Origin: Halanaerobiaceae bacterium
GTDB taxonomy: Bacteria; Bacillota; Halanaerobiia; Halanaerobiales; Halarsenatibacteraceae
Assembly: GCA_007134885.1 (NCBI GenBank)
Contig: SLJX01000015.1
Location: 1 to 35,142 of the forward strand
Length of the DNA: 35,142 nt
Direction of reading: 5' to 3'
Shown here: positions 1 through 35,142 of the stretch, piece by piece
Numbering within the stretch: the first letter of the stretch is position 1
Layout of the letters: every line of letters begins with the position of its first letter
The notes under the pieces: generated by a model
Told to the model about the DNA's origin: nothing
Databases searched by the model: none
What the model saw: the letters and a program-made list of their open reading frames with translations, nothing else
Program-made: the position numbers and the translations under genes

Positions 1-21
1 AAAATAAAAGCTGGTATACAG

Positions 22-61
22 AAAACCAGACCCTGTCGGTCAACCAGGATCTGGTTTTTTA
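22..61. terminator. Rho-independent terminator, probably bidirectional
   Basis: A 9-bp arm AAAACCAGA (22-30) pairs with TCTGGTTTT (50-58). One mismatch follows, then an inner 4-bp stem CCTG/CAGG (32-35 with 45-48) around a 9-nt loop. The plus strand continues in a T run to position 59 followed by ATTT, which is ideal for a gene entering from the left. Read on the minus strand it also ends in TTTTC, so it can stop the cell wall unit that ends at 168. The rest of 62-167 shows nothing else I recognise. Confidence 0.85.
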
Positions 62-167
62 TTTAAAGTCTGGTTATATTAAATCTTTATATTTCTGTTT
101 ACTATACTGCCAACTGAGTTTTTTAAGCTGAAATTTCAATTTTGGATTGATAAAAAAACGAAGATAA

Positions 168-1685
168 TCAATTGCCAGAAATTGGCCAGATTTCTTCTGC
201 AGCCTCCTCCACCATGCCTTGATGGTCGGGATCCAGGCCGCCGCTGTTATGCAGTCGGCTGCCCCGAAAATGCAGGCAGAAATGGCCGGGATAGTTGTTG
301 CTGGTAATCTCCTGACCGCCGTGGGGCATGCCGTTGATCGAACCGGCTATCAGCATATTGTTAATGTGGACAACCACAGCCCGGCGGTCCCAGCTCCAGC
401 TGCCGCCATAAATTCGCCGTTTAACTTCGGTATCCCTCCGGGAAGCCGGCTCCACATCGGCATGAACATTGCCGTAAAGGCGGCGGACTCTAAAACTCAA
501 ACCGGTTTCCAGATCGGTGATGGTAAATATTTTGCCCTCGGGGATCAGTAAATCCACTTCATTCCAGTGCAGATCCCTGATTTCAGCGGTTGCTATCCCG
601 TCACCAGGCACCCGCAGCCTGTCTCCTACTCTGATATGATCCCCTGAGATGTTATTGGCGGCTCTCAGCTTATTGACACTGGTATTAAGCCGGCGGGCCA
701 GAGTCCAGAGGCTGTCCCCGGGTTGAACAGTATAATATATGGTATCTCCACTGCTTTCAGCCAGAAGCTCCCGCCAGGTATTGGGTCCGACCACAGAATC
801 TACCTGAAGGCCTGAGAGGTTTTGAAACTGCTTGACTGCCAGCATTGTCTGATAGCCAAACTGTCCATCAATTTGAGCTGAATAAAATCCATGGCTCTGG
901 AGCAGGCGCTGCAACTCTCTGACTTCCTCGCCAGAATCTCCCTCCCGAAGAAGTGGCATAGCAGCTGAATCTGGTTTTTCTTCCTGTTGTTTCACTCTTT
1001 TGGTATCCTGGAAAACCTGTTCTTCGGAATCATCCTCGATTTCAGTGGTATCAGGAGAAATTCTTTCCTTACTATCTTCTGGCTTTTCTTTCTCAGGCCG
1101 GAGAGATTTTTCGTCAGATCTGTCGGTTATGTTTTCCCCGGGCTCTGCCAGCCTGGAATTTTTCTCCAGGGCTAGCCAGGTCGAGCGTCCGACTACTCCA
1201 TCGGCTTCTAATCCCATATTGCGCTGAAAACTCTGCACTGCCCGGTGGGTCAGAGCTCTAAAAAGACCTGAAGGTTCGGCATTTAAGTATCCGAGGTCCC
1301 GAAGCAGGCGCTGTAAGTAAAAGACTTTCGCATTATGTGTATATATTTTTAATTCAGGGTAGTGATCAAGATTGCCTTCCAGTTTTTCCAGGGCTGCCAG
1401 AGTTTTTTGGCCTGCAATACCATCAGGAGGGAGATTTGAGACCTGCTGAAGCCGTTCAACTGCATACCGGGTCTGGTCTCCATAGAAACCGGTCAGAGGG
1501 CCGTCATAAAGCCCCAGGTCCTGAAGCCGCTGCTGCAGAACCTTAACCTCCTCTTCCCGATCCCCCAGCCGGAGTAGAGGGCCGGCCCGGACGGTATTTT
1601 CTTCTGTCAGAGCCAGCCCCAGAGCTGCAGTAATTATCAGACAGCAGATTACCAGGGCCACAATATTTTTTTTGGAAAAATTCAT
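168..1685 (-). CDS. Secreted peptidoglycan-binding protein: three PG_binding_1 repeats, LysM, unknown C-terminal domain
   Basis: This is a 505-residue exported protein with an N-terminal hydrophobic signal or anchor (about 8-26). PG_binding_1 repeats follow at about 37-100, 112-175 and 244-309, each with the LQxxLxxLG...FG/FxxxTxxAVxxFQ pattern. The second and third repeats are separated by an acidic/lysine-rich linker (about 178-242). A LysM domain lies at about 316-359 (YTVQPGDSLWTLARRLN). The last 135 residues form a separate domain with conserved-looking H455, then H468, C470 and H472 in GHFCLHF, and H479; I cannot name this domain, though a catalytic thiol or metal site is possible. It probably works at the cell wall, possibly as a hydrolase or transpeptidase partner. 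It lies 71 bp downstream of the L,D-transpeptidase gene on the same strand, which suggests a cell wall operon. A purine-rich GGGGGA lies about 10 nt before the ATG. Confidence 0.85.
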   Translation of the reverse strand: MNFSKKNIVALVICCLIITAALGLALTEENTVRAGPLLRLGDREEEVKVLQQRLQDLGLYDGPLTGFYGDQTRYAVERLQQVSNLPPDGIAGQKTLAALEKLEGNLDHYPELKIYTHNAKVFYLQRLLRDLGYLNAEPSGLFRALTHRAVQSFQRNMGLEADGVVGRSTWLALEKNSRLAEPGENITDRSDEKSLRPEKEKPEDSKERISPDTTEIEDDSEEQVFQDTKRVKQQEEKPDSAAMPLLREGDSGEEVRELQRLLQSHGFYSAQIDGQFGYQTMLAVKQFQNLSGLQVDSVVGPNTWRELLAESSGDTIYYTVQPGDSLWTLARRLNTSVNKLRAANNISGDHIRVGDRLRVPGDGIATAEIRDLHWNEVDLLIPEGKIFTITDLETGLSFRVRRLYGNVHADVEPASRRDTEVKRRIYGGSWSWDRRAVVVHINNMLIAGSINGMPHGGQEITSNNYPGHFCLHFRGSRLHNSGGLDPDHQGMVEEAAEEIWPISGN

Positions 1686-1756
1686 TTCATATTTTCCCCC
1701 GCTTTCGTATTTGTTAAAATTTAATAATGATTGTTATTATCCAGCCAGTATTTTTC

Positions 1757-3226
1757 TTAACCATCCAGACGTTCCAGCGCATTTTTTAGATCTGTCATTC
1801 TGTTATAAATATCATCATAAAATTCCAGTTCGCCACTTTGAGAAACTCCTGCGGTGAAATAGGAGAGATGAATCGGGATTGGATTATTGATATAGATGGT
1901 GGTTTCCTGTCTGTCTCTTATCTTATCATTAATCCTTTTCAGGTCCCAGTGAGCTTGATCCTGCAGCAGATAACTGGCGAACTCCATTGGCTTATTAATT
2001 CTGATACAGCCTGAACTTTCAGCTCGGGTTTCCAGATTAAAAAGATGACGGTCAGGAGTATCATGAAGATAGATGCTTTGATGATTAGGAAAGCGAAAAA
2101 CAACCCGCCCCAGAGCATTATCAGGGCCGGCGTCCTGCCAGAGGTAATAATCAAAGTTGCTGGCATCTTTTTCATCCCAGTTTATATCATCAGGATCGAT
2201 TTCGACAAATCGCCCGGAATCATCCTCCTGATAAACCCGATAACCTCCCCGTTCCAGATGGTCCTGGTCTTCCTTGATTTTCGGGAGATGTTCTCTAAGG
2301 GCGATCGATCTTGGCATGTACCAGCGCGGGCTGATGGTCAGATGGGTTAGAATTTTATTCATCTCCGGGGTGGGATGGGCCCGCCTGCCAATGATAGTTT
2401 TCATATCGAGAACAATTTCACTGTCCTCATAGACCTGGGCGGCAAAGGAGGGAAGATTTACATAGACATGCCTCTCGCTGGTTCCGGGAGAATTATCACC
2501 TGACCAGCGCCACTTTTCCAGGTTGGCTGCCAAAATGTTCTCCTCTTCCCGGGTAATGGTTTTTTCTCCTTGCTGGACGGCCTGGTTGATTTTCAGCAGT
2601 TTCTGATACTGGGGGTGCCGGGGCTGAATAGTGTTTAGAACCTCTTCCAGATCTTCTCCTGCCCGGGCAGTCGATAATACCTGAGAAACTTCAGGAGCAA
2701 TTCTCAGAGAAGTCGTTCTTCTGGTGTAGGAATCAGGGTTTAGCCTGCCCCGGGCCAGATCACCGGTTAAATTAACCAGCCCCTCGGTTATTATAATCTC
2801 CAGCTCGGCTGCTTGAGCCGGAGGAAACTCATCGGGGCTCTGATAGCGCAATCCCAGCCAGAGGTCATTGATTTCATCATAATTATAATCTTCGGGATTT
2901 AAGCCGAACTTTTGAGCCTGACTGATAATAGCATATGCCTCTTCGCCGGTTTCAGTTAATTTATTGTCGGCAACCCAGAGGGGATCATAATTTCTTCGCT
3001 CATAAAAATCATAAATCAAATCCTGCTGCAGGCTGGAATTAATTTCTTTCTCGAGATGGTGGTTTACACTTTTTTCTCTATCCTGAGCTGAAGCAGCCGG
3101 GGCCAGCAGGAATGCCAGTAAGATTACAATTACTATTAAGGACAAAACCTTCACTGCAGTCTGCTGAAGGCAGCTGAGGGCTGCGGAAAAATTGTTGGTT
3201 TCAAGATGACTGCTGGAGGTTTTCAT
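1757..3226 (-). CDS. L,D-transpeptidase of the YcbB/LdtD type (YkuD catalytic domain)
   Basis: This 489-residue exported enzyme is predicted to form 3-3 crosslinks between peptidoglycan stems or to attach proteins to them. After a hydrophobic signal segment (about 22-48) comes the helical scaffold region typical of large LdtD-like enzymes. The YkuD domain follows with YLHDTP and the catalytic SSGCIRI motif (cysteine about residue 407). I chose the ATG at 3226 because AAAGGTGGTGG lies just upstream; the frame stays open to an earlier ATG at 3304 that lacks such a site. Large LdtD enzymes normally carry a PG_binding_1 domain inserted before the NLERWRW-type segment. Here KINQAVQQGEK runs almost directly into LAANLEKWRW, so that domain appears absent, while the next gene in the operon carries three of them. 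Family assignment is firm; the crosslinking substrate is inferred. Confidence 0.88.
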   Translation of the reverse strand: MKTSSSHLETNNFSAALSCLQQTAVKVLSLIVIVILLAFLLAPAASAQDREKSVNHHLEKEINSSLQQDLIYDFYERRNYDPLWVADNKLTETGEEAYAIISQAQKFGLNPEDYNYDEINDLWLGLRYQSPDEFPPAQAAELEIIITEGLVNLTGDLARGRLNPDSYTRRTTSLRIAPEVSQVLSTARAGEDLEEVLNTIQPRHPQYQKLLKINQAVQQGEKTITREEENILAANLEKWRWSGDNSPGTSERHVYVNLPSFAAQVYEDSEIVLDMKTIIGRRAHPTPEMNKILTHLTISPRWYMPRSIALREHLPKIKEDQDHLERGGYRVYQEDDSGRFVEIDPDDINWDEKDASNFDYYLWQDAGPDNALGRVVFRFPNHQSIYLHDTPDRHLFNLETRAESSGCIRINKPMEFASYLLQDQAHWDLKRINDKIRDRQETTIYINNPIPIHLSYFTAGVSQSGELEFYDDIYNRMTDLKNALERLDG

Positions 3227-3316
3227 TGCAGGCCACCACCTTTCTAAAATTAGCTGAACTGTTAAATTTTTAGATTTAGTTGTGGGGAATTGTTTAAAAC
3301 CCAAACTCTAAAGTTT

Positions 3317-3346
3317 ATTATACAACAATTAACCGGGTAATAGCAA
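3317..3346 (-). promoter_or_regulatory. Promoter for the L,D-transpeptidase unit
   Basis: On the minus strand TTGCTA (3341-3346) and a perfect TATAAT (3317-3322) are separated by 18 bp. This would start transcription near 3310 and leave a leader of roughly 85 nt before the ATG at 3226. Confidence 0.55.
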
Positions 3347-3451
3347 GCAACTGTCTTAATTTTACCCCAAGCTTTAATCCAGCTTTATGGTTCAGGATAT
3401 TGGAGAAAAATACATGAAATAACTGGATTTGATGAAATAGAGATAATTTTG

Positions 3452-3460
3452 TGCTAAAAT
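3452..3460 (+). promoter_or_regulatory. Extended -10 promoter candidate for the P1 peptidase gene
   Basis: TGC-TAAAAT (3452-3460) is an extended -10 element on the plus strand. No good -35 sits at the usual distance, so support is moderate. It is the only clear promoter-like signal in the 355-bp gap 3227-3581 that faces the peptidase gene; the minus-strand promoter of the transpeptidase lies in the same gap. Confidence 0.35.
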
Positions 3461-3581
3461 AATACTAAGATTTAGCGATCCAGGAATGTTTTCTGATTGG
3501 AGATATCTGAGATATTATGATTTGGTGGGGATCCACAGGTATTAAATACTGGATTATTTAGCAAGAAGGGGCAGGATTAAA

Positions 3582-4736
3582 ATGAATAAAAAAACCAGCA
3601 AAAGACGGAGAATCAGGGAGTGGGGAATTATTCCGGGGATGCTGCCTGCGGGCAACTTAAACTCCATAACCGATGTTCCCGGGGTGGAAGTGGGACATTC
3701 AACGATTATTAGAGGAGAGGGAGAACTGGTTCCAGGAACAGGTCCAATTCGAACCGGGGTAACGGCAGTCTGGCCTCATCGAGATAATATTTTCAGAAAT
3801 CCGGTTTCAGCCGGTCTTGACATTATCAACGGCTACGGCAAAGCCGTGGGGCTATCTCAGATTCAGGAAATGGGCGTCCTGGAATCTCCGCTGCTCTTAA
3901 CCGGAACCCTTAATGTAGGCCGGGTTATGGATGCTCTGATTGATTATATCCTGCGGGATAATCCTGAAATAGGCATTAATTCCAGCAGTTACAATCCGGT
4001 AGTGCTGGAATGTAATGATGGTTATTTGAACGACCTGCAGGGCAGGCATGCAAAATCCCAGCATGTCCACCGGGCTCTGATTACCGCTTCCGGGGATAGA
4101 GTGCCCGAGGGAGAAATCGGCGCCGGTACAGGCATGGTTGCCTTTGGCTTTAAAGGGGGAATTGGTTCTTCTTCCCGTCGATTAACCCTGGAAGATAACA
4201 GTTTTCACCTGGGTGCTCTGGTATTAAGCAATTTTGGCCGACGGGAGGAACTCCGGATTGCCGGAGTCCCTCTTTATAATCTGAATCTGGATCAGAATTT
4301 GAAGCCTGCCAGAGCCAGAGAGAGACAGGATGGGTCGGTTATTGTTATTCTGGCCACTGATCTGCCGTTAGATTCTTTGAGCCTAACCAGAGCTGCCCGC
4401 CGGGCCCAGGCCGGTCTGGCCAGGGTGGGTTCGCTGGCTGATAACAGGAGCGGAGAGTATGTGCTGGCCTTTTCCACAGCCAGGCGCTATCAACGAGAAA
4501 ATAATGGCGGAGTTAGAGTTAGCAAGGACCAGCATAAGAAAAAGATGAAGCCAGCTGAAAGAAATGACTGTCAGGTGATGAATATGGTTTTTCAGGCAGT
4601 GGTTGAATCCACAGAAGAGGCGGTTTTAAACTCTCTTTTCATGGCTTCCACCCTGAGGGGAAGAGATGGTAATGAAGCCCGGGGGCTTCCAGCTGAAAAG
4701 GTTGCCGGCTGCTTAAATAAAATACTTCAGGGTTAG
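3582..4736 (+). CDS. P1 family peptidase (DmpA/BapA-type N-terminal nucleophile aminopeptidase)
   Basis: This 384-residue protein matches the DmpA family of self-cleaving aminopeptidases, which release N-terminal residues from peptides, amides or beta-peptides. The hallmark N-terminal block is present (IIPGMLPAGNLNSITDVPGV, then VGHSTI), followed by the RTGVTAV segment. The predicted autocleavage site is Gly251-Ser252 within DGSVIVILATD. Ser252 would become the N-terminal nucleophile of the beta chain. GALVLSNFGRREELRIAGVPL-like residues just before it (about 211-231) are also typical. No signal peptide is visible, so it is probably cytoplasmic. The gene stands alone on the plus strand and ends 5 bp from the convergent zinc-ribbon gene. 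The ATG has only a modest AGGA upstream. The substrate cannot be predicted from sequence alone. Confidence 0.88.
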   Translation: MNKKTSKRRRIREWGIIPGMLPAGNLNSITDVPGVEVGHSTIIRGEGELVPGTGPIRTGVTAVWPHRDNIFRNPVSAGLDIINGYGKAVGLSQIQEMGVLESPLLLTGTLNVGRVMDALIDYILRDNPEIGINSSSYNPVVLECNDGYLNDLQGRHAKSQHVHRALITASGDRVPEGEIGAGTGMVAFGFKGGIGSSSRRLTLEDNSFHLGALVLSNFGRREELRIAGVPLYNLNLDQNLKPARARERQDGSVIVILATDLPLDSLSLTRAARRAQAGLARVGSLADNRSGEYVLAFSTARRYQRENNGGVRVSKDQHKKKMKPAERNDCQVMNMVFQAVVESTEEAVLNSLFMASTLRGRDGNEARGLPAEKVAGCLNKILQG

Positions 4737-4741
4737 AATAA

Positions 4742-5449
4742 TTAGAGAATTTTTTCCGCTAGATATTTCCCTCCCTCTGTTTTAAGCTCTACAGCTGAGG
4801 AGGAGTCCAGCTGCTGCTCTACCAGTTGATGAGCATCCTGCAGAACCAGAAAGGAATGATTAGGCAACTCTTTTACTCTCAGAGCTCTGATATTGTTTAT
4901 TATTTCTTCCTGATAGCGTTCCGGCAAATCAAGGCTCTGAAGCAGAGCGGCAGCAATCTGCCAGCAGTGTTCGATATCTTCCGGATTATACCCCTGTTCT
5001 GCCAGAATTTCCCGGTAATTTAGCTTCCCAAGCTGGCAGGAGCTACTGCCCAGCTCGTGCAGCAGAGCTGAAAGGATGATATTCAGAGGGCTGTACTGCT
5101 CTCTGTTGCCAATTCTATCTGCCATTTTGACAACTTCTTGGATATGAGTAACTTTATCCGGCTGATTCCCATAGATTTCTTCAATTTTTTCTGCCATTCT
5201 GTCCCGAATTGTCTGCACCTCTTTGTAGAGGGTGCTGCCCTGACCAATACACATGGCAGCGTGCTCGCACCATTCAGCACATTCCAGGTTAAAGCTGGGA
5301 TTGATGACATCCTCTCCGCAGTTGGGGCAAGACCGCATCAGATCAAATTTAAAAAACTCAATATTATATTCACAGTTCGGGCATTCCTTTTCACTGACAT
5401 CTTCGGGAGACCAGTTGCGTCCATCCTGTCCGGGACATTTTTGTATCAA
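4742..5449 (-). CDS. Zinc-ribbon HD-like phosphohydrolase family protein, HD motif altered to HE
   Basis: This is a 235-residue soluble protein. The TTG at 5449 is preferred because AAAAGGAGG precedes it, and starting there puts KCPGQDGRNW at the N-terminus as in the relatives I recall. The ATG at 5500 has no ribosome binding site. The N-terminal third carries cysteine pairs at C23/C26 and C41/C44, then a CAEWCEHAAMC cluster (C57, C61, C67), which suggests one or two bound zinc ions or a cluster. The C-terminal part is a helical HD-like fold with H102, then H131-E132 in ALLHELG where a canonical enzyme has HD, and D205 in LQDAHQ. Glutamate may still bind metal, or the domain may be a non-catalytic nucleotide sensor. 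Its substrate is unknown. Confidence 0.6.
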   Translation of the reverse strand: MIQKCPGQDGRNWSPEDVSEKECPNCEYNIEFFKFDLMRSCPNCGEDVINPSFNLECAEWCEHAAMCIGQGSTLYKEVQTIRDRMAEKIEEIYGNQPDKVTHIQEVVKMADRIGNREQYSPLNIILSALLHELGSSSCQLGKLNYREILAEQGYNPEDIEHCWQIAAALLQSLDLPERYQEEIINNIRALRVKELPNHSFLVLQDAHQLVEQQLDSSSAVELKTEGGKYLAEKIL

Positions 5450-5599
5450 GGTGATCTTCCTCCTTTTACTGGCTGATTTTTTAAATTTTGCTATCATCAT
5501 TTTACATCAGAGGCTGTAGTAAATCCATGATATAAATCACATTATTTTACTCAGGATAAATGATTCTGGCTGCCTTCAGGTTTAATTTTTACATCTGGC

Positions 5600-5628
5600 T
5601 TGACAGCAGAGAGCTAATTGATTATCAT
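5600..5628 (+). promoter_or_regulatory. Promoter of the znu operon
   Basis: A perfect TTGACA (5600-5605) and TATCAT (5623-5628, five of six) are separated by the optimal 17 bp. Transcription would start around 5635, a few bases before the palindrome at 5640-5656 and about 37 nt before the znuA start. Confidence 0.75.
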
Positions 5629-5639
5629 ATTATTACTAG

Positions 5640-5656
5640 TTGCAAATCATTTGCAA
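5640..5656. promoter_or_regulatory. Candidate Zur/Fur-family operator (8-1-8 perfect palindrome)
   Basis: TTGCAAATCATTTGCAA is a perfect 8-1-8 inverted repeat with an AAT-N-ATT core. That is the architecture of Fur-superfamily (Fur, Zur, PerR) operators. It begins about 12 bp downstream of the -10 box and ends just before the AGGAGG of znuA, so a bound dimer would block the start of transcription. Its position before a zinc uptake operon makes Zur the natural reader (inference). Confidence 0.65.
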
Positions 5657-5671
5657 AAGGAGGCAAACAAC

Positions 5672-6712
5672 TTGTTCCAGAAAATAGCGGTTATTATGGT
5701 TTTGATTGTTGGTGTGCTTCTTGCCCTGTACTCTCCCCTGGCGGCAGAATCCTCTCCCGAAGTCTATGTCAGCATATATCCGATTTATGAGATTGCCGAA
5801 CGGATTGGAGGAGAAAGACTGGAAATTCACCAGGTTGTTCCCGACGGAGTTGAACCCCACGGTTACGAGCCTGTTCCCCGGGATGTGGCCGGTCTGGAAG
5901 GTGCTGCAGCCTTTGTCTATGTAGGACTGGGGCTGGAGGCCTGGGGCGAGAGAGGTGCCCGGATTGTAGCCGAACAGGGCGGCAGGGTAATTAAACTGAG
6001 TGATCATGTTGAGCTAAGAGAATATCGTGGTCACCATCATGATAATCAGGAAGAAGATAGTCATGACCAGCATAATGGTGGAGATGGCTATAGTCAACAC
6101 ATCAATGAAGATGAACATGACACTCATGAGAAAGATAGTCATCAGGACCACAATGAAGATAGCCCTGACCATCACCACGGGGAATATGATAATCATATCT
6201 GGCTGGACTTTGAAAACATGAAAATTACTGCTGAAATTTTAACCGATCTTTTTATTGATCTGGAACCTGAAGGAGAAGAAGAATTTGTCGCTGCCCGGGA
6301 TGAGGTTCAACATAAATTGGCTGAACTTGATGCTGCCTACCGGGAAGGTTTAGAGGATTTAAAGCATGACACCATAATTGTTTCCCATGCTGCCTTTGGC
6401 TATCTGGCAGATAGCTATGGCCTTAAGCAGATTGCGGTGACCGGAATTTCTCCTGAGGAGGAACCGTCATCCCGGGTGATAGCGGACCTGATTGAGGTTG
6501 CCCGGACCAGCGGGGTGAACTATATTTTTCTGGAGACACTGGCCAGCCCCCGTACGGTAGAGGTTATAGCCGAGGAGGCCGGCCTGGAAATATTGACACT
6601 GAACCCGGTAGAGGGCTTAAGAGCCGAAGATAGAGAACAGGGTCGAGATTATTTTTCAATTATGTATTCCAACCTGGAAAACCTGAAGCAGGCCCTGGGG
6701 AAAAACAGATGA
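5672..6712 (+). CDS. znuA: Zinc ABC transporter substrate-binding protein
   Basis: This is the extracytoplasmic metal-binding protein of a cluster A-I ABC importer (ZnuA/AdcA family), which captures zinc and delivers it to ZnuB. I start it at TTG 5672, 7 nt after AAAAGGAGG; this gives MFQKIAV... and a clean signal peptide (about 1-25), whereas the longer frame from 5618 would include the operator. Predicted metal ligands are H63 (EPHGYEP), H175 (NHIWLD) and H239 (VSHAAFGYL). Between the first two is a long His/Asp/Glu-rich loop (about 120-175, some 14 histidines), the feature that separates zinc-binding members from manganese-binding ones. The gene overlaps znuC by 4 bp (ATGA), showing translational coupling. 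A promoter and palindromic operator lie directly upstream. Confidence 0.92.
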   Translation: MFQKIAVIMVLIVGVLLALYSPLAAESSPEVYVSIYPIYEIAERIGGERLEIHQVVPDGVEPHGYEPVPRDVAGLEGAAAFVYVGLGLEAWGERGARIVAEQGGRVIKLSDHVELREYRGHHHDNQEEDSHDQHNGGDGYSQHINEDEHDTHEKDSHQDHNEDSPDHHHGEYDNHIWLDFENMKITAEILTDLFIDLEPEGEEEFVAARDEVQHKLAELDAAYREGLEDLKHDTIIVSHAAFGYLADSYGLKQIAVTGISPEEEPSSRVIADLIEVARTSGVNYIFLETLASPRTVEVIAEEAGLEILTLNPVEGLRAEDREQGRDYFSIMYSNLENLKQALGKNR

Positions 6713-7455
6713 GTTTCTTAAAAGTTGAAGGTGTATCCTTTGCCTACAGGAAGGAACGGGTGGTAGATGATGTTAATCTGGAACTTAAACTGGGAGATTT
6801 TGCGGCCTTTATTGGGCCCAATGGTTCTGGCAAGAGCACCTTGCTGAAACTGATTTTGGGTTACCTTACACCAACCCGGGGAGAAATCACTCTGAAGGGT
6901 CAGCCGGTGGCTGATATTATGGATTGGACCAGGGTTGGTTATATTTCCCAGCAGGTTAAGGATTTTAATCAGAGTTTTCCGGCTACAGTTCGGGAGATAG
7001 TCGGCAGCAATCTTTACAGCAAAATGGGTCTGGTCAAATTTTTAAATCAGGAGCTGGAAAAAAAGATTTACCGAGCTCTGGAACTGGTTGAAATGGAAGA
7101 TTTTATTAACCGCAAAATTGGCAATCTTTCCGGCGGTCAGCAGCAGCGGATCTTTATTGCCAGGCTGATGGTTAATGATCCGGAACTGATTCTGCTGGAT
7201 GAACCCCTGGCAGGTGTCGATATCAGGGCCCAGGATGATTTCTACCGGATTATTGGCAAAATTAATCAGGAGATGAATAAGACTGTTATCATGGTCTCCC
7301 ATGATATTCAGGTGATCAGCAAGCATGCCAATAAAATTATCTGCTTTGAGGGTGGCCGGGCCTATCCTCACTGCAGTCAGGAGTTTAGCTATGATGATTA
7401 TATGCATGAGCTGAGAAGGACCAACCTGAGAATTATACCCAGACATGATCACTAA
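6709..7455 (+). CDS. znuC: Zinc ABC transporter ATP-binding protein
   Basis: This 248-residue cytoplasmic ATPase drives the zinc importer. It shows Walker A (GPNGSGKST, about residues 38-46), the Q-loop (ISQQ), the ABC signature LSGGQQQR (about 139-146), Walker B (LILLDEP) with the catalytic glutamate, and the H-loop histidine in MVSHDIQ. The start overlaps the last codons of znuA by 4 bp and the gene is followed within a few bases by the permease gene. The length and motif order are standard for ZnuC/AdcC. Within the cluster A-I family manganese and zinc ATPases look alike, so the metal is assigned from the partner ZnuA. Confidence 0.92.
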   Translation: MSFLKVEGVSFAYRKERVVDDVNLELKLGDFAAFIGPNGSGKSTLLKLILGYLTPTRGEITLKGQPVADIMDWTRVGYISQQVKDFNQSFPATVREIVGSNLYSKMGLVKFLNQELEKKIYRALELVEMEDFINRKIGNLSGGQQQRIFIARLMVNDPELILLDEPLAGVDIRAQDDFYRIIGKINQEMNKTVIMVSHDIQVISKHANKIICFEGGRAYPHCSQEFSYDDYMHELRRTNLRIIPRHDH

Positions 7456-7469
7456 GGATGGTGGCTGCA

Positions 7470-8285
7470 GTGGAATTTTTGGATTATACCTTTATGAGGA
7501 GAGCCCTGCTGGCGGGTAATTTGGTGGGGGTCATCGCACCGCTGGTTGGGGTTTTTTTAAATTTAAGACGGTTATCCTTAATCGGTCATACCCTTTCTCA
7601 CGTGGCTCTGGCCGGGGTAGCTCTAGGTCTTTTTCTAGGCTTTTTTCCGGTTTATACTGCCATTATAGTTTCAATTCTTGCTGCCCTGGCCATTGAAAAG
7701 CTGCGCCGGGATTATCGGGATTATGCTGAACTTTCTCTGGCCATTATTCTGGCCGCCGGCCTGGGGCTGGCCACGATTTTGATCAGCGCTTCCCGTCAGA
7801 GCGTTGGAATTCACAGCTATCTTTTTGGCTCTATTTCTCTGGTGGGAACCCGGGATATTTATATGATCCTACCACTGGCTCTGGTTATTATTGCAGTGAT
7901 TTTGAAATACTATTACGGATTTTTTTATCTGGCCTTCAATGAAAATGAAGCCTGGCTGGCCGGGGTACCGGTCAGGACTTTGAATATTGTATTTATGGTG
8001 ATAGTTTCAGTCACGGTGGCTCTGGCCATCAGGGTGGTGGGAACCCTGCTGATAGCTTCCCTGATAACCATTCCCGTAGCTGCCGGGATGCAGGTTGCCT
8101 GGAGTTTTAAAAGCACCATCTGGCTGAGTCTGTTATTCAGCCTGACGGCGGTTAATCTGGGGCTGATTTTATCATTTTATTATAATCTTGCTCCGGGAGG
8201 AACGATTATTCTGGCCGGAGTGGTGATACTGCTGCTGGTGCTGTTAGTGAAAAAAATCTGGTTTATGCTCCGTCGTGATCTGTAA
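7470..8285 (+). CDS. znuB: Zinc ABC transporter permease
   Basis: This is an integral membrane protein of the ABC-3 family (ZnuB/AdcB), the channel subunit for the zinc importer, with about eight hydrophobic segments. The conserved start region ALLAGNLVGVIAPLVG and the VRVVGTLL-like block (AIRVVGTLLIASLITIPVA) before the last helices match the family. I prefer the GTG at 7470 (MEFLDYTFMRRALLAG, 272 residues), because GGATGGTGG lies 5 nt upstream and this N-terminus is the family norm. The in-frame ATG at 7458 lies 2 bp after the znuC stop and cannot be excluded. It is the last gene of the operon; no convincing terminator follows. Confidence 0.88.
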   Translation: MEFLDYTFMRRALLAGNLVGVIAPLVGVFLNLRRLSLIGHTLSHVALAGVALGLFLGFFPVYTAIIVSILAALAIEKLRRDYRDYAELSLAIILAAGLGLATILISASRQSVGIHSYLFGSISLVGTRDIYMILPLALVIIAVILKYYYGFFYLAFNENEAWLAGVPVRTLNIVFMVIVSVTVALAIRVVGTLLIASLITIPVAAGMQVAWSFKSTIWLSLLFSLTAVNLGLILSFYYNLAPGGTIILAGVVILLLVLLVKKIWFMLRRDL

Positions 8286-8314
8286 AACAGTTATTTTCCC
8301 CGGTGGCAGTTTTG

Positions 8315-8323
8315 TGTTATAAT
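8315..8323 (+). promoter_or_regulatory. Extended -10 promoter and about 120-nt leader before the GDT1-family gene
   Basis: TGT-TATAAT (8315-8323) is a perfect extended -10; the -35 region is poor. The start would be near 8330, leaving a leader of about 120 nt (8330-8449). The leader has a repeated AAACTGAAACTGAAGC stretch and a small CAGC-TTT-GCTG hairpin. Manganese riboswitches (yybP-ykoY) often precede this transporter family, but I do not see their conserved GGGGAGUA loops here. Confidence 0.5.
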
Positions 8324-8449
8324 TATAAAGTAAAACTGAAACTGAAGCTAGCAGCTTTGCTGAAGCAGGGTAGCAGCAGGCAAAACAAATGACAGGGGAT
8401 TTTTTAAAAAGCGGAAACTTAAGGCTTGTTTCCCGGCAAGGAGGTTTTT

Positions 8450-9010
8450 ATGGAAATATTTTTGCTGGCCTTTGTAACAATTTTTTTAGCCGAGATGGGC
8501 GATAAAACCCAGTTTACCACCCTGCTACTGGCTTCCTGCGGGGCAGCCCGACAGGTATATCTGGGTGCCCTATCTGCTTTGTTTCTAGCAACCGGACTGA
8601 TAATTTATTTGGGAACAACCCTGATTACCTTTCTTCCCCGGAAAGAGATTTTGCTGGTCGGAGGAGCCTTTTTTATCCTGATGGGTATTTATACTTACTT
8701 TAAAAAACAGAAACAGCCGTCGGCCGGTGAGATAAAGTGCCAGCGAAGAGTTTTTATCCAGAGCTTTAGTCTGGTTTTTCTGGCCGAACTGGGCGATAAG
8801 ACCCAGTTAGCTGCCCTCAGTCTGGCCGTTGCCAGCAGCTCTCCCCTGGCTGTTTTTTTAGGGGCTGTTTCCGCTCAGGCCCTCAATCACGGGCTGGCAG
8901 CCTGGCTGGGCCGTTCGCTTTACAATAAAGTCCCTCCTGTGAGAATTAAGCAGGCAGTTTCTTTGCTTTTTCTGCTGGTTGGTATAACTATTGTTCTGCT
9001 TGAAATATAA
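8450..9010 (+). CDS. TMEM165/GDT1 (UPF0016) family cation transporter
   Basis: This 186-residue membrane protein has about six transmembrane helices in two inverted-like halves. Each half carries the family signature E-x-G-D-K-T (AEMGDKTQFTTLLLA near residue 14 and AELGDKTQLAALSLA in the second half). Bacterial and eukaryotic members export or exchange Mn2+ or Ca2+; in bacteria manganese efflux is the best supported role. The ATG at 8450 is chosen because AAGGAGG precedes it by 5 nt; an upstream in-frame start at 8426 would bury that site. Its location right after the zinc importer hints at shared metal homeostasis, but it has its own promoter. Which ion it moves is not decided by the sequence. 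Confidence 0.88.
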   Translation: MEIFLLAFVTIFLAEMGDKTQFTTLLLASCGAARQVYLGALSALFLATGLIIYLGTTLITFLPRKEILLVGGAFFILMGIYTYFKKQKQPSAGEIKCQRRVFIQSFSLVFLAELGDKTQLAALSLAVASSSPLAVFLGAVSAQALNHGLAAWLGRSLYNKVPPVRIKQAVSLLFLLVGITIVLLEI

Positions 9011-9023
9011 AGACGGGATGGTT

Positions 9024-9052
9024 TTGACTTATACTCTGAATAATAATACAAT
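9024..9052 (+). promoter_or_regulatory. Promoter of the inositol monophosphatase-family gene
   Basis: TTGACT (9024-9029) and TACAAT (9047-9052) have 17 bp spacing. Transcription would begin around 9059, just before the ribosome binding site, giving a leader of only about 12 nt. Confidence 0.65.
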
Positions 9053-9070
9053 GGGGGCAGGAGTGATTGG

Positions 9071-9847
9071 ATGCTGGAAAAAATGAAGCACTGGGCTGAA
9101 GAGGTTGGAGAATACCAGAGAAGTATGTTCCGGCAAAATTTTAAGGTTTCCAGTAAAACGGAAAAGATTGATCTGGTATCCGAGGTTGATAAAAAATCTG
9201 AAGAAATGCTAGTCAGCCTGATTAAAGATAATTATCCCGATGATAAAATACTGGCAGAAGAGGGCGGTTGGATTTCCGGCAATAAAAAGGAGAACGACCG
9301 GGCCTGGGTGATAGACCCCCTGGATGGTACGGTTAATTATGTGCATGGTTTTCACATCTTTGCCATTTCGCTGGCCTGTCTGGTAGAGGGGGAGCTGAAA
9401 GCGGGATTAATCCATATGCCTCTGCTGGAGGAATTTTATTCCGCCCAACGGGGCCGGGGCAGTTTTTTTAATGGAGAGCCGATCAGGGTTGGTAATAATT
9501 CCCGACTGGAAACAGCAATTATTGCCACCGGTTTTCCTTACGATCATCAACAAAATGACCGACTGGTACTGGAACTCTTTTCCAGAGTGTTGCCTAAGAC
9601 CGGAGGGATCCGCCGGACCGGCTCAGCAGCCTATGATCTCTGCCTGGTTGCCCGGGGTATTTTTGATGGTTTCTGGGAGATTAAACTTGAGCCCTGGGAT
9701 ATTGCCGCGGCGGTATTAATAGTCAAAGAAGCGGGAGGAGCAGTGACCAATTTTTCTGGAGAAGATATAAGTCTTGAGGCCAGCGAGGTTGTTGCTGGCA
9801 ATAAAGATATTCACCGGGAGTTGAGGGATTTGCTGGCAGGGGGTTAA
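9071..9847 (+). CDS. Inositol monophosphatase family phosphatase (SuhB-like)
   Basis: This is a 258-residue cytoplasmic Mg2+-dependent sugar or inositol phosphatase. Diagnostic motifs are ILAEEGG (first metal-binding glutamate), WVIDPLDGTVNYVHG (metal-binding DPLDGT, about residues 81-86) and the C-terminal EPWDIAAAVLIVKEAGG with its WDxAA aspartate. Possible substrates include myo-inositol 1-phosphate, fructose 1,6-bisphosphate and 3'-phosphoadenosine phosphates; sequence alone does not choose among them. The ATG has GGCAGGAGTG upstream. It is followed 3 bp later by the gene for a small membrane protein, so the two are probably cotranscribed. In salt-adapted bacteria inositol phosphatases may contribute to compatible solutes, which is only a suggestion here. 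Confidence 0.9.
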   Translation: MLEKMKHWAEEVGEYQRSMFRQNFKVSSKTEKIDLVSEVDKKSEEMLVSLIKDNYPDDKILAEEGGWISGNKKENDRAWVIDPLDGTVNYVHGFHIFAISLACLVEGELKAGLIHMPLLEEFYSAQRGRGSFFNGEPIRVGNNSRLETAIIATGFPYDHQQNDRLVLELFSRVLPKTGGIRRTGSAAYDLCLVARGIFDGFWEIKLEPWDIAAAVLIVKEAGGAVTNFSGEDISLEASEVVAGNKDIHRELRDLLAGG

Positions 9848-9850
9848 AAA

Positions 9851-10405
9851 ATGAAATTTCGGAGCAGTGATCTTTCTTTAAAATTATTTTTTGCCCTGAT
9901 AATTGCTGCAGTTTTGCTGACACTTTTTCTCTATGATGCCGGTTATTATCTGGCCGGATCCGGGCTTGGCTATGAGATGGAATTTGAGTTTCTGGGAACC
10001 CGGGCGGTTGAAAATTATGAGACGGAGTATGACAGAGTTTTTACTGCTGCCGGGGGTTTAATAGCTCTGATTTTTCAGATACTTTTATTTTATACAATAA
10101 TTTTTTTGAGCGGGAGCAGGTATCTCCTGGGATTTCTCTTCTTTCCGCTGGTCTATCGAGTACTTCCCTATTTGATTGGTCTGATAAATTATGATATTAT
10201 AACCAGTCAGAGTGAATATCTGATCAGCATTTACTATGGACTTCCTCTCTGGCTGATGCCCGGCGGAATGCTGATTATCTTTGTCGTCCTGAATATTCAT
10301 GCCCGGTTTATAACCGGATTGAGCTGGAAAAGATTTTTTCAGGGCATATTATTTTCTCTGCTGACAGCAGTAATGTTAATGCTAGGGATTAATTTTTTAA
10401 GTTAA
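9851..10405 (+). CDS. Small membrane protein of unknown function
   Basis: I do not recognise this 184-residue protein. It has about four or five hydrophobic helices (roughly residues 9-30, 67-87, 91-112, 128-150 and 162-182). The segment between helix 1 and helix 2 (about 36-65) is acidic and rich in Glu/Tyr and is probably exposed outside the membrane. No catalytic motif is evident. It begins 3 bp after the inositol monophosphatase-family gene, with that gene's final codons (GGCAGGGGG) acting as the ribosome binding site. The two are therefore very likely translated from one message. It could be a YIP1-like or generic integral membrane protein, but I cannot support a name. Confidence 0.7.
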   Translation: MKFRSSDLSLKLFFALIIAAVLLTLFLYDAGYYLAGSGLGYEMEFEFLGTRAVENYETEYDRVFTAAGGLIALIFQILLFYTIIFLSGSRYLLGFLFFPLVYRVLPYLIGLINYDIITSQSEYLISIYYGLPLWLMPGGMLIIFVVLNIHARFITGLSWKRFFQGILFSLLTAVMLMLGINFLS

Positions 10406-10441
10406 ATAATTGCTTGCAGCGCCTATATTTGACCAATTTAC

Positions 10442-10470
10442 TTGCTTTTCTGGTGATAAACTAATATAAT
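10442..10470 (+). promoter_or_regulatory. Promoter of the universal stress protein unit
   Basis: TTGCTT (10442-10447) and a perfect TATAAT (10465-10470) are spaced by 17 bp. The leader to the GTG at 10524 would be about 45 nt. Confidence 0.65.
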
Positions 10471-10523
10471 ACTAGCAACAATAATCTAGCACTCGAAATC
10501 TGTTTTAAGTGGAGGTAGTAATT

Positions 10524-11411
10524 GTGCTGGCCAGCAAAATTTTATCAGCCACTGACTTTTCTGATCATGCCAATAAATTAGTCCAGTGCCTGGGAGAATT
10601 TCAGAGCCTGGGGATTCGAACCGTGCTTTTAGTTCATGTGTTAAAGAAGGGGACTAAAGAAAAAGACCTCCAGAAAGCCCGGGATAAACTGGCTTTAATT
10701 AAAGACAAAATTACCGAAACCGGTATGGAAGCTGAAACCCGGGTTTTATCAGGTAAACCGGAAGAGGAAATTACCGGACTGGCCGAGGAGGAAAATTGTT
10801 CTGCTATAGTTATGGCTTCCCCGGGAATTAATGTTCTAAAACATTTTTTTCTGGGTGGGACAACTTATAATATTTTGCGCCAGAGTAGGGTTCCGGTTTT
10901 TATAGAAAAACATGAAAATTTAGGTGATGGAGTGATTAAACCGGTCTGTAATATCAGATTCAGCCGGATTTTGATCCCCATTGACTGCACCGTATGTTCA
11001 GACAGTTTGGTCCAGGCTGTGCTTGGGCTGAACAAAGAGCTGGAAAGCGTTACTATGGTATCTGCTATAGAAAAAAACTTCAGTCTGAAGAAACTGAAAA
11101 AGCGCAAGCAGGAAGTAGCCCAGGAACTGAATGAATTTAAAAAATCCCTTCTGAGGAACGGAAAGGTAGCAGAGGTTAATGTTGTTATCGAGGAAGGGGC
11201 AGCTTCTGAGCTGATCCTGTCGGCGGCCGAGGAACATGACAGCACCCTGATTATGATGCCCACCCGGGGGGTTGACAGCATGGAAGGTTTAAAGCTGGGC
11301 AGTACAGCTGATATAATAGCCAGAAAATCTTTTCTACCGCTTTTCTTCCTACCCTGTGACCCGATAGATAATGAAAACTTTCTCTTCAGTTGTAAAATAA
11401 AGGGTGAATAA
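10524..11411 (+). CDS. Tandem-domain universal stress protein (UspA family)
   Basis: This 295-residue cytoplasmic protein holds two Usp folds, about residues 1-130 and 145-285. Each opens with a beta strand and a D (KILSATDFSDHA; RILIPIDCTVCSDS). The C-terminal halves, ASPGINVLKHFFLGGTTYNI and MPTRGVDSMEGLKLGSTADI, resemble the G-2x-G-9x-G(S/T) ATP loop. The first glycine pair is incomplete in both, so nucleotide binding is uncertain. Start choice: GTG at 10524 lies 8 nt after GGAGG; the in-frame GTG at 10509 overlaps that site. The stop codon abuts the TTG of the flavodoxin gene, and a protein of unknown function follows, so the three probably form a stress-related operon with its own promoter. 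Confidence 0.88.
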   Translation: MLASKILSATDFSDHANKLVQCLGEFQSLGIRTVLLVHVLKKGTKEKDLQKARDKLALIKDKITETGMEAETRVLSGKPEEEITGLAEEENCSAIVMASPGINVLKHFFLGGTTYNILRQSRVPVFIEKHENLGDGVIKPVCNIRFSRILIPIDCTVCSDSLVQAVLGLNKELESVTMVSAIEKNFSLKKLKKRKQEVAQELNEFKKSLLRNGKVAEVNVVIEEGAASELILSAAEEHDSTLIMMPTRGVDSMEGLKLGSTADIIARKSFLPLFFLPCDPIDNENFLFSCKIKGE

Positions 11412-11414
11412 TTG

Positions 11415-11897
11415 TTGGAGATTCTGATAAGTTATTACTCCAGAACCGGTACAACTAAAAAGCTGGCAGGGAAGCTGGTGAAAGAATTTAAGGCTGACAG
11501 CCTGGAAATAATAGACAGGAGAAATCGAAAAGGTTTTTTCGCCCTGATTAAGGCCTCTTTTGATGCTTTAACGGCCAATGTTACTGTGATTGAGCAATTT
11601 CCCCATCAGCTTGAAGATTATGATCTGATTATCCTGGGGAATCCGGTCTGGGCAGCCTCTATCACTCCGGCCCTGCGGACTTTTCTGTTGGGCAACAGTG
11701 AGATTCTTCCTGAAGTCGCCTTTTTTTTAACCCATGCCGGCTCAGGGACTGAACGTTCCTTTAAACAGATGGAATCACTGACTGGCAGGGATCCGCTGGC
11801 GACTCTGGTGCTGGAGCGCAGTATCATTCAGCAGGAAAAACCCGAACTGGAAGAAGAAATAAAACATTTTAAAGACCTGATAGAATCCAAACTATGA
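11415..11897 (+). CDS. Flavodoxin-family protein
   Basis: This is a 160-residue FMN-binding fold. The phosphate-binding loop SYYSRTGTTKKLA lies at the N-terminus. DYDLIILGNPVWAASITPALRTFL is the flavin-contacting segment typical of flavodoxin-like quinone reductases and flavodoxin_4 proteins (residues about 60-85). FFLTHAGSG is the next loop. It likely carries or uses FMN in low-potential electron transfer or reductive stress defence. Two adjacent TTG codons (11412, 11415) follow the stop of the stress protein gene almost without gap. Only a weak GGGTGA precedes them, so translation is probably coupled to the upstream gene. Confidence 0.82.
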   Translation: MEILISYYSRTGTTKKLAGKLVKEFKADSLEIIDRRNRKGFFALIKASFDALTANVTVIEQFPHQLEDYDLIILGNPVWAASITPALRTFLLGNSEILPEVAFFLTHAGSGTERSFKQMESLTGRDPLATLVLERSIIQQEKPELEEEIKHFKDLIESKL

Positions 11898-11924
11898 ATT
11901 TCAGCAGAATAAGAGGTGATTATT

Positions 11925-12665
11925 ATGTCTGATCAAGATAAAATTAAACGTGCTCTAGAACAGACCAAAATATTTAAATCTCCGGAAGAGCTGCTGTCCT
12001 CCAGTGAAAAAACCAGCATGCATTATTATGTGCTGACCGAACCGGCCTATCTGGAAGTTTATCCCGAGGAGGGACCGGAAACCAGAATCCGGGAAGGCTG
12101 GATAACCTGGGACAGGCCTAAGCTGATTACGCCGGGATATCTCATGAAAGCCGAAGGTTTCAGCGATGAAGCCCGCCAGGCTCTGGAGATGATTGCCAGC
12201 AGCAAGCCGGATCTGGCCAGTTTAATTTATAAGATGAGCTTTCAGCAGAAGGTGGACAGCGTCAGGACGGCAGCTAAAACCTTAGAAGAAACCGCTGCCC
12301 AGCTTGATGAGGAGAGCAGTGAGGAGGATAGATTTTTGACTGTTATTCTTTCCGGACTGGAAGAACTCTGGGATGTGTCGCTGATGAAATTTGTTGAGGA
12401 ATATATGGCTGAAAGTGCCAGCGAATCTCATGTTCCTGATATGGAGGAAAGAGGTTATTTAACCCGGAATCAGTCCGGTCAGGTTCAGGTAACCAGGACA
12501 CTGGAAGGGCTGCCGATTGCAGCCAGAGATGAAATAGAGAGGCTCTTTGATAAAGTAAAGGGTGGAGAAGCCGAGCCCTCGATTTTAAAGAAAGAGCTTG
12601 ACCGCTGGGGAGTTTATCAGCTTTATGAAGATAGATTCCTGGATCTTTTTCGCAGCAGTAAATAA
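11925..12665 (+). CDS. Conserved-looking protein of unknown function
   Basis: This is a 246-residue soluble, acidic protein that I cannot assign. The ATG at 11925 follows AGAGGTGA at a good distance. The N-terminal part (about 25-75) looks beta-rich with a motif of the form YVLTEPAYLEVYPEEGPETRIREGWITWDRP (split here: YYVLTEPAYLEVY then EGPETRIREGWITW). The remainder is helical and leucine-rich (about 80-245), with a charged C-terminus. No transmembrane segment or known catalytic motif is visible. It follows the flavodoxin gene by 27 bp and is the last gene before a strong terminator. Context suggests a stress or redox role, which is only guilt by association. Confidence 0.7.
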   Translation: MSDQDKIKRALEQTKIFKSPEELLSSSEKTSMHYYVLTEPAYLEVYPEEGPETRIREGWITWDRPKLITPGYLMKAEGFSDEARQALEMIASSKPDLASLIYKMSFQQKVDSVRTAAKTLEETAAQLDEESSEEDRFLTVILSGLEELWDVSLMKFVEEYMAESASESHVPDMEERGYLTRNQSGQVQVTRTLEGLPIAARDEIERLFDKVKGGEAEPSILKKELDRWGVYQLYEDRFLDLFRSSK

Positions 12666-12688
12666 AATTATGTAAAGCAAAGCAGACA

Positions 12689-12712
12689 GGGGTATCCGGA
12701 GCTGGATACCCC
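12689..12712. terminator. Bidirectional hairpin terminator between convergent genes
   Basis: GGGGTATCC (12689-12697) and GGATACCCC (12704-12712) form a perfect 9-bp stem with a 6-nt loop. It sits between the convergent ends of the stress unit (12665) and lipA (12744). The flanking T tracts are short (TTAATTAA on the plus side), so efficiency is uncertain. Confidence 0.7.
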
Positions 12713-12743
12713 TTAATTAAACTTAAAATTGACTTAATATTGC

Positions 12744-13631
12744 TTAACTTTCTCCCTGAGAGAAGACTTCCTGGCTGATTTCTTCAGCCAGATAGGAACT
12801 TCTCACATGGGGGCCGGCAGCCACGGCTTTAAAACCCAGTGCAAGGGCTTCCTCTTTGTACTGCTGAAAGGTTTCCGGTCTGATATACTCCTGCACCGGC
12901 AGGTTGGCTCGGGCTGGCTGAAGATACTGTCCAATTGTCAGCATATCACAATTTACCTCCCTCAGATCACGGAAAACCTGAAGGATCTGTTCCCGGTTTT
13001 CTCCCAGGCCCAACATCAATCCGGATTTAGTTATTATATTTGCCTGGCTCTCAGCTACCCTTTTCAGTACCTTAAGGGAGCCCTGGTAACTGGCTTCCGG
13101 TCTAACCCGGGAATAAAGTTCGGGAACAGTTTCAATATTATGGTTAAAGATATCTGGTCTGGCAACAATGATCCGGTTCAGAGCCCCGCTATCCTGCTGG
13201 AAATCAGGTGTCAATATCTCAATCTTTAGCTCAGAGTCATAATCCCTAAGTCTTTCTATACCCCTGACAAACTGGCGGGAACCGCCATCGGGAAGATCGT
13301 CTCTGGTTACAGAGGTAATAACCACATGCTTGAGGCCCAGGCGGCTGACAGCTTCCACAATTCTATCGGGTTCTCTGGGATCGACAGGTGAGGGTTCTCC
13401 AGAAGTAACAGCACAGAATTGACAGTTCCGGGTGCATTTTTCTCCCAGTATCATGAAAGTAGCGGTTTTTCTGGCATAACATTCACCGATATTGGGGCAG
13501 CGGGCTTCCTGACAGACAGTATTTAACTTTAACCCCTTGAGCAGATTTTTGGTGGTTATCATGCCCTTCTGGAGCGGGTCCTTGTTTTTTAACCAGGAAG
13601 GCAGTCGGGAACGGGATTTTTTGGGGGACAT
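12744..13631 (-). CDS. lipA: Lipoyl synthase
   Basis: This 295-residue radical SAM enzyme inserts two sulfurs into protein-bound octanoyl groups to make lipoyl cofactor. Both iron-sulfur motifs are intact. The auxiliary cluster motif is C40-x4-C45-x5-C51 (CQEARCPNIGEC). The radical SAM motif is C66-x3-C70-x2-C73 (CTRNCQFC). The C-terminal RSSY serine (VRSSYLAEE) that ligates the auxiliary cluster is also present. ATG 13631 is chosen because GAGGTG precedes it by 9 nt; a GTG at 13643 is part of that site. It lies 39 bp downstream of lipM, so the pair forms a small lipoate biosynthesis operon. No lipoylated protein gene (gcvH, E2) is in the window. Confidence 0.95.
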   Translation of the reverse strand: MSPKKSRSRLPSWLKNKDPLQKGMITTKNLLKGLKLNTVCQEARCPNIGECYARKTATFMILGEKCTRNCQFCAVTSGEPSPVDPREPDRIVEAVSRLGLKHVVITSVTRDDLPDGGSRQFVRGIERLRDYDSELKIEILTPDFQQDSGALNRIIVARPDIFNHNIETVPELYSRVRPEASYQGSLKVLKRVAESQANIITKSGLMLGLGENREQILQVFRDLREVNCDMLTIGQYLQPARANLPVQEYIRPETFQQYKEEALALGFKAVAAGPHVRSSYLAEEISQEVFSQGES

Positions 13632-13670
13632 AGTAATTTTCACCTCAATAATTTTAGATAATTTAAGAAA

Positions 13671-14492
13671 TTATTTGCGGGCATTCCAGCTCTTCTGGCT
13701 GTATTTCTTCCGGCTGAGTTCGGCAGCCAGCTGTTGCTCCTCCTCGGTTAAACTTCCGGGTTGGATTTCGATAGCAAAGTGATCTGACAGCCCCTGGACT
13801 AGATATTTTTCCAGGGTCTTAGGAGAATACTTTTTTTCCGTATGCTGATAGAGTCCGGTGGAGTGTTTTAAAAAAAATCTTTTCAGTCTTTTTCTCCGGC
13901 GCTCATTATCTATCTTAAAGAGATTAAAAATAAGATCGGCATCCAGAGTCAGGGGCAAAGAGCCATGCTGCAGGATGGTCTCCCATTTGCGGGTCTGGGC
14001 GCTGCCGATTAATTTTTTCCCACCGATAACAACCTCATACCAGGAGGGAGTGTCAAAACAGGCAGCTGAATCACCCCGGGGTGCCTTCTGACCCTTCTGG
14101 CGAGGTGTGAGACTGACTGGTATATCAAGTTTTTTCAGGCCTTTAACCAGGCCCTGGCTGATTTCCTTGTAGCTTTTTACTATCGAGGAATCAAGCAGAT
14201 TAAGCTCTTCTCTGACTGTCAGGCTGTAGGTCAGCTCCTGGTCGTGGAGAATTGCCCGGCCACCGGTCAGTCGGCGGACCACATCAATTCCCCGGGTCCG
14301 GCAGCTTTCCCTGTCAACTTTTTCTTCCAGGCTCTGGAAATAACCCAAGGAGAGGGCCGGAGGTTTCCAGCCGTAAAATCTAAGAGTAGGAGGAGTTTTT
14401 CCCTGGCTGTGAATTTGCAGTATGGCTTCATCCACTGCCATATTATTGAAACCATTTTTTACCTGGTAGGGCAGCAAGCGCCATTCAGTCAT
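13671..14492 (-). CDS. lipM: Octanoyl-protein transferase of the LipM type (BPL/LplA fold)
   Basis: This 273-residue enzyme transfers octanoyl from acyl carrier protein to a lipoyl domain such as GcvH, providing the substrate for LipA. LipM hallmarks are NGFNNMAVDEAIL at the start, LRFYGWKPPALSLGYFQ, VRRLTGGRAILHD (the GG-R-A-x-xHD loop) and SAACFDTPSWYE. In the last, C145 fits the catalytic acyl-thioester cysteine, with K160 in GGKKLIGSAQ as the conserved lysine. That cysteine argues for LipM rather than an ATP-using lipoate ligase (LplA), as does lipA being next in the operon. GGAGGG precedes the ATG by 6 nt. B. subtilis-type organisms also need LipL; none is visible here. Confidence 0.85.
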   Translation of the reverse strand: MTEWRLLPYQVKNGFNNMAVDEAILQIHSQGKTPPTLRFYGWKPPALSLGYFQSLEEKVDRESCRTRGIDVVRRLTGGRAILHDQELTYSLTVREELNLLDSSIVKSYKEISQGLVKGLKKLDIPVSLTPRQKGQKAPRGDSAACFDTPSWYEVVIGGKKLIGSAQTRKWETILQHGSLPLTLDADLIFNLFKIDNERRRKRLKRFFLKHSTGLYQHTEKKYSPKTLEKYLVQGLSDHFAIEIQPGSLTEEEQQLAAELSRKKYSQKSWNARK

Positions 14493-14536
14493 TTTTAACC
14501 CTCCTGTCTAGGGTCATCTTAAAAATCCATCTTCTA

Positions 14537-14583
14537 ATGCTATCTTATGCTATCTTATAATATCATATCTTAAAAATATGATA
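14537..14583. repeat. Tandem 10-bp repeat and 8-bp palindrome in the lipM-pirin gap
   Basis: ATGCTATCTT is repeated in tandem (14537-14546, 14547-14556), with a degenerate third copy. Next comes an inverted repeat TATCATAT (14561-14568) and ATATGATA (14576-14583) with a 7-nt spacer. It lies upstream of lipM on the minus strand and could be an operator or a promoter-region duplication. The rest of the 390-bp gap 14493-14882 holds one dispersed repeat copy (14609-14649) and no gene I can support. Confidence 0.5.
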
Positions 14584-14608
14584 AAATCAAAATCCAGGAT
14601 CATTTTCA

Positions 14609-14649
14609 AACTCTTTCAACAATTGCCCTATTGCTATTTTACACTAAGC
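14609..14649 (+). repeat. Dispersed repeat, copy A
   Basis: ACTCTTTCAACAATTGCCC continuing TATTGCTATTTTACACTAAG recurs near 24.75 kb: CAATTGCCCTATTGCTATTTTACACTAAG is identical at 24748-24775. The ACTCTTTCAACA head recurs at 24801-24812. It is intergenic here, between lipM and the pirin gene. Confidence 0.75.
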
Positions 14650-14882
14650 TCAAAATTAGGGGATTATCCTGAAAAATCAGCCTGCTTTCGTTTGGGCTCA
14701 ACAAGGTATGATGATAGAATGTCAAACTTTAAAAGTAAATCGCTATACCTCTCTGGGCAAAACAATAAATGATAATATCACGACATATTTTTAAGGTTAA
14801 TGGATGATTTTACCGAGTACTCTTTAATAGAGAGATTAATAAGAGGAAATCAGGCCTAAATTTCAACGGAGGTGGAGATTAA

Positions 14883-15626
14883 ATGTTAGAAAAAAATCAA
14901 AAAATTATGAGTGTCACCAAACCAGAAGGCGATGGTGCTAAGGTTAAACGGCTTTTTCCCACCAATAATTATGACAGTCTGGACCCCTTTGTCCTGCTGG
15001 ATCAATTTTTTGTAGAACCCCCCAATGAATTTGCCCCCCACGAACATCGGGGCTTTGAGGCGGTTACCTACATGTTAGAGGGCTCCTTCTGGCACAGGGA
15101 CAACCAGGGAAATGAAGCTGAAGTTCAGGCCGGCGGCGTCCAGGCCTTTAATGCCGGCAGCGGGATTGTTCATTCCGAGTCACCCGGCGAAGGGGATCTG
15201 AGCAGGGGTATTCAGCTCTGGGTAAATATCCCCCGTAAGGAAAAGAATTCCGAACCCTATTACCACCGGATTCCAGCCGAGGAGGTCCCGGAGCAGAAGC
15301 AGGAGAGTTTAAAGGTCAGGACCATTGCTGGTCCCGGAGCAGATCTGGAGCTGATAGCCGATGTTATTTTTCAGGATGTTGAAATTGCTGAAGGAGGCTG
15401 CTTTAATGTTCAGTTGAGCAACAATCATCAGGGGATAATTTTTGTTATTGCCGGAGAGATTCAGGCCGGAGAGCCAGGAGAACAGCTTAAGGAAGATGAA
15501 GGTTATCTGCTGTCAGCTGGCAGCACTCTGGAGATCAGGTCTCTCTCCCCTGAGGCCAGATTTATTTTTCTGGCCGGAGAGCCCCTGGGAGATCCCATCA
15601 GAATCAGAGGTTCCTTTGTAGAATAA
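14883..15626 (+). CDS. Pirin family protein
   Basis: This 247-residue bicupin protein has the conserved N-terminal cupin and all four pirin metal ligands in order: H53 and H55 (APHEHRGFE), H97 and E99 (GIVHSES). Bacterial pirins bind Fe or another metal; some are quercetin dioxygenases and others regulate central metabolism enzymes. The second cupin (about 150-240) is more degenerate, as usual. GGAGGTGGAG lies 6 nt before the ATG. The gene starts a run of plus-strand genes (pirin, nagA, larE, methyltransferase, amidohydrolase, peptidase) with gaps of 30-100 bp, but I see no functional link among them. The actual activity is not predictable. Confidence 0.9.
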   Translation: MLEKNQKIMSVTKPEGDGAKVKRLFPTNNYDSLDPFVLLDQFFVEPPNEFAPHEHRGFEAVTYMLEGSFWHRDNQGNEAEVQAGGVQAFNAGSGIVHSESPGEGDLSRGIQLWVNIPRKEKNSEPYYHRIPAEEVPEQKQESLKVRTIAGPGADLELIADVIFQDVEIAEGGCFNVQLSNNHQGIIFVIAGEIQAGEPGEQLKEDEGYLLSAGSTLEIRSLSPEARFIFLAGEPLGDPIRIRGSFVE

Positions 15627-15722
15627 TCCTGGAAGCAAAGGGAGACTGCCGGTATTAATTGTTTTTTCTGAATCGGCAGGTGGTGGACTTTGAACAAACT
15701 GAATTCAGGAAAGGAAATAGTT

Positions 15723-16901
15723 ATGCCGATATTATTTGAAAGAGCCGGACTGATTCATCCCGATATTTATCCTGATGAGGGCTGGCTATTTATTCAAGAG
15801 GAAAAAATAAAAGATTTTGGTTGTGGTCAGCCTCCGGCAGAATTGAGAGATGTTGTGACAGGAAAGGTAAGCCAGGTGGATCTTAAAGGAAACCTGCTGG
15901 GGCCGGGCTGGATAGATATTCATATTCATGGTGCCCGGGGGCATGATATTATGGATGGCAGCCGGCAGGCCCTGGCTGCCATCTCGGATTTTAAGCTTCA
16001 GCAGGGGGTAACGGGTTTTCTGGCTACCCCGCTGACAGCGGGTCCGGAGAAAATTGCCCGGGTTTTGCAAAGTATCAGGAAATATACCCGGGAAAATCCC
16101 AGCTCGAATCTGCTGGGAGTCCATCTGGAGGGCCCCTTTTTGAACCGGGAGAGGGCTGGTGCTCAGAATCCTGAGCATATCAGAAATTTCTCCCGGGAGA
16201 TATTTCAGCGCTGGCTTGCTATTCTGGGAAAGAGTTTGAAAATCGTTACCCTGGCCCCGGAAAGACCGGGGGCCGAGAAACTACTGGAGGTTTTGCAGCA
16301 AAAGGGAATAGTGGCAGCGGCCGGTCACACCAGGGCTGATTATGACACCATGCAGCAGGCCTTCAGCCGGGGTATTTCTCATGCCAGCCATCTCTTTAAC
16401 GGCATGCTGAGCCTGCACCACCGCCAGCCCGGGACTGTCGGGGCTTTTTTGGATAATTGTCAGGCTACCGTGGAACTGATAGCAGATGGTATTCATCTCC
16501 ATCCTGCAATTCTGCGGTTGGTAACCCGGGTCAAGCCCCGGGATAAGGTAATTCTGGTGACAGATGCCATGAGGGCTGCCGGAATGCCGGAGGGCCTCTA
16601 TGAACTGGGCGGCCTTGAGGTAGAAATTGCTGGAGGAGAAGCCCGTCTGGCTGACTCCGGTCAATTGGCCGGCAGCACCATAACCATGAAGGAAGCAGTT
16701 AAAAAAATTTTTCAGGAGACAGAGCTGACTCTTCCAGAAGCCTGGAGGCTGGCCAGCCTGAACCCTGCTGAAAGGATTGGACTGGCAGAGAGCACCGGAA
16801 GCCTGGCAGTTGGGAAAAGGGCTGATCTAGTAATTATGTCACCTGACTGGAAAATTGAAGCGGTCTGGCAACGGGGAGTTTTATCTGCTGGAAATATTTG
16901 A
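15723..16901 (+). CDS. nagA: N-acetylglucosamine-6-phosphate deacetylase
   Basis: This is a 392-residue amidohydrolase that converts GlcNAc-6-phosphate to glucosamine-6-phosphate and acetate in cell wall and chitin sugar recycling. Motifs are GWIDIHIHGARGHD (an HxH), GVHLEGPFLN with the metal-binding glutamate, AAGHTRADYD and ASHLFNGM with metal-binding histidines, and VTDAMRAAG with the catalytic aspartate. These are the NagA-specific blocks. ATG 15723 follows AGGAAAGGAAAT at normal spacing. An in-frame TTG at 15690 is possible but its GGTGG site is only 3 nt away. No nagB or transporter is adjacent, so the pathway is scattered. Confidence 0.92.
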   Translation: MPILFERAGLIHPDIYPDEGWLFIQEEKIKDFGCGQPPAELRDVVTGKVSQVDLKGNLLGPGWIDIHIHGARGHDIMDGSRQALAAISDFKLQQGVTGFLATPLTAGPEKIARVLQSIRKYTRENPSSNLLGVHLEGPFLNRERAGAQNPEHIRNFSREIFQRWLAILGKSLKIVTLAPERPGAEKLLEVLQQKGIVAAAGHTRADYDTMQQAFSRGISHASHLFNGMLSLHHRQPGTVGAFLDNCQATVELIADGIHLHPAILRLVTRVKPRDKVILVTDAMRAAGMPEGLYELGGLEVEIAGGEARLADSGQLAGSTITMKEAVKKIFQETELTLPEAWRLASLNPAERIGLAESTGSLAVGKRADLVIMSPDWKIEAVWQRGVLSAGNI

Positions 16902-16996
16902 TATCATTAAAGCGCTGGAAGCTAAATAGTAAAATAGCAGAAAACTATAGATTTTTAGAACCTGAAGAATTTATTCTGATAACTGGAGGAAAGATA

Positions 16997-17848
16997 ATGC
17001 CTGACAAGATAGACCTTGTCTTTGAGGATTCTGACTTAGAGAAAAAATATGAGAAACTGAATAATATTTTGGCTGAGATGGAGAGCGCTGCGGTAGCCTT
17101 TTCCGGTGGAGTGGACAGCACCCTGCTTTTAAAGGCAGCGTGGGACCAGTTGGGCGATAAGGTGGTTGCAGTAACTTCCAAATCAGAGACCTATCCCCAG
17201 GAACAGCTGGAGGAATCCCGTAAAATAGCCGATGAAATCGGAGTCGAACAGGTTTTGCTCCACACCGAAGAGCTGGCCAGTGAGGACTTTGCCAGCAATC
17301 CCCCTGACCGCTGTTACCACTGCAAAAAGGAGCTTTTTACCTCGGTACTGGAGGTGGCCCGGGAGCGGGAGCTGGAATATGTGCTGGATGGTTCCAACTA
17401 TGATGATTTGGATGATTATCGCCCCGGGCTGAAAGCTCTTAAGGAACTGGGTATCAGAAGCCCTCTGCTGGAAGCCAAGCTGACCAAGGATGATATTCGC
17501 AGGCTGTCAGAAAAGCTGGGTTTGCCGACCTGGAACAAAGCCAGCTTTGCCTGCCTGTCCTCTCGTTTTCCTTACGGGGATAAAATCACCCGGGATAAGC
17601 TTCTCAGGGTTGACAGGGCTGAAAAATTTCTCAGAAAACTGGACCTGCAGCAGCTAAGGGTTCGCCATCATGATAGCCACACGGCCCGAATAGAAACCAA
17701 ACCTCAGGATATGCAGTTATTTCTGGAAAGAAGGGAGGAGATTGTGGCGAAATTTAAAGAACTGGGTTATACTTATATTACCCTGGACCTGGAAGGATAT
17801 CGCACTGGCAGCATGAATGAAGTTCTGTCAGAAGAACTCAAAGCTTGA
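16997..17848 (+). CDS. larE: LarE-type ATP-dependent sacrificial sulfur transferase
   Basis: This 283-residue PP-loop protein (SGGVDST, about 36-42) adenylates pyridinium dicarboxylate mononucleotide and converts carboxylates to thiocarboxylates while building the nickel-pincer nucleotide cofactor. LarE blocks are DRCYHCKKELF, DGSNYDDLDDYRPGL and KASFACLSSRFPYG. Three cysteines (C106, C109, C186) form a CxxC...C set. This matches the LarE subgroup reported to bind a 4Fe-4S cluster rather than relying on one sacrificial cysteine (knowledge of the family, not proof). ATG 16997 follows GGAGGA; upstream in-frame codons back to 16898 overlap nothing and look untranslated. No larB, larC or lactate racemase (larA) is nearby, so the user of the cofactor is unknown. 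Confidence 0.88.
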   Translation: MPDKIDLVFEDSDLEKKYEKLNNILAEMESAAVAFSGGVDSTLLLKAAWDQLGDKVVAVTSKSETYPQEQLEESRKIADEIGVEQVLLHTEELASEDFASNPPDRCYHCKKELFTSVLEVARERELEYVLDGSNYDDLDDYRPGLKALKELGIRSPLLEAKLTKDDIRRLSEKLGLPTWNKASFACLSSRFPYGDKITRDKLLRVDRAEKFLRKLDLQQLRVRHHDSHTARIETKPQDMQLFLERREEIVAKFKELGYTYITLDLEGYRTGSMNEVLSEELKA

Positions 17849-17881
17849 CTGTGAGAAGACACTCATCAGGAGGTGGTTGAG

Positions 17882-18481
17882 GTGACTCAGGTATTTAATC
17901 CTGCTCAGCGAGACAAACTGCACTCTGACAACAGGAAGAAATCTCTGCCGGCCAAAAAGATACTGACAGCCTGCGGTCTTGGAGAGGATAAAGTTTTTCT
18001 GGATGTGGGTTGCGGCAATGGTTATTTTTCCCTGCCAGCAGCTGAGATTGTCGGTCCTGGGGGTGAAGTCCATGCCTTTGATATCTCCAGCCAGATGCTG
18101 GAGGATTTACAGGGAAGAGCTGAAGCCCAACAAATTGAAAACCTCAAACTCTATCAGGTAAATAATAGCGGGGTTTGTGAAGGTAATATTCAGGGTGAAC
18201 TGGCCGACAGCGGAGATATGATGCTGATGGCAAATTTGCTGCATGAGGTCAGTAACCTTCCGAAATTTATCCAGTATTATCTTGACTTTTTAAAAGATCA
18301 GGGCAGGCTGATTGTAATTGACTGGAGGAAAAAAGAAATGGAAACAGGCCCGGATTATCAGCATCGACTGGCAGTGGACACCGTGCAGAACCTGCTCAGA
18401 GAAGCTGACCTTGAGCTGGAATACAGCCGAATTTTAAATGATAAATATTATCTGATTGTAGCCGATAAAAAATCCCGGTAG
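17882..18481 (+). CDS. Class I SAM-dependent methyltransferase
   Basis: This is a 199-residue Rossmann-fold methyltransferase. Motif I is FLDVGCGNGYFSLPAAE, the acidic end of strand 2 is VHAFDIS (D of motif II), and MLMANLLHEV is the motif IV-like segment. LHEV and the overall length resemble UbiE/Methyltransf_11-type enzymes and the arsenite methyltransferase-like superfamily, but no cysteine triad for arsenic is present. The substrate is unknown. GTG at 17882 lies just after AGGAGGTGG; the GTG at 17873 is inside that site. It starts 33 bp after larE and may be cotranscribed with it. Confidence 0.85.
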   Translation: MTQVFNPAQRDKLHSDNRKKSLPAKKILTACGLGEDKVFLDVGCGNGYFSLPAAEIVGPGGEVHAFDISSQMLEDLQGRAEAQQIENLKLYQVNNSGVCEGNIQGELADSGDMMLMANLLHEVSNLPKFIQYYLDFLKDQGRLIVIDWRKKEMETGPDYQHRLAVDTVQNLLREADLELEYSRILNDKYYLIVADKKSR

Positions 18482-18527
18482 TAATCTAACTCTGGAATCT
18501 GTTTGGCGGGAGTGAGGGGGAATCTTG

Positions 18528-19946
18528 TTGCAGCTGGATCTGATAATTTATGATACTGAATTGCTGACCATGGAAGATGGAGGAGTAGGCTATTTAGCTG
18601 ATGCTGCTCTAGGCATTAAAGGTGATAAAATTGCGGTTGTTGGTAATACAGAGAAAATTCTGGCCGGGCATCAGGCTGACCGCTTGCTGGAGGGTAAGAA
18701 TCTGCTGGTGATGCCAGGCCTAATTGATGCTCATATTCATACCGGGATAGCTCTGTTGCGGGGTCTGGCCCAGGATATTAGCGGCTGGATGGAGGAAGGG
18801 CTCTGGCCCTTTTCCCGCCAACTGGACCGGGAGGCCCGGGAGGCAGGAACGGCCCTCAATATTATGGAAGCAGTTCGGAATGGAACAACCCTGCTGGCTG
18901 ATTTTGGCAGCAACCTGGAGGGAATGGTGAAGTGGCATCGGCGAATCGGGACCAGGGCTCTGCTTTCGAAAACCATCAATGAACTGGACAGCAGCAGTGA
19001 AATTATTCCGGGTGAGCTCTATCCCTTTGACCACAGGAAGGGAGAGGAGGATCTGGCTGAGGCTCTGACCTGGATAGAAAAAGAAGAACTGCCAGAGCGT
19101 ATCAGTTTTTTTCTTGGACCTCAGGCTCCTGATATGTTATCGCTAGAGCTGCTTAAAAAGATCTATGATCTGGCTGGAAAACTGGAGACCGGAATTCATA
19201 TGCATGTAGCGCAAGGAGAGCGGGAACATCGCCAGATGAGGATGCGATATAACAGCCGCACCATTCCCTGGCTGGCCCGGGAGGGCCTGCTGAACTCCAA
19301 ACTCAATGCCGTACATCTGACTGAGGCTACTCCGGAGGAAACCCGGCTTTTAGCCAGGAGCGGAGCTGGCCTGACAGTCTGCTCGGGAAGTATAGGTATT
19401 ATTGACGGGCAGGTTCCTCCCCTGCAGGAGTTTTTAGAAGTAGCTGATCGAGCTGCCCTGGGTTCGGATCAGGCTCCGGGCAATAACTGCAACAATATGT
19501 TTAATGAAATGAAATTGACCGCTCTCTTTAACAAGATCCGGAATGAGAGTCCGCTGCCCCTGCCGGCCTGGAAGGTCCTTCGGCTGGCTACCATTGAAGC
19601 TGCTGGCTGCCTGGGGCTGGGAGATAAAGTCGGTTCCCTTACTCCAGGTAAATTTGCTGATTTAATTACCATTGACCTGAAGGAAATCAATCTTTCTCCC
19701 GTTATTCGTCATCCTCTCCGTAACCTGGTGCCCAATCTGGTTTACTCGGCCAGAGGAAGTGAAGTGCGGGATGTGATGGTGGCTGGTCGCTTCATATTCC
19801 GGAAGGGCCGGATGGTTACTGTTGAGGAAGAAGAGATCCTTAAGCAGGCAGATAGCGCAGCAGCCAGGATAATGGAACGGGTGGATGAGGAAAGACTGGC
19901 CCGGCTCTCCCCGCTATATCAGGCTCAGCGGGAGGGGAAACTGTAA
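18528..19946 (+). CDS. Amidohydrolase of the ATZ/TRZ (MTA/SAH deaminase-like) family
   Basis: This 472-residue TIM-barrel metal hydrolase is related to 5-methylthioadenosine/S-adenosylhomocysteine deaminases and other aminohydrolases. Metal ligands are visible in PGLIDAHIHTG (HxH), IHMHVAQGEREH (His), NAVHLTEA (His) and ALGSDQAPGNNCNNMFNEM (Asp). The S-D-Q-A-P-G-N-N version differs from the usual SDG..SNN of MTA/SAH deaminases, so another substrate such as a purine, cytosine or guanidine compound is quite possible. Two adjacent TTG codons (18525 and 18528) follow GAGGGGG; the second has better spacing. It follows the methyltransferase by 46 bp, which would fit recycling of S-adenosylhomocysteine, but this is only suggestive. 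Confidence 0.82.
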   Translation: MQLDLIIYDTELLTMEDGGVGYLADAALGIKGDKIAVVGNTEKILAGHQADRLLEGKNLLVMPGLIDAHIHTGIALLRGLAQDISGWMEEGLWPFSRQLDREAREAGTALNIMEAVRNGTTLLADFGSNLEGMVKWHRRIGTRALLSKTINELDSSSEIIPGELYPFDHRKGEEDLAEALTWIEKEELPERISFFLGPQAPDMLSLELLKKIYDLAGKLETGIHMHVAQGEREHRQMRMRYNSRTIPWLAREGLLNSKLNAVHLTEATPEETRLLARSGAGLTVCSGSIGIIDGQVPPLQEFLEVADRAALGSDQAPGNNCNNMFNEMKLTALFNKIRNESPLPLPAWKVLRLATIEAAGCLGLGDKVGSLTPGKFADLITIDLKEINLSPVIRHPLRNLVPNLVYSARGSEVRDVMVAGRFIFRKGRMVTVEEEEILKQADSAAARIMERVDEERLARLSPLYQAQREGKL

Positions 19947-20008
19947 AAAGAATTTGGTAATGTTAAAAGATCTATGAAAAACTGGATTGAGATTGGGAGG
20001 GTGGCAGA

Positions 20009-21550
20009 ATGAGAAAAATAATGGCTGGACTGATGATTTCCCTGATTATTCTGACTGCCCTGTATTTTTCAACCTCTCCTGGAGAAAACCCGGTTACAAT
20101 TTTTGTGCTGGACAGCGGTTTCAGTCCGGTGGTGAGAGAGGGAAGCGGACGTGCCCTGAGGGCACTGCCTGGCCACGGCCAGCTGGTGCTGGAAATAGTT
20201 TCCGATACCAAGAGAAGGGCTCCGGCGGAGCTCTATACCCTGGAGGTTGTTCCGGGACCGGGGGAAAGCTCCCGGCAGAGCCTGAAAAATCAGCTGAGAA
20301 GGGTCCGGGATTATGCTCGCAGTAATCAAGAAACCCGGGTTTTCGTTAATATCAGTCTGGCCTTCTGGGGAGAGGATGAAGAGGAAAGAAGATTATTTCA
20401 GGAACTTCAGCAGTCCGGGGTTATTGTGGTGGCTGCTGCTGGCAATACCGGCGATAATCAGGTGGCCTATCCAGCCCGTTACAGTTCGGTGCTGGCTGTC
20501 ACAGCAGCCGGCTCTCGGGGCCGGGAAACTTATGCCAGCTATGGTGAGGAGGTTGATCTGGCAGCCTCGGGAGATGTGACCCGATATCTCCCGGCTGAGT
20601 TCAGCTCCTATTCTTTAAACCCTTACCGCTCCACCGGAACCTCCTTTGCCGCCCCCCGGGTGGTGGGAGGACTGGCGGAGGTGGCTGCCAGTCTTGGTCT
20701 GGAGACTTCTTCTGCTGAATTGATTGATCAGGCTCTTGATTTTGCCTCTCCCATTGATGATCCTCTTTATGAGGAGAATCTGCTGGGAGCCGGCTTCTTC
20801 GAAAGAGAAAAACTGCTGCGTTCTCTGGCTCCGGGGAGCTACTGGCATACCAGAATATTCTATCTCCTGCTGGTAAACCTGGCACTCCTTCTGCTGGCTG
20901 GAGGAAAAACTTTTCAGCAGAGGAGGTTTTCCCGTTCTCTGGCCGGAGCGGAATCGGTTCAAAGGCTTGTCAAGCTGGCAGGTCAGGCCGGAGAAAAACA
21001 CTGGCCCCAAATTGAAGCAAAGCTGAAGAGTATGTCCGAGCAGGAGAAGAGAAATTTTGCCCGGCAGAGCTTTAAACTCGAGGCTGACAGTGCTATCCTG
21101 CAAAATTACTGGCAGCAGCAGGAAGAGGAGTTTTTAGCAGAGACACTGGCTGAAATTTTACCCCGGAGAGAAACAGACCCTGAAAAACTGGCAGAAAAGG
21201 TAGGTGCTGCTGCTCCCCGGCAGGCATCGCGCCTGGCTTCAAGCCTGAAAGAAGAGGAATTTTTTCAGAGTATTTCCCCTGATACCAGCAGTAAAATTCT
21301 TCGGTTCAAGCTGGCCCTACTGCTGGCAAGCAGTAGATACAGTCAGGCTCAAAAACTAGCCCGGGAGATATTGCAAAAAAGCCAGCAGGTCTGGGCGCTC
21401 TATTATGCTCTCTATGCCCTGCAGGAAATCGGGCTGGAAGGTTTAGATAATTCTGAACTGGAAAGGATTCTGGATGGAATTCTGGCAGGACCCGAGCCTC
21501 TTCTGCGTCAGGAAGCCAGAAAGTTAAAGAAAAGGCTAACCCAGCCGTAA
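20009..21550 (+). CDS. Membrane-anchored subtilisin-like serine protease (S8) with helical C-terminal tail
   Basis: This 513-residue protein starts with a hydrophobic signal anchor (about 5-21), followed immediately by a subtilase domain. The catalytic residues are D35 (IFVLDSGF), H56 (PGHGQLV), the oxyanion N146 (VAAAGNTGD) and S212 (STGTSFAAP). There is no room for the usual I9 prodomain, since the catalytic Asp is only about 12 residues beyond the anchor. A second transmembrane segment (about 282-298, YLLLVNLALLLLAGG) is followed by about 210 mostly helical residues, rich in Leu/Ala/Glu, resembling HEAT/TPR-like repeats. The likely topology places the protease outside and the helical tail in the cytoplasm. 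GGGAGGGTGG precedes the ATG. The target is unknown. Confidence 0.82.
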   Translation: MRKIMAGLMISLIILTALYFSTSPGENPVTIFVLDSGFSPVVREGSGRALRALPGHGQLVLEIVSDTKRRAPAELYTLEVVPGPGESSRQSLKNQLRRVRDYARSNQETRVFVNISLAFWGEDEEERRLFQELQQSGVIVVAAAGNTGDNQVAYPARYSSVLAVTAAGSRGRETYASYGEEVDLAASGDVTRYLPAEFSSYSLNPYRSTGTSFAAPRVVGGLAEVAASLGLETSSAELIDQALDFASPIDDPLYEENLLGAGFFEREKLLRSLAPGSYWHTRIFYLLLVNLALLLLAGGKTFQQRRFSRSLAGAESVQRLVKLAGQAGEKHWPQIEAKLKSMSEQEKRNFARQSFKLEADSAILQNYWQQQEEEFLAETLAEILPRRETDPEKLAEKVGAAAPRQASRLASSLKEEEFFQSISPDTSSKILRFKLALLLASSRYSQAQKLAREILQKSQQVWALYYALYALQEIGLEGLDNSELERILDGILAGPEPLLRQEARKLKKRLTQP

Positions 21551-21555
21551 TCAGA

Positions 21556-21651
21556 GTATTAAGTAAAGGTGTTGTCGATTAATTCCGCCTTAAGCGTCTG
21601 ATACTGCTGAAACATCTTATCGTATTAAGTAAAGGTGTTGTCGATTAATTC
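21556..21651. repeat. Pair of identical 30-bp direct repeats separated by 36 bp
   Basis: GTATTAAGTAAAGGTGTTG followed by TCGATTAATTC occurs at 21556-21585 and again, identically, at 21622-21651. The intervening 36 bp are not repeated. Repeat and spacer lengths resemble a one-spacer CRISPR, but no cas gene or third repeat is visible. The rest of the gap 21551-21846 shows only a TTGACA at 21712-21717 without a well-placed -10. Confidence 0.85.
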
Positions 21652-21846
21652 AGTAAACAGGGTTATAGTAATATCAAATACCTGGCTTGGAATAAAGCCC
21701 CGGCAGGTAATTTGACAAATATATTCGGATGTTTTGCTGATAAAACCTTATTTAGCCTTTTTAGTTTTAATAATTCTCTAAGGAGAGCACAGAAATCACC
21801 ACTTTGAAACCTAATAACGTCAACAACTTAAGTGGAGGTGAAGCCG

Positions 21847-22401
21847 ATGAAGGCGATTGAACTGGGTCAAACAACTCTGGAGCTTGTTAAGGGTGATATT
21901 GCCAGCCAGGATGACCTGGAAGCGGTGGTAAATGCCGCCAATGCTCAACTGATGCCAGGCGGAGGAGTTGCGGGAGCTCTGCATAAAGCTGCCGGACCGG
22001 GCCTGGCGGAGGAGTGCCGTAAATATGCGCCGATCAATCCTGGCGAAGCAGTAATTACCGACGGCCATAAGCTTCCCAACAGTTATGTAATTCACTGCCT
22101 GGGACCGGTTTACGGCAGAGATAAGCCCGAGGAGAAACTGTTAAGAGATTGTTATCGGAAAGCTCTGGACCTGGCAATTGAGAAGGAGATTGACAGCCTG
22201 GGATTTCCCGCAATTTCGATGGGAGCCTTTGGTTATCCCCGGCAAGAGGCTTCCCGGATTGCCCTGAGCACTGTCAGGGACTATCTGGAAAGGGGAGTAG
22301 AGCTTGAAATTGTCCGGTTTGTGCTTTATACTCAGAAGGATTTAGACTTATTTGCCAGGCAGTTAGCCCGGCTGCAGGAAGGAGAGATGGAAAATGGCTA
22401 A
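21847..22401 (+). CDS. Macro-domain protein (ADP-ribose-type binding)
   Basis: This is a 184-residue single macro domain, the fold that binds ADP-ribose and removes O-acetyl or ADP-ribosyl groups. The family core is clear: VKGDIASQDDLEAVVNAANAQL with the ligand-binding D and NAAN, then GGGVAGALHKAAG, followed by GEAVITDGHKLP, YVIHCLGP and FPAISMGAFGYP. This resembles the MacroD/YmdB/TTHA0132-like group. ATG 21847 has GGAGGTGAA 6 nt upstream; a GTG at 21832 precedes that site. It overlaps the DJ-1/PfpI gene by 8 bp, so the two are translationally coupled. The enzyme could act on ADP-ribosylated proteins or DNA, or on O-acetyl-ADP-ribose. Confidence 0.88.
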   Translation: MKAIELGQTTLELVKGDIASQDDLEAVVNAANAQLMPGGGVAGALHKAAGPGLAEECRKYAPINPGEAVITDGHKLPNSYVIHCLGPVYGRDKPEEKLLRDCYRKALDLAIEKEIDSLGFPAISMGAFGYPRQEASRIALSTVRDYLERGVELEIVRFVLYTQKDLDLFARQLARLQEGEMENG

Positions 22402-22939
22402 AGTAATTGTGCCGCTGGCCCGGGGTTTTGAAGAGATTGAGGCAGTTACTGTTATTGATACTTTGAGAAGGGCTGAGCTGAAGGTGATCTGTGCCGGTCT
22501 TGATGAAATTACTGTCAGGGGTGCTCATGGCATAAAAATTGAGGCAGATCAGAGGTTTAAAAATATTAACCACCGGGTTTTTAACGGCCTGGTTCTTCCG
22601 GGAGGGATGCCCGGGGCAGAAAATCTCAGGCGGGAAGAAGCTATCCTGGCCCTGGTTCAGGAATTTGCTGCTCAGGAAAAGCTGGTAGCGGCTATCTGCG
22701 CTGCACCCCTGGTTTTGAAAGCTGCCGGGGTTCTGGATAAAGTTCGCTGCACCAGTTACCCCTCCTTTGCCGAGGAATTTTCTGCCTATAATTATCAGGA
22801 AAAGCCGGTGGTTAGAGATGGCAACATTATTACCTCCCGGGGACCGGGGACAGCTTTGCCCTTTGCCCTGGAAATCGTGGAATATTTTCAGGGAGAAGGT
22901 GTCAGGCAGGAGCTGGCTGAAAATATGCTGGCAAAATAA
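22394..22939 (+). CDS. DJ-1/PfpI family protein (YajL-like)
   Basis: This 181-residue protein has the full DJ-1 active site. The glutamate is in ARGFEEIEAVTVIDTLRRA (about residues 9-27), and the nucleophile elbow cysteine is in AAICAAPLVLKAAG (about C103). The GGMPGAENLR and TSYPSFAEE segments are also diagnostic of the YajL/DJ-1 branch rather than PfpI protease. Members act as glyoxalases or protein/nucleotide deglycases, or as oxidative stress chaperones. It starts inside the macro-domain gene (8-bp overlap), with AGGAAGGAG upstream. The neighbourhood hints at repair of modified nucleotides or proteins (inference). Confidence 0.88.
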   Translation: MAKVIVPLARGFEEIEAVTVIDTLRRAELKVICAGLDEITVRGAHGIKIEADQRFKNINHRVFNGLVLPGGMPGAENLRREEAILALVQEFAAQEKLVAAICAAPLVLKAAGVLDKVRCTSYPSFAEEFSAYNYQEKPVVRDGNIITSRGPGTALPFALEIVEYFQGEGVRQELAENMLAK

Positions 22940-23037
22940 GGGTTTATCTTCTGTGTTATCATTTTTTAAAATGCTTGGATTGGGTAACCCTGCCCTAAAA
23001 TCTCAAATTTGTACTCCGGAGGAGCATGGAGGTTTGC

Positions 23038-24651
23038 CTAGATTTGATAGAGCATTTCGTAATAATTTTTCAACATTCTCCGGGCAGAAAATCTATCCTT
23101 GGTGGTCTTGATGCTGTACTGCATCATCATCAGCCAGCGTTGCCGGTCTTCGTAGTAGGTAGGAACTACCTCGTTTAGCAGTACTTCATAGAGGGCATGA
23201 AGGTCGTGCTCATCCTGGCCCTCTCCCACATAACCGTTGCCAAACTGCCAGCCGTTGATTCCGTGCTGGCAGTTTTCTGACCACCATCCATCCAGGGTGC
23301 TGAAATTCAGCACCCCGTTCATAGCGGCTTTCATTCCGGAAGTTCCGCTGGCTTCCAGGGGTCGACGGGGGTTATTAAGCCAGACATCGCAACCCCGAGT
23401 CATCAGACGGCCAATTTTAATGTTATAATCTTCCAAAAAAGCCACACTCTGAGGATATTTTCTGGAGATGGAGACAATGTGAGCGATGATATCCTTGCCA
23501 ACATTATCTTCGGGATGAGCCTTGCCTGAGAAGACAAATTGAACTTTCTGTTCTTCCAGCAGGTGTTTGATCCGATCCAGCTGCCAGAATACCATGTCAG
23601 GCCTTTTATAACTGGCTGCCCGACGGGCAAAACCTATCAACAGGCGGTCCTGATTGAGCTGCTGGTCATTTTCATTATTAATAAAATCCAGCAGGTTCTG
23701 CTTGTTTTCTTTATGAAGCTTGGCTATTTTATTTTTATTAAATAAAACCTCCAGCATTCTGTCATCTACCCAGCTGTGGTGATGAACGCCGTTGGTTATT
23801 GAAAGTATAGGGGCCCGGTTATCGATATGTTTCCACATATCCCGGGCAGTTATACCGTGCAGCCGGGCTACTCCATTGGCCCGTGAGGCCAGGCGCAGGC
23901 CGGCAACGGTCATATTGAAGGGATTACCTCCTATCTGCTCCATTTCTTCCTGTGTTAAACCGTTGAAGGCTCCCACCTCCTTTAAATTTTCAACGGGGTG
24001 GGATTCATTGCCCTCCTCTACCGGGGTATGGGTGGTAAAGACAATTTTTTTTCGCAGCCTCTGCCAGGCTTCCTGAAAATCATAGCCCTGATTTATCAGC
24101 TCCCGGATCAGTTCTGTTCCGGCCAGCGCGGCATGTCCTTCATTAAAATGATAGATATCCACCTCTATCCCCAGCTTCCGCAGGGCCCGGACTCCTCCAA
24201 TACCCAGGACTATTTCCTGGGCAATTCTTTCCTCGGAGGAACCCATATACAATCTGTCGGTAATCCATTTCATATCCTGATTTTCTTCCAGGTTGGTGTC
24301 CAGCAGATAAATTGGCCTGTTGTTAAATTTATCGGCCTTCCAGACCCTGCACTTTACATCCTGCTCTTTGACCCTGACAGTGACAGTAATTCCTGTATCG
24401 CTGACATGTTTATAATTCTGTCCTTCAGGGGCATAGTTGTCATAGGGTCGTCCGTAATCATCTATCAACTGACGGGTGTAACCTTTATTCCACATAATCC
24501 CGATTCCGGTTACGGGAAGTTCCAGGTCCCGGGCGGTTTTCATGGTATCTCCGGCCAGTACACCCAGACCTCCGGAATAGATCCGAAATTCCTCATGCAG
24601 ACCGAACTCCATACAAAAATATGCTACTTTAACTTTGTTATCTAAGTTCAT
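23038..24651 (-). CDS. glgP: Short-form alpha-glucan phosphorylase
   Basis: This is a 537-residue GT35 phosphorylase that releases glucose-1-phosphate from glycogen or maltodextrin with inorganic phosphate. The N-terminal block YFCMEFGLHEEFRIYSGGLG, then LAGDTMKTARDL, is that of the short alpha-glucan family phosphorylases. FNEGHAAL, THTPVEEGNESH and FTTHT-type segments follow. The PLP-binding lysine lies in EASGTSGMKAAMNGVLN. It is much shorter than the 800-residue glycogen phosphorylases but normal for this clade. The ATG at 24651 is 13 nt from AGGAGG, longer than ideal, so a non-ATG start such as ATT at 24654 cannot be excluded. It is divergent from pulA and faces the DJ-1 gene at its end without a clear terminator. 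Confidence 0.92.
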   Translation of the reverse strand: MNLDNKVKVAYFCMEFGLHEEFRIYSGGLGVLAGDTMKTARDLELPVTGIGIMWNKGYTRQLIDDYGRPYDNYAPEGQNYKHVSDTGITVTVRVKEQDVKCRVWKADKFNNRPIYLLDTNLEENQDMKWITDRLYMGSSEERIAQEIVLGIGGVRALRKLGIEVDIYHFNEGHAALAGTELIRELINQGYDFQEAWQRLRKKIVFTTHTPVEEGNESHPVENLKEVGAFNGLTQEEMEQIGGNPFNMTVAGLRLASRANGVARLHGITARDMWKHIDNRAPILSITNGVHHHSWVDDRMLEVLFNKNKIAKLHKENKQNLLDFINNENDQQLNQDRLLIGFARRAASYKRPDMVFWQLDRIKHLLEEQKVQFVFSGKAHPEDNVGKDIIAHIVSISRKYPQSVAFLEDYNIKIGRLMTRGCDVWLNNPRRPLEASGTSGMKAAMNGVLNFSTLDGWWSENCQHGINGWQFGNGYVGEGQDEHDLHALYEVLLNEVVPTYYEDRQRWLMMMQYSIKTTKDRFSARRMLKNYYEMLYQI

Positions 24652-24705
24652 AATGGCTGGTAATCCTCCTCAATCAGAATTCTAAACTGCTCGGATATTT
24701 TATTT

Positions 24706-24734
24706 ATTATATCCTATTATTATGCTTAAGTAAA
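24706..24734 (-). promoter_or_regulatory. Promoter of glgP
   Basis: On the minus strand TTTACT (24729-24734) and a perfect TATAAT (24706-24711) are separated by 17 bp. Transcription would start near 24699, about 48 nt before the glgP start. The -35 box lies at the edge of the ACACTAAGAACAA repeat block. Confidence 0.6.
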
Positions 24735-24845
24735 ATACACTAAGAACAATTGCCCTATTGCTATTTTACACTAAGAACAATAAGAAGAACAAAAAGAACC
24801 AACTCTTTCAACATATACCCTGTAAAGATTTTACACTAAGAACAA
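24731..24845 (+). repeat. Clustered repeats, copies B and C, ending in ACACTAAGAACAA
   Basis: ACACTAAGAACAA occurs three times (starting 24737, 24768 and 24833). The second copy is preceded by the same CAATTGCCCTATTGCTATTT as copy A at 14.6 kb. The third is preceded by AACTCTTTCAACA, also shared with copy A. A purine-rich, low-complexity tract follows to about 24890. The elements look like dispersed REP-like sequences between glgP and pulA. Confidence 0.75.
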
Positions 24846-24913
24846 CAAGAGCAAAAACAAGAAAACAGGAAGAAGACAAGATCAATAAAACTTTTAATAA
24901 ATACCCTGTTTAT

Positions 24914-25078
24914 AATAATTATTCTGCAGTTATTTTTTCTAAGAAAAATATTCCCGGGAACCGGTTTTTTTCAAAGGTTGAGCTGGATAATGCTGAAAAA
25001 GAGGAGTTTTTCAAGAAATTGCGAATAGTTTATAGTAATAGATATTTTTGTTTTATTGATGTTTTTTTAAGGAGGTAA
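24914..25078 (+). pseudogene. Possible fragment of a REP-associated (RAYT/Y1) transposase
   Basis: An open frame here encodes KNIPGNRFFSKVELDNAEKE followed by EFFKKLRIVYSNRYF and a hydrophobic strand, then stops at 25078. The pattern of GNR-F-F, an acidic D.AEKE.F turn, K-x-LR helix and a final beta strand resembles the segment just before the HxH motif in REP-associated tyrosine transposases. The HxH and catalytic tyrosine are missing, so if this is real it is a dead fragment. Its proximity to the repeats at 24731-24845 supports the idea. The match is weak and made by eye. The pulA ribosome binding site begins directly after. Confidence 0.3.
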
Positions 25079-25082
25079 TCAA

Positions 25083-27017
25083 TTGGCGGCGGACAGGTCT
25101 TTTCTCAATACTGTGAGGGTACTGGAAACAGGAGAACGGGCTGCGAGGAGTCCGGCAGCCTGTTTCAGGCAGGAGCCGGGAATACTGGCAAATGAGGATA
25201 GCACAGGCTTCAATTTCTGGATTAAAAATGCTGACCGGGCAGCAGTAAAAATATCAGATTCTGAGACAGGTGAATTTCAGGAAGAAATAGAGTTGGAAGA
25301 AACAGCCGAAAATTACTGGTTTGCCAGGACTGCCAGGAACCTTCATGGCAGATATTATTTGCTGGAAATTGTGAGGGGCAGTTCCAGAATCCTGACTGTA
25401 GATCCCTGGGCCAGGGCTGTCGCTACCAACAGCAGGCGGGGATTGATTGTGGATCTGGAGTGCACCGACCCCCCGGGCTGGCAGGAGGACAGCCCTCCTG
25501 TGCTGGATTCCCCCGTAGATGCCGTAATATATGAAGTTCATGTTCGGGACTTCAGCTCTCATCCTGAATCGGGCCTCCAGCATCGGGGGAAGTATCTGGC
25601 CTTTACCGAAAGAGGCAGCTGCAATGCCGCAGGTTTGAGCACCGGTCTGGATCATCTGGTAGAGCTGGGAGTAACCCATGTTCAGCTGATGCCGGTCTTT
25701 GATTTTGCTACAGTTGATGATACCGACCCCGAGGATTATAACTGGGGTTATGACCCCCTTTACTATAACAGCCCCGAGGGTTCCTATGCCAGCAATCCGG
25801 CTGATTTCTCCCGGATTATCGAGCTGAAAAAGCTGGTGCTGGCTCTGCATAATCTGGGTATCGGGGTTATTATGGATGTGGTTTATAATCATACCTATTA
25901 TACCGGGAAATCAGCCCTGGAAAAGATAGCGCCCGGTTATTTTTACCGGAAAATTCCAGAAGGTGAAATTGCCAATGGCTCAGGGGTGGGTAACGAAATT
26001 GCCAGCGAGAAAGAAAAGGTCCGGGAGTTTCTAGTGAATTCGGTCTGCTACTGGGCCCGGGAATATCATCTCGATGGTTTCAGGTTTGATCTGATGGGCC
26101 TGATTGACAAAAAAACGATGCTGATCATTAAGCGGGAACTAAAGAAAATTAACGAAAATATTCTAATTTATGGAGAACCCTGGTATGCCCTGCCCCCTCA
26201 ACTCAAGGAAGAAAGATTGATGGTTAAGGGACAGCAGCGGGGAACAGGGATTGCCATCTTTAATGATGATTATCGTAATGCCATTAAAGGCTGCAATGAT
26301 GGCAAGGAAACCGGTTTTGCCAGCGGACGTTCTGAACTTTACCGGGAGATTAAAAAGGGAGTGGTGGGTCAGATTAATTATAATGATCAACTCCAGGGAT
26401 TAGCCAGAAGCCCGGAGGAAATAATTAATTATGTCAGTTGTCATGATAATTTAACTCTCTGGGATAAACTGGCTAAATCCTGCCCTCATGATACTCCCAG
26501 AACCCTGATTTTTCTGGACCGGATGGCTCAGGCTATAATTATGACCTCTCAGGGGGTACCCTTTCTCCAGGGCGGGGAAGAATTTCTCCGGACCAAATTT
26601 GGTCACAATAATTCCTACCGGGACGGAGATGAAATAAATGCCTTGAAATGGGATAGAAAAACCAAATACAAAGATACCTTCCACTATTATCGTGGTTTGA
26701 TTGAACTCAGAAAAAATCATCCAGCCTTCCGCCTCCGGAATCTGGAGGATATCCGAAAGTATTTGCGCTTTTTAGAGTCTCCCGAGGGTATTGTTGTTTT
26801 TAAACTGGGGCCCTGGGCTGGTGGAGACAGCTGGAAGGAAATTACCGTAATTTACAATGCCTGGTGGGAGTGGGTTAAAATTAAATTAAAGGGCAAAAAA
26901 AGATATCATGTGGTGGTGGATGACAGGCGGGCTGGAACAGATACCATACAAAGCTTCAGGCGGGCTGATGTCGATGCTCCTCCCCACAGTGTTATGGTTC
27001 TTTACAGCAATGATTGA
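25083..27017 (+). CDS. pulA: Type I pullulanase / glycogen debranching enzyme
   Basis: This 644-residue GH13 enzyme hydrolyses alpha-1,6 branches of glycogen, complementing the phosphorylase encoded divergently. It has an N-terminal CBM48-like region (about 30-140), then the pullulanase signature YNWGYDP (about 218). GH13 catalytic blocks follow: FRFDLMGLID with the nucleophile Asp (about 336), YGEPWYALP with the acid/base Glu (about 364), and VSCHDNLTLWD with the transition-state Asp (about 454). No signal peptide is visible, so it acts in the cytoplasm on stored glycogen rather than on external pullulan. TTG at 25083 follows AAGGAGGTAATCAA at ideal spacing. The C-terminal beta domain ends normally at VMVLYSND. 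Confidence 0.93.
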   Translation: MAADRSFLNTVRVLETGERAARSPAACFRQEPGILANEDSTGFNFWIKNADRAAVKISDSETGEFQEEIELEETAENYWFARTARNLHGRYYLLEIVRGSSRILTVDPWARAVATNSRRGLIVDLECTDPPGWQEDSPPVLDSPVDAVIYEVHVRDFSSHPESGLQHRGKYLAFTERGSCNAAGLSTGLDHLVELGVTHVQLMPVFDFATVDDTDPEDYNWGYDPLYYNSPEGSYASNPADFSRIIELKKLVLALHNLGIGVIMDVVYNHTYYTGKSALEKIAPGYFYRKIPEGEIANGSGVGNEIASEKEKVREFLVNSVCYWAREYHLDGFRFDLMGLIDKKTMLIIKRELKKINENILIYGEPWYALPPQLKEERLMVKGQQRGTGIAIFNDDYRNAIKGCNDGKETGFASGRSELYREIKKGVVGQINYNDQLQGLARSPEEIINYVSCHDNLTLWDKLAKSCPHDTPRTLIFLDRMAQAIIMTSQGVPFLQGGEEFLRTKFGHNNSYRDGDEINALKWDRKTKYKDTFHYYRGLIELRKNHPAFRLRNLEDIRKYLRFLESPEGIVVFKLGPWAGGDSWKEITVIYNAWWEWVKIKLKGKKRYHVVVDDRRAGTDTIQSFRRADVDAPPHSVMVLYSND

Positions 27018-27092
27018 ACTGCTGCTAAGGCTTTCTGGCTTTTTGCTATAAAATGGTAGAAAGAGGGCAAACAAGAGGTCAAACAAAGGGAA

Positions 27093-27191
27093 ATGAAATT
27101 TAAATTGTTAACAGCTGTAGCTGAAATAATCAAGCATTATCCAGGTAAGAAATATTTTTCTGAATTTGCCAGAAATAACAGTATTTATTAA
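27093..27191 (+). CDS. Possible 32-residue small protein
   Basis: ATG at 27093 follows AAACAAAGGGAA and opens a 32-codon frame, MKFKLLTAVAEIIKHYPGKK then YFSEFARNNSIY, ending in TAA at 27191, directly before the terminator hairpin at 27208. The peptide is basic with an amphipathic helix-like start. I see no relative. It occupies the otherwise empty 328-bp gap between pulA and glgD (27018-27345) and could be real or chance. Confidence 0.3.
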   Translation: MKFKLLTAVAEIIKHYPGKKYFSEFARNNSIY

Positions 27192-27207
27192 GTAAGCATT
27201 TAGAGAA

Positions 27208-27246
27208 GAAAAGCGCTTTCCCGAGGAGGGGAAAGCGTTTTCTTAT
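27208..27246 (+). terminator. Rho-independent terminator after pulA
   Basis: CGCTTTCCC (27214-27222) pairs perfectly with GGGAAAGCG (27229-27237) around a GAGGAG loop. GAAAA and TTTTC flank the stem and extend it past a bulged G. It is followed by TTAT on the plus strand and A/T-rich sequence on the other, so it may work in both directions. It separates pulA from the convergent glgD. Confidence 0.8.
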
Positions 27247-27345
27247 GGCATGAAATTATTTTGGTGTTCTTTTATTTTGGGTGCTTATAAGCAGTTAACC
27301 GGCCGGGGGTTCCTGCCGCTGGTGAACAGAGGAAACCGGGTGGCT

Positions 27346-28461
27346 CTATATGACCGAGTTTTTTTCAATAATCAGAGGGAAGGCCGGGTCACCTCTAAGT
27401 TCTTTGCCGGGATTAATCCGGACATTTTTATCCACAATGACATTTTCTAGAACGGCATTCTCTTTGACCTCAGATTTCTGCATAACTACCGAATTTTTCA
27501 CCCGGGCTCCCTGACGGATTTTTACTCCCCTAAAGAGCACGGAATTTTCTACCTCGCCATCAATTAAGCAGCCGTTGGCGGCTATAAGGTTATTGACCCG
27601 GGAATTGATGGTATATTTGGTGGCGGCTTCATCCTTGGGTTTGGTAAAAATTGGCCCGATTCCTTCAAAGAGATCCTGGAAAATTTCCGGCTGAAGCATT
27701 TCCAGATTACGCCGGTAATACTCGCTGACCGAACCGATGATAGCAATATAATCGTGAACAGGAAAGCCCTGAACATCATAAAAACTTAAGCGGGAGGCAA
27801 TGCCGTTTTTTTCAAAATCCCACTGGCCGGTGGCCACTGAGTTATCAATAATATCCAGCAGAATATCTTTTTTCATAATGTATCTTTTTAGGGAGACTCT
27901 GGTATCCCGACGGGTGTCGGGATTAACCTTCATGTCAATCAGCTTATCCTCGCTGTCGGTTTTGATGGTGGTATAATGCGAGTCCCGGTGCATGGTTTCT
28001 AAGTCTTTATAGATAACTGTGATATCTGCCCCGGATTTAATATGATGATCAAAGGCCCTGCGATAATTTATGTTGCAAACGATAAAGGGATAGGCCACAA
28101 TCACATACTCCTGGCTGGAGCGATGCAGATAATCCATATTGGTATAGAGATTTTCGATATCCCCCTTATAAATCTGATTGTCGCCGTAAATATGGGCCGG
28201 AGGCAGTAAAAACAAACCGTCCTTCTTGGTGTCCAGTCCCCAGGCTTTGCCGGGACCGATATGGTCCAGCAAAGAGCGGAATCGGCTCTCCAGCAGGATT
28301 CCCACATTTTTAATTCCGGAATTAACCATGTTGGATAGAGGGAAGTCAATCAGCCGATGTCTGGCTGCGATTGGTGTCGAAGCCAGGGAACGGTGAGCGG
28401 TGATCTCTTTGAGTGAAATTCCCTGAGGATTATTATTTATTATTCCCATTACATTATTCAT
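27346..28461 (-). CDS. glgD: Glucose-1-phosphate adenylyltransferase subunit GlgD
   Basis: This is a 371-residue partner of GlgC in ADP-glucose synthesis. The nucleotidyltransferase fold is retained but the N-terminal GGxGxRL pyrophosphorylase loop seen in GlgC is replaced (MNNVMGIINNNPQGISLKEI, then TAHRSLASTPIAARHRLIDF). This is typical of GlgD, which is regulatory or weakly active and enhances GlgC in Firmicutes. C-terminal left-handed beta-helix repeats are present (IDGEVENSVLFRGVKI, VKNSVVMQKSEV). ATG 28461 follows GGGAGGTAGC; an upstream extension to 28548 would overlap glgC. It begins 25 bp after glgC and is the last gene of glgB-glgC-glgD. Confidence 0.93.
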   Translation of the reverse strand: MNNVMGIINNNPQGISLKEITAHRSLASTPIAARHRLIDFPLSNMVNSGIKNVGILLESRFRSLLDHIGPGKAWGLDTKKDGLFLLPPAHIYGDNQIYKGDIENLYTNMDYLHRSSQEYVIVAYPFIVCNINYRRAFDHHIKSGADITVIYKDLETMHRDSHYTTIKTDSEDKLIDMKVNPDTRRDTRVSLKRYIMKKDILLDIIDNSVATGQWDFEKNGIASRLSFYDVQGFPVHDYIAIIGSVSEYYRRNLEMLQPEIFQDLFEGIGPIFTKPKDEAATKYTINSRVNNLIAANGCLIDGEVENSVLFRGVKIRQGARVKNSVVMQKSEVKENAVLENVIVDKNVRINPGKELRGDPAFPLIIEKNSVI

Positions 28462-28486
28462 CTCTGCTACCTCCCTTTTTTTAGAT

Positions 28487-29665
28487 TTAACCGATGACAG
28501 ATCCGTGCTCAATGATTCTGCCGTTGGAGATTGTTTCGCCTTCGCCAATTACGGAAATCTCGAATTCCTCGGTTTCTCCAACACCGATGCGGGCATTATC
28601 CTTGACAACCGAGTTCTGGCCGATAATCGTCTTGTTGATATAGGCGCCCTTTTCAATGGTTACATTAGGCATAATCACCGAATCCTTAATAACCGCATCT
28701 TCTCCAATATCAACCCCGAAAAAGAGCACAGAATTCTCCACCTTGCCCCGGATTTTGGTACCCTTATTGATCATGGAATGGGAAATGGTGGCAGTCCGGC
28801 TGACGAACTGAGGAGGACGATTGGGGTTAACGCTGGAAATTACCCAGCTGCGGTCATAGAGGTTCAACCCTTTGCTTTTTTCAGCTAGCAGATCCATGTG
28901 GGTTTCCCAGTAGCTTTTGATGGTTCCCACATCTTTCCAGTAACCGTCAAAGGTGTAGGCAAAAACCTTGCGATTATCGTTCAGCATGGCCGGAATGATG
29001 TTTTTACCAAAATCATGGGCTGAATCATCATTCCGGGCATTCTTTTCCAGATAATCCCGCAGGAGCGGCCAGTTAAAGATATAAATACCCAGAGAGGCCA
29101 GGTTGCTTTTAGCTTCCTCCGGTTTTTCCTGGAACTCGATGATACGGTCCTCTTCATTTGTATTCATTATCCCGAAACGGTAGGTTTCTTCCCAGGGGAC
29201 TTCCAGGACAGCTATACTGGCTTCCGAATTCCACTGTTTATGCTGAGCCAGCATGCGAGAATAGTCCATCTTGTAGATATGGTCGCCGGAAAGAACCAGA
29301 ATGTATTCAGGATCATAGAGCTCAATGTAATTTATATTCTGGTAAATGGCATCGGCCGTGCCTTTGTACCAGGAGCCTCCTGTTTCCCGCAGGTAGGGGG
29401 GAAGCACGGTAACCCCTCCATCCCGGCGGTCTAAGTCCCAGGAACTACCATTACCGATGTAGGAGTTCAACACCAGGGGCTCATACTGTGTCAGGACGCC
29501 GACAGTATCAATGCCGGAGTTGGTACAGTTGCTTAAGGGAAAATCAATCAGCCGGTATTCTGCCCCAAAGGGAACGGCCGGTTTGGCTATATTCTTGGTT
29601 AAAACACCCAGCCGGGTACCCTTGCCTCCAGCCAGTAGCATGGCGACAATTTCTTTTTTTGACAT
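28487..29665 (-). CDS. glgC: Glucose-1-phosphate adenylyltransferase, catalytic subunit
   Basis: This 392-residue enzyme makes ADP-glucose from ATP and glucose-1-phosphate, the committed step of glycogen synthesis. It has the intact catalytic loop [27 protein letters not shown] and [11 protein letters not shown]. Downstream are [12 protein letters not shown] (metal-binding Asp), [12 protein letters not shown] (glucose-1-phosphate contact), DVGTI and beta-helix repeats at the C-terminus. ATG 29665 follows GGAGGGATAG. It is followed by glgD and preceded by a 179-bp gap after glgB, so the three may be one transcript or glgC may have an internal promoter. Length is standard for bacterial GlgC. 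Confidence 0.96.
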
Positions 29666-29794
29666 TTCTATCCCTCCTGAAGTCTGGATTTGCAGCTTTT
29701 CCAAAAACTTTCTGGGTTTTTCAAACCTGAGATAATCCTATTAATTAACAGGATAAAACTTAAAAGTGAAAAATCAATTAATTAAAAATTTATT

Positions 29795-29843
29795 CTGCCA
29801 GAACCGGGAAAAACTTTTAGGGGTCCGGCAGGAACCCTGGCAG
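29795..29843 (-). promoter_or_regulatory. Inverted repeat between glgB and glgC
   Basis: CTGCCAG (29795-29801) and CTGGCAG (29837-29843) are perfect 7-bp arms about 35 bp apart, with inner partial pairing. They lie just after the glgB stop; the minus strand continues AATAAATTTTT. This could be a leaky terminator or processing site that sets the level of glgC-glgD relative to glgB. Confidence 0.4.
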
Positions 29844-29844
29844 T

Positions 29845-31731
29845 TTATTCCGGTTTGAGAAAGAGGGCTCCCAGCGGTGGCAGGGTTAGGTCCAGGGAAT
29901 TGGGTCGGCCGTGAAATTCTCTGGGTTCAGATTGATAGGACTTCCTGCCACAGTAGCCTGAGCCACCAAAAGCTGGATTGTCACTGTTAAGAATAACCTG
30001 ATAGTTTCCGGAACGAGGAACTCCAATGCGATAACTATCCCGGGGGACCGGGGTAAAATTCAGAACAGCAATCAGAGGATTGTCGTTGGTGTCATAACGG
30101 ATATAGCTTAAAATACTCTGGCTGTAATCATTGGGTTCAATCCACTTAAAACCTTCCTTTTCATAATCCAGTTCCCAGAGAGGAGGATTATTTAGGTAAA
30201 GACGGTTGATTTCAGAGGTAAAATCACGGGTCTTTCGGTGCATGGGGTAATCCAGCAGAAACCAGTCCAGTTCCTGGCGATAATTCCATTCAATAAACTG
30301 GCCGAATTCTCCGCCCATGAAGAGCAGATTCTTGCCAGGATGGGCAATCATATGGGCCAGCAGCAGCTTGAGATTGGCAAACATCTGCCAGTAATCCCCG
30401 GGCATTTTATCCAGCAGCGATTTTTTGCCGTGGACCACCTCATCATGGGAAAGAGGCAGAATAAAATTTTCTGAGTAGGCATACATCAGAGAAAAGGTAA
30501 GTTTATTGTGTTCCCATTTGCGGAAAATCGGATCGGATTCCATGTATTCCAGCACATCATTCATCCAGCCCATATTCCATTTAAAATTAAAGCCCAGTCC
30601 GCCAATATAACCGGGGCCGGTAACCTGAGGCCAGTCGGTTGATTCTTCAGCGATCATCATGGCTTCAGGATAACGCCTGAAGACCTCTTCATTCAGCTGG
30701 CGCAGGAATTTTATTGCTGAAATGTTTTCCCGGCCTCCATATTCATTGGGGCGCCATTCTCCTTCCTCTTTGCCGTAATTTAGATAGATCATGTTGCTAA
30801 CGGCATCAGCTCTGATTCCATCGATATGAAACCTATCAAACCAGAAGATGGCATTGGAGATGAGAAAACTCCAGACTTCGGGCTGATTAAAGTCAAAATT
30901 GAGGGTGTCCCACTGGGGATTTTCTGCCCGCCGGGGATCGGCGCTTTCAAAAAGTTCGGTACCATCAAAGAGCCTGAGACCGTGATCATCCTTGCAGAAG
31001 TGACTGGGTACCCAGTCTATTATTACGCCAATCCCGGCCTGATGACAGCGGTCGATCAGATACATGAAGTCCTCTGGCCTTCCGTAACGGCTGGTTACGG
31101 CATAATAACCTGTGGTCTGATAACCCCAGGAACCGTCAAAGGGATGCTCGGCCACCGGCATCAGCTCGATATGGGTGTAGCTCATCTTTCTGACATAATC
31201 TATCAGCCTGTCAGCCAGCTGGCGATAGTTTAAGGGCTGATTTTCCTCATCCCGTCTCCAGGAACCCAGATGGACCTCATAGATGGAAATCGGTTGCTGT
31301 AATATATCATGTTTGCTGCGTTTTTCTAGCCAGGTTTGATCATTCCAGCTGTACTTGTCCAGCTGGGTGACAATTGAAGCGGTCTTTGGTTTTTTTTCGC
31401 TAAAAAAACCATAGGGATCGGACTTAATCCGGCTGGTTTCCTGGGGTCCGGTGAGATAGTACTTATATTTATCACCGGGTCCGGCTCCCTCGATAAAGCC
31501 GGACCAGAGACCGGAATCTTTAATTTTTTGCAGCCGGTCGGCTTCAGGACTCCAGTCATTAAAATCGCCAATGACAGCCACGTAACTGGCCTGAGGGGCC
31601 CAGACAGTAAAACGCACTCCTTTAATTCCCTGCTTTTGTCCGGGATGGGCTCCCATGAATTTATAGGACTGAAAGTGCCGTCCCTGGTGGAAAAGGTAAC
31701 GGTCGTAGTTGCTGGGTAGATCGGCAGCCAT
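29845..31731 (-). CDS. glgB: 1,4-alpha-glucan branching enzyme
   Basis: This 628-residue GH13 transferase makes alpha-1,6 branches in glycogen. It has a CBM48 domain (about 38-105, FTVWAPQASYVAVIGDFNDW), then SWGYQTTGYY. The catalytic centre is D309 (FHIDGIRADAV) as nucleophile, E362 (MIAEESTDWP) as acid/base and the LSHDEVVHGKKSL aspartate. EFGQFIEWNYRQELDW is also a GlgB signature. The extra N1 domain of the long E. coli enzyme is absent, as in most Firmicutes. ATG 31731 follows AAAGGAG by 8 nt. It is divergent from glgA with a 194-bp shared upstream region and leads the glgB-glgC-glgD group. Confidence 0.96.
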   Translation of the reverse strand: MAADLPSNYDRYLFHQGRHFQSYKFMGAHPGQKQGIKGVRFTVWAPQASYVAVIGDFNDWSPEADRLQKIKDSGLWSGFIEGAGPGDKYKYYLTGPQETSRIKSDPYGFFSEKKPKTASIVTQLDKYSWNDQTWLEKRSKHDILQQPISIYEVHLGSWRRDEENQPLNYRQLADRLIDYVRKMSYTHIELMPVAEHPFDGSWGYQTTGYYAVTSRYGRPEDFMYLIDRCHQAGIGVIIDWVPSHFCKDDHGLRLFDGTELFESADPRRAENPQWDTLNFDFNQPEVWSFLISNAIFWFDRFHIDGIRADAVSNMIYLNYGKEEGEWRPNEYGGRENISAIKFLRQLNEEVFRRYPEAMMIAEESTDWPQVTGPGYIGGLGFNFKWNMGWMNDVLEYMESDPIFRKWEHNKLTFSLMYAYSENFILPLSHDEVVHGKKSLLDKMPGDYWQMFANLKLLLAHMIAHPGKNLLFMGGEFGQFIEWNYRQELDWFLLDYPMHRKTRDFTSEINRLYLNNPPLWELDYEKEGFKWIEPNDYSQSILSYIRYDTNDNPLIAVLNFTPVPRDSYRIGVPRSGNYQVILNSDNPAFGGSGYCGRKSYQSEPREFHGRPNSLDLTLPPLGALFLKPE

Positions 31732-31866
31732 GGAAAAAACTCCTTTCCGGGCAGATAATTTGACCGGGTTTTAACCGGGGATTGATAGCAATAACAAATA
31801 TTTTTGATCTGGAAAATCCTCTGTATAATAATATTTCGCTACTAATTTTAAAAAACCTGCAAGAGT

Positions 31867-31895
31867 TTGACAGGCTCTCTTTATTTTAATAAAAT
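31867..31895 (+). promoter_or_regulatory. Promoter of the glgA unit
   Basis: A perfect TTGACA (31867-31872) and TAAAAT (31890-31895) are spaced 17 bp apart. The start would be near 31902, 24 nt before the glgA ATG. On the opposite strand a TATTAT box around 31830 may serve glgB, with a weak -35. An imperfect palindrome CCGGGTTTTAACCGGGG (31764-31780) lies between that box and glgB. Confidence 0.7.
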
Positions 31896-31925
31896 TAAAC
31901 TATCCTTAAGTATGGAGGTGCTGAG

Positions 31926-33650
31926 ATGTCAGTTCAAAAAATCTTGTTTGTCAGTTCTGAAGCTTCCCCCTTTATTAAGACTGGAGGACTGGGAGATGTG
32001 GCCGGTTCACTTCCACCGGCCCTGAAAAGGTCAGGCCATGATGTCCGGGTGGTGGTGCCAGAATACAGTCAGATCCCCTTGAGATACCGCAGCCGCCTGG
32101 AGCATCTAATGCATTTCCGGACCAGTGTGGTCTGGCGGGATGAATATATTGGGGTAAATAGAGCGCTTCAACAAAGTGTACCCTTTTATTTTATAGATAA
32201 TAAGCGTCATTTTTATCGGGATTCTATTTATGATAATGAAGACCGGCATGTGCAGTTTATCCTGTTTATCCGCGGTCTGCTGGAAATGCTGCCCAAGATT
32301 AATTTTCAGCCAGATATTATTCACTGTAATGACTGGCAGACCGCTATGCTGCCCCTGATTTTGAAAGATAACTATCGGAAGTATGATTTTTACAGCAAAA
32401 TAAAGACAATTTACACCATACATAACCTCAAATATCAGGGGATCTTTGGCCCGGAAATTATTCCCGATGTTCTGGGGATTGATTACAGTTACTGGCAGGA
32501 TGGCAGCATCCGTCATGATGGTCTGGTAAATTTTATGAAGGCCGGTATCATGCATGCTGATAGGATTACCACAGTCAGCCAGACCTATGCTGAGGAGATT
32601 AAAACCCCTGCCTATGGAGAAGGACTGGATTATGCTCTAAGAATGCGGGGAGATGATCTGGAGGGCATAATTAACGGGATCAGCTATCAGGATTTTAATC
32701 CTGCTACCGACAGCGAGCTTTTTGCCAGTTTTGACCGGGAAAATTTTGCTGGCAAGCAGGAAAATAAAACCGACCTGCAGAAAATGTTGGGTCTGTCGGT
32801 GGACCCGGATAAAAAAGTTCTTTCCATAATTTCCCGGCTGGTGGAGCAGAAGGGGCTGGACCTGGTGCAGGATGCTGCCGAAGACTTTCTGGAGCCAGAT
32901 CTGCAGCTTGTGGTGTTGGGTACTGGTCAGCCTGAGTATGAAAACTTCTTCCGTTATTTGCAGAGGAGACATCCCGAGCAGGTGGCGGTGGAGATTAAAT
33001 ATGATTTTGATCTGGCCAAAAAGATCTATGCCGGCTCGGATTTCTTTTTAATGCCCTCGCGCTTTGAACCCTGCGGTCTGGGGCAGTTGATTTCCATGAG
33101 ATATGGCACTGTTCCGATAGTCAGGGAAACAGGCGGGCTCAAGGACACCGTGGAACAGTATTCCGGAGAAGAGGGTGATGGTTTCACCTTTCGGGAATAC
33201 AGTGGAGAGGCGCTGCTGGCAGCGGTAGAGTCGGCGGTGGAACTGGCCCGGCAGCCGGAGAAGCTGAAGGAGCTGCAGCAAAGGGTAATGGGGCTTGATT
33301 TCAGCTGGAAGAGAGCAGCTTGTCAGTATGATAAACTTTATGGGGAATTACTGGAGGAGAAAACCTCGGAGAATAAGGCCCGGAACGGCGATAAGAAATC
33401 AGCAGGGGAAACTTCCCCAGGCAAGAGAATTCAGGCTGACAGCAAGTCCAGGGGCATTAAATTTGATTTGAATAAAGTTACCAGAAAGAAGCTGCTTTCG
33501 ATTAAAGGCATAGGCCCCTCCTTTGCTGATAATATTCTGAATTACCGGTGCCGGCAGAAGGGTTTTAATTCTCTGGAAGAGCTTAAAAAAGTTCAGGGTA
33601 TCGGGGATAGTCGTTTTGCCCGATTAAAAGATCATTTTTTCCTGTCTTAA
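31926..33650 (+). CDS. glgA: Glycogen synthase (GT5) fused to a ComEA-like helix-hairpin-helix domain
   Basis: Residues 1-478 form a normal ADP-glucose-using bacterial glycogen synthase. The N-terminal loop KTGGLGDVAGSLPPAL (from K18), HCNDWQTAMLPL, IYTIHNLKYQG, GIINGISYQDFNP and the C-terminal PSRFEPCGLGQLISMRYG with its conserved Glu are all present. After the usual end (YDKLYGELLEE) comes a Lys/Ser/Glu-rich linker (about 479-512). Then follows FDLNKVTRKKLLSIKGIGPS, a first HhH, and a second HhH at EELKKVQGIGDSRFARLKDH, ending at 574. This last 60 residues fit the ComEA/T2SK-type tandem HhH, usually DNA-binding. The fusion is in one uninterrupted frame. GGAGGTGCTGAG precedes the ATG. Glycogen synthases are normally about 475-485 residues, so the extension is extra. 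Confidence 0.93.
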   Translation: MSVQKILFVSSEASPFIKTGGLGDVAGSLPPALKRSGHDVRVVVPEYSQIPLRYRSRLEHLMHFRTSVVWRDEYIGVNRALQQSVPFYFIDNKRHFYRDSIYDNEDRHVQFILFIRGLLEMLPKINFQPDIIHCNDWQTAMLPLILKDNYRKYDFYSKIKTIYTIHNLKYQGIFGPEIIPDVLGIDYSYWQDGSIRHDGLVNFMKAGIMHADRITTVSQTYAEEIKTPAYGEGLDYALRMRGDDLEGIINGISYQDFNPATDSELFASFDRENFAGKQENKTDLQKMLGLSVDPDKKVLSIISRLVEQKGLDLVQDAAEDFLEPDLQLVVLGTGQPEYENFFRYLQRRHPEQVAVEIKYDFDLAKKIYAGSDFFLMPSRFEPCGLGQLISMRYGTVPIVRETGGLKDTVEQYSGEEGDGFTFREYSGEALLAAVESAVELARQPEKLKELQQRVMGLDFSWKRAACQYDKLYGELLEEKTSENKARNGDKKSAGETSPGKRIQADSKSRGIKFDLNKVTRKKLLSIKGIGPSFADNILNYRCRQKGFNSLEELKKVQGIGDSRFARLKDHFFLS

Positions 33651-33667
33651 CTTAAAGGAGTGATTGC

Positions 33668-34084
33668 GTGCTTGAGACTAACCGCTCTGAACTGGGGATT
33701 ATGAAGATTGCAGATGAGGTGCTGGGTATTGTGGCCGGCATTGCCATCCTGGAGGTAGAGGGCGTGGCTGCCATGAGCGGCGGTCTGGTAGGTGGGATTG
33801 CTGAGATGCTGGGCAGGAAAAATCTTTCCAAGGGCATTAAACTGGATAAGTCTGAGCAGGAGCTAGAAATTGAAGTAAATATTATTGTGGAATTTGCTGT
33901 TAATATCCCCCGCTTGACCGGAGAAGTGCAGCGGCAGGTGGTGGAAAGGGTGGAAAAAATTACTGGTGCCCGGGTAGCAGCAGTTAATGTAAATATTGAA
34001 GGTGTCCATCTCCCGGAAGAGGAAAGAGACACGGGAGAAGAAGAACAGCTGGAGAAACAGTCCGATAAAAAGAAGTATTCTTAA
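33668..34084 (+). CDS. Asp23/Gls24 family protein
   Basis: This is a 138-residue small alpha/beta protein of the Asp23/DUF322 family, linked to envelope stress and membrane-associated assemblies in Firmicutes. The core runs GIMKIADEVLGIVAGIAILE, then VEGVAAMSGG, LEIEVNIIVEFAVNIPRLTG and VNVNIEGVHLPEEE. The C-terminus is a highly charged tail (EEERDTGEEEQLEKQ). GTG 33668 follows AAAGGAGTGATTGC. It begins 17 bp after glgA and is almost surely on the same transcript. Family members elsewhere are cytoplasmic and tether to the membrane through partners, so a link to glycogen or the HhH domain is only an inference from position. Confidence 0.9.
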   Translation: MLETNRSELGIMKIADEVLGIVAGIAILEVEGVAAMSGGLVGGIAEMLGRKNLSKGIKLDKSEQELEIEVNIIVEFAVNIPRLTGEVQRQVVERVEKITGARVAAVNVNIEGVHLPEEERDTGEEEQLEKQSDKKKYS

Positions 34085-34152
34085 TAAAGGATGATAAAGT
34101 TATTTAAGGATGATTCGATTATTTTTATAACCAGGGAAGGCAGGCCGGAGAG

Positions 34153-34902
34153 ATGTTGAAGAAAATACTGCAACCTAAATTTATTCTGGCCTTTCTACTT
34201 TTTCTGCTGCTACTGGGTGGCGGCCTTTATTACTGGTTGAATATTAGTTATGGCCCGGCAGAGGAGGCTTTGCTGTATTTAGAGACTCCCTCCAGTTATG
34301 AATTTTTAGAAGAGGAAAACTACTTTGCTTTCCTGCCCGGTGAGTCAGCAACTGAGTTTGAGAGGGGATTTATTGTCTATCCTGGAGGCCAGATTCGGGT
34401 TGAATCCTACTCTGCTCTGGCAGCTGAACTGGCCGAGAGAGGCTATCCGGTTTTTCTGGTACAGATGCCTTATGAGCTTGCCATTCTGGGCTGGTCCCGG
34501 GCAGAAAATGTTGTCCGTGATTATCCGGAAATTTCAAACTGGCACCTGATCGGACATTCTCTGGGAGGGGCAATGGCAGTTCGTTTTCTGAAGAGGGAAA
34601 CTCCCGATAATTTTGCCGGATTAATTCTGCTAGGGGCCTATCCTGCTGCCGACGATGACATAGCCGATCTGGATTTAAAGGTGCTTTCCCTTTATGGTAG
34701 TGAGGATCGAGTCATGGATAGAGAGCTTTTTTGGGAACGTCAGGACCTGCTACCTCCTGACACTCAGTTTGGGGAAATTCCCGGTGGAAATCACGCCGGT
34801 TTCGGTCAGTATGGGGAGCAGGATGGGGATGGCCGGGCTGAAATCTCTTTTGAAGAGCAGCTGGAAAAAACAGTAAGATCAATCCTGGATTCAATTGAAT
34901 GA
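34153..34902 (+). CDS. Membrane-anchored alpha/beta hydrolase
   Basis: This 249-residue protein has an N-terminal transmembrane anchor (about 11-30) and an alpha/beta hydrolase domain facing outward. The nucleophile elbow is GHSLGG (Ser about residue 137), the acid is in YGSEDRVMD, and the histidine is in PGGNHAGFGQYG. The oxyanion region is FIVYPGGQIR. The PGG and NHAGFGxYG signatures fit the Abhydrolase_5/esterase-like group found in many Firmicutes. The substrate (ester, lipid or peptide) is unknown. It follows the Asp23 gene by 68 bp and seems to be the last gene of the glgA unit. Confidence 0.85.
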   Translation: MLKKILQPKFILAFLLFLLLLGGGLYYWLNISYGPAEEALLYLETPSSYEFLEEENYFAFLPGESATEFERGFIVYPGGQIRVESYSALAAELAERGYPVFLVQMPYELAILGWSRAENVVRDYPEISNWHLIGHSLGGAMAVRFLKRETPDNFAGLILLGAYPAADDDIADLDLKVLSLYGSEDRVMDRELFWERQDLLPPDTQFGEIPGGNHAGFGQYGEQDGDGRAEISFEEQLEKTVRSILDSIE

Positions 34903-35035
34903 TTTTCAGGTTTTATTTCAGACATTTATCTTTCAGTTATTCAGGATTTTAGCTTCGGCAGTAAACTGGTTTTATTAAACCAGGCCTGAATTTCACCAGA
35001 CCAGCAGCTAAAAACAGAATTATTTTAAATTTTGC

Positions 35036-35064
35036 TTGCTGGTTGATATAAAATAGGATATAAT
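35036..35064 (+). promoter_or_regulatory. Promoter near the right edge
   Basis: TTGCTG (35036-35041) and a perfect TATAAT (35059-35064) have 17 bp spacing. Transcription would start near 35071, about 26 nt before the hairpin at 35097-35112. It may serve a gene outside the window. The earlier part of the gap (34903-35035) holds only a small CTGGTTT/AAACCAG hairpin (34966-34983). Confidence 0.55.
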
Positions 35065-35096
35065 ATTTACAACTTCAACCTGCTAAAAACTAAATA

Positions 35097-35121
35097 CCCG
35101 GCCGGGGCCGGGCTTATTTTT
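35097..35121 (+). terminator. GC-rich hairpin with U-tract, terminator or attenuator
   Basis: CCCGGCC (35097-35103) pairs with GGCCGGG (35106-35112), in practice a 6-bp stem with a 4-nt loop. It is followed by CTTATTTTTTT. It could end the glgA unit, or attenuate transcription from the promoter at 35036-35064. Confidence 0.7.
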
Positions 35122-35142
35122 TTGTTTTGTGCCGAAATCTTT

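Follow-up and report, generated by a model that had tools for sequence, protein, structure and literature searches.

A conserved palindrome at the znu promoter of Halanaerobia as a probable operator of the zinc uptake regulator Zur

In a Halanaerobiaceae bacterium, a palindrome at the point where the znu transcript begins is very probably the operator on which Zur, a zinc uptake regulator of the Fur family, acts. Genome comparison strongly supports a predicted Fur-family (Zur) operator that controls znu, as an earlier note on this DNA had proposed, because the site is conserved at znu operons, has a fixed geometry relative to the −10 element of the promoter and co-occurs with a znu-linked clade of Fur-family proteins. 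The window analysed here is a whole stretch of 35,142 nucleotides (contig SLJX01000015.1, assembly GCA_007134885.1), and its genome was scanned together with those of 80 relatives, giving a set of 81 genomes.

The palindrome and its promoter

The 17-mer TTGCAAATCATTTGCAA, a perfect 8-1-8 palindrome, occupies exactly positions 5640–5656 of the window (Table 1); both its letters and its place between a near-consensus promoter and the znuA ribosome-binding site are as first described. The promoter, TTGACA-17-TATCAT, matches the consensus at 11 of 12 positions. With the start of the znu transcript set about 7 bases after the −10 element, at around 5635, the palindrome would lie at approximately +5 to +21. 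A place just inside the predicted transcript is therefore a more precise description than the earlier one of a site that overlaps the transcript start.

The TTG start of znuA was picked by its spacing from the Shine–Dalgarno (SD) sequence (the mechanical open reading frame begins at 5618), and in two relatives an ATG aligns with it. The best two NCBIfam models for znuA, AztC and AdcA, are zinc models, with scores below the cut-off. Relatives of znuA in named genomes occur at four loci, three of them in Halanaerobiaceae MAGs (isolate T1Sed10) and one in a distant Sulfurimonas, which was left out of further analysis.

Table 1 Features of the znu promoter and operon in the window
Feature	Position	Strand	Remarks
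−35 element of the znu promoter, TTGACA	5600–5605	+	Position relative to the operator also kept in relatives
−10 element, TATCAT	5623–5628	+	17-bp spacer from the −35 element
Predicted Zur-type operator, TTGCAAATCATTTGCAA	5640–5656	no strand	Conserved at znu operons in 33 of 54 class genomes examined
Ribosome-binding site (SD), AAGGAGG	5657–5663	+	Abuts the operator; invariant across four genomes of the genus
znuA, metal-binding protein with His-rich loop	5672–6712	+	Pfam ZnuA, 3.6e-73
znuC, ABC transporter ATPase	6709–7455	+	Pfam ABC_tran
znuB, ABC-3 family permease	7458–8285	+	Pfam ABC-3, 5.5e-59

Two further features were observed around the operon. Downstream lies a gene for a GDT1-type divalent cation transporter (8450–9010). 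Upstream, TCCATGATATAAATCACATTAT (5524–5545) shows no change across four genomes of the genus; its minus strand, TGTGAT-TTAT-ATCATG, resembles a CRP/FNR-type site, which may serve either the divergent gene at 4742–5500 or znu.

On its own, the palindrome is only moderately unlikely by chance. Where dinucleotide shuffling predicts 0.7 perfect 8-1-8 palindromes, the window has 3 (a count that 5 of 100 shuffles attain), and the intergenic region at 5501–5671 (171 bases) contains one in 0.46% of 5,000 shuffles. In its own genome, TTGCAAATCATTTGCAA is the sole exact match, with no place at 1 mismatch and two places at 2 mismatches. The significance of the palindrome derives from its conservation in relatives. 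A functionless chance occurrence, for which the expectation of about 0.7 such palindromes per 35 kb would speak, is contradicted by class-wide conservation at znu operons and has a negligible probability.

Conservation at znu operons

A scan of related genomes for the 17-mer, which had been suggested as a check, shows that it is conserved at znu operons. Fifty-four of the 59 genomes of the class have a znuA-like gene (no match was found in G010, G021, G024, G039 and G050). From 250 bases before to 90 bases after the mechanical start of these genes, sites with at most 2 mismatches to WTGCAAATNATTTGCAW are present at 34 znu operons in 33 of the 54 genomes; of random 340-base windows from the same loci, from which true sites were not removed, 30 of 1,500 contain such a match. 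In the full set of 81 genomes, there are 43 places in 34 genomes with at most 1 mismatch to the pattern, 27 of them just upstream of znu genes, and the reversed pattern, which contains CpG and may therefore be a low control, gives 4 places. Across 43 sites at znu operons, 11 of the 17 positions are invariant, partly by construction because these sites were chosen at 3 or fewer mismatches. The conserved blocks in an alignment of four genomes of the genus are CTTGACA, the operator and the SD sequence.

Sites are also missing in places. None was found at the znu gene examined in three Zur-positive genomes (G012, G015 and G042) or at the second znu-like operons of four Zur-positive genomes (G046, G052, G054 and G055), and no obvious replacement motif was apparent by eye upstream of znuA in G004, G023, G028, G041 and G048. 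Absence of the palindrome upstream of znuA orthologues, which the earlier note had named as evidence against its proposal, was seen mainly in genomes without the Zur clade.

The position of the site relative to the promoter is constrained. With promoters predicted at a score of at least 9 of 12 and distances measured from the end of the −10 element to the start of the site, the site begins 6–13 bases past the predicted −10 element in 29 of 34 operons (9–11 bases in most); in 100 shuffles of the upstream DNA, this spacing arises in 1.1 operons on average and never in more than 4 of 34. Nine operons have two sites, which are 59–61 bases apart in six cases, 73 in two and 81 in one. In the six with the shortest distance, all of one family (L125, L130, L132, L134, L136 and L138), this separation means that the operator pair flanks the znu promoter on both sides.

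Such geometry fits a repressor that would sit on the promoter and the first transcribed bases. When zinc is sufficient, a Zur dimer would occupy the two TTGCAAAT half-sites just 3′ of the −10 element and would prevent RNA polymerase from initiating at the promoter or escaping from it, which would keep znuACB off; when zinc drops, Zur would lose its metal and release the DNA, and the importer would be made.

The znu-linked Fur-family clade

By sequence, the Fur-family proteins are of three kinds (Fur-like, PerR-like and znu-linked), which were sorted by eye and score with no tree behind the sorting. Proteins of the znu-linked clade pass the Pfam FUR cut-off, and 27 of the 34 site-bearing znu operons share their locus with a Zur-like gene; zur in G012 has no adjoining znu genes. 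A Zur profile built on an alignment (A1) of 25 proteins of the clade scores at least 167.9 bits in 34 class genomes as against 139.4 bits or less for the next, and G072, from outside the class, reaches 144 bits. Because A1 is made mostly of znu-linked proteins, the definition of the clade and its linkage to znu are not independent. The Zur of G003 scores 50.6 bits with the NCBIfam model of E. coli-type Zur (NF008646), far below the cut-off of 167 bits.

Two CxxC pairs that form a structural zinc site (C113, C116, C152 and C155) are invariant in the 25 aligned proteins, as is an extra Cys-Pro between them (C124 and P125 in the numbering of the first row of A1). The motif CP[LIMV] follows the first CxxC in 33 of 35 znu-linked proteins versus 4 of 54 others, and those four are unlinked members of the same clade; none of the Fur-like or PerR-like proteins examined has the extra Cys-Pro. 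The Zur of B. subtilis also has such a CP. This extra cysteine is a possible zinc-sensing ligand.

Regulator and site occur together. Among 54 genomes, 31 have both, 3 have Zur only (G012, G015 and G042), 2 have the site only (G007 and the genome of the window, G000) and 18 have neither (P = 2.2e-9, or 3.1e-11 with G000 and G007 left out), although these per-genome values are inflated because the genomes are related. Counted as genus states without G000 and G007, 20 have both, 2 Zur only, 0 the site only and 7 neither (P = 2.3e-5). Genus g11 is mixed: one of its genomes has both, and others lack both. Many of the Zur-negative genomes have, as their only znuA-like gene, a more distantly related one, so that the most telling negatives are G004, G023 and G028: with a znuA 55–57% identical to that of the window, they have neither site nor Zur.

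No zur was found in the assembly of the window's own genome by Fur-family and Zur-profile searches. We infer that the gene is present at an assembly gap, because zur of G003 (6251–6733 of a 9,733-base contig) lies between the point at which the match of own contig C85 (10,824 bases) ends, at 4125, where C85 itself ends, and the point at which that of C65 begins, at 6763. The 3′ end of zur is expected in the start region of C65. The first 101 bases of this contig (G000:C65:1-101, L271) do not match G003 and are single-copy in their own genome, such that a local rearrangement is possible, and zur may possibly have been lost or its locus rearranged. Similarly, for G007, zur of the sister genome G005 (L257, 5672–6091) falls between one contig match that stops at 3086 and another that begins at 6165.

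Relation to known operators

The site is an operator of known kind, in a lineage (Halanaerobia) for which we found no printed Zur box in the literature searched. Zur of B. subtilis is a Fur-family zinc repressor of znu-type importers, with a box that has a central AATNATT, common to the window site, and CGTAAT-type flanks. Its half-sites differ from those of the window, as had been pointed out: GCAAAT-N-ATTTGC does not match CGTAAT-N-ATTACG. Zur boxes vary between groups, and zinc-bound Zur blocks polymerase binding, according to a review (PMC6103462).

The further suggestion that the motif is specific to the lineage does not stand, as the same word appears in three published reports. In Clostridium thermocellum, which belongs to a different bacterial class, Fur_1691 binds TGCAAATcATTTGCA, a core of 15 bases identical to the window site, in front of a zinc ABC transporter (DAP-seq; a response to zinc was untested there); by locus numbers, the regulator gene 1691 adjoins the transporter genes 1690–1688, its sites are conserved in C. 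clariflavum, C. stercorarium and Caldicellulosiruptor bescii, and further targets are proposed (a toxin–antitoxin operon and a channel), in contrast to the near-single target here (PMC8457756). The exact 17-mer of the window is contained in the 25-bp DNA of a co-crystal of Magnetospirillum gryphiswaldense Fur with an engineered feoAB1 operator, in which the natural sequence was altered by three base pairs for crystallization and one Fur dimer sits on the palindrome; this Fur is an iron regulator of iron genes, unlike znu here (PMC4506495). The Nur box of Streptomyces coelicolor, tTGCaa-N5-ttGCAA, which the window site matches at 12 of 12 specified positions, belongs to a nickel sensor that acts on SOD genes in another phylum (PMC3919588). 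Sensors of zinc, of iron and of nickel, found in different bacteria, thus share one operator word, and the word by itself does not reveal the metal.

Alternative explanations

Binding by another Fur-family protein would couple znu to iron or peroxide. The window's own assembly yielded just two Fur-family proteins, one Fur-like (C191) and one PerR-like (C197), and the engineered operator bound by Magnetospirillum Fur holds the exact 17-mer (PMC4506495). Yet G004, G023 and G028, where znuA has no site, likewise have Fur-like and PerR-like proteins, and the site tracks the third, znu-linked clade, making this explanation improbable. A nickel-responsive site, at which a Nur-type regulator would control a nickel or mixed-metal importer, gains from the complete match to the specified positions of the Nur box (PMC3919588) but is less probable still. 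A Nur regulon would have nickel transport or SOD genes under the box; a zinc-type importer lies downstream of the window's site. The operon encodes a ZnuA/ABC-3 system with a His-rich loop, for which the best models, AztC and AdcA, are zinc-type although below cut-off, and in C. thermocellum it is at a zinc transporter that a regulator binds this word (PMC8457756).

The palindrome directly abuts AAGGAGG in the window and could conceivably work as an mRNA hairpin that touches the ribosome-binding site. In relatives, however, the distance between operator and SD sequence varies from 0 to tens of bases whereas that between operator and −10 element is kept, and in six of the nine operons with a second copy this copy lies 59–61 bases upstream, before the −35 element and hence outside the transcript; we give the hairpin even less credence than the nickel-responsive site.

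Extent of the regulon and implications

The proposed use of the motif as a finder of the zinc regulon was not borne out in the 81 genomes, and a wide regulon was rejected: the 16 of 43 near-exact places (at most 1 mismatch) that lie away from znu operons look unrelated or unproven. All 16 were read; 11 are inside mechanical open reading frames and 5 outside, and no nameable zinc gene adjoins them, save in one case. This is TTGCAAATTATTAGCAA at L197:3084–3100 (G056), found in one genome only, 39 bases before an open reading frame that resembles ftsH, the gene of a zinc protease.

The Zur regulon looks tiny, consisting of znu and perhaps, in the genus of the window, a gene of the DUF2103 family, a predicted metal-binding family. 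Of the two sites with 2 mismatches in the genome of the window, one precedes this gene (G000:C202:1781–1797, L211), and a 14-bp block, GCAAATTATTTGCA, is unchanged in 3 of 3 genomes of the genus that have the gene, with changed flanks (L211; L277 and L281, near 1423). No match with 2 or fewer mismatches was found near the gene at 27 of 30 DUF2103 loci scanned (30 of 55 matches). We therefore treat the DUF2103 gene as a tentative candidate for a second Zur target in this genus, with a somewhat less than even chance of being one. If true, DUF2103 would be a zinc-starvation protein, which would be the first functional hint for this uncharacterized family. The comparison identifies the likely zinc-repressor operator of an entire class of anaerobic bacteria, in which the occurrence of the site follows that of the regulator.
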